Assembly (NCBI RefSeq): GCF_013019105.1
Contig: NZ_BLTE01000006.1
Location: 1 to 64,000, forward strand
DNA from: Fundidesulfovibrio magnetotacticus
GTDB taxonomy: Bacteria; Desulfobacterota; Desulfovibrionia; Desulfovibrionales; Desulfovibrionaceae
Direction of reading: 5' to 3'
DNA length: 64,000 bases
Position numbers and translations under genes: made by a program. Below are positions 1 to 64,000 of this stretch, one piece after another. The notes below the pieces were generated by a model that saw only the letters and a list, made by a program, of their open reading frames with translations, had not been told where the DNA came from and ran no database searches. How positions within the stretch are numbered: position 1 is the first letter of the stretch; every line of letters begins with the position of its first letter.

Positions 1-203
1 GGAATTGAGAGGATAATTCCTTGTTCATCGTCGCTTGCGACGATGGCAGTCCGCCGGGATAAGCGCTGCTTTGAGCGCGTTCCCGGCGGGTGTCTGCTGT
101 TGTCCGGGCATCCGTGTCCAGTCCGGCCCTGCGCGGTGAAGCCCGCGAAGCAATAAGGGATTCCAAAGGGCGTAGCCCTTTGGCCGCCGGAGGCTATTCC
201 TCC
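1..203. repeat. Dispersed structured repeat, copy A (left-truncated by window edge)
   Basis: Positions 1-110 match 53035-53144 with three differences, and 133-203 match 53181-53251 with few differences. It is a chain of hairpins: GGAATT/AATTCC at 1-20, CATCGTCGC/GCGACGATG near 26-45, a long CCGCCGGGA/TCCCGGCGG stem near 51-89, and CCAAAGGGC-GTA-GCCCTTTGG at 163-183. The last stem differs from copy B by a paired, compensatory change. It lies just past the 3' end of a minus-strand gene, as copy B does. No coding capacity is apparent, and positions 204-274 hold only a C/T-rich stretch. Confidence 0.75.
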
Positions 204-274
204 CTCCTCCCTCTCTCCCCTCCTCTATCTTCTCTCCTTCATTCCACCGCCACAACCGTTCCGCCGCGATGGCA

Positions 275-1195
275 TCAAGGCTGCGCGTCGTTGTCCGTTT
301 CCTTGTCCGTGGTCCAGGGCGTGGAGTCCCAGTCGCCGTCCCAGGCGGGGGGGCAGCGCCAGGTCTTGCCGTGCAGCGTGACGCGCCAGGCGTGGAGTCG
401 CAGCGGTGGTGAACCGCTGCCGTATTTGGGGTCGCCGACGATGGGGTGTCCGCGCGAGGCGAGTTGGACGCGGATCTGGTGGGTGCGGCCGGTGAGGAGC
501 CGCACGAGCAGGAGGGAGCGGTCATCGAGGATGGCCAGGGGGGTGGCCAGGAGTCGCGCTTCTTTGCCGGAGTCGCCGGTTTGGACGCGCTGGAGTCCGG
601 GGTCTCCGGCTTTTTCGAGGCGGTCGGTCAATTCGACGGTTTGTCCTGGTGGTGAGAGGTTCCAGCGGCCGGTGGTCCAGCAGAGGTATTCTTTTGCGGC
701 CTGATGGTCCTTGAGGGCCTGGTGTGCGCTGGTGAGGGCGTTGTGGGTGCGCGCGGCGAGGAGCACGCCGGAGGTGTCGCGGTCCAGGCGGTGGACGATG
801 GTGGGGACGAAGGGTTGCCCGGCGAAGGCCTGGGCGAGGCGCGTCTGGATGGAGTCGGTCCAGCCGGAGCCCGGATGCACGGGGAGTCCGGCGGGTTTGG
901 CGATGGCCAGGTAGAGGTCGTCGAATCCGGCGAGTTGGAGCCCCGGGAGTTGGGGGATTTCGCTGGAGGCGGCGGCGGGGGGCGACGATTCGGCCGCCGC
1001 GAAGGGTGGGATGCGCACGTTCTGGCCGACTGAGAGGCGGTCGAAGGGTTTGGCGCGTTTGCCGTCCACGCGGACCTGCCCGGTGCGTATCCAGCGCATG
1101 AAGACGGAGCCGGGGGTGTCCGGGAGGATGCGTCCCAGGTATTGGACGAGCTTTTGTCCGGCTTCGGCGTGGGAGACGGTGCGGGTGGTGATCAC
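275..1195 (-). CDS. RluA-family 23S rRNA/tRNA pseudouridine synthase
   Basis: The protein has 306 residues. It would isomerise specific uridines to pseudouridine in 23S rRNA (RluC/RluD-like) or tRNA, in the cytoplasm. An S4-type RNA-binding segment lies at about 15-65, followed by an Ala/Pro/Ser-rich linker. The RluA/D catalytic motif HRLDRDTSG is at 135-143, with the catalytic Asp at 138. The C-terminal part carries the usual LLTGRTHQIRVQL motif. The start is GTG and no good ribosome binding site is visible, so the N-terminus is uncertain. The substrate position cannot be decided from sequence. It is followed downstream by dispersed repeat copy A. Confidence 0.9.
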   Translation of the reverse strand: MITTRTVSHAEAGQKLVQYLGRILPDTPGSVFMRWIRTGQVRVDGKRAKPFDRLSVGQNVRIPPFAAAESSPPAAASSEIPQLPGLQLAGFDDLYLAIAKPAGLPVHPGSGWTDSIQTRLAQAFAGQPFVPTIVHRLDRDTSGVLLAARTHNALTSAHQALKDHQAAKEYLCWTTGRWNLSPPGQTVELTDRLEKAGDPGLQRVQTGDSGKEARLLATPLAILDDRSLLLVRLLTGRTHQIRVQLASRGHPIVGDPKYGSGSPPLRLHAWRVTLHGKTWRCPPAWDGDWDSTPWTTDKETDNDAQP

Positions 1196-1206
1196 GGCGT
1201 GAACGA

Positions 1207-1232
1207 AGCGGGGAGGCTTTCGCCTCCCCGCT
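1207..1232 (-). terminator. Intrinsic terminator-like hairpin after the LPP20-like operon
   Basis: A perfect 11-bp inverted repeat, AGCGGGGAGGC / GCCTCCCCGCT, with a 4-nt loop. It lies 8 bases past the stop codon of the last gene of the minus-strand envelope operon. Read on the minus strand it is followed by TTCGTT, a weak U-tract. Confidence 0.7.
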
Positions 1233-1240
1233 GGTGGGGT

Positions 1241-2116
1241 CTACTGTGCGGGCTTGCCTTTGAGTTCCTCCTGGGGGGGAGGGGGGGTGGAGCCGGGCAT
1301 GTTGAGGTCCATGTACTGGGTTTTGGAGCCGGGGTCGCGGGTGAGGTTGGCGCTCTTGCCGTCGGGGCCGACGCCGGAGACCTCGTCCACCTGCGCGCCG
1401 ATGCCGCGCACCTGGATGATGTTCTCGCCCTTGTAGACGAGCTTGTTGCCGAGCAGGTCCTTGACCTTGCGGGCGTCCATTTCCAGGAAGACGAAGGCGT
1501 TGCCGGTTTCGTCCCAGCCCCAGCCGCGGTTGGGGGCGTTGATGCCGGGGTTGGGGATGTAGGCCCCGAACACGGCGGCGCAGACCTTGGAGCGGTTGGA
1601 GTCCTTGGTGAGGATGAAGTTTTCCGCGCGCGACTGGCTGAGGATCTTCTCGCCCACGAGCTTGGCGGCCATTTCGTCGTAGGCGTTGATGAGCGCGGCG
1701 CGCAGGGCGCGCAGAGGGGGCCTGGAGGCCTCGGTCATGGTGCCGAAGCCGAAGCCCTCGACGCGCACGTTCTTGAAGCTGATGCGTTCGCCCAGGACGT
1801 TGATGATGTCGCCCAGTTCGATGTGGCCGAAGCAGAGGGCCACGTCCTTCTGGCGGTCGTAGATCATCTTGTCGACCTTGATGCCCTTGATGACCGCGGC
1901 GGCTTTGGTGTCCACCTGGTACTGGGCGTCTTCGGTGAGGCCGAATTCGCCCTGGCTCTTGACCTTGTAGCCGATGACGGCCTCGACGATGTTGCGTTTG
2001 AGGTCCTGCTCGGCCATCTTCTGGCTCATGAGCTGCTTGTTGCCCTGGGCCATGGCCGAGGCGGCCACGAGCAGGGCCACGAGCAGGGCCAGGGCGCTGG
2101 CGGTGATGCGTCGCAT
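1241..2116 (-). CDS. Secreted LPP20-like protein, paralogue 1
   Basis: The 291-residue protein has a signal peptide (residues 1-23, cleavage near AMA-QG). The segment at about 25-105 (repeated AEQD-KR, a central KG-KV motif and a closing beta-rich HIELG) resembles the LPP20/FlgP fold; this is pattern-based inference. A conserved region around 130-215 follows (ALINAYDEMAAKLVGEKI, ILTKDSNRSKVCAA). The C-terminus is Pro-rich and ends in ELKGKPAQ. It is a close paralogue of the gene at 2477-3361, with which it shares almost the whole central region. The ATG at 2116 is chosen because AAGGAG lies just upstream and a signal peptide follows. Probably periplasmic or outer-membrane associated; the exact role is unknown. 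Confidence 0.8.
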   Translation of the reverse strand: MRRITASALALLVALLVAASAMAQGNKQLMSQKMAEQDLKRNIVEAVIGYKVKSQGEFGLTEDAQYQVDTKAAAVIKGIKVDKMIYDRQKDVALCFGHIELGDIINVLGERISFKNVRVEGFGFGTMTEASRPPLRALRAALINAYDEMAAKLVGEKILSQSRAENFILTKDSNRSKVCAAVFGAYIPNPGINAPNRGWGWDETGNAFVFLEMDARKVKDLLGNKLVYKGENIIQVRGIGAQVDEVSGVGPDGKSANLTRDPGSKTQYMDLNMPGSTPPPPQEELKGKPAQ

Positions 2117-2135
2117 GGTGATGCTCCTTGTGGGT

Positions 2136-2411
2136 TTAGAATCCCAGGTAATCCCGGAAGCGCCGCCACAGCGTGGGCGGGGCCGCCGGCTGCTCGGGGG
2201 CCGACTCCAGCGCGGGGGCCTGGGGGGCCTGCGTCGGCGCTTCGGCCGGGCGGGCCTTGGCGGCCACCGGCACCTCCAGGGACGCCAGTTCCAGGCCGGG
2301 CACGGCCCGCGGCGCGTACACCTCGTCGAAGGACCAGGCACGGGCCTGGGCCGCGCCGCCCGCGACGGCCAGCATGAGGGCCGCCGCGAGAGTGTTGCGA
2401 TATTTCGTCAT
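2136..2411 (-). CDS. Small secreted Ala/Pro-rich protein
   Basis: The 91-residue protein has a clear signal peptide (MTKYRN followed by a hydrophobic run ending AQARA). The mature part is Ala/Pro/Glu-rich, low in complexity, and ends in an aromatic, basic tail (LWRRFRDYLGF). The ATG at 2411 has a strong AGGAGG site. It sits between the two LPP20-like paralogues in the same operon, so it may be an accessory envelope factor. I recognise no family. Confidence 0.65.
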   Translation of the reverse strand: MTKYRNTLAAALMLAVAGGAAQARAWSFDEVYAPRAVPGLELASLEVPVAAKARPAEAPTQAPQAPALESAPEQPAAPPTLWRRFRDYLGF

Positions 2412-2476
2412 TTCAAGCCTCCTCTCCTCGTCTCCAGGCAGGTGAGCAACTTCCGGGCCAGAACCCAGGGAAGGAC

Positions 2477-3361
2477 TCACTGGGCGGGCATGCCCTTGAG
2501 TTCCTGCTGGGGCTTGGCTTGCCCTCCGCCGATGGGCACGTCAAGGTTCTGGTAGGAGGTCTTGGGGCCGCCGGGGCGGATCATGGAGGGGCCGCCTTCG
2601 GGGCCCTGGGGGGAGAGTTCGTCCTTCTGCGCGCCGTAGCCGGTGACCTCGAGGATGTTCTCCCCGCCGGTGTAGACGATGATGTTGCCCATGATGTCCT
2701 TGGCCACGCGCGCGTCCAGGTTCAGGCGCACGAAGGCGAGGCCGTTTTCGTCCCAGCCCCAGCCGCGGTTGGCGGCGTTCATTTCGGGGTTGGGGATGTA
2801 AGCCCCGAAAAGCGCGGCGCAGACCTTGGAGCGGTTGGAGTCCTTGGTGAGGATGAAGTTTTCGGCCGAGGACTGGCTGAGGATCTTTTCGCCGATGAGC
2901 TTTGCGGCCATTTCGTCGTAGGCGTTGATGAGCGCGGCGCGCAGGGCGCGAAGGGGCACGCGGGAGGCCTCGGTCATGGAGCCGAAGCCGAAGCTCTGCA
3001 CCTTGACGTTCTTGAACTGGAAGGTGAGCCCGGTGATGTTCTTGATGCGTCCCAGTTCGATGTGGCCGTAACAGAGGGCGATGTCCTTTTCCTTGTCGTA
3101 GACCATCTTGTCTACCTTGATGCCCTTGATGACGGCGGCGGCCTTGGTGTCCACCTTGTACTGGGCGTCCTCGGTGAGACCGAATTCGCCTTCGCTCTTC
3201 ACCTTGAAGCCTACCACGGCTTCGACAAGCTGGCGTTTCATGTCCTGTTCGGCCATTTTCTGGCTCATAAGCTGCCGGTTGCCCTGGGCGAGGGCCTGGG
3301 CGGCGAAGGCCAGGAAGACGAGCAGCGCGAATGTCTGGACGGCGATGCGGCGGATGTGCAT
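2477..3361 (-). CDS. Secreted LPP20-like protein, paralogue 2
   Basis: The 294-residue protein has a signal peptide (1-25) and the same architecture as the product of 1241-2116. It has an LPP20/FlgP-like segment at about 28-108, then the shared ALINAYDEMAAKL, ILTKDSNRSKVCAA and NRGWGWDE blocks, then a Gly/Pro-rich tail ending ELKGMPAQ. The two paralogues probably arose by duplication within this operon with the small gene at 2136-2411 between them. The start ATG follows AAGGAG. LPP20-family proteins such as FlgP are outer-membrane or periplasmic; the match here is by pattern only. Confidence 0.8.
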   Translation of the reverse strand: MHIRRIAVQTFALLVFLAFAAQALAQGNRQLMSQKMAEQDMKRQLVEAVVGFKVKSEGEFGLTEDAQYKVDTKAAAVIKGIKVDKMVYDKEKDIALCYGHIELGRIKNITGLTFQFKNVKVQSFGFGSMTEASRVPLRALRAALINAYDEMAAKLIGEKILSQSSAENFILTKDSNRSKVCAALFGAYIPNPEMNAANRGWGWDENGLAFVRLNLDARVAKDIMGNIIVYTGGENILEVTGYGAQKDELSPQGPEGGPSMIRPGGPKTSYQNLDVPIGGGQAKPQQELKGMPAQ

Positions 3362-3380
3362 GGCAGGCTCCTTGGCCTTG

Positions 3381-3830
3381 TCAGGGCTTGGCCGGTTCCT
3401 GGGGTTTGCCCCCGACGATGGTGATGTTTTCGCGCACCGTGCCGCCTCCGACGGGGATGGAGGCCGCTTCGGCGCCCCCCTTGCGGGGCGCGAAGATGGC
3501 GTCCGTGGCGGTGTTCACCGGAGACCTGGCCTCGTGGATGGTCAGCGACTCGATGTGCACCAGAACCTTGCCGGGGTTTTTGGGGTCCGGTTTCACGACT
3601 GCCTCGAAGGAGACGACGCCGTCCTTTGGCAGAAGGCCTTTGCGGCGAAGGTCCTGCGCCACCTGGTCGCGCAGGGCGCGTTTCTTGCGCACCCAGTCGT
3701 CCATGAGGGCTTTCTGGCTGCCTTTGCCCTCGGGGAAAGGAATCTTGTCCTGCGCCTGGGCCTTTCCGGGCTGGAAGAGGAAGGCGGCCAGGGCCAGGGC
3801 CCCGGCCGCCAGGATGATGCGCGCGGTCAT
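3381..3830 (-). CDS. Secreted protein of unknown function in the envelope operon
   Basis: The 149-residue protein has an N-terminal signal peptide (cleavage near AQA-QD). The mature part starts with a basic, helical segment (DDWVRKKRALRDQVAQDLRR) and continues as a beta-rich segment (VSFEAVVKPDPKNPGKVLVHIESL). I do not recognise a family. It is packed one base from the TPR lipoprotein gene upstream, so it is almost certainly co-transcribed with it. Confidence 0.65.
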   Translation of the reverse strand: MTARIILAAGALALAAFLFQPGKAQAQDKIPFPEGKGSQKALMDDWVRKKRALRDQVAQDLRRKGLLPKDGVVSFEAVVKPDPKNPGKVLVHIESLTIHEARSPVNTATDAIFAPRKGGAEAASIPVGGGTVRENITIVGGKPQEPAKP

Positions 3831-3831
3831 G

Positions 3832-4461
3832 CTAGAAGTCGCTCGGGTCGATGGCCATGCCGCCGCCGCGGAACTTCTTCTCGTAGATCACGGGCGGCTG
3901 CTTGGGTCCGGAGCCCTTGCCGCAGAGGCGCTTGGCGTTTTCCAGTTCGGTCTTGATGGGCAGGAAGGTGGAATCGACCATCACGCCCTTCTGGAACACC
4001 TCGATGGCCTCGGGGCAGCGCTTTTCCATCACGTAGATCTTGCCCAGGTAGAAGTAGACTTCCACGTTGATGGAGTTGAGGTTGCGCGCGGCTTCAAGAT
4101 GCCGTTTGGACTCGTTGAAGTCGTTGGTGAGGTAGTAGAGGATGCCCAGGGCCTCGCGCGACTTGACATGGTTGGGGTTCAGGTTGAGCGCGTCGATGAA
4201 GGCACGGCGGGCGCGGTCGACCATGTTGAGCTTGAAGGCGCTCACGCCCAGGTAGTACTGTGCCTCCACGAAGCTGGGGCTCTTGGCCACGGCCATCTCG
4301 AACTCGGAGAGGGCCATGGTGTAGTTTTCCTGGGTGAAGTAGCGCATGCCGGAATCGAAGTATTCCTGTGCGGTGGGCTCGGGCGGCGGGGCTTTCTTGG
4401 CGCAGCCCGCGGCCAGGGCCAGACAGAGACACACGAAAACGACGGTTGTGACGCGACGCAT
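3832..4461 (-). CDS. TPR-repeat lipoprotein
   Basis: The 209-residue protein has a lipoprotein signal peptide with lipobox LAAGC (Cys at about residue 20). Four to five tetratricopeptide repeats at about 33-175 follow, similar in layout to PilF or YfgC-type scaffolds. TPR lipoproteins usually hold outer-membrane assemblies together. Here it lies between CsgG-like and LPP20-like genes, which suggests an assembly role for the same envelope complex (inference). Confidence 0.8.
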   Translation of the reverse strand: MRRVTTVVFVCLCLALAAGCAKKAPPPEPTAQEYFDSGMRYFTQENYTMALSEFEMAVAKSPSFVEAQYYLGVSAFKLNMVDRARRAFIDALNLNPNHVKSREALGILYYLTNDFNESKRHLEAARNLNSINVEVYFYLGKIYVMEKRCPEAIEVFQKGVMVDSTFLPIKTELENAKRLCGKGSGPKQPPVIYEKKFRGGGMAIDPSDF

Positions 4462-4473
4462 GTTGGCAGCCTC

Positions 4474-5244
4474 CTATTTCATCTCGTCCATTTTCTGCAC
4501 GGCCCGCTGCACGAGCCGCTGCACCATGGTGTCCAGGGTGACGCCGGTGGTCTTCTTCTCGGTGTAGCCGAGAGCGCCGCCGCCCTTGGAGGTGATCTCC
4601 ATCTTGTCCTCGAAGTAGTCGCTGGCCTTCTGTTCGCCGGTGTTGGCGTCGAGCACCTTGAAGCGCATGCCGACGATCCAGATGCCGCTGGCGTCTTCGG
4701 CCTTGATGGAGGCCACGCCCGCGCCGGTGGCGGTGCCGGCGGCCCAGGAGCCGGTGGCCGAGCCCACCACGCTGCCGGCCATGATGCCCAGGTAGGTGCC
4801 GTCGAACTTGCGTTCAACCTGGGCCACGGGTTCGGCCTTGAGCACGTCGAAGCGCACAAGCCAGTTGGTGGCCTGCATCTTGCCTTTCTTGAACTTCTTC
4901 AGGGTTTTGGCGTCGCCCAGGTTGGCGGCCACCTCGATCTCCTGGAGCATGGGGCCCAGGTCCTGGCGTTCGAGCACCGGGAAGTTGGCCTTGGCCAGCT
5001 CGATTTCCGCGAAGTCGGCGATGTTGTTGGGGCCGTACTTCTGGGCGAAGGTGGCGTTCTGCGACTTCACCGCCCCGGGAATCACCACCACCTGGGGTCC
5101 GGGTTTGTCCGAGTTGGCGTACGTCACCGGCTGGTACATGGCCGCGTCCGCTTCCTGGTTGGCCTTCTGGGACGCCGACTGGCAGCCCAGGGTCAGGGTG
5201 AGCGCCGCCAAGAGCGCCAGCAGTCCGATCCTTCTCACGAGCAT
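4474..5244 (-). CDS. CsgG/FlgO-like lipoprotein
   Basis: The 256-residue protein has a lipobox LTLGC near residue 20. The segment FPVLERQDLGPMLQEIE at about 95-112 resembles the LERQ...LL-E helix of CsgG-fold proteins, and a glycine-rich GIMAGSVVGSATGSWAAG stretch at about 150-170 fits a membrane-spanning or hinge segment. CsgG-family proteins form or decorate outer-membrane rings and channels; placing this protein there is inference from pattern and neighbours. The ATG at 5244 has a GGAGG site and yields the signal peptide, so upstream in-frame starts are rejected. Confidence 0.7.
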   Translation of the reverse strand: MLVRRIGLLALLAALTLTLGCQSASQKANQEADAAMYQPVTYANSDKPGPQVVVIPGAVKSQNATFAQKYGPNNIADFAEIELAKANFPVLERQDLGPMLQEIEVAANLGDAKTLKKFKKGKMQATNWLVRFDVLKAEPVAQVERKFDGTYLGIMAGSVVGSATGSWAAGTATGAGVASIKAEDASGIWIVGMRFKVLDANTGEQKASDYFEDKMEITSKGGGALGYTEKKTTGVTLDTMVQRLVQRAVQKMDEMK

Positions 5245-5382
5245 GTTGTCCTCCCTCAGATGCATGACACGTTGGGGCCGGATGCGGGCGTCCGCCGCCC
5301 GGGCCGCGCCGACCCGTTCCAAAGGCTGAAGCCGGGAACCTGCCACGTCGGATGGCGGAATACGAACGCCATGCCTGGAAAC

Positions 5383-6813
5383 CTAGAAGCCTTTCACCGC
5401 ATCCAGGGCCTTGTCGGATTTGAGCAGGCCCTGCTCCTCCACCTTCCTGGCCACGTCCGGGGCCACGTCGGCCACGCGCTTGAGGGTCTCCTCGCTGCGC
5501 ACCACCTCGCGCACGCGCTCGGGCGACGCCTGGGCCAGGCTGGCCGGGGGCATGCCCTGCATCTTGGTCATGAACTCCTCGGGCTTGAGGCGCGAGCGAA
5601 AGCTCACGCGCACCACGTTGCCGTGGGAGGATTCCAGCGCGAAGGACTGCTCGCCCAGCTTGGCGTTGAGCGGGGCCAGGATGGTGGCGTTGAGCAGCTG
5701 GTTGAAGTTGGAGCGGGTGCCCACGAACTCCACCTCGTAGAGCGAGAGGCCGGAGCGGTCGAAGTCGCGGAAGTCCACGTTGAGCACGGGGCGCAGGCCG
5801 ATGAACTCCTTCTTGAGCAGCTGTCCGGCGTCGTAGCTGGGCAGGCCCAGCACCTGGAGCTGGTAGGTCTTGGCCGGGGCCTGGAGGTGCTGCTCGAAGA
5901 AGTCCTTGGAGAATTCGCCGCCGATCATGCGGCCGATCTCCTCGATGGCCTGGTCCTCGTCGGCCCAGCTCTGCTTCTGGGGCACCTTGTTGTTGTAGTA
6001 GATTTCCTCGCCGGTGTTGTTGTCCACGCACTTCACCGACCAGGACGTGAGCACGAACTTGGTGACCGTGAGCCCCGAGGCCGCGAGCTTGGCCGACACC
6101 TTCTTGAACTTGGCCTCGCCCACGATGGAAAAGTCGGCGGCCTTCACCTGGGAGGCCGAGATGGTGGCCTCTGTCTGTCCGGCCAGCTGGCTGGTCTCCA
6201 TCAGTTCGGTCTTGAGCTTCACGGACTGCTCTTCGCTCCAGACGCGGTAGCCGAAGCTCTTGATGCGGTCCTTGAGGATGTTTTCGGCCACGGCGGAGCG
6301 TTCCACCTTGGTGTCCACGCCGCGCTCGGCGTCGCGGATGTCGATGCGCACGGAGATGCGGGGGTTGCCGAAGTCCTTGATGAGGCTCACGCGTTCCTGC
6401 CTGCCCATCTCGTTCAGGGCGCTTTGCACGTCGCCCACGTAGACCTCGGCGGTCATGAGCATGTGCGCGAAGCCGTCGTCGCCCTGGAAGGGGGGGCTCT
6501 CCTTGATCACGCGCTTGATCAGGCCCTGGGAGCGCGAGAGCACCTTGTCGTGGATGAGGGTGTAGTTCTGCATGAGCGTGGAGGTCTCCACGTAGGAGCC
6601 CACGGCCTTCTCGATGACCTGGCGCTTGGCGTCGGCGCGCAGGTCGTCCACCAGGAGGCCCTTGTCGCGCTTGTAGGTGTCGGCGTTGGGGTCGGCCAGG
6701 CCCTCGGCGGTGATGACCATGGTCTTGGGGTCGGCCGCGCGGGCGGGCAGGGCGCAGGCCGCGACCAGGACGAAGAGTGCGAGCGCGAGGGCTAGGCGGC
6801 GCGGAAGCGACAT
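5383..6813 (-). CDS. Secreted FlgT-N/LPP20-like protein
   Basis: The 476-residue protein has a signal peptide (cleavage near ARA-AD). The part at about 25-110 (DLRADAKRQVIEKAVGSYV, then a helix and KVLSRSQGLIKRV) has the helix-strand pattern of the FlgT N-terminal domain. The middle part, about 130-290, has an ISVRIDI strand and a second alpha/beta unit. The C-terminal half is a tandem of beta-rich units. FlgT builds the H-ring around the flagellar basal body in Vibrio; the assignment here is tentative. No coiled coil or membrane segment is seen after the signal. The start follows AAGGAA. Confidence 0.65.
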   Translation of the reverse strand: MSLPRRLALALALFVLVAACALPARAADPKTMVITAEGLADPNADTYKRDKGLLVDDLRADAKRQVIEKAVGSYVETSTLMQNYTLIHDKVLSRSQGLIKRVIKESPPFQGDDGFAHMLMTAEVYVGDVQSALNEMGRQERVSLIKDFGNPRISVRIDIRDAERGVDTKVERSAVAENILKDRIKSFGYRVWSEEQSVKLKTELMETSQLAGQTEATISASQVKAADFSIVGEAKFKKVSAKLAASGLTVTKFVLTSWSVKCVDNNTGEEIYYNNKVPQKQSWADEDQAIEEIGRMIGGEFSKDFFEQHLQAPAKTYQLQVLGLPSYDAGQLLKKEFIGLRPVLNVDFRDFDRSGLSLYEVEFVGTRSNFNQLLNATILAPLNAKLGEQSFALESSHGNVVRVSFRSRLKPEEFMTKMQGMPPASLAQASPERVREVVRSEETLKRVADVAPDVARKVEEQGLLKSDKALDAVKGF

Positions 6814-6857
6814 GGCGGAGTTCCTTTCAATGGGTTGATCGGCGCGGCGGCGCACGG

Positions 6858-7502
6858 TTATTTCCCTTTGGAGCAGAAGTCGGAGTAGAGCTGGGCCACC
6901 AGGGAGTCGGCCTCGTCCTCCAGCACGGACATGGCCGCGCCCACCACGTCGGACCCGGCCCAGGACTGGCCCGAGGCCCGCACCTGGGAGAGCACGCGGC
7001 CCGAGCCGTCGGAAAGCGTGAGCTGGATGGACACGGCCACCTCGTTGGCGCGCACCATCTTGTTGGCTCCGGAGCGGGCCGAGATGATGCCCTTGAGGAA
7101 GAACGAGGCACCCAGCTTGCGCGAGGCGGCCATGGCGGCGTCGGGATCGTTGTTCAGGATGGCTTCGGCCTCGGCGCGGGCGATGCGGGCGTTGATCTCG
7201 CCCTGGGTGATGGTGGCCAGGCCCACGGAGCGCAGCTTGGCGTTGAGCAGCTCGAAGAGTTCGCCCTGGTTGGAGGAGTTGACGTTGTTGATGCCCTGGT
7301 GGCGCTCCGCGATCATCACGGCGATCTTCTGGCCCTTGATCCTGGCCTTGCAGGGCTCCGAGAGCAGGGACTGCGTGCGCGCGGCCTTGGCCCGGGCCTG
7401 GGCCGCGTCTTTCCCGGCCTCTTCGGAGAAGCTGAACGCCAGGGCCGTGCCGGGAAGGGCCGTGAGCACCGTCAGGATCGCCGCCAGAAAGAACGAAGCC
7501 AT
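6858..7502 (-). CDS. Secreted FlgO/TolB-N-like (CsgG-fold) protein
   Basis: The 214-residue protein has a signal peptide (about 1-22). A predicted CsgG/FlgO-type alpha/beta core follows: KIAVMIAERHQG strand, a helix with LFELLNAKLRSVGLATI, an ARAEAEAIL helix, and alternating strands in the C-terminal half. It is the first gene of the minus-strand operon that runs to 1241 and has its own candidate promoter upstream. FlgO-type proteins are outer-membrane-linked; function here is inferred from fold pattern and context. Confidence 0.65.
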   Translation of the reverse strand: MASFFLAAILTVLTALPGTALAFSFSEEAGKDAAQARAKAARTQSLLSEPCKARIKGQKIAVMIAERHQGINNVNSSNQGELFELLNAKLRSVGLATITQGEINARIARAEAEAILNNDPDAAMAASRKLGASFFLKGIISARSGANKMVRANEVAVSIQLTLSDGSGRVLSQVRASGQSWAGSDVVGAAMSVLEDEADSLVAQLYSDFCSKGK

Positions 7503-7532
7503 GTCGCCTCCATGCTATTCCTATACTTACGA

Positions 7533-7561
7533 CGTGTAGAGCCCGATGCCTCGTGTGTCAA
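7533..7561 (-). promoter_or_regulatory. Candidate sigma-70 promoter of the LPP20/CsgG-like operon
   Basis: On the minus strand TTGACA (7556-7561) is followed after 17 bases by TACACG (7533-7538), about 30 bases ahead of the ATG at 7502. The -35 box is perfect and the -10 weak. A second possible -10 (TATAGG) lies closer to the gene. Confidence 0.45.
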
Positions 7562-7583
7562 TCGGTCTTGTGCTCCCCGGCGC

Positions 7584-8303
7584 TCAGTTGGCCCCGCCCG
7601 AGAACGAGGCGCGGGCGGGCGGGTCGAAGGGCGAGCGCTTGATGGGGGCCTTGCCCAGGCTCTGCATTTCGTCATCGCTCAGCTGGCGCACCGCGCCGGG
7701 CAGGTTGGGCCGCACCCAGGCGGTCTGCCCGGGCTTGTCCAGGGAGAGCTCCTTGCCCTCGGCGTCGCGCACGGTGACCACCGTGCCGGACTTGGTCTCG
7801 CGCAGGGCGTGCAACTCGGAGTCCAGTTCGCCGTTGGGCTTGTACTTCACCCAGTGGTCGGTGACGGTGCCCCGGATGCCCACCACGGCCAGGGGGCTCT
7901 GGATTTTCAGGTTGTCCGGGTTCTGGGCCACCACCTTGCCGGTGACGTAGCGGAACATGCCCTTGCCCATGGCGATCACCTGCTTCGATTTGTCCTTGTC
8001 GGCCTCGTCGTAGGCGAAATCCTTGAGGGCCACCTGGGATTCGGGGCCCACGTCCAGGGAGGAGCCGTCGGCGAAGGCCAGGCGGAGCTTGTCTCCGGCG
8101 GTGGGGGTGGTCACCACGTCCTGTGCGAAGAAGGGCGCGCCCTTTGCCAGCTTGCGGGGCGCTTCCTCCCCCTGGCGGGCCTGGGCCTGCCCCTGGAGTT
8201 CCTCGACGGTTCCGGCGGGCGCGGGCGCGCTGGCCCGGACCGCCGCGAAGGCCAGGACGAGCGCCAGACACGTGAGAATCGCGAAATGTCGTGAACGTTT
8301 CAT
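7584..8303 (-). CDS. Secreted FecR-domain protein
   Basis: The 239-residue protein has a signal peptide (about 1-25). A FecR domain at about 55-150 has the family pattern: GAPFFAQDVVTTPTAGDKLRLAFADGSSLDVG, then a strand with IQSPLAVVGIRGT. I quote the pattern only in short pieces: AFADGSSLDVG and SPLAVVGIRGT are the clearest. Such secreted FecR-domain proteins usually lack an anti-sigma role and occur with envelope or adhesin systems. Its ATG overlaps the stop of the MerR gene by 4 bases, so it is translated with it. Confidence 0.8.
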   Translation of the reverse strand: MKRSRHFAILTCLALVLAFAAVRASAPAPAGTVEELQGQAQARQGEEAPRKLAKGAPFFAQDVVTTPTAGDKLRLAFADGSSLDVGPESQVALKDFAYDEADKDKSKQVIAMGKGMFRYVTGKVVAQNPDNLKIQSPLAVVGIRGTVTDHWVKYKPNGELDSELHALRETKSGTVVTVRDAEGKELSLDKPGQTAWVRPNLPGAVRQLSDDEMQSLGKAPIKRSPFDPPARASFSGGAN

Positions 8304-8623
8304 GGGGCGTCCTCGGGGTCGAGCAGGGAGCGGATGGACAGAAGCTCCCGTTCCACCATGGTTTTGAGCGCGTCGCGGCGTTCGCCTTCGGCCAGCCTGC
8401 GGCGCGTTCCTTCAAGAGTCATGCCTTCCTCGTGCATGCAGCGCTGGATGATCCGTATCAGGCGCAGGTGCTCCTCGGTGTAGACCCGCTGTCCCTTGGG
8501 CGTGCGGATGGGAGCGAGCTGCGGGAACTCCGTCTCCCAGTAGCGGAGCACGAAGGGCTTGAGCCCGACCAGCTCGGCGATCTGCCCGATCTTCCAGGTT
8601 TTGCTCCGGGGCGCGTCGGTCAC
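8300..8623 (-). CDS. MerR-family transcriptional regulator
   Basis: The 107-residue protein begins with a MerR winged helix-turn-helix (WKIGQIAELVGLKPFVLRYW at about 10-29), followed by the RVYTEEHLRLI wing and a short helical C-terminus. There is no metal- or drug-binding extension, which fits the small MerR proteins (about 100-120 residues) common in this lineage. The GTG start overlaps the stop of the receiver gene upstream, and its own stop overlaps the FecR start, giving a tightly coupled three-gene unit. The target is unknown. Confidence 0.85.
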   Translation of the reverse strand: MTDAPRSKTWKIGQIAELVGLKPFVLRYWETEFPQLAPIRTPKGQRVYTEEHLRLIRIIQRCMHEEGMTLEGTRRRLAEGERRDALKTMVERELLSIRSLLDPEDAP

Positions 8624-9045
8624 CAGAAGTCCTCGCCCTCCTCCGCTGCGGGAGGCTGGGCAAGGCCCAGGACGCCGAGGGCGGCCAGCGCCTCGCGCCT
8701 GTCGAACGGCTTGTGCAGGTGCGTCCAGTGGGGGCCCGGCGGCAGGGCGTCCAGGGGCGGAGTGGAGAGCGACAGGCAGGTGGCCAGCACGAAGCCCGGG
8801 CGCTTCGCTCCGGCCTCGTCGTGGCGCGCCTGGACGGCGTTCAGGGTTTGCACGCCGTCCATGCCGGGCATGAGGACATCAAGGAACACCACGTCGAAGG
8901 GGCGTCCCTCGTCCAGGGCGCGGCCGCAGGCCTCCACGGCCCCCTGGCCTGAAAAGGCGTGCGACACTTCCCCCAGGGCCAGCAGCACATGACGCAGGAA
9001 GGCGTGGGCCACCTCGTCGTCGTCCGTGATGAGAAAACGCGGCAT
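8620..9045 (-). CDS. Single-domain response regulator (receiver only)
   Basis: About 141 residues form a receiver domain: acidic DDDE near residue 8, phospho-acceptor Asp in VVFLDVLMPGMDG near 51, a Thr-containing LATC strand, and the conserved Lys in HKPFD. There is no output domain. The ATG at 9045 gives the usual short N-terminus; an ATG at 9057 is possible, and neither has a good ribosome binding site. It starts the operon with MerR and FecR genes, so its partner may be one of these or a distant kinase. Confidence 0.8.
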   Translation of the reverse strand: MPRFLITDDDEVAHAFLRHVLLALGEVSHAFSGQGAVEACGRALDEGRPFDVVFLDVLMPGMDGVQTLNAVQARHDEAGAKRPGFVLATCLSLSTPPLDALPPGPHWTHLHKPFDRREALAALGVLGLAQPPAAEEGEDFW

Positions 9046-9192
9046 AAAGTACGACATCCAGTTGTTTGCTGGCTTTCTACCAATATGGGATGACGATGGC
9101 AATGCTTGCGGGTTTCACGAAGCATCGACGCCTCGCGCGGACAGGCGCGTCTGCCCCCTTGAATCCCCGGCGCTTCCGGGCTAAGGCCTTCC

Positions 9193-10566
9193 ATGGCCGT
9201 CGACTCCCCGCTGTTTTTGTTCGTCTTCCTGCCCGTGCTCCTGGGGCTCTTCGCCCTGTGCCCGGCCCGGGGGCGCGAGGCCCTGCTCCTGGGGGCGAGC
9301 CTTCTCTTCTACGCCCTGTCCGACGCCGCCTCCCTGCCGCTCTTCCTGGCCTCCATGGCCTTCAACATGCTCATGGGTCTGGCCATCTCCTGGGCCGGGG
9401 GCGGCGCGCGCAAGGCCCTGCTGGCCCTGGGCGTGGGGCTCGACCTGGCCTTCCTGGCCTGGGCCAAGTATCCGCTCTTCCTGGCGGCCCAGATCCCGGG
9501 CCTGGAGGGCCTGCGCGCCCTGGCCCCGGCCTCCATGCCCCTGGGCGTCTCCTTTTTCACCTTCTCGGCCATCGCCTACCTGGTGGACGTGGCCGGACGC
9601 CGCCAGGACGCCCTGGCCGATCCAGTCCGCTTCGGCCTCTTCCTGGCCTTCTTCCCCAAGGTGGCCGCCGGCCCCATCGCCCGCTGCCGCGACATGGCCC
9701 CCCACGCCCCCACCCTGGAGGGACTGCGCGACGGCCTGACCCGTCTGGCCGTGGGCCTGGCCAAGAAGACCCTGGTGGCCGCCCCCCTGGGACGCCTGGC
9801 CGACCAGGCCTTCGCACTGCCTTCGGCCGAACTGGACATGGGCACGGCCTGGCTTGGCCTCCTGGCCTACTCCCTGCAGCTCTATTTCGACTTCTCCGGC
9901 TACACCGACATGGCCGTGGGCCTGGGCCGCCTCTTCGGCTACAATCTGCCGGAGAACTTCAACTACCCCTACACGGCCCAATCCGTGCGCGAGTTCTGGA
10001 GGCGCTGGCACCTCACGCTTTCCACGTGGTTCCGCGACTACCTCTACATCCCCCTGGGCGGCGGGCGCGCGGCCCCCTGGAAGGTGCAGCGCAACCTGCT
10101 GATCGTCTTCACCCTTTGCGGCCTGTGGCACGGCGCGAGCTGGAGCTTCGTGGTCTGGGGCCTGTGGCACGGTCTTTTTCTGGCCCTGGAGCGCACCGGC
10201 GTCGGCAAGCGGCTGGACGCCCTGCCGCGCCCGGCGCGCCACGCCTACGCCCTGCTGGCCGTAGGCCTGGGCTGGGTGTTCTTCCGCGCCCCGGACTTCG
10301 CCCACGCCTGGGGTTACTTCAAAGCCCTGGCCAGCTTCAGCTTCCACGGCTGGGACTACACCTGGACCGTGCGCGTGAACCGCGAGACCCTGTGCATGCT
10401 GGCTGCGGGCATCCTGGGCAGCGCGCCCGCGCTCCCCTGGCTGGGCGAGCGGCTCGGGCGTCTCATGCCCCTGGCGAGGGGCCTGGCCGCCCCGGCGCTT
10501 CTGGCCCTGGCCCTGCTGGCCCTGGCGGCGGGCGCCCACACACCCTTCATCTACGCGCAGTTCTAG
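9193..10566 (+). CDS. MBOAT-family O-acyltransferase (AlgI-like)
   Basis: The 457-residue polytopic membrane protein has about 10-11 hydrophobic segments. It has the AlgI/DltB-type core: FFPKVAAGPIARC near 153, the LYFDFSGYTDMAVG segment near 234, FWRRWH near 275, and LCGLWHGASWSF near 311 with the catalytic His of the WHG motif. AlgI moves acetyl groups across the membrane for attachment to exported polysaccharide. The next gene, 3 bases on, is the AlgJ/AlgX-like partner, so the two form an acetylation module; the polymer is not encoded here. Confidence 0.9.
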   Translation: MAVDSPLFLFVFLPVLLGLFALCPARGREALLLGASLLFYALSDAASLPLFLASMAFNMLMGLAISWAGGGARKALLALGVGLDLAFLAWAKYPLFLAAQIPGLEGLRALAPASMPLGVSFFTFSAIAYLVDVAGRRQDALADPVRFGLFLAFFPKVAAGPIARCRDMAPHAPTLEGLRDGLTRLAVGLAKKTLVAAPLGRLADQAFALPSAELDMGTAWLGLLAYSLQLYFDFSGYTDMAVGLGRLFGYNLPENFNYPYTAQSVREFWRRWHLTLSTWFRDYLYIPLGGGRAAPWKVQRNLLIVFTLCGLWHGASWSFVVWGLWHGLFLALERTGVGKRLDALPRPARHAYALLAVGLGWVFFRAPDFAHAWGYFKALASFSFHGWDYTWTVRVNRETLCMLAAGILGSAPALPWLGERLGRLMPLARGLAAPALLALALLALAAGAHTPFIYAQF

Positions 10567-10569
10567 GCC

Positions 10570-11694
10570 ATGAAACGTTTCTCCCTCATCGTGTGCTGCG
10601 CGCTGCTCCTGGCCCCCCTCGTCTGGCCCCAGGGCCTGGGGCTCCTGGGCCTGGGCGTCCACCCGCGCGCGGCCGACGCCCCCGGCCCCTGGCCGCCCGC
10701 GTCCCTGGCCGTCACCGACTTCCAGGCCTGGGCCACGCGCACGGCCACGGCCTACGCCGACAACTTCCCCTTCCGCGAATCCATGATCCGCACCCTTAAC
10801 CGCCTGCGCCTGGCCGTGTGGGGCGAATCGCCCATGCGCACGCTCATCCGGGGCCGCGAGTGCTGGTGGTTCTACAACGACGAGATGGCCCTGGAAGACT
10901 GGATGGGCGCGACACGCTTCGACCCCCAGGAACTGGCCGACAACGTGCGCCTCCACCAGGAGCGGCGCGACTGGCTGGCGGCGCGCGGCATCGCCATGCT
11001 GGTGGTCATCGTGCCCAACAAGAAGACCGTCTACGGCGAATTTCTCCCCTCTTCCCTGCGCAAGATGCGCGAGACCACCCGGCTCGACCAGCTCGCCCGG
11101 GCCATGGAGGAGGGCGGCATCCCCTTCCTGGACCTGCGTCCCGTCATGCTCCGGGCCAAGGCCGTGCGCCAGGCCTACTGGAAGACCGACTCCCATTGGA
11201 ACGAGTGGGGCGCGCTGGCCGGGTGTTCGGCCATCGTGGAGAAGCTGCGCGAGCGCTTCCCCGCCATGCCGCCCCTGGACCCCGCCGCCTACACGGCCGT
11301 GGCCGAGAACACTCCCGGCGGCGACCTGGCCGCCATGATGCTCCTGGAGAACCAGCTCCCCGAGGCCAACGTGCGCATGGTCCCCCACGCCCCGCACCGC
11401 GCCCACGACGCCCCCCCGCCCCCCTGGAAGGACCCCGCCGACCTCCCCGGCAGGCGGCGCATCGTCAAGGCCGTGGACGACAACTCCCTGCCGCGCGCCC
11501 TCTTCTTCCGCGATTCCTTCGGCTCCCAGGCCATCCCCTTCCTGGCGGAACGCTTCCGGCGCTCCGTCTTCCTCTGGACCCACCGCTTCAACCCGGGCGT
11601 GGTGCTGGCGGAACGCCCCGATGTGGTGATCTTCGAGGCCGCCGAGCGCTACCAGCACGCCATCTTCTCCCCCTCCGAGGGCGGCAGGCCCTAG
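10570..11694 (+). CDS. AlgJ/AlgX-like polysaccharide O-acetyltransferase
   Basis: The 374-residue protein has an N-terminal signal anchor (about 1-20) and a periplasmic SGNH-like domain. The family signature WKTDSHWNEWGA lies near 200 (Asp and His of the catalytic set) and FFRDSFGSQ near 315 supplies the Ser motif. It should receive acetyl groups from the MBOAT protein encoded just upstream and place them on a polysaccharide in the periplasm. Length fits AlgJ. The gap to the upstream gene is 3 bases, indicating one transcript. Confidence 0.85.
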   Translation: MKRFSLIVCCALLLAPLVWPQGLGLLGLGVHPRAADAPGPWPPASLAVTDFQAWATRTATAYADNFPFRESMIRTLNRLRLAVWGESPMRTLIRGRECWWFYNDEMALEDWMGATRFDPQELADNVRLHQERRDWLAARGIAMLVVIVPNKKTVYGEFLPSSLRKMRETTRLDQLARAMEEGGIPFLDLRPVMLRAKAVRQAYWKTDSHWNEWGALAGCSAIVEKLRERFPAMPPLDPAAYTAVAENTPGGDLAAMMLLENQLPEANVRMVPHAPHRAHDAPPPPWKDPADLPGRRRIVKAVDDNSLPRALFFRDSFGSQAIPFLAERFRRSVFLWTHRFNPGVVLAERPDVVIFEAAERYQHAIFSPSEGGRP

Positions 11695-12020
11695 TGATGC
11701 GTCCTCGCAGTGCCGCCTGACGGATTTTCAAGGCAAGCGACAAAGAACCATCGATTAATTTTTGGTTCACGGTCTGCACTTCAAGGCCGCGCCACCCGTC
11801 TCTCGTCCCCGCAGCCCCTCCCGGCGGGCGCTCAGGGCCAGCCTTCATGCTGCTCGCTTGCGTCCTTTTGGTGAAGAAGTCGTTGCGTTCCTGATTGCGA
11901 CCCACGAAGTCCGAAACGTACGGTTCCCATGGTCTCGTAAACTCCCAGGCAACGGGGGAGAAGCGATGGGCGCGGCGCGGCGCGTCTGTTTGGGGTTTCG
12001 GCGTTGCAGGTCCAACCTGA

Positions 12021-12029
12021 TGATATAAT
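12021..12029 (+). promoter_or_regulatory. Extended -10 promoter upstream of the chemoreceptor gene
   Basis: TG-A-TATAAT is a perfect extended -10 box, about 150 bases ahead of the MCP start. The nearest -35-like hexamer, TTGCAG, is only 14 bases away, so the promoter would depend on the extended -10. It implies a leader RNA of roughly 145 bases. Upstream, from 11695 to 12020, I see no gene. Confidence 0.5.
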
Positions 12030-12049
12030 GGATTAAACATTCGGAAGGT

Positions 12050-12131
12050 CTCCCCGGGGCAGCTTGCGCAGGAAGAAGCGTCACGCCATCGGAGGGAGCC
12101 GTCCCGGGGTTGCCTTTTTACAAAAAAGGCA
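12050..12131 (+). promoter_or_regulatory. Structured leader of the MCP gene; weak c-di-GMP-I (GEMM) riboswitch candidate
   Basis: The leader has GGGGCA near 12056, a GCGC/GCGT stem with a GGAAGAA loop, CACGCCA, a CGG/CCG stem and a 3' CGGGGTTGCC. These resemble parts of the GEMM-I aptamer in the right order, but the central GCAAAGCC element is not well matched. Next is a perfect 9-bp inverted repeat, TGCCTTTTT-ACA-AAAAAGGCA (12111-12131), whose left arm would be the 3' strand of the aptamer's closing stem, a typical switch layout. Tentative. Confidence 0.3.
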
Positions 12132-12179
12132 TCATTCATGGAATGCGCCTGCCGAATCAAAATATGTAAGGATATGCCC

Positions 12180-14015
12180 ATGAAACTCTCGTCCAAGCTC
12201 TACACCGGGTTCTGCGCGCTCTTGGTGCTCACCGCGGGCATCGGCCTCTTCGGCATCCGTCAGATGCAGGCCATCGAAAACGAGACCGAACTCCTCGCCG
12301 GGGACTGGCTTCCCAGCATCGTCCGCCTGGGAAGACTTAACGACCACGTGCAGTCCTACAGGCGTTACGAGCTGGTCTACATCCTCTCCACCAACGAGAA
12401 GGAAATGGCCCACTACGAGGGGCTGCTCAAAGAAACCCTGGACAAGTTCAAGACGGATCTGACCGAGTACGACAAGCTCATCACCGCCGACCAGCAGGAC
12501 GAGCGCCGCCAGTTCGACCAGATGAAGGAAGCGTGGGCCAAGTACCTGGCCATCTCTGAAAAGATCAAGAAAGTCGCCGCCATGAACCGGGACAAGGCCG
12601 CCGAGATGGCCACCGCCGACTCCGCGCGCCTGATCCAGGAGACCATCTCCATCCTGGCCCGGCTCATCACCGTGAACACCGAGGCGGGCGAAAAGAGCGC
12701 ATCCACGGCCATGGACGCCTTCTTCTCCGGCCGTGCCCAGCTCATCGGGGCCATCCTGGCGGCCGTGGCCCTGGGTTTGGGGCTGGCCTTCTTCATCGCG
12801 CGAAACGTCCTGGGGCAGCTCGGCGAAGACCCGGGATATCTCCAGTCCGTGGCGGGCGACATCGCCGGCGGCAACCTCGACGTGTCCTTCCGCCCCGTGC
12901 GCGGACAGGGCGGCGTCTACGCCGTGCTCATCAAGATGGTCGCCACCCTCAAGGAGAAGATCGCCGAGGCCGAGCAGAAATCCCAGGACGCCGCCCGGCA
13001 GGCCGAGGCCGCGCTCCAGGCCACGGCCCAGGCCGAGGAGGCCAAGGCCCAGGCCGAACGCGCCAAGGCCGAAGGCATGCTTCAGGCCGCCGCGCGCCTT
13101 GAGGACGTGGCCGCCGTGATCTCCTCCGCCTCCGAAGAGCTCGCCGCCCAGGTGGAACAGTCCAGCCGGGGCGCGGAAATCCAGGCCGGACGCGTGGGCG
13201 AAACCGCCACCTCCATGGAGGAAATGAACGCCACCGTGCTCGAGGTGGCCCGCAACGCCTCCCAGGCCGCCGAAACCGCCGACCGCGCCAAACGCCGCGC
13301 ACAGGACGGCGCGGGCATCGTGAACGACGTGGTCCGCGAGATCAGCCAGATGGAACGCCAGGCCGAGGAACTCAAGGGCGACATGACCGCCCTGGGCGCA
13401 CAGGCCGACGCCATCGGCAAGATCATGAACGTGATCTCCGACATCGCCGACCAGACCAACCTCCTGGCGCTCAACGCCGCCATCGAGGCCGCCCGAGCCG
13501 GTGAGGCCGGAAGAGGCTTCGCGGTCGTCGCCGACGAGGTGCGCAAACTCGCCGAAAAAACCATGAGCGCCACCAAGGAAGTGGGCCAGGCCATCGGCGC
13601 GGTCCAGGACGGCACGCGCAAGAACATCGCCAACGTGGACCGCACCGTGGGGCAGATCGGCAAAGCCACCGATCTCGCGGGCAAATCCGGCGAAGCCCTC
13701 CAGAACATCGTCCAGCTCGTGGACCTCTCCACCGACCAGGTGCGCTCCATCGCCACGGCATCGGAACAGCAGTCCGCCGCAAGCGACGAGATCAACCGCG
13801 CCATCGAAGACGTGAGCCGCATCTCCCTGGAAACCTCCGAAGCCATGAACCAGTCCTCCCGCGCGGTGAACGAACTGGCCGATCAGGCCCAGGCCCTCGC
13901 CCGGCTCATCGAGGAACTCAAATCCGAAGGCGGGGGGACCGCCGGAAAGCTGCTCGCCGCCACACCGGCCCGGAAAAGCCTCCCCCCGGCCAAACCCCGC
14001 TCGCTCAAAGCCTGA
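12180..14015 (+). CDS. Methyl-accepting chemotaxis protein
   Basis: The 611-residue inner-membrane receptor has TM1 at about 6-27, a periplasmic four-helix-bundle sensor at about 28-185, TM2 at about 186-208, a HAMP-like linker, a long Ala/Glu/Gln coiled coil, and the MCP signalling tip at about 410-460 ([20 protein letters not shown], then [16 protein letters not shown]). No C-terminal NWETF-type CheR tether is seen. The ATG at 12180 is chosen because TAAGGA lies 7 bases upstream; the in-frame ATGs at 12138 and 12174 are poorly placed. No chemotaxis kinase gene is nearby. Confidence 0.9.
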
Positions 14016-14038
14016 GCACGTCACGCCATGAACGCACG

Positions 14039-14068
14039 GCGGCCGTCGAGGACTTCCTCGACGGCCGC
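14039..14068. terminator. Terminator-like hairpin after the MCP gene
   Basis: A perfect 14-bp inverted repeat (GCGGCCGTCGAGGA and its complement) with 2 bases between the arms lies 24 bases past the MCP stop. There is no T-tract. It probably ends transcription from the MCP gene, and possibly also from the convergent methyltransferase gene. Confidence 0.55.
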
Positions 14069-14210
14069 TTCGCGTTGGCGTGTGGAGAGGTTGCGGACGG
14101 TGAGAGGTGGGTCGGAGGCTTCATCTCCGTCTGCCCGGCCCTCTTTCGCGGCGAGCCTTGGGCAGGCGCGAGGCGCTCCTCGGGGCCGGAGTTCCTCGGG
14201 ATCGAGTCCG

Positions 14211-14963
14211 TCAGGGCTTCCCCGACGCTTTCAGGTGCGCGTAGCGGGCCATCTGCCCCAGGACGATGGCTCCGGCTTGAGCGACGTTGAGCGATTCGAA
14301 CCCTCCGGGCATGGGGATGTAGAGGCTGCGCGCGCAGCGTTTGGCGACGTTTGGGCGCACGCCGTCTTCTTCGCCGCCCAGGACGAGGACGCAGGGGGTG
14401 TCGAAGCGTGCGGTGAAGAGGTTTTCGCCTTGCGGCCCGGCTTCGGCTTTGAGGATTTCGAGCCCGGCGTCGGCGCACTGGTCGAGTGTGCGGGCCAGGT
14501 TGACGCACATGTGGACGGGGAGTCGTTCGAGTGCTCCGGCGGAGGCGCGGGAGGCCTGGCCGCCGAGGCGGGCGGCATGGTGTTTGGTGGTGACGAGGCC
14601 CGCGCCGCCCAGTGCGAGGAGCGTGCGGGCGAGGGTTCCCACGTTGCCTGGGTCCTGCACCTGGTCGAGGGCGAGGATGACAGGGAGCGGCGCGTTTCGG
14701 ATGTTGTCGAGGAGTTGTTCGAGGTCCTGGAATTCCTTGGCGGCGGTGAAGGCGGCCACGCCCTGGCGGCAGCCGGGCGCGCTGCGTTCGAGGGCATCCG
14801 GCGGCAGGAAGCGGTAGCGCACGCCGGAGGCTTTGCAGGCGTCGATGAGCTCCTTGATGTCCTGGCCTTTGAGTCCCTGGCGCAGGAGGACGTGTTCCAC
14901 GGTTCCGGGCCTGCTGGTCAGGAGTTCCAGGACGGGCTTGCGTCCCATCACCACGTTGTCCAT
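14211..14963 (-). CDS. rlmB: TrmH/RlmB-type 2'-O-ribose RNA methyltransferase
   Basis: About 250 residues. It has an N-terminal substrate-binding domain (VVMGRKPVLELL) and a SPOUT domain with the three family motifs: DQVQDPGNVGTLARTLLALG (motif 1, Asn/Arg), VLVLGGEEDGVRP (motif 2), and IPMPGGFESLNVAQAGAIVL (motif 3). It would methylate a ribose in 23S rRNA (G2251 in RlmB) or a tRNA, using AdoMet. The start at 14963 matches the usual N-terminus and has GGTGG upstream; an ATG at 15011 would add 16 residues. The symbol is by similarity; the target is not proven. Confidence 0.85.
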   Translation of the reverse strand: MDNVVMGRKPVLELLTSRPGTVEHVLLRQGLKGQDIKELIDACKASGVRYRFLPPDALERSAPGCRQGVAAFTAAKEFQDLEQLLDNIRNAPLPVILALDQVQDPGNVGTLARTLLALGGAGLVTTKHHAARLGGQASRASAGALERLPVHMCVNLARTLDQCADAGLEILKAEAGPQGENLFTARFDTPCVLVLGGEEDGVRPNVAKRCARSLYIPMPGGFESLNVAQAGAIVLGQMARYAHLKASGKP

Positions 14964-15192
14964 GGGTTCCACCATCTGTTTGGTCTGCGTTGCGGTTGTC
15001 CGGTGTTGCATCGGCGTCGCGGGAGCGCATCAGTATCCGGGCCGTGACTACACAATTTTCACGCAAAAAGCCCGTTGATTCTTTCGTCTTCTTCGGGTAG
15101 GCGGGCATTGAGACTAATCGACACGTTTCGAAGCCGGATCACGGCCTCACTCCTCTTTTGCCCATTCGGCTTCGCCCCGCCCTGGAGGCGTA

Positions 15193-17184
15193 ATGCACAA
15201 ATCGCTGACCTGCCTGCTGATTTTCAGCATGTTGATCCTTTCGGCCTGCGCCAAGAAATACCAGGCCGAAAACGACGACATGCGCCCCAACCTCGACCCC
15301 GAATTGGCGCACCCCGATTTTCTGAAGATCAAGCGCCCCCGGCCGCTGACCAAGCAGGAGAAGGAGGCCCTGGCCTCCAAGACGGACATCCCCTTCAACC
15401 TGGACGTGCGCGAGACGGAAGAGGTGCAGCAGTACCTCACCTACTTCACGCAGGAACGCCGCGACACCATGGAGAAGTGGCTGGAGCGCGCCGCCCCTCA
15501 CCTGCCCTACATCCGCGCCGTGCTGGCGACGTACAAGTTGCCGCCGGACATCATCGCGCTGCCGTTCATCGAGTCTGGCTACAACACCATGGCCTACTCC
15601 CCGGCTGGCGCGGGCGGCATGTGGCAGTTCATGCCCGCCACGGGCCGCCGCTTCGGCCTCTCCGTGGACTGGTGGGAGGACGAACGCCGCAACCCCTACC
15701 TCGCCACCGTCGCCGCCGCAAAATACCTCGCCGAGCTCTACAACCTCTTCAACGACTGGAACGTCGCCCTGGCCGCCTACAACTGTGGCGAGGGCAAGAT
15801 GAGCCGCGTGATCAACCAGTCCGGCCACACCGACTTCTTCGACATCGCCAAGAACCCCAACCTGCTCAAGCAGGAGACGCGCAACTACGTGCCCAAGTTC
15901 CTGGCGGTGCTCAAGATCTTCAAGAACCTCGACACCCTGGGCTTCAAGACCGTCAACTGGGGCGCGGGGCAGGTGCTCGAAGAAGTCTCCGTGCCCGGCG
16001 GCACCGACCTTGCCGCCCTGGCCGAAGCCTGTTCCATGAACTGGGAGGAGTTCCACCGGTTCAACTCCGGCTTCCGCCGCCAGGTGAGCCCGCCGGACCG
16101 CCAGAGCCCCGTCTACGTGCCCGTGGCCAAGAAAGAGCTGGCCATGGCCTATCTGGCCAACCCCTCCTGCCACGCCTCGCGCGGCATCAAGTCCTACACC
16201 GCCGCCGGGCAGGACACCTGGTGGAACCTCTCGCGCCGCACCGGCGTGCCCATCGCCGCCCTGCGCCAGATGAACCCCACCGTGGGCGAGAACGTGGCCC
16301 CGGGCCAGACCGTGTACATCCCCCTGGACAGCTCCGCCCAGGACACCGCACTGGCGAACCTCGACGACATCCCGCCCCGGGCCGACGCCCAGCGCCTGCA
16401 GACCCACCGCGTGAAAAAGGGCGAGTCCCTGGCGGCCATCGCCAAGCGCTACGGCGTCTCCCAGGCGGACCTGGCGCGCGCCAACGGCGTGAAGTCCGGC
16501 AAGGGCGTGGCCTCGGGGCAGACCATCACCATCCCCGTCAAGGCCGGGGCGGCCTGCCCGCCCATGCCCGTTCCCCAGGCCCAGGCCCAGGCCCCGCAGG
16601 CCGCCAAGACCGTGGCCATGAAGAAGGGCCTCACCCTGGCCGAGGTGGCCAAAACCAACAAGGTGGACGTGCAGGCCATCCTGGCGCTCAACGGCCTCAA
16701 ATCCGCCGGGGACGTGAAACAGGGGATGACCCTCAAGATCCCCGCCGAGGCCGTGCAGCCCCAGCTGGCCGCCCAGGCCCAGGCCCAGGCGGGCAAGCTG
16801 GCGGCCCTGGCCAAAGGCCAGCCGCAACCGGCGCAGCAGCAGGCCAAGGCACAGCCCGCGCAACAGCCCCAGCCCGCAGTGCAGCAACTGGCAAAAGCCC
16901 AGCCGCAGCCCGTCCAGCAGCCACAGCCCGCCGTCCAGCAGGCCAAGGCACAGCCCGCAGTGCAGCAGGCCGCCAAGCCGGACCCCAAGGCCCCGCAGCA
17001 GGCCCAGGTCAAGGACTCCCGCAAACCCTCCGGCCCCATCCAGTACAAAGTGGAGAACGGCGAGACCGTGTGGAGCATCGCCCGCAAGTTCAAGGTGGAC
17101 CCCATCGCCCTGCTCTCCTGGAACAAGCTCGACCGCACCGCGCACCTCAAGCCCGGCGACCGCCTGACCATCAACGTGGACTAG
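15193..17184 (+). CDS. mltD: Membrane-bound lytic murein transglycosylase D with LysM repeats
   Basis: The 663-residue lipoprotein (lipobox LILSAC) cleaves glycan strands of peptidoglycan. The SLT domain at about 100-260 has the catalytic Glu in LPFIESGYN, then SPAGAGGMWQFMPATG and ALAAYNCGEG. About three to four LysM units follow (near 330-375, 400-455, 470-515 and 615-660), separated by a long Gln/Pro/Ala-rich low-complexity linker near 525-600. The Gln-rich linker is longer than in E. coli MltD and contains imperfect KAQPAQQPQPA-type repeats. A strong terminator follows. Confidence 0.92.
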   Translation: MHKSLTCLLIFSMLILSACAKKYQAENDDMRPNLDPELAHPDFLKIKRPRPLTKQEKEALASKTDIPFNLDVRETEEVQQYLTYFTQERRDTMEKWLERAAPHLPYIRAVLATYKLPPDIIALPFIESGYNTMAYSPAGAGGMWQFMPATGRRFGLSVDWWEDERRNPYLATVAAAKYLAELYNLFNDWNVALAAYNCGEGKMSRVINQSGHTDFFDIAKNPNLLKQETRNYVPKFLAVLKIFKNLDTLGFKTVNWGAGQVLEEVSVPGGTDLAALAEACSMNWEEFHRFNSGFRRQVSPPDRQSPVYVPVAKKELAMAYLANPSCHASRGIKSYTAAGQDTWWNLSRRTGVPIAALRQMNPTVGENVAPGQTVYIPLDSSAQDTALANLDDIPPRADAQRLQTHRVKKGESLAAIAKRYGVSQADLARANGVKSGKGVASGQTITIPVKAGAACPPMPVPQAQAQAPQAAKTVAMKKGLTLAEVAKTNKVDVQAILALNGLKSAGDVKQGMTLKIPAEAVQPQLAAQAQAQAGKLAALAKGQPQPAQQQAKAQPAQQPQPAVQQLAKAQPQPVQQPQPAVQQAKAQPAVQQAAKPDPKAPQQAQVKDSRKPSGPIQYKVENGETVWSIARKFKVDPIALLSWNKLDRTAHLKPGDRLTINVD

Positions 17185-17212
17185 GCCTCGCCCACACGGC
17201 ACGACGGAAAGA

Positions 17213-17240
17213 AAAAGCCCCCGCTCTTGCGGGGGCTTTT
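17213..17240. terminator. Intrinsic terminator after mltD
   Basis: A perfect 12-bp stem (AAAAGCCCCCGC with its complement) with TCTT loop, ending in TTTT on the plus strand and preceded by AAAAA, so it can act in both directions. It serves mltD and possibly the minus-strand molbindin gene at 17323. A near copy lies at 18334-18357. Confidence 0.9.
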
Positions 17241-17322
17241 GCATTGCGGCATCGCCACGCGGGCAGCCGACGCCATGCCGTGCGGCACGGGCCGCGCCGG
17301 GTATGCGCCGGAAGGGCGGAGG

Positions 17323-17532
17323 CTAGTCCACCACCACCATCACGCTGGAGGCCTTCATCATGGCCTTCACGGGCGACCCCACCTTAAGCTCCAGGGACTC
17401 CACCGAATGCTTGGTGATGATGGACACCACCTCCACTCCGGGGGCCACCTCGATGACCACTTCGGAATTGACCGCCCCGGGGGTGATGGACTTGACGACG
17501 CCGGGGATCAGGTTGCGGGCGCTGACTTTCAT
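17323..17532 (-). CDS. Molbindin (Mop-domain molybdate-binding protein), copy 1
   Basis: The 69-residue single Mop domain has the family start MKVSARNLIPGVVKSITPGA and closes with KASSVMVVVD. Molbindins assemble into oligomers that bind molybdate or tungstate and buffer or deliver it in the cytoplasm. The ATG at 17532 has AAGGAG. It differs from the copy at 17808-18017 at only a few residues (LELKVGSPVKAMM against LGLKEGSQVKAMV). Each copy has its own promoter. Molybdenum-cofactor genes lie a few kilobases downstream. Confidence 0.9.
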   Translation of the reverse strand: MKVSARNLIPGVVKSITPGAVNSEVVIEVAPGVEVVSIITKHSVESLELKVGSPVKAMMKASSVMVVVD

Positions 17533-17551
17533 GATGTTCTCCTTGGTTTTG

Positions 17552-17612
17552 CCCGGACGCCCTTGCGTCCGGGGGTTGGGTGCAAGGATAACCACCAACA
17601 AAAGTCATGCAA
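17552..17612 (-). promoter_or_regulatory. Promoter and 5' hairpin of molbindin copy 1
   Basis: On the minus strand TTGCAT (17607-17612) is followed after 16 bases by TATCCT (17585-17590). Just past the expected start of transcription lies a perfect 9-bp hairpin, CCCGGACGC-N4-GCGTCCGGG (17552-17573). The 12 bases TTGCATGACTTT are identical in the promoter of copy 2. The rest of the gap to 17807 holds nothing I recognise. Confidence 0.55.
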
Positions 17613-17807
17613 GTACTATTTTTCGTGATTCTTATTGCCGCATCCTTTCGCGTCGATGACCCGCTACGCTACGCGGATGGCAGCACCCCGGGGGCAAGGC
17701 GCGTCTCCGTCGGCGCGCCCGGCGAGGGGTCCGTTCGCCCTGCCGGGCGGACAGCCGCAGCGGGCGGCGATCATGCCGAAAGCAGGGGCATGCCCGCCGC
17801 CTCGCGT

Positions 17808-18017
17808 CTAGTCCACCACCACCATCACGCTGGAGGCCTTCACCATGGCCTTCACCTGGGAGCCTTCCTTGAGGCCCAGGGACTCCACGGAATGCTTGGT
17901 GATGATCGACACCACCTCCACTCCGGGGGCCACCTCGATGACCACCTCGGAATTGACCGCGCCGGGGGTGATGGACTTGACGACGCCGGGGATCAGGTTG
18001 CGGGCGCTGACTTTCAT
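17808..18017 (-). CDS. Molbindin (Mop-domain molybdate-binding protein), copy 2
   Basis: The 69-residue Mop domain is nearly identical to the product of 17323-17532, and the DNA of the two genes is also nearly identical over most of their length, so the duplication is recent or kept alike by conversion. It should bind molybdate or tungstate as an oligomer. The ATG at 18017 has AAGGGGG. The spacing of about 275 bases between the copies and the presence of a separate promoter for each show that they are independent units. Confidence 0.9.
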   Translation of the reverse strand: MKVSARNLIPGVVKSITPGAVNSEVVIEVAPGVEVVSIITKHSVESLGLKEGSQVKAMVKASSVMVVVD

Positions 18018-18034
18018 GGAAACCCCCTTGTGGG

Positions 18035-18089
18035 CGCTGCGAGCGCAGCGTGTTTCCGACCAGTGTAGCCCTTCCGGAAAGTCATGCAA
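18035..18089 (-). promoter_or_regulatory. Promoter and 5' hairpin of molbindin copy 2
   Basis: On the minus strand TTGCAT (18084-18089) and TACACT (18062-18067) are 16 bases apart, the same spacing as for copy 1. A perfect 6-bp hairpin with a 4-nt loop, CGCTGC-GAGC-GCAGCG (18035-18050), follows at the expected 5' end of the RNA. The hairpin sequence differs from copy 1 although its place is the same. Confidence 0.5.
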
Positions 18090-18333
18090 ACCAAATCTTG
18101 CGTGTCCCTCGACGATGCCGAAGCTCCGGAGCCTGCTCCGGCAGGCTGGGCACGGGGGGCATTGGCGGCAGGGTCCGGCGAGAAGGGAACACCAGGACCC
18201 TGCGGCTTGGCGGTTCAGGGCCTTGCCGCCGGACGACAGGGGAAGCCAGACGCCCCCCGCGAGCGCACCCGCGATCGCCCCTGCCGGGCCAGGCCTCCCC
18301 GGATGCGAACACGCCCTGCCTGCCCCCACGCAA
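18090..18333. other. Intergenic stretch without a recognised gene
   Basis: This part of the 405-base gap between molbindin copy 2 and the ADH synthase gene has no reading frame I can support. It contains short GC-rich inverted repeats only. Confidence 0.5.
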
Positions 18334-18357
18334 AAGCCCCCGCTCGCGCGGGGGCTT
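18334..18357 (-). terminator. Intrinsic terminator of the ADH synthase gene
   Basis: A 10-bp perfect stem, AAGCCCCCGC with its complement and a 4-nt loop. Read on the minus strand it is followed by TTTTG (the stem itself ends in CTTTTG). It lies 66 bases past the stop codon at 18423. Confidence 0.85.
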
Positions 18358-18422
18358 CCTTCTGGGACCGGACGCGGGGAACCAGCCGGTTCTTCGCGGC
18401 CCGGCGGCTCCCGTCCGACAGG

Positions 18423-19220
18423 CTATTCGCCCAGCCCCTCCAGGGCCTCTTCGACGCTCCAGCCGTCGTGGACGATCTTGGCCAGGGACTGCAGGAGGCG
18501 GCCCGGGTGCTTGTGCTGGAAGATGTTGCGGCCCACCGAGAGGCCCATGCCGCCCGCCTGCACCGAATCGAAAACCATGCGCAGGAAGTCGCGGGTGGTG
18601 GGGGTCTTGGGTCCGCCCGCGATCACCACGGGCACCCTGGCCCCGGCCACCACGCCCGCGAAGCTCTCGGGGTCGCCGGTGTAGGGAACCTTCACGATGT
18701 CCGCGCCCAGTTCCATGCCCACGCGGGCGCAATGGGCCACCACGGCGGGGTCGAACTCGTTGGAGATCTTGGGGCCGCGCCCGTAGACCATGGCCAGCAC
18801 CGGGATGCCCCAGCGCACGGCGTCCTTGGAGATGCGGCCCATGTCGGCCAGCATGTCGCGCTCGGAGGCGTCGCCCAGGTTCAGGTGCACGCTCACGGCG
18901 TCCGCGCCCAGGCTCACGGCCTCCTCCACGTCGCAGACCAGGGTCTTGGCCCCGGGGAAGGGCGACAGGCTCGTGGAGGCCGAAAGGTGCACGATCAGCC
19001 CGATGTCGCGGCCCCTGGCGCGGTGGCCGCAGGGCACCACGCCCTTGTGCATGAGCACGGCGTTGGCCCCGCCCTCCACCATGTGGGTCACGGTGTCGCG
19101 CATGTCGATGATGCCCTCGATGGGGCCCACGGTCACGCCGTGGTCCAGGGGCACGATGATGGTGCGCCCGGTGTCGCGGTTGATGATGCGTTCCAGACGG
19201 ATGGTTTTCCCGATGTGCAT
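18423..19220 (-). CDS. 2-amino-3,7-dideoxy-D-threo-hept-6-ulosonate (ADH) synthase, class I aldolase family
   Basis: The 265-residue protein belongs to the DhnA/FBP-aldolase IA group that includes archaeal-type ADH synthase, the first enzyme of the alternative route to 3-dehydroquinate and aromatic amino acids. Visible motifs are [13 protein letters not shown] near 24, [13 protein letters not shown] near 108, [10 protein letters not shown] near 140 (Tyr), [11 protein letters not shown] near 175 with the Schiff-base Lys, and VIAGGPK. Sulfate reducers of this group use this route instead of DAHP synthase. A plain fructose-bisphosphate aldolase is the alternative. The ATG at 19220 has AGGAGG. 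Its leader looks like an attenuator (19261-19424), which supports the aromatic role. The usual partner, dehydroquinate synthase II, is not in this window. Confidence 0.85.
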
Positions 19221-19260
19221 GAGCGCCTCCTGATGGCGTCTGGGGTTGCGCGTCCGGGCC

Positions 19261-19298
19261 AAGAAAAACGGGGCCGCGAACGCTCGGTTCGCGGCCCC
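19261..19298 (-). terminator. Leader terminator (attenuator) of the ADH synthase gene
   Basis: A perfect 12-bp stem, GGGGCCGCGAAC / GTTCGCGGCCCC, with a 5-nt loop. On the minus strand it is followed by GTTTTTCTT. It sits about 40 bases upstream of the ADH synthase ATG, and there is no minus-strand gene before it other than the 32-codon leader frame. Its left arm can instead pair with a 9-base stretch inside that frame (19350-19358). Confidence 0.75.
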
Positions 19299-19325
19299 GC
19301 GAAGGGGCATCTCCGTTGCCGGTTG

Positions 19326-19424
19326 CTAGAAGCGCCCGCCCCGCCGCGCGCCGCGAACGCGGACACCGTAGCAATAATACGCCATGCTGACGGAGGAAGC
19401 GGCGACGAAATGGGACTTGCGCAT
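19326..19424 (-). CDS. Putative tyrosine-rich leader peptide
   Basis: A 32-codon frame, ATG to TAG, with AAAGG upstream, ending about 28 bases before the leader terminator. Residues 16-19 are Tyr-Tyr-Cys-Tyr, coded TAT TAT TGC TAC (19368-19379). Right after them lies CCGCG-TT-CGCGG (19351-19362), which can fold on itself, and GTTCGCGGC (19350-19358), which is complementary to the terminator's left arm. This is the layout of ribosome-mediated attenuation, as in trpL or pheL. A ribosome slowed at the Tyr codons would favour the antiterminator. The alternative is that TATTAT is only a -10 box. Confidence 0.5.
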   Translation of the reverse strand: MRKSHFVAASSVSMAYYCYGVRVRGARRGGRF

Positions 19425-19431
19425 GTCCGAA

Positions 19432-19461
19432 CCTTTAGTCATCCTTGGCTCCGGCTGTCAA
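19432..19461 (-). promoter_or_regulatory. Possible promoter of the attenuated leader
   Basis: TTGACA (19456-19461, minus strand) is followed after 17-18 bases by a poor -10 (CTAAAG or TAAAGG). It would start the RNA very close to the leader ATG at 19424. The -35 is perfect; the -10 is weak. Confidence 0.3.
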
Positions 19462-19475
19462 GACGGAGGATTTTC

Positions 19476-19709
19476 ATGCGCCGTACCGCTCTGTTCGTGC
19501 TTGTCGCGCTGCTCGGGGCCTGCTCCGGGCCGCCCCGCATCGTCAACCCCAACAAGTCGGCCGCCGAGGCCAGGGGCGACTACGACGAATGCCGCGCCCG
19601 CTCGGCCGTGTCCACGGCCCTGGCCCCGGCCAAGGAGGCCGAGGCCCTGGCCCAGAAGATCCTGGACGGCTGCATGCGCGCCAAGGGGTACACCGTGGAG
19701 GGGCCGTGA
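19476..19709 (+). CDS. Small lipoprotein
   Basis: The 77-residue protein has a lipoprotein signal with lipobox LLGAC (Cys near 16). The mature part is short and mostly helical with two Cys residues (DECRAR near 38 and DGCMRAKGY near 65). I recognise no family. The start has GGAGGA. Its stop overlaps the GTG start of the MoaD-like gene by 4 bases, an odd coupling of an envelope protein to cofactor synthesis. Confidence 0.7.
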   Translation: MRRTALFVLVALLGACSGPPRIVNPNKSAAEARGDYDECRARSAVSTALAPAKEAEALAQKILDGCMRAKGYTVEGP

Positions 19710-19927
19710 CCGTAACCCTCGCCACCCTGCCCTCCCTGCCCGGGGCCGCCGCCCTGCCCCACAGCCTGGAGTTGCCCCCCGGCGCGCGCGTTGCCGACGC
19801 CCTGGCCCTGCTGGGCCTGGACCCTGGAGCCGTGGTGGCCCTTGTCGATGCCGGACCCGCCGGACCGGACACCCCCCTGGCCGAGGGCTGCCGCCTGGAA
19901 CTGCTGCCAATGGTCGAGGGAGGGTGA
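19706..19927 (+). CDS. MoaD/ThiS-family sulfur-carrier protein
   Basis: The 73-residue beta-grasp protein ends in the Gly-Gly needed for thiocarboxylation (LLPMVEGG). The core pattern (LELPPGARVADALALLGLD, then VVALVDAG and CRLELLPMVEGG) fits MoaD, ThiS and related carriers. In front of moaA it most likely supplies sulfur for the dithiolene of molybdopterin or tungstopterin. ThiS-like use in another pathway cannot be excluded. The GTG start overlaps the upstream stop codon. Confidence 0.75.
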   Translation: MTVTLATLPSLPGAAALPHSLELPPGARVADALALLGLDPGAVVALVDAGPAGPDTPLAEGCRLELLPMVEGG

Positions 19928-19959
19928 TGCTTCTTCACATCATGGGAGCTTTGGCATAG

Positions 19960-20991
19960 ATGATCCCGATGGACCAGCCCGCCAAAGACTCCCGGGACGT
20001 TCTCGCAGACGCCTTCGGGCGCGTGGTCAACTACCTGCGCGTGAGCGTCACCGACCGCTGCAACCTCCGCTGCGTCTACTGCCGCCCCGTGAAGGACTTC
20101 ACGGCCCTGGACCACGCGGACATGCTCTCCTACGAGGAATACCTGCGCGTGATCCGCCTGGCCGCGCCGCTGGGGCTCACCAAGATACGCCTCACGGGCG
20201 GCGAGCCCCTGGCCCGGCGCGGCTTCGAGCGTTTCCTCTCCGAGGTGATGGCCGCCGCTCCCGGCATGGACGTGCGCCTCACCACCAACGGCACCCTCCT
20301 GGCCGGTCGCGCCCGCTCCCTGGCTTCGCTGGGCCTGGCGGCCGTGAACATCTCCCTGGACTCGCTCGACCCGGAGAATTTCCGGCGCATCACCGGCGTG
20401 GACGCCTTCCGCCTGGTGCGCGCGAGCATCGACGAGTGCCTGGAGGCGGGCATCCGCGTGAAGGTGAACGCCGTGGCCCTCAAGGGCGTCAACGACCACG
20501 AGCTCCCGGCCTTCCTCGCCCTCGCCTCGCAATACCCCCTGGACGTGCGCTTCATCGAGTTCATGCCCATCGGCGGCGACACCCTCTGGGACTCCTCACG
20601 CTACTGGGCCGCCTCGGACGTCCTGGAGCAGGCCCGCAGCCTGGCGGACATCGCGCCCGTGCTCCACGGCGACGAGGGGCGCGGCCCGGCCCGCATGTGG
20701 ACCATCCAGGGCGGCAAGGGCCGCCTGGGCGTGATCTCCGGGCTCTCGGGGCACTACTGCCGCAGCTGCAACCGCCTGCGCCTCACCTGCGACGGCAGGC
20801 TCCGCCCCTGCCTCTACTCCGACAAGGAATACCGCCTGCGCCCGCTCCTGCGCTGCCTCAAGACGAGCGACGAGCGCATCCTCGACGTGCTGCGCCGCGC
20901 CCTGGCCCGCAAGCCCATGGGCTACAAGCTCCTGGCCGAGCGCGGCCCCGGCGGCGTGTGCCACAAGCCCATGACCGCCATCGGCGGCTGA
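19960..20991 (+). CDS. moaA: GTP 3',8-cyclase (MoaA)
   Basis: The 343-residue radical-SAM enzyme turns GTP into 3',8-cyclo-GTP, the first step of molybdenum-cofactor synthesis. The N-terminal cluster motif is CNLRCVYC near 35-42. Motif LTGGEPL lies near 80, and the second cluster Cys residues are in YCRSCNRLRLTC and RPCLYS near 265-290. The C-terminus ends in Gly-Gly as MoaA does, although one residue context (AIGG) is typical. The start ATG follows GGGAG at a rather long spacing; an ATG 9 bases later is an alternative. Confidence 0.95.
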   Translation: MIPMDQPAKDSRDVLADAFGRVVNYLRVSVTDRCNLRCVYCRPVKDFTALDHADMLSYEEYLRVIRLAAPLGLTKIRLTGGEPLARRGFERFLSEVMAAAPGMDVRLTTNGTLLAGRARSLASLGLAAVNISLDSLDPENFRRITGVDAFRLVRASIDECLEAGIRVKVNAVALKGVNDHELPAFLALASQYPLDVRFIEFMPIGGDTLWDSSRYWAASDVLEQARSLADIAPVLHGDEGRGPARMWTIQGGKGRLGVISGLSGHYCRSCNRLRLTCDGRLRPCLYSDKEYRLRPLLRCLKTSDERILDVLRRALARKPMGYKLLAERGPGGVCHKPMTAIGG

Positions 20992-21013
20992 CCCCTTCGC
21001 CTCAAGGATTTCC

Positions 21014-22252
21014 ATGGACAAAGGCTTCCTCGAACTCATCTCCCCCGACGCCTTCCGGGGCATCCTGACCGGATTCGCCCACCTGCCCGGCGAGGACGTG
21101 CCCCTGGCAGAGGCCGCCGGACGCTTCCTGGCCCGCCCCGTCACCGCCGGGGAGGACCTCCCCGCCCTGTCCCGCTCCGGCATGGACGGCTACGCCGTGC
21201 GCCCCGAGGACACCTTCGGGGCCACCGAGACCAACCCCGCCTACCTGGACCTGGCCGGAACCCTGGACATCGCCGCCGTCTCCCGCGAGCCCCTGGAAAA
21301 CGGACGCTGCGTGCGCCTGGTCACCGGGTCCAGCCTGCCCCCCGGGGCCGGGGCCGTGGTCATGGTGGAGCACACGCAGGACCTGGGCGCGGGAACCATC
21401 GAGATCAGGCGTCCCGCGGCGCCGGGCGAGAACGTCATGCTGGCCGGGGAGGACGCCCGCGCCGGCGAGACCGCCCTGCCCGCCGGAACCCTCCTGCGCC
21501 CGGCCGAGATCGCCTTCCTCGCCGCGCTGGGCGTGGAAAGTGTGCACGCAGGGCGCCGCCCCAGGGCCGCCGTGCTCTCCACCGGCGACGAGATCGTGCC
21601 CCACGCCGCCCGCCCCCTGCCCGGACAGATCCGCGACGCCAACCGCCCCGCCCTGTTCGCCCTCTGCGCCCAGACCGGCGCGTCCACCTTGGACCTGGGC
21701 ATCGCCCGCGACGACCTGGGGGCCATCGCCGAGGGCATGGCCCGGGGCCTGGAGGAGGCCGACGCGGTGTTCCTCTCGGGCGGCAGCTCCGTGGGCGTGC
21801 GCGACCTCACCGTGGAGGCCCTGGCGCGCATCCCCGGGGCCGAGGTGCTGGCCCACGGCCTGGCCCTCTCCCCCGGCAAGCCCACCATCCTGGCCCGCGC
21901 CCGGGGCAAGGCCGTCTGGGGCCTGCCCGGCCAGATCACCTCCGCCCAGGTGGTGATGTTTCTTTTCGGCTGCCCGTTCCTGGAGCGTCTGGCCGGCGAC
22001 GTCCACGCCTTCACGCGCGCGCGCCCGGCCGTGCAGGCCCGGCTCACCCGCAACCTGGCCTCCCGCCAGGGCCGGGAGGACTGGGTGCGCGTGCGACTGG
22101 CCCCCTCCGGCGGTCCGCTCCCCGACGCCTTCCCCGTGCTGGGCAAGTCGGGCCTCGTGAAAACCCTGGTCCAGGCCCAGGGGCTCCTTCGCATCCCGGC
22201 CGGCCTCGAAGGCCTGGAGGCCGGCTCCTCCGTGGAGGTCATGCTGCTATGA
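21014..22252 (+). CDS. moeA: Molybdopterin molybdenumtransferase (MoeA)
   Basis: The 412-residue cytoplasmic protein inserts molybdate into adenylated molybdopterin. The N-terminal domain has LSRSGMDGYAV near 55. The MoCF-type domain has AVLSTGDEIV near 192, the FLSGGSSVG motif near 255 and LALSPGKPT near 288. A C-terminal beta domain follows. It lies 22 bases after moaA and overlaps the next gene by 4 bases, so the three form one operon. The presence of a second MoeA-like protein next door suggests separate roles for molybdenum and tungsten (inference). Confidence 0.93.
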   Translation: MDKGFLELISPDAFRGILTGFAHLPGEDVPLAEAAGRFLARPVTAGEDLPALSRSGMDGYAVRPEDTFGATETNPAYLDLAGTLDIAAVSREPLENGRCVRLVTGSSLPPGAGAVVMVEHTQDLGAGTIEIRRPAAPGENVMLAGEDARAGETALPAGTLLRPAEIAFLAALGVESVHAGRRPRAAVLSTGDEIVPHAARPLPGQIRDANRPALFALCAQTGASTLDLGIARDDLGAIAEGMARGLEEADAVFLSGGSSVGVRDLTVEALARIPGAEVLAHGLALSPGKPTILARARGKAVWGLPGQITSAQVVMFLFGCPFLERLAGDVHAFTRARPAVQARLTRNLASRQGREDWVRVRLAPSGGPLPDAFPVLGKSGLVKTLVQAQGLLRIPAGLEGLEAGSSVEVMLL

Positions 22253-24213
22253 GCCACAAACGCAACATCTACCTGCGCACCGTGCCCATCCCCGAAGCCC
22301 TGGAGCGGGTGAAATCCCTTCTGAACCGCGCCGCCCTGGTGGGCGTGGAGAAAATTCCCACGGAACAGGCCCTGGGCCGCGTCACCGCGAGCCCCGTGAC
22401 GGCCCGGCTCTCCTCGCCCACGTTCCACTGCGCGGCCATGGACGGCATCGCCGTGCGGGGCGAATCCACCTTCGCCGCCCGCGAGGGCAGCCCCGTGACC
22501 CTCTCCCCGGGCGAGGGCTTCGCCCTGGTGAACACCGGCCAGCCCCTGCCCCCGGGCTTTGACGCCGTGGCCATGATCGAACACGTGGTCTTCGACGACG
22601 CGGGCAACGCCTCCCTGGAGACCCCCGTGGCCCCATGGACCCACGTGCGCCGCATCGGCGAGGACATCGTGGCCACGGAGCTCATCCTGCCCCGGCGGCG
22701 CAAGCTCACCGCCTACGACCTGGGCGCGCTGCTCTCCTGCGGCGTCTGGGAGGTGGACGTCTACGAACAGGTGCGCATGGCCGTGATCCCCACCGGGGAC
22801 GAGGTGCTCGACTACACCTCCCGCCCCGAGCCCGGCCCCGGGCAGGTGGTGGAATCCAACTCCGTGATGCTCTGCGCCCTGGCCCAGGGCTGGGGACTGG
22901 ACGCCCGGCGCAGGCCCCCCGTGCGCGACGAGCCCGGGGCCCTGGCCCGCGCCGTGGAGGAGGCCCTCAACTCCCCGGCCCACGTGGTGGCCATCCTGGC
23001 CGGGTCCTCGGCGGGCAGCAAGGATTTCACCCGCGCCGTCATGGAGCGCTTCGGAGAGGTGGCCGTGCACGGCATCCAGGCCATGCCGGGCAAGCCCTCG
23101 CTGCTGGGCGTGGCCCAGGGCAAGCTCCTGGTGGGCGCGCCGGGCTATCCGGTCTCGGCCGTGGTCTGCTTCGAGGAGCTGCTGGCCCCGCTGGCCGCGT
23201 GGCTCTCGCGCTGCGAGCCCGCGCGCAGGCCCAGCGTGCCCGTGCGCCTGGCCAAGGACGTGCCTTCGCGCCCGGGGCTCACGGAGTTCCTGCGCCTGGC
23301 CGCCGGTCGCGTGGGCGAAGGCTACTCGGCCATCCCGCTCTCGCGCGGGGCAGGGCTCATCACCACGCTCACCAAGGCCCAGGCCGTGGCCCGCATCGCC
23401 CAGGACCGCGAGGGCGTTGCCCGGGGCGAGGTGGTGCAGGCCGAACTGCTGGTCTCCCAGGACGAGCTGGAACGCACCCTGGTGGTGGTGGGCAGCCACG
23501 ACAACACCCTGGACCTGCTGGCCGACGAACTCATGCGCCTGGATTCCCCCCTGCGTCTGGCCTCCTCCCACGTGGGCAGCCTGGGCGGGCTCACGGCCCT
23601 GGCCCAGGGCGCGGCCCTGCTGGCGGGCGCGCACCTCCTGGACACCGAATCCGGCGACTTCAACTTCCCCTTCATCGCCCGCCACCTGCCGGGCGTGGAG
23701 GTGGCCGTGATCAACCTGGCCATCCGCCACCAGGGGCTCATGGTGGCCCCGGGCAACCCCAAGGAGATCCAGGGCGTGGGCAGCCTGGCCCGGCCCGACG
23801 TGCGCTTCGTGAACCGCCAGCGCGGGGCAGGCACGCGCATCCTCCTGGACTACAACCTGAAGCTCGCGGGCATCGCGCCCTCGCAGGTGCAGGGCTACGC
23901 CCAGGAGGAGACCACCCACATGGGCGTGGCCGCCAACGTCAAGAACGGCGCGGCCGACTGCGGCCTGGGCGTCTTCTCCGCGGCCAAGGCCCTGGGCCTG
24001 GACTTCGTGCCCCTGGCCCGGGAGCGCTACGACCTCGTGCTGCCCCTGGCCAGCCTGGAGGAGCCGCGCGTGCAGACGCTCCTCGCGGTGCTGGGCGACA
24101 AGGCCTTCCAGGGCAAGATCGCGGCCTTGGGCGGCTACGAGACCACCTGGACCGGACGCAGGATGGAGCCCGGCATGGGCCTGCCCCCGGACAACGTGGA
24201 CATGGCCAACTAG
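22249..24213 (+). CDS. MoeA fused to a periplasmic-binding-protein-like domain
   Basis: The 654-residue protein has a MoeA part at about 1-410: FHCAAMDGIAV near 62, VIPTGDEVLDY near 182, ILAGSSAGSKDF near 250 and AMPGKPSLLG near 282. The last 210 residues form a PBP-like domain (LVVVGSHDNTLDLLADEL, FVNRQRGAGTRILLD, HMGVAANVKNGAADCGLGV) like that in ModE-type or LysR-like sensors. This fusion is known in anaerobes. The PBP-like part may sense molybdate or tungstate, or a pterin. It has no DNA-binding domain and no signal peptide. Confidence 0.88.
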   Translation: MSHKRNIYLRTVPIPEALERVKSLLNRAALVGVEKIPTEQALGRVTASPVTARLSSPTFHCAAMDGIAVRGESTFAAREGSPVTLSPGEGFALVNTGQPLPPGFDAVAMIEHVVFDDAGNASLETPVAPWTHVRRIGEDIVATELILPRRRKLTAYDLGALLSCGVWEVDVYEQVRMAVIPTGDEVLDYTSRPEPGPGQVVESNSVMLCALAQGWGLDARRRPPVRDEPGALARAVEEALNSPAHVVAILAGSSAGSKDFTRAVMERFGEVAVHGIQAMPGKPSLLGVAQGKLLVGAPGYPVSAVVCFEELLAPLAAWLSRCEPARRPSVPVRLAKDVPSRPGLTEFLRLAAGRVGEGYSAIPLSRGAGLITTLTKAQAVARIAQDREGVARGEVVQAELLVSQDELERTLVVVGSHDNTLDLLADELMRLDSPLRLASSHVGSLGGLTALAQGAALLAGAHLLDTESGDFNFPFIARHLPGVEVAVINLAIRHQGLMVAPGNPKEIQGVGSLARPDVRFVNRQRGAGTRILLDYNLKLAGIAPSQVQGYAQEETTHMGVAANVKNGAADCGLGVFSAAKALGLDFVPLARERYDLVLPLASLEEPRVQTLLAVLGDKAFQGKIAALGGYETTWTGRRMEPGMGLPPDNVDMAN

Positions 24214-24244
24214 CGGCAGCCGGGAATCCGCCGTCGCACGGAGA

Positions 24245-24266
24245 GGCGGCCCTCTGGGGGGCCGCC
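24245..24266. terminator. Hairpin between convergent genes
   Basis: GGCGGCCC and its complement with a 6-nt loop, between the moeA fusion and the DUF554 gene. There is no T-tract, so the call as a terminator is tentative. Confidence 0.4.
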
Positions 24267-24274
24267 GGGAGCGG

Positions 24275-24991
24275 CTAGCCGAACAGCCTCGTCCAGAGCG
24301 CCGAGAGGGGCATGGCCAGGAACATGGCCGGGACGAGCCCGGCCACGGCGAACTGCCTGATCTCGCAGATGCGCAGGCCCGTGGCCAGGAGCACCAGGCC
24401 GCCCACGGCCGAGAAGTCCGCGATCATCTCCGGGGTGGTCCAGGGCAGCACGAGCGACGCCCCGAAGTAGAGCGCGGCCTGCACCGCCAGCTGGGGCGCG
24501 GCCAGCAGGGCCACGCTGGCCCCCAGGGTGGCGGCGAACACCGCCGAGGTGAAGAGGTCCAGGATGGCCTTCACCACCAGCAGCGTGGAGTCCCCGGTCA
24601 TGCCTTCGTTGAGCGCGCCGAACACGCCCGTGCCGCTCACGCAGAAGAGCACCGCCAGGGCCACGAACTTCTCCAGGAATTCCTCCTGGCCCGGCCCCTG
24701 GCCCGCGGGCTTGGTCACGGCCTCCACGCCCCGGCGCGCCAGCCCCGCCAGCCGGGCGATGCCCGACTCCAGGCGCAAAAGCTCGCCCAGGAGCGCCCCC
24801 AGCACCAGCGCAAGCACAACCGGCGGCAGCGCGTGCACCTTTCCCGTCATGACCACGCCGATGCCCATGGCCGAGAGCCCGAACACCTGGGTCAAGCGCG
24901 TGCGAAGCTGCGCCCCCATCCGGCCGCCCAGGAGCGCCCCGGCCAGGCCGCCGAACACCACACAGGCACCGTTCACGTATGGTCCGATCAT
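24275..24991 (-). CDS. DUF554-family membrane protein
   Basis: The 238-residue protein has about six to seven membrane segments. The family start is visible (VNGACVVFGGLAGALLG, with GRM-AQLRTRL), and SGTGVFGALNEGMTGDSTLL lies near 125. DUF554 (YdfK-type) proteins are of unknown transport function. The ATG at 24991 has GGAGG; longer in-frame starts cross a GC-rich leader and are unlikely. Confidence 0.85.
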   Translation of the reverse strand: MIGPYVNGACVVFGGLAGALLGGRMGAQLRTRLTQVFGLSAMGIGVVMTGKVHALPPVVLALVLGALLGELLRLESGIARLAGLARRGVEAVTKPAGQGPGQEEFLEKFVALAVLFCVSGTGVFGALNEGMTGDSTLLVVKAILDLFTSAVFAATLGASVALLAAPQLAVQAALYFGASLVLPWTTPEMIADFSAVGGLVLLATGLRICEIRQFAVAGLVPAMFLAMPLSALWTRLFG

Positions 24992-25230
24992 CGCGCCCTC
25001 CAACTTGGGCTCATTTTCCTGTTTTATCCCGGGCCGCGCGGCCCGGGGCGAAGCTCTATCCCCGCAGGCCCCCGGGGGCAAGCCGGAACCCGGCCGTGCG
25101 GCGAGACCCCGGGCCCAACGCCCTGCGCGGCCCCAAAATGACGCGCGAATCCAGGCGGATGCATCACGACACGGCGGCTCGCGCCCCTGGCGCTGTGGAT
25201 TTTTCATCCGGCTTGGAGTAAGCGTTTTGC
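24992..25230. other. Divergent intergenic region upstream of nrdJ
   Basis: Together with the hairpin at 25231-25252 this is a 300-base gap between divergent genes. It must hold the promoters of the DUF554 gene and nrdJ, but I can place neither with confidence. I searched for a cobalamin-riboswitch B12 box and for an NrdR-type palindrome and saw neither. Several GC-rich palindromes are present. Confidence 0.45.
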
Positions 25231-25252
25231 AAGCGGCCGTCCGGCCGCTTTT
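25231..25252 (+). terminator. Terminator-like hairpin in the nrdJ leader
   Basis: AAGCGGCC-GTCC-GGCCGCTT followed by TT, giving four T in a row, ends 40 bases before the nrdJ start. No plus-strand gene precedes it within 1 kb, so it may act as an attenuator of nrdJ or be a relic. Confidence 0.45.
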
Positions 25253-25291
25253 CCCTTGCCCGACGTTCCATCACGCCTTGAAGGAGAGCGC

Positions 25292-27517
25292 ATGCCCGCC
25301 CACGTTCCCGCCGACCTGCCCGTCCCCGACCTCAACCAGAACGCCAAGGTGGTCCTGGCCAAACGCTATCTGCGCAAGGGCCCCGACGGGAAACCCGTGG
25401 AGGACGAGCAGGCCCTGTTCTGGCGCGTGGCCCACGCCGTGGCCGCCGAGGAGACCCGCCACCCCGGCTCCCCCTGGCAGCCCGACGAGCTGGCCCGCAC
25501 CTTCTACGACCTGATGATCTCCTTCAAGTTCCTGCCCAACTCGCCCACGCTCATGAACGCGGGCACCGAGCTGGGCCAGCTGGCCGCCTGCTTCGTGATC
25601 CCCGTGGGTGACTCCATGGACGAGATCTTCGACGCCGTGAAGCACGCGGCGCTCATCCACAAGTCGGGCGGCGGCACGGGCTTCTCCTTCTCGCGGCTTC
25701 GCCCCGTGAACTCCCGCGTGGGCTCCACCGGGGGCGTGGCCTCGGGGCCGGTCTCGTTCATGCGCATCTTCAACACCGCCACCGAGCAGGTGAAGCAGGG
25801 CGGCACGCGCCGGGGCGCCAACATGGGCATCCTGCGCGTGGACCATCCCGACATCCTTGAATTCATCCGCTGCAAGGAGCGCGAGGGCGAGCTCAACAAC
25901 TTCAACATCTCCGTGGCCCTCACCGAGCCTTTCATGCAGGCCGTGGAGCAGGGCGAAGACTACGACCTCGTCGCCCCCCACTCCCGGGAGTCCAAGGGCC
26001 GCCTCAACGCCCGCGAGGTGTTCCAGCTCCTGGTGCAGAAGGCCTGGGAATCGGGCGACCCGGGCATCATCTTCCTCGACCGCATCAACCGCGACAACCC
26101 CACCCCGGCGCTGGGCGAGATCGAATCGACGAATCCTTGCGGAGAGCAACCCCTGCTCCCCTACGAGGCCTGCAACCTGGGTTCGCTCAACCTGGCGCTG
26201 CTCAAGTCCGGCGACGGGGTGGACTGGGAGGAGCTCAAGCGCGTCACCCACCTGGCCGTGCGCTTCCTGGACAACGTCATCGACGCCTCGGTCTACCCCC
26301 TGGACCGCATCACCGAGATGGTGCGCTCCAACCGCAAGATCGGCCTGGGCGTCATGGGCTTCGCGGACCTGCTCTTCCAGCTGGGCATCCCCTACGACTC
26401 CCGCGAGGGCCTCAAGCTGGCCGAGAAGATCATGGACTTCATCCAGACCGAATCCAAGGCGGCCTCCAAACAGCTGGCCCAGGAGCGCGGCCCCTTCCCC
26501 AACTTCGAGGCCTCGGTCTACGCCAGCCGCCAGCAGGGCCCCTTCCGCAACGCCACCACCACCACCATCGCCCCCACGGGCACACTCTCCATCCTGGCCG
26601 GGTGCTCCTCGGGCGTGGAGCCGCTCTTCGCCCTCTCCTTCGCCCGCCACGTGATGGACGGCGAGAAGCTCGTGGAGTCCAACCCCCACTTCGAGGCCGC
26701 CGTGAAGGCCGCCCAGTGCCACTCGCCCCGGCTCATGGAGGAGGTGGCCGCCAAGGGCTCCATCGCCCACATCGACTACATCCCCGAGGACCTGCGCCGC
26801 GTCTTCGTCACGGCCATGGACATCACCCCGGAATCGCACCTCAAGATGCAGGCCGCATTCCAGAAATTCACCGACAACGCCGTCTCCAAGACCGTCAACC
26901 TGCCCAACGAGGCCACCCAGGACGACATCTGGAAGATCTACTGGATGGCCTACGAGCTGGGCTGCAAGGGCGTCACCGTCTACCGCGACGGCTGCAAGAC
27001 CGCCCAGGTGCTCTGCACCGGCGACGGCGCGCCCAAGGACAAGCAGGGCGAGCGCGCCGAATCGCGCGTGCGCAACCGCCCCGACGTGGTCTACGGCTTC
27101 ACCCAGAAGGTGAAGACCGGCTACGGCGACCTCTACCTCACCGTCAACGAGGTGGACGGCAAGCCCTTCGAGGTGTTCGCCACCATCGGCAAGTCGGGCC
27201 GTTCCATCACGGCCAAGGCCGAGGCCATCGGCAGGCTCGTGTCCCTGGCCCTGCGCTCCGGCGTGGACGTGGCCGACGTGGTGGGCCAGCTCAAGGGCAT
27301 CGGCGGCGAGAACCCCGTGTTCCAGAAGAAGGGCCTGCTGCTCTCCCTGCCGGACGCCGTGGCCTGGGTGCTGGAGCACCGCTACATGCAGGGCCTCAAG
27401 CGGGCCGACGACGTGCGCTCCCTCAACGCCCCCACCTGCCCGGAATGCGCCGAGGAGCTGGTGTTCGAGGAAGGCTGCTACGTGTGCAAGGCCTGCGGCT
27501 TCACCAAATGCGGCTAG
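25292..27517 (+). CDS. nrdJ: Adenosylcobalamin-dependent (class II) ribonucleotide reductase
   Basis: The 741-residue enzyme reduces ribonucleotides to deoxyribonucleotides using coenzyme B12, independent of oxygen. Visible family blocks are AACFVIPVGDSMDEIF near 108, KSGGGTGFSFSRLRP near 130, the active-site NPCGEQPLLPYEACN near 283 with the thiyl Cys, and TGTLSILAGCSSGVEP near 430. A C-terminal Cys-x2-Cys zinc ribbon (CPECAEEL, YVCKACGFTKCG) closes the protein, where the redox Cys pair of class II enzymes also lies. The ATG at 25292 follows AAGGAG; a TTG start upstream is rejected. Confidence 0.95.
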   Translation: MPAHVPADLPVPDLNQNAKVVLAKRYLRKGPDGKPVEDEQALFWRVAHAVAAEETRHPGSPWQPDELARTFYDLMISFKFLPNSPTLMNAGTELGQLAACFVIPVGDSMDEIFDAVKHAALIHKSGGGTGFSFSRLRPVNSRVGSTGGVASGPVSFMRIFNTATEQVKQGGTRRGANMGILRVDHPDILEFIRCKEREGELNNFNISVALTEPFMQAVEQGEDYDLVAPHSRESKGRLNAREVFQLLVQKAWESGDPGIIFLDRINRDNPTPALGEIESTNPCGEQPLLPYEACNLGSLNLALLKSGDGVDWEELKRVTHLAVRFLDNVIDASVYPLDRITEMVRSNRKIGLGVMGFADLLFQLGIPYDSREGLKLAEKIMDFIQTESKAASKQLAQERGPFPNFEASVYASRQQGPFRNATTTTIAPTGTLSILAGCSSGVEPLFALSFARHVMDGEKLVESNPHFEAAVKAAQCHSPRLMEEVAAKGSIAHIDYIPEDLRRVFVTAMDITPESHLKMQAAFQKFTDNAVSKTVNLPNEATQDDIWKIYWMAYELGCKGVTVYRDGCKTAQVLCTGDGAPKDKQGERAESRVRNRPDVVYGFTQKVKTGYGDLYLTVNEVDGKPFEVFATIGKSGRSITAKAEAIGRLVSLALRSGVDVADVVGQLKGIGGENPVFQKKGLLLSLPDAVAWVLEHRYMQGLKRADDVRSLNAPTCPECAEELVFEEGCYVCKACGFTKCG

Positions 27518-27533
27518 ATAGGAGCCCCAGGCC

Positions 27534-28256
27534 GTGATCTCCGCCGTCCAGCTCACCCACGCCTTCGACGAGCACCTGGCCCTGCGCGCCGTGAGCTTTC
27601 GCGTGCGCAAGGGCGAGTTCTGCTTCCTCACCGGCCACTCCGGCGCGGGCAAGACCACCCTGCTGCGCCTGCTCCACGGCGACCTGCCCGTGCAGCGCGG
27701 CAAGGCCTCCATCGCCGGGTACGACCTCTCCGGGCTGCCCCGGAAGAACCTGCCCTTCCTGCGCCGCGACGTGGCCGTGGTCTTCCAGGACTTCAAGATC
27801 CTCATGGACCGCACCGTGCGCGAAAACGTGAGCCTGCCCCTGGAGGTCTGCGGCCTGCCGCGCGAGCAGATCGTGCGCCGCGTGGACTCGGTGCTGGCCT
27901 CCCTGCACCTCACGCGCATGGCCGAGCTGCCCTGCCTGTCGCTCTCCGGCGGCGAACAGCAGCGCGTGGCCATCGCCCGGGCCATGGCCGGGGGCCCCAA
28001 GGTGATCCTGGCCGACGAGCCCACCGGCAATCTGGACCTCAACCTCGCCCAGCGCCTCATGGAGGTGTTCAAGCAGTTCCACGCCCACGGCGTGACCATC
28101 CTCATGGCCACCCACAACATGGAACTGGTGCGCGCCACGCCCCAGGCCCGGGTGCTGAGCCTCGAAGCGGGCTTCCTGCTGGCCGGGGGCGAGGAGGAGG
28201 ACGAACAGGGCCAAGCCGACGACGGCATCGCCCCCGAAGAGGAGGCCCCGGCATGA
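27534..28256 (+). CDS. ftsE: Cell-division ABC transporter ATPase FtsE
   Basis: The 240-residue ABC ATPase pairs with FtsX at the septum to control peptidoglycan hydrolases. It has Walker A GHSGAGKTT near 34, Q-loop VVFQDFKIL near 82, signature LSGGEQQRVAIARA near 137, Walker B VILADEPTGNLD near 158 and the H-loop ATHN. The start is GTG behind AGGAG. The acidic C-terminal tail (GEEEDEQ...) is longer than usual. It overlaps ftsX by 4 bases. The nrdJ gene ends 16 bases upstream. Confidence 0.93.
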   Translation: MISAVQLTHAFDEHLALRAVSFRVRKGEFCFLTGHSGAGKTTLLRLLHGDLPVQRGKASIAGYDLSGLPRKNLPFLRRDVAVVFQDFKILMDRTVRENVSLPLEVCGLPREQIVRRVDSVLASLHLTRMAELPCLSLSGGEQQRVAIARAMAGGPKVILADEPTGNLDLNLAQRLMEVFKQFHAHGVTILMATHNMELVRATPQARVLSLEAGFLLAGGEEEDEQGQADDGIAPEEEAPA

Positions 28257-29122
28257 TCCTCTTCGCACGCGCCCTGGCCCGCGCCCTGGACCTGATCTCC
28301 CACGCGCCGGGCCTGCACCTGATGGCCGCCGCCGCGCTGGGCCTGACCTGCTTCCTGGCCGGGGCCTTCGGCCTGTTCCTCTCCAACCTGGACCACCACC
28401 TCACCAGCCGCCAGGGCCACGCCCAGTTCCAGGTCTACTGGCGCCCCGGCACGGACATGGCCCAGGTGCGCTCCCAGTGGGAGGCCATCCGCGCCATGCC
28501 CGGGGTGGATTCCGTGGTGGCCTTCACCCCGGACCAGGCCCTGGAGACTCTGAAGAAGACCATCGGGCCGGGCTTCGATTTCAGCTGGATGACCGTGAAC
28601 CCCCTGCCCGCCACGGCCCTGGCCTCCTTCCGGGTGAACTCCGCCGAATCGCGCCCGGCCGAGGCCTTCCTGGACCGCCTGAACGCCCTGCCCGGGGTGG
28701 AGAAGGTGCGCATCAACCCCATGCAGCTCGACGTGGCCATGGCCTTGCGCGCGCTCTCGGTGAAGGCCCTGGTGCCGCTGTCGCTCTCGCTCTCGCTGGC
28801 CATCGCCCTGCTGGCCTACCTGGCCGCGCGGCTGTGCCTGGAGGGCCGCCGGGCCGAGGCGGAAATCCTGCGCCTGGTGGGCGCGCGGGAGTGGTTCGTG
28901 CGCCTGCCCTGGACCGTGAGCGCCGCAGCCACGGGCTTCGTGGGCTCCTCGGTGGGCCTGGGCGCGCTTTTCGCCGTGCAGAATTCCCTGTCCGGAGTGC
29001 TCAACGAGCCGCCCCTGTGGATCAAGCTGGGCCCGCTCCCTCTGGAAGAAGCACTGGTGATGACGCTGTTGGCCGTGGTCATGTCCGCCCTGGGCGGCTG
29101 GCTGGCCGCCTCGGGGGACTAG
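28253..29122 (+). CDS. ftsX: Cell-division permease FtsX
   Basis: The 289-residue membrane protein has an N-terminal TM near 20-45, a periplasmic domain at about 46-160 (MPGVDSVVAFTPDQAL pattern), and three further TMs near 165-190, 215-240 and 255-285. This is the FtsX layout. It works with FtsE. The gene is convergent with the glycosyltransferase gene, with a gap of 6 bases and no room for a terminator between them. Confidence 0.92.
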   Translation: MILFARALARALDLISHAPGLHLMAAAALGLTCFLAGAFGLFLSNLDHHLTSRQGHAQFQVYWRPGTDMAQVRSQWEAIRAMPGVDSVVAFTPDQALETLKKTIGPGFDFSWMTVNPLPATALASFRVNSAESRPAEAFLDRLNALPGVEKVRINPMQLDVAMALRALSVKALVPLSLSLSLAIALLAYLAARLCLEGRRAEAEILRLVGAREWFVRLPWTVSAAATGFVGSSVGLGALFAVQNSLSGVLNEPPLWIKLGPLPLEEALVMTLLAVVMSALGGWLAASGD

Positions 29123-29128
29123 CCCCCC

Positions 29129-30766
29129 TCACCCCGTCCAGGCCAGGGCGCGCTCCACCGAGCCGCCCGGATCGGCCGCGCGCAGGAAGCCCTCGAAAGC
29201 CGGGAGCCTGCCCTGCTCCAGGGCGCGCAGCCGGGCCAAGCGCAGTTCCTCCAGGCCTTCGCGCGCCCGGAAGGCCTTCAGATCCGCCAGGCCCAGGGCC
29301 GCGCCCAGGCGGTAGTCCTTCGGCCGGTGCAGCGTCAGGGTGGAGAGGTGCGCCACGCGCACCAGGTCGCTGCCGGGCAGGCCGCGCAGCAGCGCCTCGA
29401 TGCGACGGCACGTCTCCAGGTCCCGGGGGTCCAAGGCGTGCGCCAGGTGCAGGAACTCCACCGCGCTGGCCGCCAGGTGACGCTCCGGATCGAAGGCGAA
29501 GCCCGGACGCCAGAGCGCGCCCCGACGGGCCAGCGCGCCGGACATGCCCCGGCAGATCCCCGCCGGTGTCCGCGACTCCAGGGGTGGCTCCCCCGAGGCG
29601 CGGGCGAACAAGGCGTAGGCCCCGGCCGCCGTTTCGGCCTCGCCCAGGCGCAGGGCCAGGGCGCAGGCGCAGGCCGCCAGCCCCGCGTGGCCAGCCCCCG
29701 GGCCGGAGAGCAGCCGCAGGCATGGCCCAAGGGCCTCCCGCGCACGCCCCGCCAACGCCAGAAGCGCCCCCAGGGCCGCCAGACACTCCGGGTCGCCCCC
29801 GTATCCGCCCACCCCCTCCAGAACCTCGTCCCGTGGCGCGGGAAGATGCCCCGACTCCGTGCAGCGCGCCGCCGACAGCCAGAAGAGACGCCGCGCCTCC
29901 GCCCCCGCGGGCGCGACACGCTCCGCCGCAAGGGCCAGACGCCCCAGGGCCTCCACGCGGCGCTCCGGCAGGTGCTCGCGCGCGTGGCGCTCCCGGGCGG
30001 CGCGGCCCAGCCGTTCGGCCAGGGCCGGGTCGGCCTCCAGGCGCGCCAGGGCCTCGTCCAGCTCCAGGACATGGGAGTAGGTGAGCACCTCCCGGTCCGG
30101 CTCGAAAAGATCCTCCAGGCCGTTGTCGATCAGGGGGTCCACCACGGCGCACCCTGCCGAGGCGCTCAGGAAGAGCCTCTGGGTGATCTCCCCCTGGATG
30201 GACTCCCCGGGCGCGACACGCGCCGAACAATACGCCGGGAGAACCTCCGCGTGGGGGAGATCGCCGTGAACGAAAGCGCTCCAGCGTTCCCGAAGGTGTT
30301 TGACGAAGCCGGCGCGCACGGGCCTGTGCCCGGTGACACGGCCCACGAAGGCCGTCCGGTGGGGCCTCTCGGCGTGGGGTATCCAGGGTGCGGGCGGCGC
30401 GCTCCAGGTCACCCAGTCCTTGCGGGCCTTTTCCGCGCCCAACAGCCCGGCCCAGTGCTTCTGGGTGGCGGCCACGGCGTCGAAGAGCGCGGCGTAGGGG
30501 GCCTGCCAGTGGTGGTTGAGGTGCGGGTCCAGGCTCCAGAACACCTTGGGGCAATCCAGGCGCTCCAGGCCCTGAAGGAGCGTGCGCGGGGCCAGGCGTT
30601 CGTCTTGCAACAGCAGATCGGGCTCCAGGCCCTCGCGCTCCAGCAGCGCCGCCACGTCCACGATGCCGGGCGGGACCTCCAGGCCGCGCACCGCCGCCGG
30701 GAAGGCCCCGAGCGCCCCCGGGAGCTGCGGGGTGATCCAGACGGCCAGGGGCCGGGCGGGATTCAC
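29129..30766 (-). CDS. CgeB-like glycosyltransferase with a TPR-like C-terminal half
   Basis: About 545 residues from a GTG whose first bases overlap the stop codon of tag. The N-terminal part, about 1-290, resembles CgeB/DUF3880-type glycosyltransferases: VFWSLDPHLNHHWQA near 80, TAFVGRVTGHRPVRAGFV near 138, GCAVVDPLIDNGLEDLF near 205 and a Leu/Arg-rich helix pair after it. The C-terminal 250 residues are Ala/Leu/Arg-rich helical repeats like TPR. Related Desulfovibrio proteins are often near flagellar or surface-glycan genes. The sugar and acceptor are unknown. Confidence 0.75.
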   Translation of the reverse strand: MNPARPLAVWITPQLPGALGAFPAAVRGLEVPPGIVDVAALLEREGLEPDLLLQDERLAPRTLLQGLERLDCPKVFWSLDPHLNHHWQAPYAALFDAVAATQKHWAGLLGAEKARKDWVTWSAPPAPWIPHAERPHRTAFVGRVTGHRPVRAGFVKHLRERWSAFVHGDLPHAEVLPAYCSARVAPGESIQGEITQRLFLSASAGCAVVDPLIDNGLEDLFEPDREVLTYSHVLELDEALARLEADPALAERLGRAARERHAREHLPERRVEALGRLALAAERVAPAGAEARRLFWLSAARCTESGHLPAPRDEVLEGVGGYGGDPECLAALGALLALAGRAREALGPCLRLLSGPGAGHAGLAACACALALRLGEAETAAGAYALFARASGEPPLESRTPAGICRGMSGALARRGALWRPGFAFDPERHLAASAVEFLHLAHALDPRDLETCRRIEALLRGLPGSDLVRVAHLSTLTLHRPKDYRLGAALGLADLKAFRAREGLEELRLARLRALEQGRLPAFEGFLRAADPGGSVERALAWTG

Positions 30767-31362
30767 GGCAGCGGGCCGGTCCGGGCGAGCTGGGCGTGGC
30801 GGAAGCAGCAGGTGAGGTGGTCGTTCACCAGCCCGGCGGACTGGAGCAGGGCATAGACGATGGTGGAGCCCACGAAGGTGAAGCCCTGGGCCTTGAGGGC
30901 GCGGCTCACGGCGTCGGAGAGGGGCGTGGTGGCGGGCGTCTGGTCCATGCGCTCCCAGGCGTTTTGGACGGGCGTGTTGTCCACGAAGGCCCAGAGGAAG
31001 GCCGCGAAGCCGCCGTGGCGCTCCTGGGTCGCCAGGAAGGCCCGGGCGTTGCGCGCGCTGGCCTCCACCTTGAGGCGGTTGCGGATGATGCCCGGGTCGG
31101 CCAGGAGGCGGGCGAAGTCCGTGGGGCCGTAGGCGGCCATGGTCTCGGGGTCGAAGCCCTGGAAGGCGCGGCGGAAGTTCTCGCGGCGCCGCAGGATGGT
31201 CAGCCAGGAGAGCCCGGCCTGGAAGCCCTCCAGGATGAGCAGTTCGAAGAGGGCGCGCTCGTCCCGCAGGGGCGTGCCCCACTCGCGGTCGTGGTAGTCG
31301 GTGTAGAGGGGGTCCGCGCCGGGCCAGGGGCAGCGGGTCAGCCCGTCGCCCGGGGGGGTCAC
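30763..31362 (-). CDS. tag: DNA-3-methyladenine glycosylase I (Tag)
   Basis: The 199-residue base-excision repair enzyme removes 3-methyladenine from DNA. Visible features are RCPWPGADPLYTDYHDREWG near 10-30 (Cys of the zinc site), LILEGFQAGLSWLTILRRR near 43, and the C-terminal GFTFVGSTIVYALLQSAGLVNDH with the zinc-binding His and Cys residues (NDHLTCCFRH). The GTG at 31362 overlaps the stop of the upstream gene, and its own stop overlaps the start of the downstream gene, giving a chain of coupled genes. Confidence 0.93.
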   Translation of the reverse strand: MTPPGDGLTRCPWPGADPLYTDYHDREWGTPLRDERALFELLILEGFQAGLSWLTILRRRENFRRAFQGFDPETMAAYGPTDFARLLADPGIIRNRLKVEASARNARAFLATQERHGGFAAFLWAFVDNTPVQNAWERMDQTPATTPLSDAVSRALKAQGFTFVGSTIVYALLQSAGLVNDHLTCCFRHAQLARTGPLP

Positions 31363-31619
31363 GGGGCGCCCCGGTCCAGGCGCAGGGCCATGCGTTCGGA
31401 GAAGAGGTAGAGGCAGTCCACCATGAAGGCGTACTCGGGGCACTCCTGACGCCACAGGGCCATCACGTCCTTGAGGCTTTCCCGGGCCGCCTCGATGTCG
31501 GCCAGGGATTCGGCGTTGTTGAGCCGGGCCAACAGTTCCAGATATTCGTCGGAATCGAAGGCCGTCACCGCCGCGCGGCCGATGCGTTCCTTGTCGAGGC
31601 CGTCCCAGACGCCTTTCAT
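31359..31619 (-). CDS. Small cytoplasmic protein of unknown function
   Basis: The 86-residue, mostly helical, acidic protein (MKGVWDGLDKERIGRAAVTA, then DIEAARESLKDVMALW) has no signal and no recognised family. A strong GGAGGAG site lies 6 bases before the ATG. Its stop overlaps the start of tag. Confidence 0.7.
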   Translation of the reverse strand: MKGVWDGLDKERIGRAAVTAFDSDEYLELLARLNNAESLADIEAARESLKDVMALWRQECPEYAFMVDCLYLFSERMALRLDRGAP

Positions 31620-31659
31620 GAAGTCTCCTCCGGATTGGGGTTCGTGCCCGGCCGGGGCG

Positions 31660-32346
31660 TTACTGCTTGCAGGGCAGCAGGATGTCCTGGGCCATCCAGC
31701 CCACCGCGCCCGTGCCCGCCTGGGGGGAATATTCCATGACCATGGAGGTCTGCCCGGCGTCGAAGCGCCAGGAGCGGTCGCCCTTGTAGTTTGGGGGGCT
31801 TTCAAGGGGGCCGCCGTAGGTCTCGCGCATGCGGGCCAGGAGCACCAGGTGGTTCACCTCGCCGTCGTAGCGCGTGAGCGCCCCGGCGAGCCTGCCCTTG
31901 CAGAACACGTAGACGATCTCGCGCATGGCCACGCCCATCACTTCCATGTCCTCGCCCAGGCGCACGTAGTAGGCCAGGTTCCCCTGCTCCTCGCGCCTGG
32001 AGAGGTTGGGCACTCCGGCCAGGGGCGTGCCCCAGGCCAGGCCGCGAAACGTGTCCGCCCCCGGGGCCGGGCCGTCGGGCGCGGCGGCGGCCTTCTTCCC
32101 GGGCTTGGGCTCGCCGGTTTTGGCCCCGCCTGAGGATTTCTTCTTCTTGGAAGAGGAGTCCCCCTTGGCCTTGGCGTCGCCGGAGGCCTTCTTCTTGGAC
32201 TGGGAGGCCTGGCTATTGGACTGTTTCTTGGTCTGCGGGGCGTCCTGCGCGAACGCCGGGACGGTCAGGGAGCAGAACCCCACGGCCAGGGCGAGCACGA
32301 GGGCCGCGGCCAGCCGGGGACGGGGGATGCGCGTGGTCTTCGTCAT
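31660..32346 (-). CDS. Secreted protein with a Lys/Ser-rich linker
   Basis: The 228-residue protein has a signal peptide (about 1-33, cleavage near AFA-QD), then a low-complexity Lys/Ser/Gly/Ala stretch at about 38-95, then a globular domain of about 130 residues (FRGLAWGTPLAGVPNL, then VFCKGRLAGALTRYDGEVNH and DILLPCKQ). The domain pattern (an opening FRG-xWGT and a C-terminal strand set) is typical of small secreted proteins of this lineage. I cannot name the function. Confidence 0.7.
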   Translation of the reverse strand: MTKTTRIPRPRLAAALVLALAVGFCSLTVPAFAQDAPQTKKQSNSQASQSKKKASGDAKAKGDSSSKKKKSSGGAKTGEPKPGKKAAAAPDGPAPGADTFRGLAWGTPLAGVPNLSRREEQGNLAYYVRLGEDMEVMGVAMREIVYVFCKGRLAGALTRYDGEVNHLVLLARMRETYGGPLESPPNYKGDRSWRFDAGQTSMVMEYSPQAGTGAVGWMAQDILLPCKQ

Positions 32347-32383
32347 GGGCTGGGCATACTGGAAGCCCGCCCGCCAAGCAAGC

Positions 32384-32567
32384 TCCGGGCCTCCCGGAAG
32401 GGAGGCCCGGGGAGGCTGCTGAAAAAGTCGGCTTTGCGGCTTTTTCAGCAGCCCTGCGCAGAGCGCAGCATGGAGCAGGGCGGCTTTGCCGCCCGTAAGC
32501 GTATCTCACAAACCCCGCTTCGGGGTTTGTCATCAAGCTGTCCGGGCCTCCCGGAAGGGAGGCCCGG
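32384..32567. repeat. Palindromic composite element flanked by 27-bp direct repeats
   Basis: A 27-base sequence that is itself a perfect 11-bp hairpin with GGAA loop occurs at 32384-32410 and 32541-32567. Between them lie a 14-bp inverted repeat (GGCTGCTGAAAAAG and complement, 32414-32453), GGGCGGC-TTT-GCCGCCC (32478-32494) and ACAAACCCCG-CTT-CGGGGTTTGT (32508-32530). Positions 32449-32540 are a copy, in opposite orientation, of 61059-61149. The right-hand hairpin followed by TTTT could terminate plus-strand transcription. Confidence 0.75.
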
Positions 32568-32573
32568 GCCTTT

Positions 32574-32966
32574 TCAGACGGACTTGTCCAGGAGCCCCTT
32601 GGCCATGCGCTTGAGGTTGTCCGAGAGCTTGACGATCTCGTCCTGGGGGATCTTGCGGATCACGCGCGTGCCGCCCGCTTCCTTCATCTCCACCTGGAGT
32701 TGTCCCGTTTCGTCGAGCACCTTGAAGTGCAGGTCCACGCCGCGCTGGTGGAAATAGTCCTGGGTCTGGGCGAGCAGCTTTTCACGTTCAGCGAGGTCGC
32801 GGGCGGGGTCGCGCTCTTGCGCGTGCTGGTCCTGTCCCTGGCCCTCGCGGGGGGATTCCTCGGTCTGGCGGACGGCTTCCTCGCGGACCTTCAAGGCCTG
32901 GACGGCCTTTTCCGCGTCCACGTGATGCGCCGCTTCCTTGGGCGTTTCGATGTTCTGGATGTTCAT
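32574..32966 (-). CDS. flaG: FlaG-family flagellar protein
   Basis: The 130-residue protein has a charged, helical N-terminal half and a C-terminal FlaG domain (DLHFKVLDETGQLQVEMKEA, then VIRKIPQDEIVKLSDNL). FlaG affects filament length and is usually a late flagellar gene. A near-consensus sigma-28 promoter upstream fits this. The flagellar filament genes are not in this window, so flaG is an outlier from its usual place near fliD. Confidence 0.85.
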   Translation of the reverse strand: MNIQNIETPKEAAHHVDAEKAVQALKVREEAVRQTEESPREGQGQDQHAQERDPARDLAEREKLLAQTQDYFHQRGVDLHFKVLDETGQLQVEMKEAGGTRVIRKIPQDEIVKLSDNLKRMAKGLLDKSV

Positions 32967-33018
32967 GGCTCACCCCTCCCTGGATGAAACCCTGCCATTG
33001 CCGGTTTCTTCACACTCC

Positions 33019-33045
33019 TTATCGGACTTGCGCGCCGTTTCTTTA
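33019..33045 (-). promoter_or_regulatory. Sigma-28 (FliA) promoter of flaG
   Basis: On the minus strand TAAAGAAA (33038-33045), 11 bases, then TCCGATAA (33019-33026). The consensus is TAAAGTTT-N11-GCCGATAA, so the spacing is exact and 13 of 16 positions match. The expected RNA start is about 45 bases upstream of the flaG ATG. Confidence 0.8.
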
Positions 33046-33129
33046 GACCCGCCGCCGCGCGCCATTCTTGACTTGCCGGGCGATTTCATCAAAAGTCCTG
33101 CCCTCCCATTCCGCCATCTGGAGCAGCCC

Positions 33130-36100
33130 GTGAAACCAGCCCCGTCGTCCGTTTCGTTCCCCAAGCTGGAGGAGGAAGTCCTCTCCGCCTGGAACGAAGA
33201 GCGCACCTTCTGGAAATCCCTGGAAAAGACCAAAAACGGCAAGCCCTACGTCTTCTACGACGGCCCCCCCTTCGCCACGGGCCTGCCCCACTACGGCCAC
33301 ATCCTCACCTCCTACGTGAAGGACACCGTGCCCCGCTACTTCACCATGCTGGGCCGCTTCGTGGACCGCACCTGGGGCTGGGACTGCCACGGCCTGCCCA
33401 TCGAGTACGAGGTGGAAAAGAAGCTGGCCATCTCCGGCAAGGCCGAGATCCAGGAATACGGCATCGACAAGTTCAACCAGAAGTGCCGCGACATCGTGCT
33501 GGGCTACGCGGGCGAGTGGGAAAAGGCCGTGAACCGCATCGGCCGCTGGGTGGACTTCGCCCGCCAGTACAAGACCATGGACCTCACCTTCATGGAGAGC
33601 GTGCTCTGGATCTTCTCCCAGCTCCACGCCAAGGGCCTGGTCTACGAGAGCCCCCGCGTGGTGGCCTACTGCAACCGCTGCATGACGCCGCTCTCCAACT
33701 TCGAGACCGGCCTGGACGACTCCTTCCGCGAGCGCGACGACATGGCCATCACCGTGCGCTTCCGCGAAAAGGCCGACCCCGCGCGCTCCTTCCTGGCCTG
33801 GACCACCACCCCCTGGACCCTGCCCTCCAACCTGGCCCTGGCCGTGGGTCCGGACATCGACTACGCCCTGGTGGAGATCGCCCCGGACGACAAGGTCTGG
33901 ATCGCCAAGGCGCGCATGGAGTCCTACCAGAAGTTCCTGCCCGCCGAGCCCAGGATCGTGGCCGAGGCCAAAGGCGCGGAGCTGGCCGGGCGCGCCTACG
34001 AGCCGCTCTTCCCCTACGCCGTCTCGCCCAAGAACCACGTGGTCCTGGAAGGCTCTTTCGTGGACACCTCCATGGGCACGGGCATCGTGCACATGGCCCC
34101 GGCGTTCGGTGAGGACGACTACGCCCTGTGCACCGCCAACGGCATCGAACTCTTCGACCCCGTGGACCACCAGGGCAAATTCACCGAGGCCGCCCCCGAC
34201 TGGACCGGCATGACCGTGTTCGAGGCCAACAAGCACATCGCCCGCAACCTGCGCGAGCGAGCGCTCCTCTTCGCCCAGGAGAACTACCGCCACAAGTACC
34301 CCCACTGCTGGCGCTGCGACCAGCCGCTCATCTACCGGGCCATCTCCAGCTGGTACGTGAAGGTGGCCGAGAACCGGCCCAAGCTCCTGGCCAGCAACGA
34401 GCCCGTCAACTGGGTGCCCGCCCACATCGGCACCGGCCGCTTCAAGAACTGGCTGGCCGACGCCCGCGACTGGTCCGTCTCGCGCAACCGCTTCTGGGGC
34501 ACGCCCATCCCGGTGTGGAAGTGCTCGCGCTGCCAGGCCATGGACGTGCCCGGCTCCCTGGCCGAACTGGAAGCCAAGGCCGGGCGCGAGGTCACGGACC
34601 TGCACCGCCCCTATTGCGACGAGCTCCACTGGGTCTGCTCCGCCCCCGGCTGCACCGGGACCATGCAGCGCGTGCCCGAAGTGTTCGACTGCTGGTTCGA
34701 GTCCGGGGCCATGCCCTACGGCCAGGCCCACTACCCCTTCGAGAACAAGGAGTGGTTCGACGCCAACTACCCGGCCAGCTTCATCGTGGAATACATCGCC
34801 CAGACCCGGGGCTGGTTCTACACGCTCATGGTGGAGGGGGCGCTGCTCAAGGAGCAGTCGCCGTTCCTCAACTGCATCTGCCACGGCGTGGTGCTGGCCG
34901 AGGACGGGCGCAAGATGTCCAAGCGCCTGAAGAACTTCCCCGACCCCATGGAAGTGGTGAACCGCCACGGCTCCGACGCCCTGCGCATCTACCTGCTGGG
35001 CTCCCCCGTGGTGCGCGGCCTGGACATCCGCTTCTCCGAGCGCGACGTGGAAGACGCCGTGCGCCGCTACCTGATCCCCTTCTGGAACGTCTTCCACTTC
35101 TTCACGTCCTACGCGGCCCTGGCCAAGGGCTACGAACCCCGCCGCGTGGAGACCGCCTCGGAACTGGCCGACCGCCACATCCTGGCCGAGCTCGAACGCC
35201 TGCGCCAGAACGTGTCCGCAAGCATCGAGGCCTACGACCTGCCCAGGTGCTACCAGGCCATCCTGGAGTTCATCGAGACCCTCTCGGGCTGGTACGTGCG
35301 CCTGAACCGCCCCCGCTTCTGGACCGACACCGTCACCGAGGACTCCCGCCAGGCCTTCGACACCCTCTACACCTGCCTGCTGGAGGCCTCGCGCATCCTG
35401 GCCCCCTTCATCCCCTTCGCCATGGACGCCGTGCACCGCCACCTGACGGGCGAATCCGTGCACCTGGCCGACTGGCCCACGGCCGTGCCCGCCCGCGAGG
35501 ACGCGCGCCTCACCGCCGAGATCGACACCGTGCGCCGCGTCATCGAGTGCGGCCGCAGCATCCGCGAGAAGGCGCGCATCAACCTGCGCCAGCCGCTGGC
35601 GAAGCTCATGGTCACGGGCGTGGAGAAGGCCCTGGTGGAGCCCTACCGGGGCCTCATCGAGGAACAGGTGAACGTGAAGGCCGTGGACTACCCCGAAACG
35701 CCCCAGGCCTTCGCCGCGCGCGTGGCCCAGCTGGACGCCAAGAAGCTCGGCCCCCTGCTCAAGGGGGCGTTCGGCCCCACCCTGGCCGCCGTGAAGGCGG
35801 GCAACTACGAGGTGGGCGAGGACGGCGCGCTCACGGCCGCCGGAACCCGCGTGGAGCCGGGCGACTTCTCCGTGGCCTGGCAGGCCCTGGACCAGCAGCA
35901 GGTGGGCGTGGCCGCCGACAAGACCCTGGTGGTGGGCCTGGAGCTGGCCATCTCGCCGGTGCTCAAGCGCGAAGGCGCGGCCCGCACGCTCAACCGTCTG
36001 ATCCAGGACCAGCGCAAGAAGCTCGCCCTGGCCTACGACCAGCGCATCGAACTGCGCGTGGACGCCGAGGGCGTCTGGAGCGAGGCCCTGGAGGCCCACG

Positions 36101-36216
36101 GCGCGTGGCTGGCCGAGCAGTGCCTGGCCGACGCCGTGAACGACGGCGCGCAGGCCCCCCAGATCGAAGTGGAGGACGACTTCGGGAAACTCCGTGTGCA
36201 GGTGAGGGGGCTCTAG
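33130..36216 (+). CDS. ileS: Isoleucyl-tRNA synthetase, eukaryotic-like type (IleS2)
   Basis: The 1028-residue cytoplasmic enzyme charges tRNA-Ile. The HIGH-type motif is PHYGHI near 53 and the KMSKS-type motif is KMSKR near 595. The editing domain lies between (TTPWTLPSNLALAV near 220). The KMSKR form, the long C-terminal part and lack of the usual bacterial C-terminal zinc finger fit the eukaryotic-like IleS2 group, known for natural mupirocin resistance. The GTG at 33130 has TGGAG upstream. Longer in-frame starts would run into the divergent flaG gene. Confidence 0.93.
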   Translation: MKPAPSSVSFPKLEEEVLSAWNEERTFWKSLEKTKNGKPYVFYDGPPFATGLPHYGHILTSYVKDTVPRYFTMLGRFVDRTWGWDCHGLPIEYEVEKKLAISGKAEIQEYGIDKFNQKCRDIVLGYAGEWEKAVNRIGRWVDFARQYKTMDLTFMESVLWIFSQLHAKGLVYESPRVVAYCNRCMTPLSNFETGLDDSFRERDDMAITVRFREKADPARSFLAWTTTPWTLPSNLALAVGPDIDYALVEIAPDDKVWIAKARMESYQKFLPAEPRIVAEAKGAELAGRAYEPLFPYAVSPKNHVVLEGSFVDTSMGTGIVHMAPAFGEDDYALCTANGIELFDPVDHQGKFTEAAPDWTGMTVFEANKHIARNLRERALLFAQENYRHKYPHCWRCDQPLIYRAISSWYVKVAENRPKLLASNEPVNWVPAHIGTGRFKNWLADARDWSVSRNRFWGTPIPVWKCSRCQAMDVPGSLAELEAKAGREVTDLHRPYCDELHWVCSAPGCTGTMQRVPEVFDCWFESGAMPYGQAHYPFENKEWFDANYPASFIVEYIAQTRGWFYTLMVEGALLKEQSPFLNCICHGVVLAEDGRKMSKRLKNFPDPMEVVNRHGSDALRIYLLGSPVVRGLDIRFSERDVEDAVRRYLIPFWNVFHFFTSYAALAKGYEPRRVETASELADRHILAELERLRQNVSASIEAYDLPRCYQAILEFIETLSGWYVRLNRPRFWTDTVTEDSRQAFDTLYTCLLEASRILAPFIPFAMDAVHRHLTGESVHLADWPTAVPAREDARLTAEIDTVRRVIECGRSIREKARINLRQPLAKLMVTGVEKALVEPYRGLIEEQVNVKAVDYPETPQAFAARVAQLDAKKLGPLLKGAFGPTLAAVKAGNYEVGEDGALTAAGTRVEPGDFSVAWQALDQQQVGVAADKTLVVGLELAISPVLKREGAARTLNRLIQDQRKKLALAYDQRIELRVDAEGVWSEALEAHGAWLAEQCLADAVNDGAQAPQIEVEDDFGKLRVQVRGL

Positions 36217-36271
36217 ACCGGCAGGATCGGCCCCTGGCGGTTCCTCGGCACGTTTCCCCGAGGAGGGATGC

Positions 36272-38134
36272 ATGGCGCGACGCGGCGTGACCCGCGCCCT
36301 GGCGGTGGCGGTCGCCACCCTGACCGTGACGGCCTGGGCGTGGAACGCCGGACTCCTGGACGGGCTGGAACGCCTGTGCCAGGACTCCTGGCACGTGCTG
36401 GCCGGAAAGCGCCGCGAGCCGCTCCATGCCGTGGTGGTGGCCATCGACGACGAGGCCCTGGAGCGCTTCGCCGCCACCCCGCTGGTGTTCTGGGGGCCAG
36501 TCTACGCCCGCGCCGCCGAGCGTCTGCGCCAGGCCGGCGCACGCTGCGTGGCGCTGGACGCCCTGTTGGCCGTCACCCCGGCGGACTGGCTCTCCACCCT
36601 GGAAACGCCCCCCGAAGCCCTGCTCGACCACGACCTGCCCTTTCTCCAGACCCTGGGCTCGGGGTTCGTGATCCTGGCCGCACAGCTGGCGCGCACGCCC
36701 GCCGGGTTCGCGGCGCGGCTGCCCGCGCGCGAATACCTGGAGGCCTTGCCCTCGGCGCGCGACCACGTGGGCCTCACCTTCTTCCCCCGCGACCCGGACA
36801 AGGTGGTGCGCCGCTTCGTGCGCGCGCTGCCCGACGCCCAGGCTGGCCCCGGCTGGCAAACCCTGGCCGCTCTGGGCGCGGCGCGCCTGGCGCCCCCCCT
36901 CGGGAACGCCCCGGACGCCGACCCGCTGGCCGCCCGCCCCATCGACTTCACCGGACCGCCGGGCACGATCCCCAGGGTTTCGCTGGCGCGCTTCGCCGGG
37001 AACGAACCGCCCTCCGAGGCGGACGTCGCCCTGGTGCGCGGCCGCGTGGCCCTGGTGGGCGCGGACTTCGAGGGCTCGGGCGACCGCCAGCCCACCCCCT
37101 ACTCCCTTGCCACTCTCTTCGGCGGCGCGCGCGACATGACCGGCGTGGAAGTGCATGCCAACATCGTGGAAACCCTGGCCGGGGCCGGCCCGCTCAAGCT
37201 CCCGCCCGCCTGGGTCGCCGTCGCCTGCTGGCTGCCCCTCCTGACCTTGATCTCCTGGCGGGCGGAGCATTCCTCGCCCCTGCACGCGGCCGGGGCGTGC
37301 CTGCTGGCCGCCGCGTGCGCCTGGGGCGCGGGGTTCGGCCTGTTCCTGGCGGGCTGGCTGGTCCCCGTGTCCGGGGCCGTGGCCGGTCCGGCCCTGGCCT
37401 GGGCCGCCGCCGGGAGCCTGCGCCTGCGCCGCACCGAACGCGACCGCGCGCGCGTCCGGCGCATCTTCGGCCGCTACGTCTCCGCCGAAGCCCTCGAACA
37501 CATCCTCAAGGACGGCGGGGAACCCCGCCTGGGCGGCGATCCCGTGGAGATCACCGTGCTCTTCTCCGACATCAGGGACTTCACCACGCTCTCCGAACGC
37601 CTGGACGCCCCCGAGCTCGTGGAACTGCTCAACGCCTGGTTCGAGCTGGCCTGCGAGGCCGTGCAGCGCCACGGCGGCATGATAGACAAATTCATCGGCG
37701 ATGCCGTAATGGGCGTGTTCGGCACCCCCGTCCCCGCCGAGGACCACGCGCGCCGCGCCGTGGCCGCCGCCCTGGCCCTCGAGGAAGCCGCCCGCGAGAT
37801 GGACGCCTGGGTGGCCCGGCGCTTCCCGGACCTCGGTCCCGGGGCGTTCCGGGTGGGCGTGGGGCTGCACGCGGGCGAGGCCGTGGCGGGCAACATCGGC
37901 TCGTCGACGCGCATGGAGTTCACGGTGATCGGCGACACCGTAAACACGGCCTCGCGCATCGAGGGCCTGTGCAAGACCATGGGAGCCACCGTGCTGGCCA
38001 GCGAGGCCGTGACGCGCGCGGCAGGGCCAGGCCTCGTCACGGGGCGAAGCGAGACACTGCCCGTGAAGGGCAAGGTCCGGCCCGTGCGCGTCTTCGCCGT
38101 GTTGGGACTGGAAGACTCCAAGGAGACCTCATGA
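36272..38134 (+). CDS. CHASE2-domain class III adenylate cyclase
   Basis: The 620-residue protein has a first TM near 10-25, an extracytoplasmic CHASE2 sensor at about 30-305, three TMs near 310-385 and a class III cyclase domain at about 425-615. The metal-binding Asp residues lie in LFSDIRDFTTLSER near 430 and FIGDAVMGVF near 473. The adenine-selecting Lys (GGMIDKFIGD) and Asp (VIGDTVNTASR) favour ATP over GTP. It should make cAMP in response to an outside signal. It overlaps the next gene by 4 bases. Confidence 0.9.
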   Translation: MARRGVTRALAVAVATLTVTAWAWNAGLLDGLERLCQDSWHVLAGKRREPLHAVVVAIDDEALERFAATPLVFWGPVYARAAERLRQAGARCVALDALLAVTPADWLSTLETPPEALLDHDLPFLQTLGSGFVILAAQLARTPAGFAARLPAREYLEALPSARDHVGLTFFPRDPDKVVRRFVRALPDAQAGPGWQTLAALGAARLAPPLGNAPDADPLAARPIDFTGPPGTIPRVSLARFAGNEPPSEADVALVRGRVALVGADFEGSGDRQPTPYSLATLFGGARDMTGVEVHANIVETLAGAGPLKLPPAWVAVACWLPLLTLISWRAEHSSPLHAAGACLLAAACAWGAGFGLFLAGWLVPVSGAVAGPALAWAAAGSLRLRRTERDRARVRRIFGRYVSAEALEHILKDGGEPRLGGDPVEITVLFSDIRDFTTLSERLDAPELVELLNAWFELACEAVQRHGGMIDKFIGDAVMGVFGTPVPAEDHARRAVAAALALEEAAREMDAWVARRFPDLGPGAFRVGVGLHAGEAVAGNIGSSTRMEFTVIGDTVNTASRIEGLCKTMGATVLASEAVTRAAGPGLVTGRSETLPVKGKVRPVRVFAVLGLEDSKETS

Positions 38135-38805
38135 AACGGCTCCTCGCGCTGATCCTGGCGTCCCTGTTCACGGCGGCCATCGCCTGGGCCGCCCCTCCGG
38201 CCAGGCCCGCATGCGTCGCGGCCCTGGTGGAGGGCGGCGTGCTGCTCTCCCGCCAGGAGGCCCCCGATGTGGGGCTCGAACGCTTCCGCAAGCTCCTGCC
38301 GGGCGACAGGATCACCCTGGAACCCGGCGCGACGCTGCGCCTGAGCTTCCTCAGGGCCGGAAAGGCCGAGGCCTGGCGAGGTCCGGCCCGGCTGGTGGTG
38401 GAGGAAGGCGGCACCAAGGGGACGGACCCGGCCGGAGCGCCCCTCGCGCCCGCGATCACCCCTCTGGAGCTGACCTCCGTCTCCCTGGGGGGGGCGGCGC
38501 TCCTGGATTCCCAGCCCGAACTCATCTCGGGGCAGATCACCGTGCGCTCCGGACGCTTCCCCCCGGCGGACGTCCCCCTGGACGACGCGGGGAAGAAGGA
38601 CCTCGACCGCCTGGAGACCCGTTGCGACGCCCTGCGTAAGGCCCTGCCTCCCGGCGACGCCACGGCGGACTTCGCCCTGGCCGCCGGGCTGGACGCCCTG
38701 GGCCAACAGGCCCGCGCCGTGCGCCTGCTCAAGGATCTGCTGGCCCGCGACGAAGCCAACGAGGCCCTCGCGGACCTGCTCAAGGAAGTGCTTCAACCCC
38801 GGTAA
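38131..38805 (+). CDS. Secreted protein, weakly FecR-like, in the CHASE2 operon
   Basis: The 224-residue protein has a signal peptide (about 1-21). A beta-rich part at about 25-90 (FRKLLPGDRITLEPGATLRL, with a following RGPARLVVEEGG strand) resembles the first half of a FecR or carbohydrate-sensing module. A helical C-terminal third (LETRCDALRKAL, LLKDLLARDEANEAL) looks like one or two TPR-like helices. The start overlaps the cyclase stop. It is probably co-translated and may be a periplasmic partner of the CHASE2 sensor (inference). Confidence 0.65.
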   Translation: MKRLLALILASLFTAAIAWAAPPARPACVAALVEGGVLLSRQEAPDVGLERFRKLLPGDRITLEPGATLRLSFLRAGKAEAWRGPARLVVEEGGTKGTDPAGAPLAPAITPLELTSVSLGGAALLDSQPELISGQITVRSGRFPPADVPLDDAGKKDLDRLETRCDALRKALPPGDATADFALAAGLDALGQQARAVRLLKDLLARDEANEALADLLKEVLQPR

Positions 38806-38850
38806 CGTCCGACCTGGAAGCTCGTCGCAACCTGAACTCAAGGAGATCCC

Positions 38851-39273
38851 ATGCCCTTCGTCCGCTCCCTGACGTAGCTGCTTGTCCTTCTTCTGACGGC
38901 GTTCCCGTCCCAAGCCCAGGGCCAATGCGCCGGGAAAGACGCCGAGAGCGGGTTGAACAGCTTCTCGCGCCATATCTCCGCCCTGAAATCGGCGGTCTCC
39001 GACATCGCTTCCACGTCCAAGAAGGCGGCGGCGGCCAAGTCCGAGGAAGAAGGCACGCGCCTTCAGGAGAACCTCCAGAAGCTCAAGGACCAGGCCCGCG
39101 ACCTCATGACCAGGATCACCGCCGAGGCCGACCGCATCGAGGCACAGATCAACACCGACCTGGTGACCTTCCAGAGTGAATCCGCCGTGCGCTCCAAGCT
39201 GTCCGAGGAGCTCACGCGCCTCACCAAGCTGCGCCAGAACGCTGCGGAGCAGTTCGCCAAACTCAGCATCTAG
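38851..39273 (+). pseudogene. Secreted coiled-coil protein gene with in-frame amber codon in the signal peptide
   Basis: AAGGAG lies 5 bases before the ATG at 38851. The frame codes MPFVRSLT, then TAG at 38875-38877, then LLVLLLTAFPSQAQG and an uninterrupted 117-codon helical protein to 39273. The stop falls in the hydrophobic core of an otherwise normal signal peptide. The rest (two long, charged amphipathic helices, EQFAKLSI end) is intact and codon use is normal. It may be a recent nonsense mutation, an amber-readthrough gene, or a sequence error. An internal TTG start at 38953 would make an unexported fragment. Confidence 0.7.
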
Positions 39274-39300
39274 CGGACGGCCGCTCCCCCTGGAGAGCCC

Positions 39301-40533
39301 ATGCCCGTCCTCCACGCGCCCCGGGGCGTTCCCTCCGTCCGCCTCGCGGCGGCCGTGCTGCTCCTTCTGGCCCTCCTGTGCGCCTGCAAGGCCCGGCAGG
39401 GCGTGCACCTGGAGGAAGGCGAACACGCCACGGCCGAGGAGCTGCTGGCGCGCATCACCGAACTCAACGAGAGCGGCCGCTACGCCGAGGCCATCCCCCT
39501 GGCCGCCCGGCTGCACGACGCCGTGCGCAAGCGCAACGGGGCCTCCCACCCCGCCGTGGCCGCCGCGCTCCCCCAGGGAGCGGCCCTGCTGGAACTGGTC
39601 CGCCACCAGGCCCTCCCGCTGGCCCCGGGCGAACAGCCTAGCGGCGAGCGCTACCGGGCCTTCGTCCTGCTGCCCGGGGCGGAGATCCATCTGGCCGACC
39701 TCGGCCTCGCCGCCACCGTGGACGGGGCCGTGCGCTCGTTTCCGGAGAGCATCCAGCCTACCGGCCCCGGCGGCGGCGAGGCGCGCTGGAAATGCCCCTG
39801 CAGCCGCCTGCACGACACGGCCTATGCCCCCCTGGCCAAGGCCCTTGCCGGAGCGCGGGAGGTCTTCGTTGCCCCGGACGCGGCCCTGAGCCTGGTCCCC
39901 TTCGAGGTCATGGTCGCACCGGACGGCCGTTTTCTGCTGGAGCGCCACGGGTTCACCTACCTCACCAGCGGACGCGAGTTGCTGGGCATGCGCGTCAACG
40001 GCGGCCGGCCCGGCCGGGCGATCCTCCTGGGCGACCCGGATTTCGACCGCGGCGCGCCCCCCGGCGGAACGGCCCAGACCCGCAAGCCCCCTGCGGAGGT
40101 GCGCGGCGTGGAAGACCTCTGGTTTTCACCCCTGCCGGGCACGCGCCGGGAGGTGCGCTCCATCCAGGCACTGCTCGGTCCCGACGCCTGCGACCTGCGC
40201 CTGGGCGTCCAGGCCGACGTGGAGGCCCTTCTCGGAGCGCGCTCGCCGGAGGTGCTCCACGTGGCCACCCACGGCTTCTTCCTGCCCGCGGAACGGCACG
40301 GTGGCGCTGCGGACCCCGGGATGCTCGGCCGCTCCGGCCTGGCCCTGGCCGGGGCCAACCTGGGGCCGCCGGGCCTGCTTACGGCGTCCAAGGCCCTGGC
40401 GCTGGACCTCAAGGGCACGCGCATGGTGGTGCTCTCCGGGTGCAACACCGGGACGGGCGACGTGCGCGCCCGCTTAAGGCACCCGGACCCCTTCTTCTGG
40501 GGCGCTTTCGCCTTCGTGGGCGACCCGGGATAG
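39301..40533 (+). CDS. CHAT-domain lipoprotein with a shortened protease domain
   Basis: The 410-residue protein has a lipoprotein signal (LALLCAC), a TPR-like start near 35-80, and a CHAT (caspase-like) domain at about 180-410. The catalytic pair is present: His in LHVATHGFF near 322 and Cys in VVLSGCNTGTGD near 380. After GDVRA the sequence passes straight to RHPDPFFWGAFAFVGDPG, the normal C-terminus of the family. The roughly 65-75 residues that usually join them (GLRRAFLLAGA..., SLWPV-D) are missing. The frame is intact. The protein may be inactive or a compact variant. Confidence 0.8.
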   Translation: MPVLHAPRGVPSVRLAAAVLLLLALLCACKARQGVHLEEGEHATAEELLARITELNESGRYAEAIPLAARLHDAVRKRNGASHPAVAAALPQGAALLELVRHQALPLAPGEQPSGERYRAFVLLPGAEIHLADLGLAATVDGAVRSFPESIQPTGPGGGEARWKCPCSRLHDTAYAPLAKALAGAREVFVAPDAALSLVPFEVMVAPDGRFLLERHGFTYLTSGRELLGMRVNGGRPGRAILLGDPDFDRGAPPGGTAQTRKPPAEVRGVEDLWFSPLPGTRREVRSIQALLGPDACDLRLGVQADVEALLGARSPEVLHVATHGFFLPAERHGGAADPGMLGRSGLALAGANLGPPGLLTASKALALDLKGTRMVVLSGCNTGTGDVRARLRHPDPFFWGAFAFVGDPG

Positions 40534-40540
40534 CGTCGCG

Positions 40541-40572
40541 GTTTTGAAAAACATGAATATGTTTTTCAAAAC
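40541..40572. repeat. Perfect AT-rich 14-bp palindrome
   Basis: GTTTTGAAAAACAT-GAAT-ATGTTTTTCAAAAC, 8 bases past the CHAT gene stop. Its composition is very unlike the surrounding DNA. It has no T-tract. It could be an operator, a recombination site or a remnant of a mobile element. Confidence 0.7.
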
Positions 40573-40657
40573 TTAAATCAATGGATTTGGCTGCTTGCCT
40601 TGACAATCCGTAGGGACTGATCTTGAGGACGCACGCAAGAGCGTCGGCAGCACTGCG

Positions 40658-40692
40658 AAGCCCCGACGGAAGACCTTCCCGCCGGGGCTTTT
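40658..40692 (+). terminator. Terminator between the CHAT and Spy-like genes
   Basis: AAGCCCCG and complement, with an inner GGAAG/CTTCC stem, followed by TTTT on the plus strand. It fits the end of the CHASE2-CHAT operon. Between 40573 and 40657 I see only a TTGACA (40600-40605) without a good -10. Confidence 0.7.
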
Positions 40693-40713
40693 GAAACGTG
40701 TCCGCGCGGGCGG

Positions 40714-41214
40714 CTACGACTTGGCGTTCTCGTCGATCCACTCGTCCAGGGACTTGCGGCCGCGTTCGCGGCGCTCCTGGAATTCCTTGCGTTTCTCGGC
40801 CAGCTTGGCCTTCTGCTCGGGGGTGAGCACGGCGTCCACGCGGGCCTTCACCTTGCCCGTGAACACCGCCAGTTCCTCGCCGGCCTTGGCCAGGCCCTGG
40901 GCGGCCTGGCGCACCTTGGCCTCGTCGCCGGGCGATGCGGCCATCACGTCGCCCATGGCGCGCCACGCGGTCTTCATGGACTCGCGCAGGGCCTGGGCCT
41001 TCTCGCGGCTCTCCTTGAGGATCAGGGCCACGGAGCGCTTCTGCTCCTTGCTGAGGTTCAGCTCGTCGGCCATGCGCACGATGCCCCTGAAGGGGTCGTG
41101 ACCGGCCATGCCCTGGCCCCCGGGCCCGCCGGGGGGGGGACCCATGTCGCCCGCTGCTGCGGCTGAGGCGGTCAACACTGCCAGCAACGCCAGAATGACG
41201 GCTCTGCGTCTCAT
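40714..41214 (-). CDS. Spy/CpxP-family periplasmic protein
   Basis: The 166-residue protein has a signal peptide (about 1-21), a Gly/Pro-rich stretch, and a helical domain with two LTxxQ-like motifs: LNLSKEQKRSV near 53 and LTPEQKAKL near 130. Spy/CpxP proteins are periplasmic chaperones or metal-stress sensors. There is no His-rich metal site, so a chaperone-like role is the better guess. The ATG follows AAGGAG. No two-component partner is adjacent. Confidence 0.8.
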   Translation of the reverse strand: MRRRAVILALLAVLTASAAAAGDMGPPPGGPGGQGMAGHDPFRGIVRMADELNLSKEQKRSVALILKESREKAQALRESMKTAWRAMGDVMAASPGDEAKVRQAAQGLAKAGEELAVFTGKVKARVDAVLTPEQKAKLAEKRKEFQERRERGRKSLDEWIDENAKS

Positions 41215-41494
41215 CGTTTTGCTCCTTCACGTGTCGAGTGCTTGAGCGCGCTCGACGGGTAAGTGCGATCCGAACGCGAAAGGGTTACAGCCTCGCCAAA
41301 AATCCCTGAGATCGGCACGGCGTTCGCGGGGAGGGGGAAAGAGGAGGAGAAGGTGGAAGTGAAGAAGATGTGGCAAGAGCCAGGGTGCGCAGCCAGTGTG
41401 CGGCAAAACGCCGCAGGCTGTCCGTGAGCAGGAGTTGGGTACGGCGTGGAGCAGGCGCTGAATCGCCGGGCGCGGGCCGTGCCCAGCAAAGCGG
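41215..41494. other. Intergenic region upstream of the Spy-like gene
   Basis: It should contain the minus-strand promoter of the Spy-like gene. I see a short GTCGAG...CTCGAC inverted repeat near 41232-41258 and a purine-rich tract near 41330-41375, but no convincing promoter boxes or gene. Confidence 0.4.
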
Positions 41495-41526
41495 ACGGCC
41501 CGCCGTGCGGTGGCGCGGCGGGCCGT
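41495..41526 (-). terminator. Hairpin after the Asn-repeat protein gene
   Basis: ACGGCCCGCCG and its complement, a perfect 11-bp stem with a 10-nt loop, 25 bases past the stop codon at 41551. There is no clear T-tract. Confidence 0.5.
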
Positions 41527-41550
41527 GTGAGCGCGGGGCAGCCCTGCCGG

Positions 41551-42144
41551 TCAGGGGCAGGGGATGGGCTGGTAGGCCGTCTGGCCTCCGCTGATCACCT
41601 CGCGGTAGCAGCGGGTGTCCACGCGGTAGACCGGCCCGGAGTTCTGGTTGGCGATCATCACCGCCGTGGCGGGCAGCAGCGTGAGCATGGCCCCTGCGGC
41701 CACGCCGGCAGCCACGCCCGCGCCGTAGCCGGAGTTGTAGCCCCAGCCGCCGTAAGCGGGCACCGGCACGGGGACGGGCACCACCGGCGGCGGCGGAGGC
41801 GGCAGCGGGCGCGGATACGGACCCGGGCCGGGGTAGGGACCGGGCCGGTTGACGTTGTTCACGTTGACGTTGCGCTGCACGTTCACCTGGTTGAAGTTCC
41901 TGTCCTCATTGACCTGGTTGAAGTTCCTCTGCTGGTTCACCTGGTCGAAGTTGCCGCGCGGCGCGCGCGTTCCTTCGAAACCGGCCCCCCGGCCAGGCCC
42001 CTCCGGGCGATCGAAGCCGCCGCCCCGGCCGCCGAAGCCGCCGCCCCTGGCCAGGACATCGCCCGTGGCCAGGGCCGCCGCCAGCAGGCAGGCCAGCAGA
42101 CAAGACAGGACGCGCCCCGCCCGGGATGTGATGGTTCCACGCAT
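41551..42144 (-). CDS. Secreted protein with RNFNQVN-type repeats
   Basis: The 197-residue protein has a signal peptide, a Gly/Arg-rich part (GGGFGGRGGGF), four to five tandem copies of a seven-residue unit of the form xNFNQVN at about 65-97, a Pro-rich part (PPPPPPVVPVPVPVP), a hydrophobic Gly/Ala segment near 140-165, and a C-terminal domain with two Cys (DTRCYREVISG, PIPCP). The layout suggests a surface or matrix protein. I do not recognise the family. It is 9 bases from the DUF2092 gene, so the two are one transcript. Confidence 0.7.
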   Translation of the reverse strand: MRGTITSRAGRVLSCLLACLLAAALATGDVLARGGGFGGRGGGFDRPEGPGRGAGFEGTRAPRGNFDQVNQQRNFNQVNEDRNFNQVNVQRNVNVNNVNRPGPYPGPGPYPRPLPPPPPPVVPVPVPVPAYGGWGYNSGYGAGVAAGVAAGAMLTLLPATAVMIANQNSGPVYRVDTRCYREVISGGQTAYQPIPCP

Positions 42145-42153
42145 GGCTCGCTC

Positions 42154-42927
42154 CTAGTTGGCGGGTTGCGGTTCCGAGACCGGCAGCACGGGGACCTTGC
42201 GCGCATCCTTGGGCGGGACGAACGCGAAGGCCTTGGCTGGAATCTTGGCCGAGGTGTTCCAGGAGGTGATCACGGCTTCGTACTGGGGCCAGCCGGGCAG
42301 GGTCTTGTCGGTGACCACCAGCTTGCGCGTCAGGGCGTCCTCCTGGTCGATCCAGAGTTCCCAGTTCATGTCCTCCCCCAGCACCAGCAGGTGGTGGCAG
42401 CTTCTGCCAGCGGCCATGTGCAGGCCCAAATAGCGCGCCTTGGGGCCCCACTCCGCCACGCCCCGGCAGGGGTCGTTGTAGAGCAGGTTGGCCAGGGGGG
42501 AGTGCAGGCCGTAGCGCGCCAACACGTCGCGCACGGTGTCGTCGATGGAGGCTTGGGCCTCCACCGTGCCGTAGACGTTGGCGTCCACGTCCAGCACGGT
42601 GAGGGTCTTGCCGTCGCAGACCACGGTCTGGTCGCGGTCGTCCCCGGCCACCTCCACGCGGAAGCGGTCGGGCCTGACCACCAGGGCCTTCACCACCTGG
42701 GAGGCGCGGGCGCTGTCGCCCGAGGGCCAGGCCAGGGCGCGGTCCACCTGTGCGGTGAAGCCGTAGGCCGAAAGCCCGGACAGGGCGGCGCACGAGGCGC
42801 GCAGCACGGCCTCGGCCCGGCCGTCGGGCGCGGGCTGGGCCTCGGCGGACGGCGGGGCCAGCGCCGCCGCCAGGGCAAGCGTCAGGGCCAGGAGCGCGCG
42901 GGCGGCCTGGCGGATGCGAGATGGCAT
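42154..42927 (-). CDS. DUF2092-family periplasmic protein
   Basis: The 257-residue protein has a signal peptide (about 1-30) and a LolA/LppX-like beta fold of the DUF2092 type: strands with FRVEVAGDDRDQTVVCDGKT near 87, TVLDVDANVYGTVEA near 108, and MNWELWIDQEDALTRKLVV near 187. DUF2092 proteins are periplasmic and of unknown ligand. A C-terminal Pro-rich tail follows. It is divergent from the small lipoprotein gene at 43100. Confidence 0.85.
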   Translation of the reverse strand: MPSRIRQAARALLALTLALAAALAPPSAEAQPAPDGRAEAVLRASCAALSGLSAYGFTAQVDRALAWPSGDSARASQVVKALVVRPDRFRVEVAGDDRDQTVVCDGKTLTVLDVDANVYGTVEAQASIDDTVRDVLARYGLHSPLANLLYNDPCRGVAEWGPKARYLGLHMAAGRSCHHLLVLGEDMNWELWIDQEDALTRKLVVTDKTLPGWPQYEAVITSWNTSAKIPAKAFAFVPPKDARKVPVLPVSEPQPAN

Positions 42928-43099
42928 GGGGTCCTCCTGGGGCGCGGGAATGGCCCGGCATGGCCGGGCCGCGCTCTTTCCTAGTCGCCCTTCGGGCGGC
43001 GCGCGTCAAGCGCTTCCGCCAAGCGGCGACCGCCGCTTGATTTCCGGGCCGGAGCATGTATCTTCAAGGCGTGGGACTTTGCGTCCCCCCGGAGGCTTC

Positions 43100-43420
43100 A
43101 TGCGAATCGTCCTTTGTCTGGCGCTCCTGGCCCTTGCCGCCGCCTGCGGCCCTGTGCGCCCCATGACCGAATCGGAATTCAAGGGCTTCTGCTACCAGTA
43201 CGACGCCGGACCGCAGACCGACTGCGTGCCCATCAACACCTGCGACGCCTACCTCACCGTGATCGGCGTGCCCCAGCCTTCCCAGCAGGCCTGCCTGGAC
43301 GGCTGCAAGGGCGTTTATGCGGAGCAGGTCCAGCGGATGGGCCTCACCGGGTGCAAAGGCGCACCCGAATTCGCCCGCGACTGGTGCCAGCGCTACTGCC
43401 GCAACGCCTATCCGCAATGA
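43100..43420 (+). CDS. Cys-rich small lipoprotein
   Basis: The 106-residue protein has a lipobox LAAAC near 16. The mature part has eight further Cys residues (FCYQ, TDCVPINTCD, ACLDGCKG, GCKG, WCQRYC), which suggests several disulfides. No family is recognised. The ATG at 43100 follows GGAGG. An inverted repeat CAAGCGGC-N4-GCCGCTTG at 43020-43039 lies upstream in the divergent promoter region. Confidence 0.7.
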   Translation: MRIVLCLALLALAAACGPVRPMTESEFKGFCYQYDAGPQTDCVPINTCDAYLTVIGVPQPSQQACLDGCKGVYAEQVQRMGLTGCKGAPEFARDWCQRYCRNAYPQ

Positions 43421-43465
43421 ACGGGCGCGACCGCGCCCCGGAACCCGACCCCATGGAGGTCCGCG

Positions 43466-43711
43466 ATGGAATGGGTTGAAAAAGTGAAGAATTTCTTTGC
43501 CGGAGAGAAAAAAGACCTGCTCGACCCCGAGATGCGCAAGGAGGCCTTCCTGCTGCTCACGGAGGTGCAGGGCCAGGCCCGCTGGGACGAGTTCGCCATG
43601 ACCGTCCGCCAGACCATCATCACCCGCCACCCCGTGCAGAAGCCCTCCTTCGCCGAGATGGAGGCCGAAATGCGCGAGGTGCACAAGCTCTTCGAACCCT
43701 GGCTCAACTAG
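43466..43711 (+). CDS. Small protein of unknown function
   Basis: The 81-residue, charged, helical protein (MEWVEKVKNFFAGEKKDLL) has no signal and no recognised family. It begins 45 bases after the Cys-rich lipoprotein gene with a GGAGG site and probably shares its transcript. Confidence 0.65.
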   Translation: MEWVEKVKNFFAGEKKDLLDPEMRKEAFLLLTEVQGQARWDEFAMTVRQTIITRHPVQKPSFAEMEAEMREVHKLFEPWLN

Positions 43712-43724
43712 AGCGTCTTTTTCC

Positions 43725-43754
43725 GCGCGCCCCCGCCGGACGGCCGGGGCGCGC
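43725..43754. terminator. Hairpin between convergent genes at the end of the signalling island
   Basis: GCGCGCCCC and its complement, perfect 9-bp arms with a further inner CCG/CGG pairing, preceded by TTTTT on the plus strand. It probably serves both converging transcripts. Confidence 0.55.
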
Positions 43755-43774
43755 ACGCCGGGTTTTGGCGCGGA

Positions 43775-44962
43775 TCAGGCCCCTGGGGCCGCTCCCGGCA
43801 GCGGGGCCAGCACGCGGAACACCGCGCCCGGTCCGCCCGCGCGTTCCAGAAGCACGTCGCCGCCCAGGGACCGCATGATCCCCTTGCACGCGGACAGGCC
43901 CAGGCCCGCGCCCTGGCCCACGTCCTTGGTGGAGAAGAAAGGCTCGAAGATGTGGGGCGCGATCTCTTCCGGCACGCCGGGCCCCGTGTCCTCCACGCGC
44001 GCCTCCAGGACGCCGCCCTCGCCGAGGAACGCCCCTAGGCTGAGCAGGCCGCCGGGGCCGACCGAACCGGCCGACGACTCCCCGGCATGTCCGGGCGCCC
44101 CGTCGGGCTTCCGCGCGGGGTTGCCCGCCGTGCGCAGGGCCATGGCCTCCAGGGCGTTGTCCGCCAGCAGGCGCAGCACCTGCTCGATCTCCGCCCGGGG
44201 CAGCGTCACCCGGGGCAGCCCCGGCTCGCAGAAGACCGCCACCCGCACGCCCCGCTCCCTCGCCCTGGCCTCCACCTGGGCGGCCACGGCCTCCAGGACC
44301 TGGGACATCTCGAACTCGCTGGGCCTGGGGTCGATGCGCCCGCCCATGCGCATGAGCGTGCCCACAACCTCCTTGCAGCGCCTGCTCTGGGCCTCGATGC
44401 CCTTGAGCTCGGCCAGCACCTCGGGCAGGCCCGGGCATGCCTGGAATTCCGGTTCTTCCATCAGTTCGGCCGCCCAGCCGGCCTTTTGCATGATGGTGTT
44501 CACGGGGTTGAGCAGCTCGTGGGCAACGCCCCCGGCCAGTCGGCCCAGGGAGGCCATGCGCGCGGTGTCGGCCACGCGCAGGCTCTCGGACTGCTCCCGG
44601 AAGCGGCCCTTGGCGCGCACGATGGCGCGCACCAGGGCCTCCACGTCGGTGGGCTTCACCAGATAATCGAGCGCGCCCAGCTTCATGCCCGCCACGGCCG
44701 TGCCCAGGTCGATCTGGCCGGTGAGCATCACCACCTGGGTGAGCGGCCAGCGCCGCCTGATCTCTTCGAGCACCTCCAGGCCGCCCCGGTCCGGGAGGTT
44801 CACGTCGAGCACCACCACGGGGAGGGCTCCCTGCTCCATGAGCCCGATTCCCCCGGCGGCGTCGTAGGCCGCGAGCGCCGGATGGTCCCTGGCCTCCAGG
44901 CGCTGGGCCAGGAGGTCCACGAAATCGCGCTCGTCGTCGATGAGCAGGACTTCTGGGCGCAT
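43775..44962 (-). CDS. Receiver-histidine kinase hybrid
   Basis: The 395-residue cytoplasmic protein has an N-terminal receiver (DDE near 10, phospho-Asp in VVLDVNLPD near 53, Thr in MLTG, Lys in LVKPTD) followed by a kinase: H-box GVAHELLNPVNTI near 145, N-box LLADNALEAM near 268, G1 VEDTGPGVP, F-box FEPFFSTK and G2 GQGAGLGLS. The N and G1 boxes are separated by an unusually long Gly/Ala/Pro-rich insert (about 285-315). There is no membrane segment. It is the last gene of the island and could be its end sensor or a feedback kinase. Confidence 0.88.
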   Translation of the reverse strand: MRPEVLLIDDERDFVDLLAQRLEARDHPALAAYDAAGGIGLMEQGALPVVVLDVNLPDRGGLEVLEEIRRRWPLTQVVMLTGQIDLGTAVAGMKLGALDYLVKPTDVEALVRAIVRAKGRFREQSESLRVADTARMASLGRLAGGVAHELLNPVNTIMQKAGWAAELMEEPEFQACPGLPEVLAELKGIEAQSRRCKEVVGTLMRMGGRIDPRPSEFEMSQVLEAVAAQVEARARERGVRVAVFCEPGLPRVTLPRAEIEQVLRLLADNALEAMALRTAGNPARKPDGAPGHAGESSAGSVGPGGLLSLGAFLGEGGVLEARVEDTGPGVPEEIAPHIFEPFFSTKDVGQGAGLGLSACKGIMRSLGGDVLLERAGGPGAVFRVLAPLPGAAPGA

Positions 44963-44975
44963 GGCCCGCTCCCGG

Positions 44976-45425
44976 TTACTTGTTCTCGTCGAGGATTTCC
45001 TGGGCGCCTTCGAAGTCGCCGGCCTGGGCCAGGGTGGCGGCCACCATGGCGTCTTCCATGCGCTCGCGGTAGGCCTTTTTCACGGTGCCCAGCAGCTCGT
45101 CGATGTCGATGGGCTTCTTGTGGTAGTGGAACGCGCCCAGCTTGCGGGCCTCTTCCTCGTCGAGGTCGGTGCCGTGGCCGGTGAGGATGATCACCTGCAC
45201 CTTGGGGTTGACGGCGCGCACCTTGCGCAGCACTTCCATGCCGTCGATGCCAGGCATGCGCAGGTCCAGGACCATGACGTCGGGCTCCTGCAGCTTGACC
45301 ACTTCCAGGGCCTCTTCGCCGGAATAGACCACCTTGGAGGGCACGTCGCGCATTTTCATGCGCTCGGCCAGGGTGTTGACGAAGTTCTCCTCATCGTCCA
45401 CGAGAAGCAGCTTGATCTTGTTCAT
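44976..45425 (-). CDS. Single-domain response regulator with helical tail
   Basis: The 149-residue protein has a receiver domain at about 1-122 (DDEE near 11, phospho-Asp in MVLDLRMPGIDG near 55, Thr in ILTGHGT, Lys in HKKPID) and a 25-residue acidic helical tail. There is no DNA-binding or enzyme output. It has a strong AAGGAG site. It sits between the kinase-like protein and the receiver-kinase hybrid. Confidence 0.88.
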   Translation of the reverse strand: MNKIKLLLVDDEENFVNTLAERMKMRDVPSKVVYSGEEALEVVKLQEPDVMVLDLRMPGIDGMEVLRKVRAVNPKVQVIILTGHGTDLDEEEARKLGAFHYHKKPIDIDELLGTVKKAYRERMEDAMVAATLAQAGDFEGAQEILDENK

Positions 45426-45470
45426 GCGAGTCTCCTTCCAGCGTTGGGCGCTAACGCGCCGAAATACCGT

Positions 45471-46121
45471 TCAACCCTCTCGGCCGGCCCTGGGAAAGCC
45501 CAGCCGCACCCCGCCCTCGACGGCCCTGGCCTGGAATGGCCCCCGGCACGCCGCCAACTCCCCTGCCAGGGAGCCTGCCTCGCCGGCGTTCAGCGCCGGA
45601 TTCAGAATGTCCACGTAGGCCTCGTCGCCCTCGAGGCCGCCCCGAAGCCGCAGTTCGCCCTGCTCTCGACAGCGCCAGGCCGCGGCGAGCAGCGCCGCCT
45701 CCAGGGCCGCCAGGGCGTCCACCATGGCCACATCCGCCAGGGCTCGCCCGTCGCCCGGCTCCACGGTGATGGCCACCTTGTTCTTCTTCGCCATGCGCCC
45801 CGAGAGCCTCGCCATGAGCCACGCCGCGAACGCCAGGTCCGTGGGGGACTGGGCGTCGTCGGAGGAGTGGGCCAGGCGGCTGAGCGATTCGCAGAGGTCC
45901 TGCCCGCGGTCCACCTGGGTCTGCACCTGGCTGATGATCTCCTGGAACTTGGCGTCGTACTTGAATTTGGGCAGCACCCCCAGGGAGAGCCGCTGGTTCT
46001 TGCGCGCCAGGGCGAGGTAGTCGCCCATGAGGCCCGAGGCCTGCTGGATGACGGCCAGGACGTTGCAGAGGTCGTGGCTGAGGCTGGCGGCCATACGGCC
46101 CATGAAGCGCGCGCGGTCCAT
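45471..46121 (-). CDS. Kinase-like histidine phosphotransferase without ATP-binding motifs
   Basis: The 216-residue protein starts with a DHp-type helix and H-box (AASLSHDLCNVLAVIQQAS near 11-29) and a second helix with LSRLAHSSDD near 88. The C-terminal part should be the ATPase domain but no N-box Asn, DxGxG or GxGxG motif is present (YVDILNPALNAGEAG in place of G1). This is how ChpT-type phosphotransferases look: a dimeric DHp with a dead kinase fold. It would pass phosphate between the neighbouring receivers. An inactivated kinase is the alternative. Confidence 0.6.
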   Translation of the reverse strand: MDRARFMGRMAASLSHDLCNVLAVIQQASGLMGDYLALARKNQRLSLGVLPKFKYDAKFQEIISQVQTQVDRGQDLCESLSRLAHSSDDAQSPTDLAFAAWLMARLSGRMAKKNKVAITVEPGDGRALADVAMVDALAALEAALLAAAWRCREQGELRLRGGLEGDEAYVDILNPALNAGEAGSLAGELAACRGPFQARAVEGGVRLGFPRAGREG

Positions 46122-46129
46122 GTTGGAAC

Positions 46130-46510
46130 CTATTTCCTTGCCGCCTTGACGGCCTCGCCGATCTTGGCGGTGAGTTCGTCGATGGAGAGCGGCTTGATCA
46201 TGTAGTCCACCGCGCCCAGGCGCATGCCTTCCATGGCGTCCTTGGTGGCCCCCTGGCCGGTGAGCAGGATCACCTGCACCCGGGGGTGGCGTTCCTTGAT
46301 GCGCCTGAGCACCTCGTTGCCTTTGAGCCCGGGCATGAACATGTCCAGCACCACCACGTCGGGCTGGTCCTGGTCGATCATGGCCAGCCCCGCCTCGCCG
46401 TCCTTGGCCACGCGGCACTCGATGCCGCGCAGGGAGAGGCGTTCCGCCAGGGTGGAGACGAACTCCTCTTCGTCGTCCACCAGGAGGATTTTCCAGTCAT
46501 TCATGCTCAT
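46130..46510 (-). CDS. Single-domain response regulator
   Basis: The 126-residue protein is a receiver domain only: DDEE near 12, phospho-Asp in VVLDMFMPGLKG near 56, Thr in LLTGQGAT, Lys in IKPLS. The ATG at 46510 overlaps the kinase stop by 4 bases; an internal ATG at 46504 is equally possible. It is encoded directly after the membrane kinase and is its probable first phospho-acceptor (inference). Confidence 0.88.
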   Translation of the reverse strand: MSMNDWKILLVDDEEEFVSTLAERLSLRGIECRVAKDGEAGLAMIDQDQPDVVVLDMFMPGLKGNEVLRRIKERHPRVQVILLTGQGATKDAMEGMRLGAVDYMIKPLSIDELTAKIGEAVKAARK

Positions 46511-48237
46511 TGCGCCTCCACGGCCGCCGAGGGGGGGGCCATCACCGGCAGCACCACGGAAAATGTGCTGCCGTCGTTCTCCTTGCTTTGCACGCTCACT
46601 TCCCCGCCCAGCCGCTTGATGATGCCGTAGGTGATGGAGAGCCCAAGGCCCGTGCCTTTCCCACGCTTGGTGGTGAAGAAGGGCTCGAAGATGCACTTGA
46701 GGGTGTCCTGGCTCATGCCGCAGCCGTTGTCGGTGATGGAGAAGCCCACGCTTTCGTGGCTTTCGTTCCAGCTCTTCACCAGGATGCGTCCCTTGTCGGG
46801 CACGGCGGCCAGGGCGTTGTTGAGGATGTTCAGGATCACCTGTTGGAGCTGGCCCCGGTCGCTTTCGATGCGCGCGAGGTTCTCGTCGAGTTCCAGGGCG
46901 AGTTCCACGTTGCGGTGTTCGGCCTCGCGCACCAGGAAGCCCGAGGTTTCGCGGATGACCTCGTTGAGGCTCAGGGCCTCGATCTTCACGTCCATGCGCC
47001 GGGCGAAGCCCAGCATGCGGTGGGTTATGCCCCGGCAGCGCTCCACGGCGCGCAGGATGGCCTCCACCTGGATGGAGAAGCGGGCCTTGCCCTTGAACTC
47101 CTCCTGCAGGGCCAGGAGGTCCTTCATGAGCCCGGCTTTCTCGTTGATGATGGCCAGGGGGTTGTTGATCTCGTGGGCCACGCCCGCGGCCAGGCGGCCG
47201 ATGGACGAGAGCTTCTGGGCGTGTTCCACCTGGCGGAAGGCCAGGGAGCGGCGCTCCTCGGACTCGCGCATGCGGTTCACCAGCATGCCCGTCACCTTGG
47301 AGGTGACCATGAAGATGGCCGCCACGCCCACCACGAAGATGAGCAGCAGGTCGCCGCGCAGGGTGTACCAGGCGCTCACGGCCCCGAGCCTGGGCTTGGT
47401 GGCCATGAGCACGAAGTCGGTGTTGGGGAAGTAGGCGTAGCTCATGTAGATGTCCTGCCCCGAGGGATCTTTCGCGGCCACCACCTGGGGCTCGAAGGAG
47501 ATGGGGGGCAGGCGCAGGGGGCAGGGCTCCAGCACGTTGCCGTAGAGGGCGGAGCTGGTCTGGAGGATGCCCTTGCGGTTGAGCAGGAAGGCGTCGGAGC
47601 CGGGCTCCAGGCTCATGGCGGCGATGATGCGGTCGAAGACGCGGGTGTCCAGGGTGGCGCGCACCACCCAGGTCTCGCCGTCCTCGGTGGTGTGCTGCAT
47701 GGCGATGACCACGTGGGGCAGCTTGCGGAAGCCCATGAACACGTCGGAAATGTACTTGCCGCTGGTCATCACCTGGGCGAACCAGTCCTGTCCGGAGTAG
47801 TCGCGGTCCTTGAAGTCGTAGGGGCCAACGTAGTTGACCATGCGGCCCTTGGAGTCGACGAGGCCCATGTCCACGAAGCCGTCGAACTCCTTGCGGATCA
47901 CGCGGAAGATGCGGCCCAGGGCGCGTTCGTCGGCCAGCTCCTGGTAGGAGTAGGCCTGGGCCACGAAGGCCACCGTGGAGGCGCGCTCGGCCAGGAAGAG
48001 CTCGATGGTGTTGCGCGTCTTGCCCAGGATCACCCGCAGGGGGTTCTGGACCTCGCGGGCCATGGTGGACTGGAACTCCATGAAGTTGATGGCGCTCATG
48101 AAGAGCAGCGGGAGGAGCGTCACCAGGGCCATGAGTCCCACGATCTTGCGCTTGAGCACGTTGTAGCGCTCGGGGGAGATGGCGTCCTCGCTGGTGTGCA
48201 GGTCGCGGAAGTGGCGGCGGAAGATGTCACCGAGCAT
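46507..48237 (-). CDS. Membrane sensor histidine kinase with a Cache-type periplasmic domain
   Basis: The 576-residue inner-membrane kinase has TM1 near 33-55, a dCache-like sensor at about 56-290 (DMGLVDSKGRMVNYVGPY, then RDYSGQDWF), TM2 near 297-320, and a full kinase: H-box AAGVAHEINNPLAII near 350, N-box LNILNNALAAV, G1 ITDNGCGM, F-box FEPFFTTK and G2 GKGTGLGLSI. This is the only island protein that can sense the periplasm. Its start overlaps the end of the NifX-like gene by 11 bases. Confidence 0.9.
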   Translation of the reverse strand: MLGDIFRRHFRDLHTSEDAISPERYNVLKRKIVGLMALVTLLPLLFMSAINFMEFQSTMAREVQNPLRVILGKTRNTIELFLAERASTVAFVAQAYSYQELADERALGRIFRVIRKEFDGFVDMGLVDSKGRMVNYVGPYDFKDRDYSGQDWFAQVMTSGKYISDVFMGFRKLPHVVIAMQHTTEDGETWVVRATLDTRVFDRIIAAMSLEPGSDAFLLNRKGILQTSSALYGNVLEPCPLRLPPISFEPQVVAAKDPSGQDIYMSYAYFPNTDFVLMATKPRLGAVSAWYTLRGDLLLIFVVGVAAIFMVTSKVTGMLVNRMRESEERRSLAFRQVEHAQKLSSIGRLAAGVAHEINNPLAIINEKAGLMKDLLALQEEFKGKARFSIQVEAILRAVERCRGITHRMLGFARRMDVKIEALSLNEVIRETSGFLVREAEHRNVELALELDENLARIESDRGQLQQVILNILNNALAAVPDKGRILVKSWNESHESVGFSITDNGCGMSQDTLKCIFEPFFTTKRGKGTGLGLSITYGIIKRLGGEVSVQSKENDGSTFSVVLPVMAPPSAAVEAQ

Positions 48238-48586
48238 GGCCTGCCCCCCTGTCGAAGAGGATTTCGCCGGACTTGAGGCGTCCCGCCGCGAAGCGTGCGA
48301 TGGCCTCGCGGGCGTTCCCGGCCACGTTGTCGAGCACCTCCACCCGCTTCCAGCGCAGGTAGTGGTAGTACTCCTCCTCGATGCCGCCGCAGACCACCAC
48401 GTCCACGTCCTTGCGCAGCACCAGGTCGCACAGGCCCTCGGCCGAGGCCTGGGGCAGAAGGTATTCCTCGGCGGTGAAGCCGGATTCCCCGGGGTCCACG
48501 TCGGCGATGAGGGCCTCTCCGGCCAGGTCGAACCTGGGGGCCACCTCGTCGCGGTGGAGGGGGACGAGAATTCTTTTGGGACGCAT
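48227..48586 (-). CDS. NifX/NifB-type iron-molybdenum cofactor-binding-like protein
   Basis: The 119-residue protein has the dinitrogenase iron-molybdenum cofactor domain pattern: KRILVPLHRDEVAPRFDLAG at the start, ILPQASA-like loop, DVVVCGGIEEEYYHYLRWKRV near 60, then NAREAIARFAAGRL. Such proteins carry metal clusters in nitrogenase and in ORP-type complexes of sulfate reducers. A metal- or redox-cofactor sensing role in this island is a guess. It overlaps the kinase start and follows the degenerate activator gene by 3 bases. Confidence 0.75.
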   Translation of the reverse strand: MRPKRILVPLHRDEVAPRFDLAGEALIADVDPGESGFTAEEYLLPQASAEGLCDLVLRKDVDVVVCGGIEEEYYHYLRWKRVEVLDNVAGNAREAIARFAAGRLKSGEILFDRGAGHAR

Positions 48587-48589
48587 GGC

Positions 48590-49741
48590 CTACTCCTCCC
48601 CGCCCTGGCCCAGAAGGCCCAGCAGGTGCGCCGGGAGACAGGCCGGCGGAATGGCTGGCTTGGTGCAGACCATCACGGCGAACTCCACGATGTTGCGCAA
48701 CTCGCGGACGTTGCCCGGGTAGTCGTGCGCCAGGAGCAGCCGCCTTGCCTTGGGGGTGAAGGAGCGCACGTCCTTGCGGAACTTGGCGGCGAACACCTCC
48801 AGGAAGTGGGCCAGCAGGAACTCGATGTCTTCCGGGCGCTCGCGCAGGGGCGGCAGGTCCACGCGCAGCGCGCCCAAGCGGTAGGCCAGGTCCTGGCGCA
48901 GGCGGCCCAGGCGGGTGAGCTCCTCTGGGCTCGCGCCGGAGGAGGCCAGCACCCGGGCCTGGCAGCGCAGCGGGGCGCTGCCCCCGGCCGGCACGGCCAC
49001 GCCCTCGTCGAGCAGGCGCACCAGGCGCACCTGGAGCTCCTCGGGCAGGTCGCCCACGTCGGAGAGGTAGACCGTGCCGGCCCCCGCCCGCTGCAGGGCC
49101 CCGGGGACGATCTCCCCCGAGGCGGCGCGGCGGCCGAAAAGCTCGGCCTCCAGTGTCTGGGGCGGCGTGGGGCCGCAGCCCACGCGCACGAAGGGTTCGC
49201 GGGAGCGCGGCGAGAGCTTGTGGATGGCCTCGGCCACGGAGTCCTTGCCGGAGCCGGTCTCTCCGATGACGCACACGGGGGCGTCGGCCTGGGCCATGGC
49301 CGGGAGCAGGCGCAGGATGCGCTCCATGGCGGGGCTTTTGCCCACCAGGCCGCCCACGCCGCCGGGCTCTTCCAGGCGGCGCTCCATCTCGCGCAGCGCG
49401 CTCAGGTCTTCCACGATGTCGAGGCGGTAGAGTTCGCGTCCCAGGGCGTCGCGCACGGGCACGGCGCTCAGGCGCACGGGGATGCGCGCCCTGTTGCGGT
49501 TGACGATGTCCGTGTCGGCCCCGCCTTCCGCCGGGCAGCGCCTAAAGCACAGGCCCGAGCGGATCACGTGGCGGCAGGGCACGCCCCGGGCCTCCTCCCT
49601 GGAGATTCCGGTCAGGCGCTCCAGGGCGCTGTTGACCGTGATCACCCGGCCCTCCGGGTCCAGGACGGCCACGCCGAGGGGCAGGCCGTCCAGGACGCCG
49701 GGAAGGTCGATGGAAGCGAGGATTTCGGGGGGGATGGGCAT
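48590..49741 (-). CDS. PAS-AAA+ protein related to sigma-54 activators but lacking GAFTGA and HTH
   Basis: The 383-residue protein has a PAS domain at about 12-120 with three close Cys residues (VPCRHVIRSGLCFRRCP), then an AAA+ domain at about 130-365. Walker A is intact (IGETGSGKDS). The sigma-54-contacting GAFTGA loop is gone (AASGEIVPGA in its place), Walker B is changed (VYLSDVGD instead of a LFLDE type), and the sensor-I Asn is absent (LASSGA). There is no C-terminal Fis-type helix-turn-helix. It cannot act as a normal activator and may regulate the intact activator at 51535 (inference). Confidence 0.8.
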   Translation of the reverse strand: MPIPPEILASIDLPGVLDGLPLGVAVLDPEGRVITVNSALERLTGISREEARGVPCRHVIRSGLCFRRCPAEGGADTDIVNRNRARIPVRLSAVPVRDALGRELYRLDIVEDLSALREMERRLEEPGGVGGLVGKSPAMERILRLLPAMAQADAPVCVIGETGSGKDSVAEAIHKLSPRSREPFVRVGCGPTPPQTLEAELFGRRAASGEIVPGALQRAGAGTVYLSDVGDLPEELQVRLVRLLDEGVAVPAGGSAPLRCQARVLASSGASPEELTRLGRLRQDLAYRLGALRVDLPPLRERPEDIEFLLAHFLEVFAAKFRKDVRSFTPKARRLLLAHDYPGNVRELRNIVEFAVMVCTKPAIPPACLPAHLLGLLGQGGEE

Positions 49742-49808
49742 CGTGCGTTTTCCTTATGTCGCTTGGCGGGTCATGGTGTGCGTCTAGGCGTTTTCCATGA
49801 CCTTGGCG

Positions 49809-50243
49809 CTAATGTCCACCACTGCCCACGATGCCCGAGGCGGCAAGGCTCAGCACAAGCACTTCGAGCAGAGCCAGCACCGCGAAGAGGGGCTCCTTCT
49901 TCTTCAGGAAGGCGGGGATGAGCGGGATGTAGGCCACCACGGTCAGGCCCGCCAGGAGCACGATGCCCGCGAAGTTGAGGAAGTCGCCCTTGCCCATGAG
50001 CACCACCCAGCCCCATCCGCTGGGCACCTGGCCCTCGGAGAGGTAGGTGGCCACGGGCTTGCTCCAGAGCACGGTGATCTTGTCCATGGGCACATGGGGC
50101 GCCATGATGCCCGAGAGGTAGATGAAATAGGTGACGGCCATGAGGGCCAGGCCGCCCCAGCAACCCCAGAAGAGGATATCGGCGTAGAGCAGCTGCTCTT
50201 TGGGCGTCTCCACGGGGACGCAGGCGTTTTTCTGGTCAGCCAT
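49809..50243 (-). CDS. DUF1634-family membrane protein
   Basis: The 144-residue protein has three membrane segments near 22-45, 88-108 and 120-140. DUF1634 proteins are regularly encoded beside TauE/SafE exporters, as here, and may be their partner subunit. It has an AAGGAG site. The gap of 21 bases to the TauE gene points to one operon. Confidence 0.85.
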   Translation of the reverse strand: MADQKNACVPVETPKEQLLYADILFWGCWGGLALMAVTYFIYLSGIMAPHVPMDKITVLWSKPVATYLSEGQVPSGWGWVVLMGKGDFLNFAGIVLLAGLTVVAYIPLIPAFLKKKEPLFAVLALLEVLVLSLAASGIVGSGGH

Positions 50244-50264
50244 GATGTTCTCCTTGCGCGTTCG

Positions 50265-51239
50265 TTAGAAGCCCAGGCCCTTCTGCAGCGCCTTAGCGCC
50301 GGCGAAGAGCAACACGCCGATGACCATGTAGCGGATGAACTTGGGCTTGGCCTTGGCCAGCAGCTTCACGCCCACGAAGGAACCGCACATGAGACCGATG
50401 ACCGAAGGAATGGCCATCAGGGGAATCACGCAGCCCTGGTTCAGGTAGACCCAGGCGGCCGACGTGTCGGTGATGGAAAGCAGGAACTTGGAGGTGCCCA
50501 CGGCCACCTTGAGGGGCGCGCCCATGAGCAGGTTGAGCACCGGCACGTTGGCCCAGCCGGCGCCCAGGCCGAACATGCCGGCCATGATGCCGATGATGAT
50601 GAAGAGCAGAAGACCGGGCAGGGTGCGGTGGGTCTTCCACTCCACGGTCTCGCAGGTGGAGGGGTCGTAGTAGACGCCGTTCATGCCCAGGGCCAGGCCC
50701 AGGGCGTCCTGCTTGGTCACCACGGGCTTGGCCGTGTTCTTGGAGACCAGCAGCAGCACCGCGATGAACAGGATGGTGCCGCCCAGGCACATCTGCACCA
50801 CGTTGGTGGGCAGGGCCAGGCCCATCATGGCGCCCACGATGGCGCAGGCGCTGGCGATGAGCGCCACGGGCAGGGCCAGACGCAGGCTGGCCATGTTGCG
50901 CCGCAGCAGACCGGGGCCGGCCGCCAGCGCGCCCGCCAGGGCCACCAGCAGGCCCGCGCCGCGCACGAAGTCCAGGTGGAAGGGGAAGAACCCGCTCACC
51001 AGCGGCACGAAGAGCACGCCGCCGCCCACGCCCGCCAGCACCGCGATGATGCCCAGCACGAAGCAGAACACCAGCAGAATGGCTGGCCACATCCACCACG
51101 GACCCGAGGGCGCTCCCGCGGCCTGGGCCGCTTCGGCCATGGCCTTGCCGCCGTCCGCCCCCGCGGCGTAGGCGAACGCCGCCCCAGCCAGCCCCAAGGC
51201 CAGCACCACCATACCCACTCGCAACCATCTCGATTTCAT
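50265..51239 (-). CDS. TauE/SafE-family sulfite/organosulfonate exporter
   Basis: The 324-residue inner-membrane protein has a signal-like first segment and about eight further membrane segments. The family repeat appears twice: GGGVLFVPLVSGFF near 70 and GWANVPVLNLLMGAPLKVAVGTS near 220. These transporters move sulfite, sulfoacetate or other small sulfur anions out of the cell; substrate is not fixed by sequence. The ATG at 51239 is chosen for GGGAGAG upstream. The gene is divergent from the intact sigma-54 activator, with possible binding sites between. Confidence 0.87.
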   Translation of the reverse strand: MKSRWLRVGMVVLALGLAGAAFAYAAGADGGKAMAEAAQAAGAPSGPWWMWPAILLVFCFVLGIIAVLAGVGGGVLFVPLVSGFFPFHLDFVRGAGLLVALAGALAAGPGLLRRNMASLRLALPVALIASACAIVGAMMGLALPTNVVQMCLGGTILFIAVLLLVSKNTAKPVVTKQDALGLALGMNGVYYDPSTCETVEWKTHRTLPGLLLFIIIGIMAGMFGLGAGWANVPVLNLLMGAPLKVAVGTSKFLLSITDTSAAWVYLNQGCVIPLMAIPSVIGLMCGSFVGVKLLAKAKPKFIRYMVIGVLLFAGAKALQKGLGF

Positions 51240-51327
51240 GTTGGCACGCTCTCCCTTGCTTCCAGATTCTCGTTGGACCGTCCGGACATCCCGGACGCAG
51301 CCCCCCACGCTTGTTCCCTAATGCACA

Positions 51328-51343
51328 ATCAAGAAGCATGCCG
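51328..51343 (-). promoter_or_regulatory. Candidate sigma-54 promoter of the TauE operon
   Basis: On the minus strand CGGCATGCTTCTTGAT: GG and the -12 G are 10 bases apart as needed, but the -12 GC is GA and the leading T of TGGC is C. It lies about 90 bases ahead of the ATG, and the palindromic sites start about 55 bases further upstream. Moderate to weak. Confidence 0.4.
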
Positions 51344-51396
51344 CAATAAAATCACATAAATTCAAGGTGTTTAATCTTTTTCTACCCTTCCCGAAC

Positions 51397-51431
51397 GGCA
51401 AAAGCTTGCCACATTTTGGCAAAGCCTTGCC
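51397..51431. promoter_or_regulatory. Two tandem GGCAA-N4-TTGCC palindromes (likely activator sites)
   Basis: Perfect 5-bp arms with 4-base centres at 51397-51410 and 51418-51431. Their centres are 21 bases apart, two helical turns. They lie between the divergent TauE and activator genes and upstream of the candidate sigma-54 promoter, as enhancer sites would. Confidence 0.65.
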
Positions 51432-51534
51432 GCTTTTCGCTTCCCTATCTCCGCCCGAAAGTCTATTTCCACCCCACGCGGCATTGATTTGCCGCCACCC
51501 GAAACACCCTGAAGCCGCGACGGAGACCTCGCCC

Positions 51535-52575
<1,041 letters not shown>

Positions 52576-52658
52576 ACGCCGGAACCCCAGGATACGGCAC
52601 GGACTGGAGCACGAGACGCCGCCAGGCAGGCGGCCGACAAAGACGACGCCTCCGGCTG

Positions 52659-52787
52659 CCAGGGCTCTGCCCTGGACCCGGAGAGCGGGGCTTCGCCCCG
52701 GACCCCACCAGGGCTCTGCCCTGGACCCGCTGGAGAGGGCGCTGCCCTCTCCAGACCTCACCCGCCAGGGGGGAGCCCCCCCCTGGA
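52659..52787. repeat. Array of five short GC hairpins
   Basis: CCAGGGC-TCT-GCCCTGG occurs twice (52659-52675 and 52708-52724). Also present are CGGGGC-TTC-GCCCCG (52686-52700), an 11-bp stem CTGGAGAGGGC with complement (52730-52754), and a CCAGGGGGG stem (52765-52787). Short spacers resembling GGACCC follow most stems. The array follows the activator gene and may end its transcript. Confidence 0.75.
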
Positions 52788-52795
52788 CCCGGCAA

Positions 52796-53201
52796 TTGCT
52801 TCGCGGGCTTCACCGGGAAGGACTGTGTTGCCGGAGCCGGGCTTCTGCACGGGGAGAGCCTGCGGATCGTCTTCAAATCGGTCCGCGGGTTCTCCCCGTG
52901 CAGAGGCCCGGCTCCCGCTTGCAAGACCTTTGCGGCTGCGCCGCCTGTCGCGCGGGAATTCGCGCAAAGCCGCGAATCCCCGCGCGGGGGGCCGTGGCGC
53001 TTCGCGCCAGCTTTTCGAGCAAGATCCGTTTCTTGGAATTTAGAGGATAATTCCTTGTTCATCGTCGCTTGCGACGATGGCAGTCCGCCGGGATAAGCGC
53101 TGCTTTGAGCGCGTTCCCGGCGGGTGTCTGCTGCTGTCCGGGCGTCTGGAGACTGGCCGCCCCCATAAACACCGGCTTACCCGGTGAAACCCGCGAAGCA
53201 A
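52796..53201. mobile_element. MITE-like element with 22-bp imperfect terminal inverted repeats
   Basis: The left end, starting TTGCTTCGCGGG at 52796, is the near-perfect inverse of the right end at about 53180-53201 (one mismatch in the 19-base core). The interior has no coding frame I can support. It holds a 37-bp hairpin (52833-52915), a TGGCGC-TTC-GCGCCA hairpin near 52995-53009 and much of repeat copy B. No transposase is present. A chain of unrelated palindromes is the alternative reading. Confidence 0.45.
52833..52915. repeat. 37-bp hairpin with only G-U wobbles
   Basis: Arms 52833-52869 and 52879-52915 pair along their whole length; the loop is 9 bases (52870-52878). Four positions differ from a perfect palindrome and each is a G-T (G-U in RNA) pair in the plus-strand transcript, with no mismatches. 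This is more consistent with selection on an RNA duplex than on a DNA palindrome. Confidence 0.7.
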
Positions 53202-53251
53202 AAAGGGATTCCTAAGGGCGTAGCCCTTAGGCCGCCGGAGGCTATTCCTCC
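53035..53251. repeat. Dispersed structured repeat, copy B
   Basis: It matches 1-110 (three differences) and 133-203. The middle about 35 bases between the two matching blocks differ completely from copy A. The stem CCTAAGGGC-GTA-GCCCTTAGG (53211-53231) carries a compensatory pair relative to copy A. Like copy A it lies just past the 3' end of a minus-strand gene. Confidence 0.75.
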
Positions 53252-53359
53252 AGCGGCCTTTTCCATTCTCCGCGACGGCAGCCGGCATCGCGCCAAGGCC
53301 CCGCGCGCCGGGTGTCCGGCGTGCGGGGCCTTGCGGGGGTTTTCCGGGGAACGGCGCGG

Positions 53360-53971
53360 CTACTGGGGGGCGCGCCCGAGGTAGTCGGAGATCATGGCGT
53401 CGTAGGCGGAGGTGCGGCGGAAGGTGTCCACGGCCAGATCGCGGCGCAGGGCCAGGGGGGCGTGGAGGGTTCCGTTCTTGGCGTTGGCCGACAGTTCGGC
53501 GGTGACGCGCGCGTAGTGTTCGGCCGAGGGCACCACCAGAATGGAGTGCAGGTTCTTGGCGGAGGCGCGCAGCATGGTGGGGCCGCCGATGTCGATCTGT
53601 TCCACGGCCTGCTTGAGGTTGGCCCCGGAGGCGGCGGCCTTGGCGAAGTCGTAGAGGTTGACGCAGATGAGATCGAAGGGTTGGAGCTTGAAGGCCTCGA
53701 GGGTCTTCAGGTGCTCGGGGTCGTCCTTGTCGGCCAGGATGCCCGCGTGGATGTGGGGGTGCAGGGTTTTGACGCGTCCGCCGAGCATTTCGGGGAAGCC
53801 GGTGACGGAATCCACGGCGGTGACGGGCAGGCCCGCGTCGGCCATGGCCTTTTTGGTGCCGCCGGTGGAGACGAGCTCCACGCCGTGCTGGTGGAGGAAG
53901 GCCGCGAATTCGGCCAGGCCGGACTTGTCGGTGACGGAGAGGATGGCCCTGCGGATGGGCAAGAGTTCCAT
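53360..53971 (-). CDS. purH: IMP cyclohydrolase (stand-alone N-terminal domain of PurH)
   Basis: The 203-residue protein matches the MGS-like cyclohydrolase half of PurH: RAILSVTDKSGLAEFAAFL at the start, STGGTKKAM near 38, VTGFPEMLGGRVKTLHP near 60, and the IDIGGPTMLRASAKN motif near 130. It closes the last ring of IMP in purine synthesis. The AICAR transformylase half is absent, so that step must be coded elsewhere. Split PurH is common in this lineage. It ends at repeat copy B. Confidence 0.88.
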   Translation of the reverse strand: MELLPIRRAILSVTDKSGLAEFAAFLHQHGVELVSTGGTKKAMADAGLPVTAVDSVTGFPEMLGGRVKTLHPHIHAGILADKDDPEHLKTLEAFKLQPFDLICVNLYDFAKAAASGANLKQAVEQIDIGGPTMLRASAKNLHSILVVPSAEHYARVTAELSANAKNGTLHAPLALRRDLAVDTFRRTSAYDAMISDYLGRAPQ

Positions 53972-53983
53972 GGCTGCCTCGCT

Positions 53984-54005
53984 TTTTGGCTTGGCAGTGC
54001 CAAAA
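53984..54005. promoter_or_regulatory. Nested palindrome upstream of the cyclohydrolase gene
   Basis: TTTTGGC and GCCAAAA form 7-bp arms (53984-54005), and within them TTGGCA-G-TGCCAA (53991-54003) is a second palindrome. It lies 13 bases ahead of the start codon, so it could be an operator or block translation. The binding factor is unknown. Confidence 0.4.
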
Positions 54006-54061
54006 GACCCGGCGCTTGGCAACCTCTCATCTTGCTCCGTCCTCCCCGAGCGAGGAGTTGA

Positions 54062-54099
54062 TTCCCGGTCCGGCCGCCGGGAGCGGACCGGACCGGGAA
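54062..54099. terminator. 12-bp hairpin between the TPR and cyclohydrolase genes
   Basis: TTCCCGGTCCGG and its complement with a 14-base loop. It follows the stop of the TPR gene by 40 bases on the minus strand. There is no T-tract, so the call is tentative. Confidence 0.45.
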
Positions 54100-54139
54100 C
54101 CAATGGGGGAGGGGAGATTCGGTCGGAAAAGTTTCGGGC

Positions 54140-54712
54140 CTAGGCGGCCTGGGCCTCCAGATGCTCCTTGAGTTCGACTGCGCGCGCGTAGGAGGGCTCC
54201 TGCTGGAGGATGCGCTCCAGGTGCTCCCGGGCCTCTTCGGGGCGTCCGGCGGTGATGAGGCAGCCGGCCAGGGAGTAGCGGATGTCGTGCTTCAGGGGGT
54301 CCACGGCCAGGCAGTCCTCGAGGTGGGGCACCACCTCGTCCACGCGGTCCATGGCGTGTCCCAGGCGGATCAGGCTGTAGAGGGCCACCATGTTCTCGGG
54401 ATTGTGGTCCAGGGCCTGGGCGAAGTGGCCGAAGGCGGCCTCGTGCTCGCCGCGCTCCATCTCGATGAGCGCCATGCCCGAGAGGGACTTGTCGGTGGCC
54501 TCCACGTTGGCGGCCTTGCGATAGAAGCCGAAGGCCGCGTCAAGATCTCCACGGTGCACGGCGATGGTGGCCAGGCCCATGTAGGGGTCCGGGTGGATGC
54601 CGTTGGAGTTCATGGCCTTGCGGTAGTATTCCTCCGCCTTGTCCAGGTCGCCCATGAACAGGTAGCACTCGCCCAGTTCCTTGTTGATTTCATAATCCAG
54701 ATGACCGCTCAT
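54140..54712 (-). CDS. TPR-repeat protein
   Basis: The 190-residue cytoplasmic protein is made of about five tetratricopeptide repeats (for example CYLFMGDLDKAEEYYRKAM near 14 and ALDHNPENMVALYSLIRLG near 93) and ends AVELKEHLEAQAA. The ATG at 54712 has GGAGGGG; a longer frame upstream has unlikely composition. It is divergent from the flagellar operon. A role in flagellar assembly is possible but not shown. Confidence 0.8.
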   Translation of the reverse strand: MSGHLDYEINKELGECYLFMGDLDKAEEYYRKAMNSNGIHPDPYMGLATIAVHRGDLDAAFGFYRKAANVEATDKSLSGMALIEMERGEHEAAFGHFAQALDHNPENMVALYSLIRLGHAMDRVDEVVPHLEDCLAVDPLKHDIRYSLAGCLITAGRPEEAREHLERILQQEPSYARAVELKEHLEAQAA

Positions 54713-55010
54713 GACGTTCCCCTCCAGTGGGCGGGCGCGTGCGCTGTCTCCCCCGGCATCGCGCCCATTGTTCGCTTTCGCGTCGGGAAGACCCTCCTGG
54801 CTTCCCTTCTCCCCTATCAGACGGCGCCGCCCTGCAAGTCGTCCCTCCCGGGGACAGGCAAGCCCGCGGATTTCACCTAGCAAGTGCCGTGCCAACCGCC
54901 GAATCAGGCAAATTCCGCCGTGGGCGAGGCCCGTCCGGGAGCAGAGAGCAGACGGCGTGCCACCCCTGGGTCGGCATATAAAGGATCAACAATTCCAGCT
55001 TGATGATCTT
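54713..55010. other. Divergent region upstream of flgB
   Basis: Together with the sigma-54 promoter it spans 390 bases. Apart from an AT-rich TATAAA near 54977 I see no gene or clear operator here. Enhancer sites for a flagellar sigma-54 activator would be expected but I could not identify them. Confidence 0.4.
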
Positions 55011-55027
55011 TTGGAACGGGAGTTGCT
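55011..55027 (+). promoter_or_regulatory. Sigma-54 promoter of the flgB operon
   Basis: TTGGAACGGGAGTTGCT against the consensus TTGGCACGNNNNTTGCW has one mismatch and exact GG-N10-GC spacing. The RNA would start near 55038, about 65 bases ahead of flgB. Confidence 0.85.
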
Positions 55028-55102
55028 ATCCTGTGGCGGGAGGCGGACGCACCCACCCCCGGGACACCGGGCAAAAACGGCCGCCCCACAAGGAGATACG
55101 CC

Positions 55103-55516
55103 ATGCCGGACATCTACGGAGCCAACACCGACCTCATCGCCAAGGTCATGGACCTGCGCATCGAGCGTCAAAACCTCGTCATGTCCAACCTGGCCAACAT
55201 GAACATCCCGGGCTACAAGGCCCGCTCCATCGACTTCGAGGGCGCGCTCCAGGATGCCGTGGGCACTCAGGAGATGAAGACCGCCGTCACCCGCACCAAC
55301 GCCGCCCACGTGCCGGGCCCCTACGACGTGAACGGCTACCAGGCCGACGTGGTGAAGGAGTTCAAGCCCCGCACCATCTACGGAGCCGACGCCGTGGACC
55401 TGGACAAGGAAATGGCGGCCATGGCCAAGAACTCGCTCATGTACAACTCGCTGACCACCGTGATGCAGAAGGGCTTCGAAGGCATCCAGAAGGTCATCAT
55501 GGACGGAGGCAAGTAA
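55103..55516 (+). CDS. flgB: Flagellar proximal rod protein FlgB
   Basis: The 137-residue rod subunit has the rod/hook family N-terminal pattern (LRIERQNLVMSNLANMNIPGYKARSIDF near 18-45) and a C-terminal helix. It is exported by the flagellar type III system and joins the MS ring to the rod. It is first in a flgB-flgC-fliE-fliF-fliG-fliH-fliI operon. AAGGAG lies 7 bases before the ATG. Confidence 0.95.
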   Translation: MPDIYGANTDLIAKVMDLRIERQNLVMSNLANMNIPGYKARSIDFEGALQDAVGTQEMKTAVTRTNAAHVPGPYDVNGYQADVVKEFKPRTIYGADAVDLDKEMAAMAKNSLMYNSLTTVMQKGFEGIQKVIMDGGK

Positions 55517-55517
55517 C

Positions 55518-55955
55518 ATGGACTTCATGACAGCCCTCGACATCGGCGCTTCGGCCCTCACGGCCCAGCGCACCTACATGAACGTCATTTCCATGAACCT
55601 GGCCAACGCCAAGACCACGCGCACCATGGACGGCCAGGGGCCCTACCAGCGCAAGTCCGTGGCGCTGCAGTCCACCCAGGCCACGCCCTTCGGCAAGGCC
55701 ATGAACGCCGCGCTCACCCAGGAGCTGCAGGGCGTGCGCGTCACGGGCATCGTGGCCGACCAGCGCCCGCCCAAGCAGGTCTACGAGCCCGGGCACCCCG
55801 ACGCCGACCAGAACGGTTACGTGCAATACCCCGACATCAACGTGGTGGAAGAGATGGCCAACATGATCCAGGCCACCCGCGGCTACGAAGCCAACACCAC
55901 CAGCGTGAACACCATCAAGGCCATGTACAACAAGGCCCTGGAAATCGGACGCTAG
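55518..55955 (+). CDS. flgC: Flagellar proximal rod protein FlgC
   Basis: The 145-residue rod protein has the family N-terminus (GASALTAQRTYMNVISMNLANAKT near 9-32) and C-terminus (VEEMANMIQATRGYEANTTS, NTIKAMYNKALEIGR). It stacks on FlgB in the proximal rod. It begins 1 base after the flgB stop. Confidence 0.95.
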   Translation: MDFMTALDIGASALTAQRTYMNVISMNLANAKTTRTMDGQGPYQRKSVALQSTQATPFGKAMNAALTQELQGVRVTGIVADQRPPKQVYEPGHPDADQNGYVQYPDINVVEEMANMIQATRGYEANTTSVNTIKAMYNKALEIGR

Positions 55956-55965
55956 GAGGTTCGCC

Positions 55966-56298
55966 ATGGCCATCAGCCCCATCGCCCTCAACGCCTACCG
56001 CTCCGCCATGGGCCAGACCCAGGGCGGCATGTCCATCCAGAAGCAGGTGGAGGGCGCCGTCGGTTCCGGCGCGTCCCAGACCGGCTTCGTGGACACCCTC
56101 AAGAACTCCGTGGCCGAAGTGAACGCCGAACAGCTCAAGAAGGACCGCATGGTGGCCTCCTTCGCCACAGGCGAGAACCAGAACGTCCACGAGCTGATGA
56201 TCCAGCTTCAGAAGGCCGGGGTGGCCATGTCCATGACCAGCGCCGTGCGCGGCAAGGTCCTCGACATGTACCGCGAACTGGTCAAGATGCCCTTCTAG
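55966..56298 (+). CDS. fliE: Flagellar hook-basal body protein FliE
   Basis: The 110-residue protein has the FliE C-terminal pattern (FATGENQNVHELMIQLQKAGVAM, then VRGKVLDMYRELVKMPF). FliE joins the MS ring to the rod and is needed for export. A strong GAGGT site precedes the ATG. Confidence 0.92.
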   Translation: MAISPIALNAYRSAMGQTQGGMSIQKQVEGAVGSGASQTGFVDTLKNSVAEVNAEQLKKDRMVASFATGENQNVHELMIQLQKAGVAMSMTSAVRGKVLDMYRELVKMPF

Positions 56299-56323
56299 CC
56301 TCCAGGAAGAATAGGAGTCCGCC

Positions 56324-57922
56324 ATGTCCACCGTGATCAAATCCCTCTGGGATCAGGCCACCCGCTTCTGGTCCGCCCGCACCATGGCCCAGCGCATCCT
56401 CTTCGCGGGTGTGGCCGTCTCCGTGGTGGCCGCCTTCGCCTTGATGATCTTCTGGTTCAACCAGCCCGACTACAAGGTGCTCTTCTCCAAGCTCGGCCAG
56501 GACGACGCCAACCGCGTGGTGGAGACCCTCAAGGCCAACAAGATCCCCTTCCGCCTGGAAGACGCCGGCCAGACCGTGCTGGTGCCCGTGGACCAGGTGA
56601 GCGAGACGAGGCTGCGCATCGCGGGCGAAGGCAAGCTGCGCGGCGCGGGCCTGGGCTACGAGATCTTCGACGAGACCAAGGTGGGGCAGACCGACTTCGT
56701 GCAGCGCATCAACTACCAGCGCGCCCTGCAGGGCGAGCTCTCGCGCACCATCTCTGAGTTCCCGCAGATCGAGAAGGCCCGTGTGCACCTGGTGCTGCCC
56801 CAGAAGAGCCTCTTCATCGAGGAGCAGCGCAAGCCCAGCGCCTCGGTGGTGCTCACGCTGAAAAACGGCGGCAAGCTCGAACCCAAGCAGGTGCAGGGCA
56901 TCGTCAACTTCGTGGCCATGAGCGTCGAGGGCCTGGAGCCCAGCCGCGTGACCATCACCGACACCTCCGGCAAGATCGTCTACCAGGCCAAGGACGACCA
57001 GAGCATCGACGGCCTCACCAGCTCCCAGTTCGACTTCCGCAACAACTATCAGCTCAACATGGAGCGGCGCATCGAGGAGCTGCTCACCCCCATCGTGGGC
57101 GGCGGCAAGTCCATCGCCAAGGTGAGCGCCTCCCTCGACTTCGCCCAGCGCGAGATCAAACGCCAGAGCTTCGACCCCAACCGCACCGTGGTGCGCTCCG
57201 AGACCCGCGAGGAGTCCTCCACCAACCAGAAGGCCAACGTGGACGGCTCCGTGCCCGAGACCAACTTCCGGGGCGACGGCTTCACCGGCACCCAGAACAA
57301 GGTGGACCAGGCCAGCGAGAAGCGCGTCACCAACTACGAGATCGATTCCGAGACCCAGTTCGTGAAACCCGCCACCGGGGAGTTGCAGCGCCTGAGCGTG
57401 GCGGTTATCGTGGACTACATTCAGGACCCGAACAGCAAGGAGCCCAAGTTCATCCCCAGGCCCGCCGAGGAGCTGGAGCGCATCAAGCAGGCCGTCTCCA
57501 GCGCCGTGGGCCTCGACGCCAAGCGCGGCGACACCATCGAGGTGTCCTGCATGTCCTTCGGCGAGCGCGAGCTCATCGGCGAGCCCAGCCTCACCCAGAA
57601 CATGCTGGAATACGCCCAGCGCCTGGGCAAGCCCTTCCTGAACGGACTGCTGGTGTTCCTCTTCCTGCTCCTGGTGGTGCGCCCGGTGGTGATGGCCCTC
57701 ATCCGCCCCAAGGTCACCCGCGAGGAGATCGAGCAGATGAGCCGCCTGCCCGAGGCCGAACGGCGCATCGCCCTGGCCGAGGCCGAGGAGGAAGAGACCG
57801 AACTGGTGGAAATCTCAAAGCGACTGGAAAACGCCAAGGTTCTGGCGCAGCAGCTTTTCGAAACCAACTCCGACCAGGCCATCCAGATCCTTCGCGGATG
57901 GCTCAAGCAGGAGGCCGCGTAA
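56324..57922 (+). CDS. fliF: Flagellar MS-ring protein FliF
   Basis: The 532-residue protein has TM1 near 22-43, the ring-building motif domains RBM1-3 at about 45-310 (YKVLFSKLGQDDANRVVETL near 47, GYEIFDETKVGQTDFVQRINYQRALQGEL near 110), and a Ser/Thr/Asn/Glu-rich linker near 285-330. TM2 lies near 440-462, followed by the cytoplasmic FliG-binding tail (NSDQAIQILRGWLKQEAA at the C-terminus). It anchors the flagellum in the inner membrane. Length is typical. Confidence 0.95.
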   Translation: MSTVIKSLWDQATRFWSARTMAQRILFAGVAVSVVAAFALMIFWFNQPDYKVLFSKLGQDDANRVVETLKANKIPFRLEDAGQTVLVPVDQVSETRLRIAGEGKLRGAGLGYEIFDETKVGQTDFVQRINYQRALQGELSRTISEFPQIEKARVHLVLPQKSLFIEEQRKPSASVVLTLKNGGKLEPKQVQGIVNFVAMSVEGLEPSRVTITDTSGKIVYQAKDDQSIDGLTSSQFDFRNNYQLNMERRIEELLTPIVGGGKSIAKVSASLDFAQREIKRQSFDPNRTVVRSETREESSTNQKANVDGSVPETNFRGDGFTGTQNKVDQASEKRVTNYEIDSETQFVKPATGELQRLSVAVIVDYIQDPNSKEPKFIPRPAEELERIKQAVSSAVGLDAKRGDTIEVSCMSFGERELIGEPSLTQNMLEYAQRLGKPFLNGLLVFLFLLLVVRPVVMALIRPKVTREEIEQMSRLPEAERRIALAEAEEEETELVEISKRLENAKVLAQQLFETNSDQAIQILRGWLKQEAA

Positions 57923-57925
57923 GCC

Positions 57926-58921
57926 ATGGCCCTCTCCGGACCGCACAAGACCGCCGTGCTCTGCCTTGCGCTCGGCGACAAATTCTGCTCCGAGGTGTTC
58001 AAGCGCATGGACCGGGGCGAGATCGCCCGCATCTCCAAGGCCATGCTCGAGATCGACACCGTGGAAAAGGAAGGCGTCGAAGAGGTGCTCAAGGAGTTCA
58101 ACGAGGCCATGCAGTTCGGACAGGAAGTGCTGGTGGGCGGAACCGACGCCGTGAAGCGCATGCTCTCCAAGGCGCTCGATTCCGACACGGCCAAGTACAT
58201 CATGGATTCGCTGGAGCTCAACACGGGGCCCACCCCCTTCCAGGAGCTGGAGAACGTCTCCCCGCGCATCCTGGCCCAGATCCTGCGCAACGAACACCCG
58301 CAGACCCTGGCCCTGATCCTGGGCCACCTGCACCCGGACCAGGCCGCCGAACTGCTCCAGAACCTGCCCTCCGGCGTGCGCGCCGAGGTGCTCATGCGCC
58401 TGGCCCGCCTGGAGGCCGTGGCGGAGGAGATGCTCCTGGAAGTGGACAAGGTGCTCCAGAATCAGCTCATCGCCATGGGCGGCAAGGAAGGCAAGAAGGT
58501 GGGCGGCATCACCAGCGTGGCCGAAATCCTCAACGCCGTGGACCGCGCCACCGAGGAAGAAGTGCTCTCCGAGATCGAGGAAGAGTCCGCCCAGATGGCC
58601 GAAGACATCCGCAACCTCATGTTCGTCTTCGAGGACATCAAGGCCCTGGACGACCGCTCCATCCGCGAACTGCTCAAGGAGGTCTCCAACGAGGAGCTCA
58701 CCCAGGCCCTCAAGGGCGCGTCCGACGACCTCAAGGAAAAGTTCTTCAAGAACCTCTCCGAACGCGCCGCCACCATGATCCGCGAAGACCTGGAGATCAT
58801 GGGCCCCGTGCGCCTGGCCGACGTGGAAGGCGCCCAACAGAACGTGGTGAAGACCGTGAGGCGTCTGGAGGCCGAAGGCAAGATCGCCATCGGCAGGGGC
58901 GGCGGCGATGTCTTCATCTAG
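57926..58921 (+). CDS. fliG: Flagellar motor switch protein FliG
   Basis: The 331-residue switch protein has the N-terminal FliF-binding domain, the middle domain with the EHPQT motif (RNEHPQTLALIL near 122), and the C-terminal torque domain with conserved charged residues (DRSIRELLKEVSNEELTQAL near 245, KNLSERAATMIREDLEIMG near 276). It transmits force from the stator to the rotor. fliH overlaps its end by 14 bases. Confidence 0.95.
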   Translation: MALSGPHKTAVLCLALGDKFCSEVFKRMDRGEIARISKAMLEIDTVEKEGVEEVLKEFNEAMQFGQEVLVGGTDAVKRMLSKALDSDTAKYIMDSLELNTGPTPFQELENVSPRILAQILRNEHPQTLALILGHLHPDQAAELLQNLPSGVRAEVLMRLARLEAVAEEMLLEVDKVLQNQLIAMGGKEGKKVGGITSVAEILNAVDRATEEEVLSEIEEESAQMAEDIRNLMFVFEDIKALDDRSIRELLKEVSNEELTQALKGASDDLKEKFFKNLSERAATMIREDLEIMGPVRLADVEGAQQNVVKTVRRLEAEGKIAIGRGGGDVFI

Positions 58922-59657
58922 CGAGGCCCATGGAGGCTTCCTGCCCGGCAACGCCCGGGTGGTCATGGGCACGGGGGCCAACGGCCCCGCCGAGATGACC
59001 GTGCACGAGATCGAGGGCACCAAGACCAACGTCCTCGACGAGAACACCGAGCTGGCCTTCTGGACCCGCGTGCGCGCCAAGGCCCAGGCCAAGGCCAAGG
59101 AGATCATCGGCCAGGCCATGGCCGAGGCCGACGAACTGCGCGAGCAGGCCCGCCAGGAGGGCTTCCGGCAGGGGCTCTCCGATTCCCGCGCCGCCTGTTC
59201 CAGCCAGATGGACCAGATGGGCCAGGCCCTCTCCGGCCTGCTCCAGGGGCTGGAGGCCGACCGCGTCAACCTCTGGGCCAGGCACCGTCAGGAATTCGCC
59301 GCCCTGTTGCGCCTGGCCGTGCGCAAAACGCTCCATGTGGAGGTCTCCCAGCGCCGCCAGGAGGTGCTGGAGGCCCTGCTCCACCAGGCCGTGGACCTCC
59401 TGGACACCCGCCAGGGCTTCACCGTGATGGTCCACCCCGGCGACGAGGAGGCCGCCGCGGAGCTGCTCAAGGCCGCGCGCGAGGCCAACCACGCCCTGGG
59501 CCCCTGGCGCGTGAAGGCCGACCCCTCCCTGGAGGCGGGCGGCGTGCGCCTGGAGTCCCACGCGGGCATGGTGGACAACAGCGTGGACAGCCGCTTCGAG
59601 CAGATCGCCGAACTTCTGGAGCGCGTGGAATTCACCGACGGCGAGGGAGCGCCCTGA
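58908..59657 (+). CDS. fliH: Flagellar export regulator FliH
   Basis: The 249-residue protein has the FliH/V-type stalk pattern: charged helix with Ala/Lys/Glu repeats (RAKAQAKAKEIIGQAMAEAD near 46), a Gly-spaced helix (RQEGFRQGLSD), and the C-terminal FliI-binding domain (FTVMVHPGDEEAAAELL near 165, VDSRFEQIAELLERV). The N-terminal start is uncertain; the first 14 bases lie in fliG. It negatively regulates the ATPase FliI. Confidence 0.9.
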   Translation: MSSSSEAHGGFLPGNARVVMGTGANGPAEMTVHEIEGTKTNVLDENTELAFWTRVRAKAQAKAKEIIGQAMAEADELREQARQEGFRQGLSDSRAACSSQMDQMGQALSGLLQGLEADRVNLWARHRQEFAALLRLAVRKTLHVEVSQRRQEVLEALLHQAVDLLDTRQGFTVMVHPGDEEAAAELLKAAREANHALGPWRVKADPSLEAGGVRLESHAGMVDNSVDSRFEQIAELLERVEFTDGEGAP

Positions 59658-59659
59658 GC

Positions 59660-60973
59660 GTGGAAGCCCCGGCCTGCATCTCCTTCCTCGAAGGCTTCGA
59701 CCCCGTGCGCACCTACGGCAAGGTGAGCAAGGTGGTGGGGCTCATCGCCGAGGGCAAGGGCATCAAGGCCCCCCTGGGCGCGGTGTGCCGCCTCATGAGC
59801 GGAGAGCCCGGGGACAAGGGCGTGCCCGCCGAGGTGGTGGGTTTCCGCGACGACGCCTGCCTGCTCATGCCCTACGGCGAGCTGCGCGGCATCAGCCAGG
59901 GCTGCCTGATCCAGAACACGGCCACCCCGCCGCTGATCCCCGTGGGACGCCGCTTCCTGGGCCGGGCCATCGACGCCTTCGGCAACCCCATCGACGAAAA
60001 AGGCCCCATCGACCCCCGCCGCTACTACCCCCTGCACGCCGACCCGCCCTCGCCGCTCTCGCGCCCGCGCATCAGCGAGCCCCTGGACGTGGGCGTGCGC
60101 GCCATCAACGGCCTGCTCACCCTGGGCAAGGGCCAGCGCGTGGGCATCATGGCGGGCTCGGGCGTGGGCAAGTCCACGCTCATGGGCATGATCGCGCGCA
60201 ACACCAAGGCCGACGTGAACGTCATCGGGCTCATCGGCGAGCGTGGCCGCGAGGTGCTGGAATTCATCGAGAAGGACCTGGGGCCGGAGGGCCTGGCGCG
60301 CAGCGTCCTGGTGGTCGCCACCTCGGACCAGAGCCCCCTGGTGCGCATGCGCGCGGCCTACGCGGCCACGTCCATGGCCGAATTCTTCCGCGACCAGGGC
60401 GCGGACGTGATCCTCATGATGGACTCGGTGACGCGCTTCGCCATGGCCGGGCGCGAGGTGGGCCTGGCCGCCGGGGAACCGCCCACCACCCGGGGCTACA
60501 CCCCGTCGGTCTTCGCGCACCTGCCCAAGCTGTTGGAGCGCGCGGGCCGCAGCGCCTCGGGCTCCATCACGGGCATCTACACCGTGCTCGTGGACGGCGA
60601 CGACTTCAACGAGCCCATCGCGGACTCCACGCGTTCCATCCTGGACGGGCACATGGTGCTCACCCGCGACCTGGCCGACCAGGGGCACTTCCCGGCCATC
60701 GACGTGCTCAAAAGCATCAGCCGCCTGCGCTCCGACGTGACGCCCCGCGAGGCCCTGGACGCGGGCCGCTCATTGATCCGCATGCTGGCCACCTACCGGC
60801 GCGTGGAGGACATGGTGAACATCGGAGCCTACCAGGCCGGGGCCAACCCGGAGATCGACCAGGCCCTGCGCATGATCGGCCCCATCCGCGACTACCTCCA
60901 GCAGCAGGTGGCCGAGGCCGAGACCCTCGAAGGCAGCTTCGCCCGGCTCCAGGCCCTGGTGGCCGGGGCCTGA
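59660..60973 (+). CDS. fliI: Flagellar export ATPase FliI
   Basis: The 437-residue F1-beta-like ATPase drives flagellar protein export. Walker A is AGSGVGKST near 170, Walker B VILMMDSVTRFA near 250, with GEPPTTRGYTPSVFA near 272. The start is GTG, 2 bases after the fliH stop. It ends the flagellar operon visible here; fliJ is not seen next to it. Confidence 0.95.
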   Translation: MEAPACISFLEGFDPVRTYGKVSKVVGLIAEGKGIKAPLGAVCRLMSGEPGDKGVPAEVVGFRDDACLLMPYGELRGISQGCLIQNTATPPLIPVGRRFLGRAIDAFGNPIDEKGPIDPRRYYPLHADPPSPLSRPRISEPLDVGVRAINGLLTLGKGQRVGIMAGSGVGKSTLMGMIARNTKADVNVIGLIGERGREVLEFIEKDLGPEGLARSVLVVATSDQSPLVRMRAAYAATSMAEFFRDQGADVILMMDSVTRFAMAGREVGLAAGEPPTTRGYTPSVFAHLPKLLERAGRSASGSITGIYTVLVDGDDFNEPIADSTRSILDGHMVLTRDLADQGHFPAIDVLKSISRLRSDVTPREALDAGRSLIRMLATYRRVEDMVNIGAYQAGANPEIDQALRMIGPIRDYLQQQVAEAETLEGSFARLQALVAGA

Positions 60974-61058
60974 ACGGTGCTTCGCCCGTCCGCCCGGACC
61001 GTCGGCCTCCCCTCTCCACCACACCCTCCCCGCGCGGGGAGCGCCCGCCAGGCGGCTT
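60974..61058. other. Intergenic start of the fliI to glycosyltransferase gap
   Basis: A 359-base gap (60974-61332) separates fliI from the glycosyltransferase gene. This part has only CCCCGCGCGGGG-type palindromes. No fliJ reading frame is present. Confidence 0.5.
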
Positions 61059-61149
61059 CAGCTTGAGGACAAACCCCGAAAAGGGGCTTGCGGGAGCCAC
61101 TTCCGGGGGCACAACCTCCCTGCCCCGGGCTGCGCTCCGCGCAGGGCTG
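61059..61149 (-). repeat. Dispersed palindromic repeat, second copy
   Basis: Read on the minus strand, both ends match 32449-32540: CAGCCCTGCGC-GAGCGCAGC at one end and CCCC...GGGGTTTGTC-TCAAGCTG at the other, with a variable middle. So the same 91-92-base family occurs near flaG and after fliI, in opposite orientations. Positions 61150-61332 hold no recognised feature except the start site of the next gene. Confidence 0.65.
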
Positions 61150-61332
61150 CCACGGGCGGCTCTCCGACATTCCGAACAGGGCGCGGCGGCCACGCGGCTT
61201 GACCTCGGCGGCCGATGCAACGACACTTCGCGCCACAACGCCCCGGCCAGCCTGTCCGCCGGGTGAACGACATGAAGGCCATGAACGCCACGCGGATTTC
61301 CGCGGCAAACCGGCTCGCGACGAGGTGACGCA

Positions 61333-64000
61333 GTGAAGCATTCCGCCGACAACACCGTGGACGCCCGTCCGGGCAAGGACGCCGCGCTCACCATCGTCTC
61401 CGCCAACTACCTGAGCCATGCCGTCACGCTGTGCGATTCCTTCAAGCATTTCCACCCGGACAAGGATTTCATCATAGCGCTTGTGGACGACGTGTCGGAC
61501 GAAGTGCTGGAGATGTTCCCCTGCGCGGGCCGGATCGTGAAGATCACGGATTTCGCGATCCCGGACTTTTCACGCATGGCCTACAGATACTCCGTCATCG
61601 AGCTGAACACCGCCGTAAAGCCCTACATCCTGGGCAGGCTGTTCGAGTCCGCGCTGTATGGCAAGATCATCTACCTCGACCCGGACATCGAGCTCTTCCA
61701 CCCGCTGGACGCGGCCTATTCCGCCCTCGACGCGCACTCCATCGCCCTGACGCCGCACATCACGAAGCCCTACTTCGACGGAAAATCACCCGGCGACCAT
61801 GCCATACTGCTCAGCGGCGCGTACAACCTGGGCTTCCTGGGCATCAAGGACTGCGCTTCGGCCCGCAACCTCCTGGACTGGTGGAAGGAGAAGCTTTTCG
61901 TTGATTGCGTCTCCGACACGGGGAACGGCTATTTCGTCGACCAGCGCTGGCTCGACCTCGCTCCCTGCTTCTGTCCCGACCACAAGATCATCTTCGACGA
62001 CGGCTACAACGTGGCCTACTGGAATCTCCACGAGCGCAGGCTCTCGCACATCGACGGCGCATGGCGCGCCAACGACGTTCCGCTCGTTTTCTTCCACTAC
62101 TCCGGCTATTCCCCCTACCTGCCCTGGCAGCTGTCGCGGCACCAGAACAGGTTCCACCCCGAGGACAGTCCCGAACTCGAGGCGCTGACGCTCGGATACA
62201 GGGAGAAATTGCTCGGCAACGGGTATCTGTTCTGCAGCAAGCTCCCCTACGCGTTCGCCACGCTCTCCAACGGAACGCGGCTTCCCATGCGCATCGTGCG
62301 CGACATCATGCAATGGGCCGCCCGCAACAGGGTGGAGACGCCGGACCCGGTGGACGAACCGGACGCGTTCTGCCGCTTCCTGATGTCGCGAGGCGTGGCC
62401 CCAGACTTCCCGGACTCCATCCTGGCCTTCCATTTCCTGCTGAGAGCCCGGAAGGACCTCCTGGATGTCTTCCCAAACGCGCTGTCCCACGGCAACGATC
62501 CCGGGTTCCGGGAGTGGCTCGCCCTGGAAGGGGCCTCCGGGGAACAACTCGTCGATCTCTTGGCGTTCGAAGAGAACGAAACGCCCTATGACTACGTTCA
62601 GGACGCCTTCGATCGCCTCCGGCGCGCGCAGCGAAGCGACGTGTTCGACTACTTCAAAGGGTTCTGGGCAGACGACGGACTTTTCGACGAGTTCGCCGAG
62701 TGGTTTTCCACTTACGGCCAGGAGGAAATGGGATTCACCAAGGAACATACCGAAGCGTTCAAGGGCACCCGCGGAAACGTCACGAGGATTTTCAGTCTGT
62801 ACTTCTCCCATTGGGACATCCAGGCCCAGCACGGCAACATCGCCGCACCGGGCGGATTGGTTTCTTTCACGGCCTGGCTGCGACGCAATCGCGGCAGCTT
62901 GAAGCTGTCCCATGAAGACATCAGCCTTTTCTTGGAATATGCTCGAGAAAACGCCTCACTGATGCGCAAGATCGTGTTCCTGTACCATTACGCCGGCCCT
63001 TCGACGGACCGCAGCACATGCCCGAACCTCTACGACGCGGCTCGAAGATGCAGGGAACTGCAGCTTGAGGATTTCACCAGGGAGATCACGGCCTGGCTCG
63101 CGAACGAGGAGGCCATGGCCCCCATCGACCACCACGCCGCCCACTTCGACAGCGACGCCGGCACGCTGGACAATCCCCGCGCCTGCGTCATTCCTGAAAT
63201 GACCCCCGAGTACAACCACGACTTCATGCGCTCCTGCCGCGGGGCGATCGATCCGGCGGACGGGGCGATCAAGGTCAACTTCGCCGGATATCTCAACGCC
63301 CCCACCGGGATGGGCGAGTGTTCGCGAAGCCTGCTGAGAACGCTTTTCCAGCCGGACATCCGCCTGCGCGCCATGACCATTCCCACCCGGCACACCATGC
63401 CCGCGCCCCCGCCCGACAACCCGTTCGTCTTCGGCTGGCCGCAGGGCTACGCCGACGTGTCGCTCACCGTGGCCAACGCCGACGCCACCGACCCCGCGAA
63501 CAGGTTCCTGCCCGGCGTCCACAGGGCGAAGCGCAACATCGGCTACTGGATGTGGGAAACCGCCGTCCTGCCGCGCGGCATGGCGAAATCCCACGCCTTC
63601 TACGACGAGATCTGGACCGCGAGCTCCCATTCGGCCAGCGCCATCGAGAAGGCCACGGGCAAGGCGACGGCCGTCGTGCCGATCCCGCTGGACTTCGAGG
63701 CGCTCGCCCGGGCGCGGGCGAACCGGGCGCGTTTCGGGTTGCCCGAGCGCTCGACCCTGTTCGGCTTCCTGTTCGATCCCAACAGCGTGCTGGAGCGCAA
63801 GAACATCCGCGCCGTGATCCGGGCCTTCCTCTCCAGCCTTCGTCCCGACGACGACTGCCTCCTCGTCCTCAAGGCCAACGGCGCCGCGCGCGGCAACCTT
63901 GAATACGAGACCCTGCGGACCATGGCCAACGATCGCGTCCTCTTCACGGAATGCGTGCTCAGCCGGGAAGACACCTACGATTTCCTGAAAAGCCTCGACG
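61333..64000 (+). CDS. Large two-domain glycosyltransferase (partial, runs off the window)
   Basis: The frame is open from GTG at 61333 (GAGGTGA upstream) to the last base, at least 889 codons. The N-terminal part, about 20-300, looks like a GT-A fold of the GT8/GT2 type: DDVSDEVLEMF near 57, a DxD-like YLDPDIELF near 114, LSGAYNLGFLGIK near 158. A middle helical part follows. From about 640 it is GT-B (GT4-like): VNFAGYLNAPTGMGECSRSL near 650, NIGYWMWET, TASSHSASAIEKA, and FGFLFDPNSVLERKN near 810. Codon use is less GC-biased than in neighbouring genes. After the flagellar operon it may glycosylate flagellin or surface glycans (inference). Confidence 0.8.
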   Translation, partial: MKHSADNTVDARPGKDAALTIVSANYLSHAVTLCDSFKHFHPDKDFIIALVDDVSDEVLEMFPCAGRIVKITDFAIPDFSRMAYRYSVIELNTAVKPYILGRLFESALYGKIIYLDPDIELFHPLDAAYSALDAHSIALTPHITKPYFDGKSPGDHAILLSGAYNLGFLGIKDCASARNLLDWWKEKLFVDCVSDTGNGYFVDQRWLDLAPCFCPDHKIIFDDGYNVAYWNLHERRLSHIDGAWRANDVPLVFFHYSGYSPYLPWQLSRHQNRFHPEDSPELEALTLGYREKLLGNGYLFCSKLPYAFATLSNGTRLPMRIVRDIMQWAARNRVETPDPVDEPDAFCRFLMSRGVAPDFPDSILAFHFLLRARKDLLDVFPNALSHGNDPGFREWLALEGASGEQLVDLLAFEENETPYDYVQDAFDRLRRAQRSDVFDYFKGFWADDGLFDEFAEWFSTYGQEEMGFTKEHTEAFKGTRGNVTRIFSLYFSHWDIQAQHGNIAAPGGLVSFTAWLRRNRGSLKLSHEDISLFLEYARENASLMRKIVFLYHYAGPSTDRSTCPNLYDAARRCRELQLEDFTREITAWLANEEAMAPIDHHAAHFDSDAGTLDNPRACVIPEMTPEYNHDFMRSCRGAIDPADGAIKVNFAGYLNAPTGMGECSRSLLRTLFQPDIRLRAMTIPTRHTMPAPPPDNPFVFGWPQGYADVSLTVANADATDPANRFLPGVHRAKRNIGYWMWETAVLPRGMAKSHAFYDEIWTASSHSASAIEKATGKATAVVPIPLDFEALARARANRARFGLPERSTLFGFLFDPNSVLERKNIRAVIRAFLSSLRPDDDCLLVLKANGAARGNLEYETLRTMANDRVLFTECVLSREDTYDFLKSLD

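Follow-up and report, generated by a model that had tools for sequence, protein, structure and literature searches.

Does the short, tyrosine-coding frame ahead of the ADH synthase (ADHS) gene belong to a transcription attenuator? The question arises on the minus strand of the window, the whole 64,000-nucleotide stretch of Fundidesulfovibrio magnetotacticus DNA analysed here. Attenuators of the trp/phe type combine a short leader peptide rich in the pathway's end product with mutually exclusive antiterminator and terminator structures before a biosynthetic gene, and ADHS performs the first step of the aromatic pathway. A first-pass annotation had assigned the locus to this type. The element is, in our judgement, very probably a ribosome-mediated transcription attenuator that would sense charged tRNA-Tyr and control a stand-alone ADHS isozyme; the support comes from sequence anatomy, conservation and distribution. 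The features of the locus are:

19456..19461, minus strand: -35 box TTGACA, read directly; the same in 6/6 genus copies
19433..19438, minus strand: -10 box CTAAAG, 17-nt spacer from TTGACA; CTAAA kept in 6/6 genus copies
19326..19424, minus strand: leader peptide frame MRKSHFVAASSVSMAYYCYGVRVRGARRGGRF, 32 aa, read directly; orthologous frames in five relatives
19368..19379, minus strand: regulatory codons TAT TAT TGC TAC (Tyr-Tyr-Cys-Tyr), read directly
19351..19362, minus strand: possible 1:2 hairpin CCGC-GUUC-GCGG just 3' of the Tyr codons; predicted, weak, 4 bp
19350..19358, minus strand: segment 2 (antiterminator arm) GTTCGCGGC, exact complement of segment 3
19287..19300, minus strand: segment 3 (terminator left arm) GCGGGGCCGCGAAC, direct reading and terminator scan
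19268..19281, minus strand: segment 4 (terminator right arm) GTTCGCGGCCCCGT, direct reading and terminator scan
19264..19268, minus strand: five-T run of the terminator, read directly; TTTTT in 6/6 genus copies
19231-19226, minus strand: AGGAGG ahead of the ADHS ATG, from the sequence
18423..19220, minus strand: ADH synthase gene, stand-alone isozyme, TIGR01949 equivalog

The 32-codon frame with its Tyr-Tyr-Cys-Tyr run was read directly at 19424-19326 (ATGCGCAAG...TTCTAG, encoding MRKSHFVAASSVSMAYYCYGVRVRGARRGGRF*), as the first-pass annotation had described. TAT, said there to be sparse, accounts for 2/42 Tyr codons in five window genes and for two of the three in the leader. Segment 2 starts 9 nt past the last Tyr codon, and the reported complementarity is exact: GTTCGCGGC (19358-19350) matches GCCGCGAAC within the left arm of the terminator. 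Of the pairing proposed between CCGCG and segment 2, what stands is that CCGC (19362-19359) can form a weak 4-bp hairpin with GCGG (19354-19351); both halves are unchanged in the six genus copies. The terminator (19300-19268) reads GGGGCCGCGAAC-cgagc-GTTCGCGGCCCC, followed by GTTTTT. Its stem has 12 perfect central pairs, or 14 counting flanking pairs, and it was one of two terminator-like sites on the minus strand between 17200 and 20100, the other having 5 pairs. The 12 perfect pairs and five T had been described correctly, but the last T lies 43 nt, not 40, from the ADHS ATG (19220).

Ahead of the leader, a perfect TTGACA is followed after a 17-nt spacer by CTAAAG, which matches the consensus at 3/6 positions and ends 8 nt before the leader ATG. 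This is the promoter that had been called weak. The distance from TTGACA to the ATG is 31 nt, and the transcript is expected to begin at the leader ATG or within about 2 nt of it. The ADHS protein scored 375.4 bits as a TIGR01949 equivalog (cut-off 299.45), which identifies its product as 2-amino-3,7-dideoxy-D-threo-hept-6-ulosonate synthase; its best solved relative by sequence is MJ0400 (2qjg, E 5.6e-93).

The window holds the sequence features expected of an attenuator: a leader frame with Tyr codons, a terminator, a complementary antiterminator arm and a pathway gene. From this arrangement we infer a leaderless start, ribosome stalling, termination and the direction of control. Transcription would begin at or beside the leader ATG, so that the leader peptide would probably be read from a leaderless mRNA. 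When Tyr is plentiful, the ribosome would reach the stop codon and mask segment 2; the 3:4 terminator would then form, leaving ADHS untranscribed. When Tyr is scarce, the ribosome would stall at the Tyr codons and leave segment 2 free to pair with segment 3, and RNA polymerase would continue into ADHS.

Taken alone, the window copy is neither statistically striking nor decisive. The whole leader folded with z = -1.32, and 19/200 shuffles folded as well. The match between segments 2 and 3 was equalled in 20/200 shuffles because the stretch is GC-rich; the corresponding counts for the other genus copies (L002-L006) were 9, 48, 1, 12 and 43 of 200, the search in L003 and L005 having started past a Phe codon located within segment 2. 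With just three Tyr codons, interrupted by Cys, the window leader also falls, as does L004, under the blind threshold of at least five aromatics, so the case for it rests on its relatives. What makes the attenuator convincing here is conservation among the genus copies rather than the statistics of the window.

A search of relatives covered 59 genomes, and the ADHS upstream regions were then aligned. Five of the other six genus members examined yielded orthologues at 87-90% identity; the sixth, 66% complete, gave a single ADHS match (L017), which is of the operon type. In the protein tree, from which clades alone were used, the six Fundidesulfovibrio solo copies formed one clade (100/98). Frame, Tyr run, terminator and promoter were kept in all six aligned upstreams, and the leader ATG at 19424 was likewise present in 6/6. 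The Tyr run is TAT TAT TAT TCC TAC (YYYSY) in the five relatives against TAT TAT TGC TAC in the window, and the indels within the aligned frame span 9, 12 or 3 bases, all multiples of three. TTGACA-N17-CTAAA was invariant, as were GGGCCGCGAAC of segment 3 and GTTCGCGG of segment 4 (6/6 each); CCGCGAAC of segment 3 was also invariant in the genus alignment. Segment 2 retained TCGCGG in 6/6 and TTCGCGG in 5/6 copies (ATCGCGG in G002). The first-pass annotation had suggested aligning relatives and had named a hairpin kept without the Tyr frame as grounds for refutation; this was not what the alignment showed, since all six genus copies retain the frame and its Tyr codons. A longer leader start, ATGACTAAA at 19442, was rejected: its ATG overlaps the -10 region, and in L002 and L003 the frame from that ATG closes at TAA/TAG ahead of the leader.

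The distribution of such leaders was assessed in a census of ADHS loci taken from the relatives search, a phylum draw and named loci (the best 80 of 574 confirmed). The phylum draw comprised 395 genomes, 194 of them with a match at 1e-30 or better, and supplied 28 new loci and 60 more regions, mostly in order of score, with some contig-end loci and all weaker matches passed over. Once matches below 50% identity, proteins shorter than 150 aa and duplicates had been dropped, 233 distinct loci remained. These were judged by a fixed rule that called for at least five Phe/Tyr/Trp within 12 residues of a short frame and a terminator lying 25-95 nt beyond the last of these codons. The rule was passed by 167/233 loci, a count that, like all others of the census, is uncorrected for relatedness among loci. 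Under the same rule no passes were recorded among 233 shuffled upstreams, 1500 random window positions or 117 ADHS coding stretches. Pass rates were 69/89 for the relatives search, 14/15 for the same family and 48/73 for families outside the order in the phylum draw, and 36/56 for named loci from the best 80 of 574. Together with the frame and Tyr codons in 6/6 genus copies, these aromatic leaders with terminators support the trp/phe-type reading.

Sixty-six of the 233 loci failed, 30 of which have DHQ synthase next. All 4 Aquificaceae loci are among them, and in the draw outside the order the least similar ADHS loci failed most often. The window copy and L004 failed through too few aromatics, whereas L056 (FFFFFFF) and L093 (YYYGY), in which a leader is visible by eye, fail the rule all the same and were counted as 'no leader found'. 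The failures further include a clade of stand-alone copies without a leader, four loci whose upstream sequence is shorter than 300 nt (L165, L184, L185 and L241) and, in four tandem ADHS pairs, the second gene. These pairs (L021, L028, L058 and L063) stand at the head of aromatic operons, with a leader before the first gene only.

The gene had been introduced as that of the entry enzyme, which is correct, but it is a stand-alone, Tyr-type isozyme, and another ADHS heads the aromatic/trp cluster of this genome. The window ADHS stands by itself between a Mop (molybdenum-binding) gene and a divergent frame. Two consecutive Mop frames (TIGR00638) lie downstream, at 17323-17601 and 17808-18329 (minus strand), and are faced by a gene cluster at 19960-24213 (plus strand) that, from its translations, we take to be molybdenum-cofactor-like. 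The second ADHS, on another contig (C7), is 67% identical to the window copy and carries the leader MHSTNFTAGFFSWFYFWFSRASGIGSGAR. It is followed by DHQ synthase II, chorismate mutase/prephenate dehydratase and aroA, and further along by a prephenate dehydrogenase-like stretch that precedes trpE and by frames best matching trpE, trpG, trpD, trpC, trpF, trpB and trpA, of which the trpE, trpC and trpF matches score under their cut-offs. A third, ADHS-like aldolase (G000:C15:70311-71048, L050) is 41% identical and, at 220.2 of 299.45 bits, below the TIGR01949 cut-off.

Leader type differed with gene context across the 233 loci, classes being assigned by the fixed rule with the window copy (L001) and L004 restored by hand, and six loci having too little downstream sequence for a context class. 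Copies with DHQ synthase next had leaders of class FYW (103) or FY (30), or none found (30). Solo copies had Tyr-only (10), Phe-only (5), FY (10) or FYW (8) leaders, or none found (31). Leaders for a single amino acid thus made up 15/33 of the solo but 0/133 of the operon leaders, a comparison uncorrected for kinship. A separate clade (94/82) groups five solo copies whose leaders are Phe-rich (L040, L042, L051, L056 and L074). The window switch appears to be the Tyr-tuned member of a class of attenuators that precede the majority of the examined Desulfobacterota ADHS genes. On balance we favour, with reasonable confidence, a joint reading in which peptide attenuators at the entry to the ADHS pathway would occur throughout the Desulfobacterota, each isozyme having a sensor tuned by its leader codons (to Phe, Tyr and Trp together at the aro-trp operon; to a single amino acid, Tyr or Phe, at stand-alone copies), and leader peptides in the window's order would mostly be read from leaderless mRNAs.

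A further clade of stand-alone ADHS (L029, L030, L038, L045, L071 and L078; 100/96), in which no leader was found, is a third isozyme type. Four of its six genomes (G010, G018, G025 and G029) also hold a solo copy with a Phe-rich leader and an operon copy.

Attenuation is not the only way to read a hairpin ahead of a gene. It might instead end a separate small RNA or small-protein gene, with ADHS using its own downstream promoter, and promoter, frame and terminator could indeed give a free-standing transcript of about 160 nt. Several findings make this improbable. The T run ends just 43 nt short of the ADHS ATG; 167 loci have a unit of this kind ahead of ADHS; and its leader residues are the end products of the pathway, with a leader type that differs between solo and operon copies. 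A promoter scan at a strict threshold listed no promoter-like site between 17200 and 20100, and hence none in that gap, although the leader's own promoter likewise went unlisted. The same scan bears on another proposal, in which TATTAT serves as a -10 box, as the first-pass annotation had considered, with the frame arising by chance and the hairpin being a plain terminator or a protein-dependent element. TATTAT does resemble a -10 box and the leader has just three Tyr codons, but the conserved TTGACA-N17-CTAAA upstream and the retention of the frame, Tyr codons and in-frame indels in 6/6 genus copies leave this explanation with very little room. Equally hard to credit is a riboswitch (metabolite-binding RNA) or T-box that governs the terminator with the peptide incidental: a terminator and an alternative fold are common to such elements, but no Rfam covariance model matched at gathering score in the window or nine related loci (best weak match in 19200-19520: E 0.09, 16.1 bits against a cut-off of 39), and what stays constant from locus to locus, while the RNA sequence varies, is the aromatic codons.

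For the attenuator, the pairing of segments 2 and 3 could be compared across loci. Complementarity at this level or better was found in at most 10/200 shuffles for 62/72 order-level leaders (74 candidates, less two without a terminator) and in at most 5/100 shuffles for 137/167 leaders, and in 116/167 segment 2 begins 5-9 nt after the last aromatic codon. Ribosome stalling was modelled with a footprint of 12 nt from the A-site codon in 169 leaders, comprising the 167 that passed the rule and the window copy and L004, added by hand. With the ribosome on the Tyr codons of the window leader, 13 segment-3 nt were predicted to pair with the leader. Placed on the middle aromatic codon, it left at least 8 segment-3 nt leader-paired in 153/169 leaders versus 286/845 shuffled spacers (159/169 versus 485/845 at a looser cut of 5 bases). 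The terminator formed in 155/169 without a ribosome and in 169/169 with the ribosome at the stop, the latter almost by construction because segment 2 is then excluded from the fold. When leaders were combined with foreign segments 3, they reached a mean of 9.33 of 11 pairs compared with 9.82 for their own, and at least 10 pairs in 1088/2280 foreign versus 85/114 own combinations. This swap discriminates poorly, so covariation across lineages is modest and was not used as main evidence.

Codon choice in the leaders departs from that of the genes they precede. At the 97 loci where the ADHS gene exceeds 60% GC, the leaders contain TTT 320, TTC 83, TAT 198 and TAC 101 times; the ADHS genes themselves contain TTT 75, TTC 348, TAT 48 and TAC 289 times. 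Most Phe and Tyr codons of the leaders thus end in U, even where the gene itself favours C in that position. In 113/167 leaders a TTGACA lies no more than 60 nt from the start codon; the other 54 have none there. The distance is 30-32 nt in 65 of the 113, which would allow for hardly any 5' UTR, and 45-54 nt in another 37. Among the order-level candidates, the -10 of the best promoter ends at most 12 nt from the start codon in 61/74 (L049, without a terminator, included). This spacing points to leaderless initiation in the window's order, where translation of the leader from a leaderless message is likely; it would not apply everywhere.

Attenuation controls trp and pheA (PMC5343134). Like the gammaproteobacterial trp, pheA and pheST leaders, those described here combine a peptide rich in end product with antiterminator/terminator alternatives; unlike them, they precede ADHS, would use Tyr as the sole signal or one of several, have a predicted leaderless start and, in the window and nine related loci, matched no Rfam family. 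The earlier statement that no attenuator had been described for this enzyme was too strong: a list published in 2005 (PMC1173090, Table 7) places a putative attenuator ahead of the aroA'-aroB'-pheA-aroF-tyrA-trp supraoperon of Desulfovibrio vulgaris, an operon of the same type as those with mixed leaders here. The attenuator entries of that list come from a database of predicted attenuators. The main text of the paper does not use the word 'leader', and its relevant passages give no description of a leader peptide, of codon specificity, of solo isozymes or of how widespread such elements are. Also listed there, among others, is a putative attenuator before Vibrio aroAI-alpha_Y > tyrA, the former taken to be a Tyr-type DAHP synthase. 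Corynebacterium glutamicum aroF has a putative Phe-Tyr-Phe leader peptide (PMC4046766) and so resembles the present loci in its attenuator-like, mixed-aromatic leader before a first-step enzyme, there DAHP synthase, but belongs to another enzyme family and another phylum. Leader transcripts that begin at the leader start codon are reported for Sinorhizobium meliloti trpL (PMC7298713) and Corynebacterium diphtheriae ilvB (PMC5784534); those 5' ends come from data, whereas ours are predicted from promoter spacing. In the open-access literature searched, we found no account of the leader peptides themselves, of their codon classes or of the solo-isozyme versions.

In Escherichia coli, the separate first-step isozymes AroF, AroG and AroH answer to different aromatic amino acids (PMC5343134), through feedback inhibition and TyrR/TrpR, whereas for ADHS the distinction apparently lies in the leader codons. 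If our reading is true, ADHS attenuators would be the RNA-level counterpart of that logic and would include a peptide attenuator that responds to Tyr alone, a new addition to the type; isozymes dedicated to Tyr or Phe would arise once a gene had been duplicated and its leader codons retuned. The ADH-synthase route to aromatic compounds, which has received little study, would then have a testable regulatory logic. The aromatic cluster of Desulfovibrio desulfuricans is induced by nitrate, which its authors leave unexplained, and by NO (PMC5701242), and that of D. hydrothermalis is expressed less at high pressure (PMC4162548). These shifts of whole clusters could possibly reflect tRNA charging acting through the attenuators.

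Two observations concern individual loci of the census. On a contig labelled Candidatus Sumerlaeota (L138), an ADHS of 66% identity is accompanied by an aromatic leader and a terminator, either through horizontal transfer or because the contig was misbinned. Six leaders from outside the order (L095, L097, L100, L103, L105 and L109) have GTCGAGG ahead of the start codon and CCTCGAC, or a close variant, near the end of the frame; the two could pair and thereby hide the leader's ribosome site. In several of these six, TTTTAAAAG is present twice.
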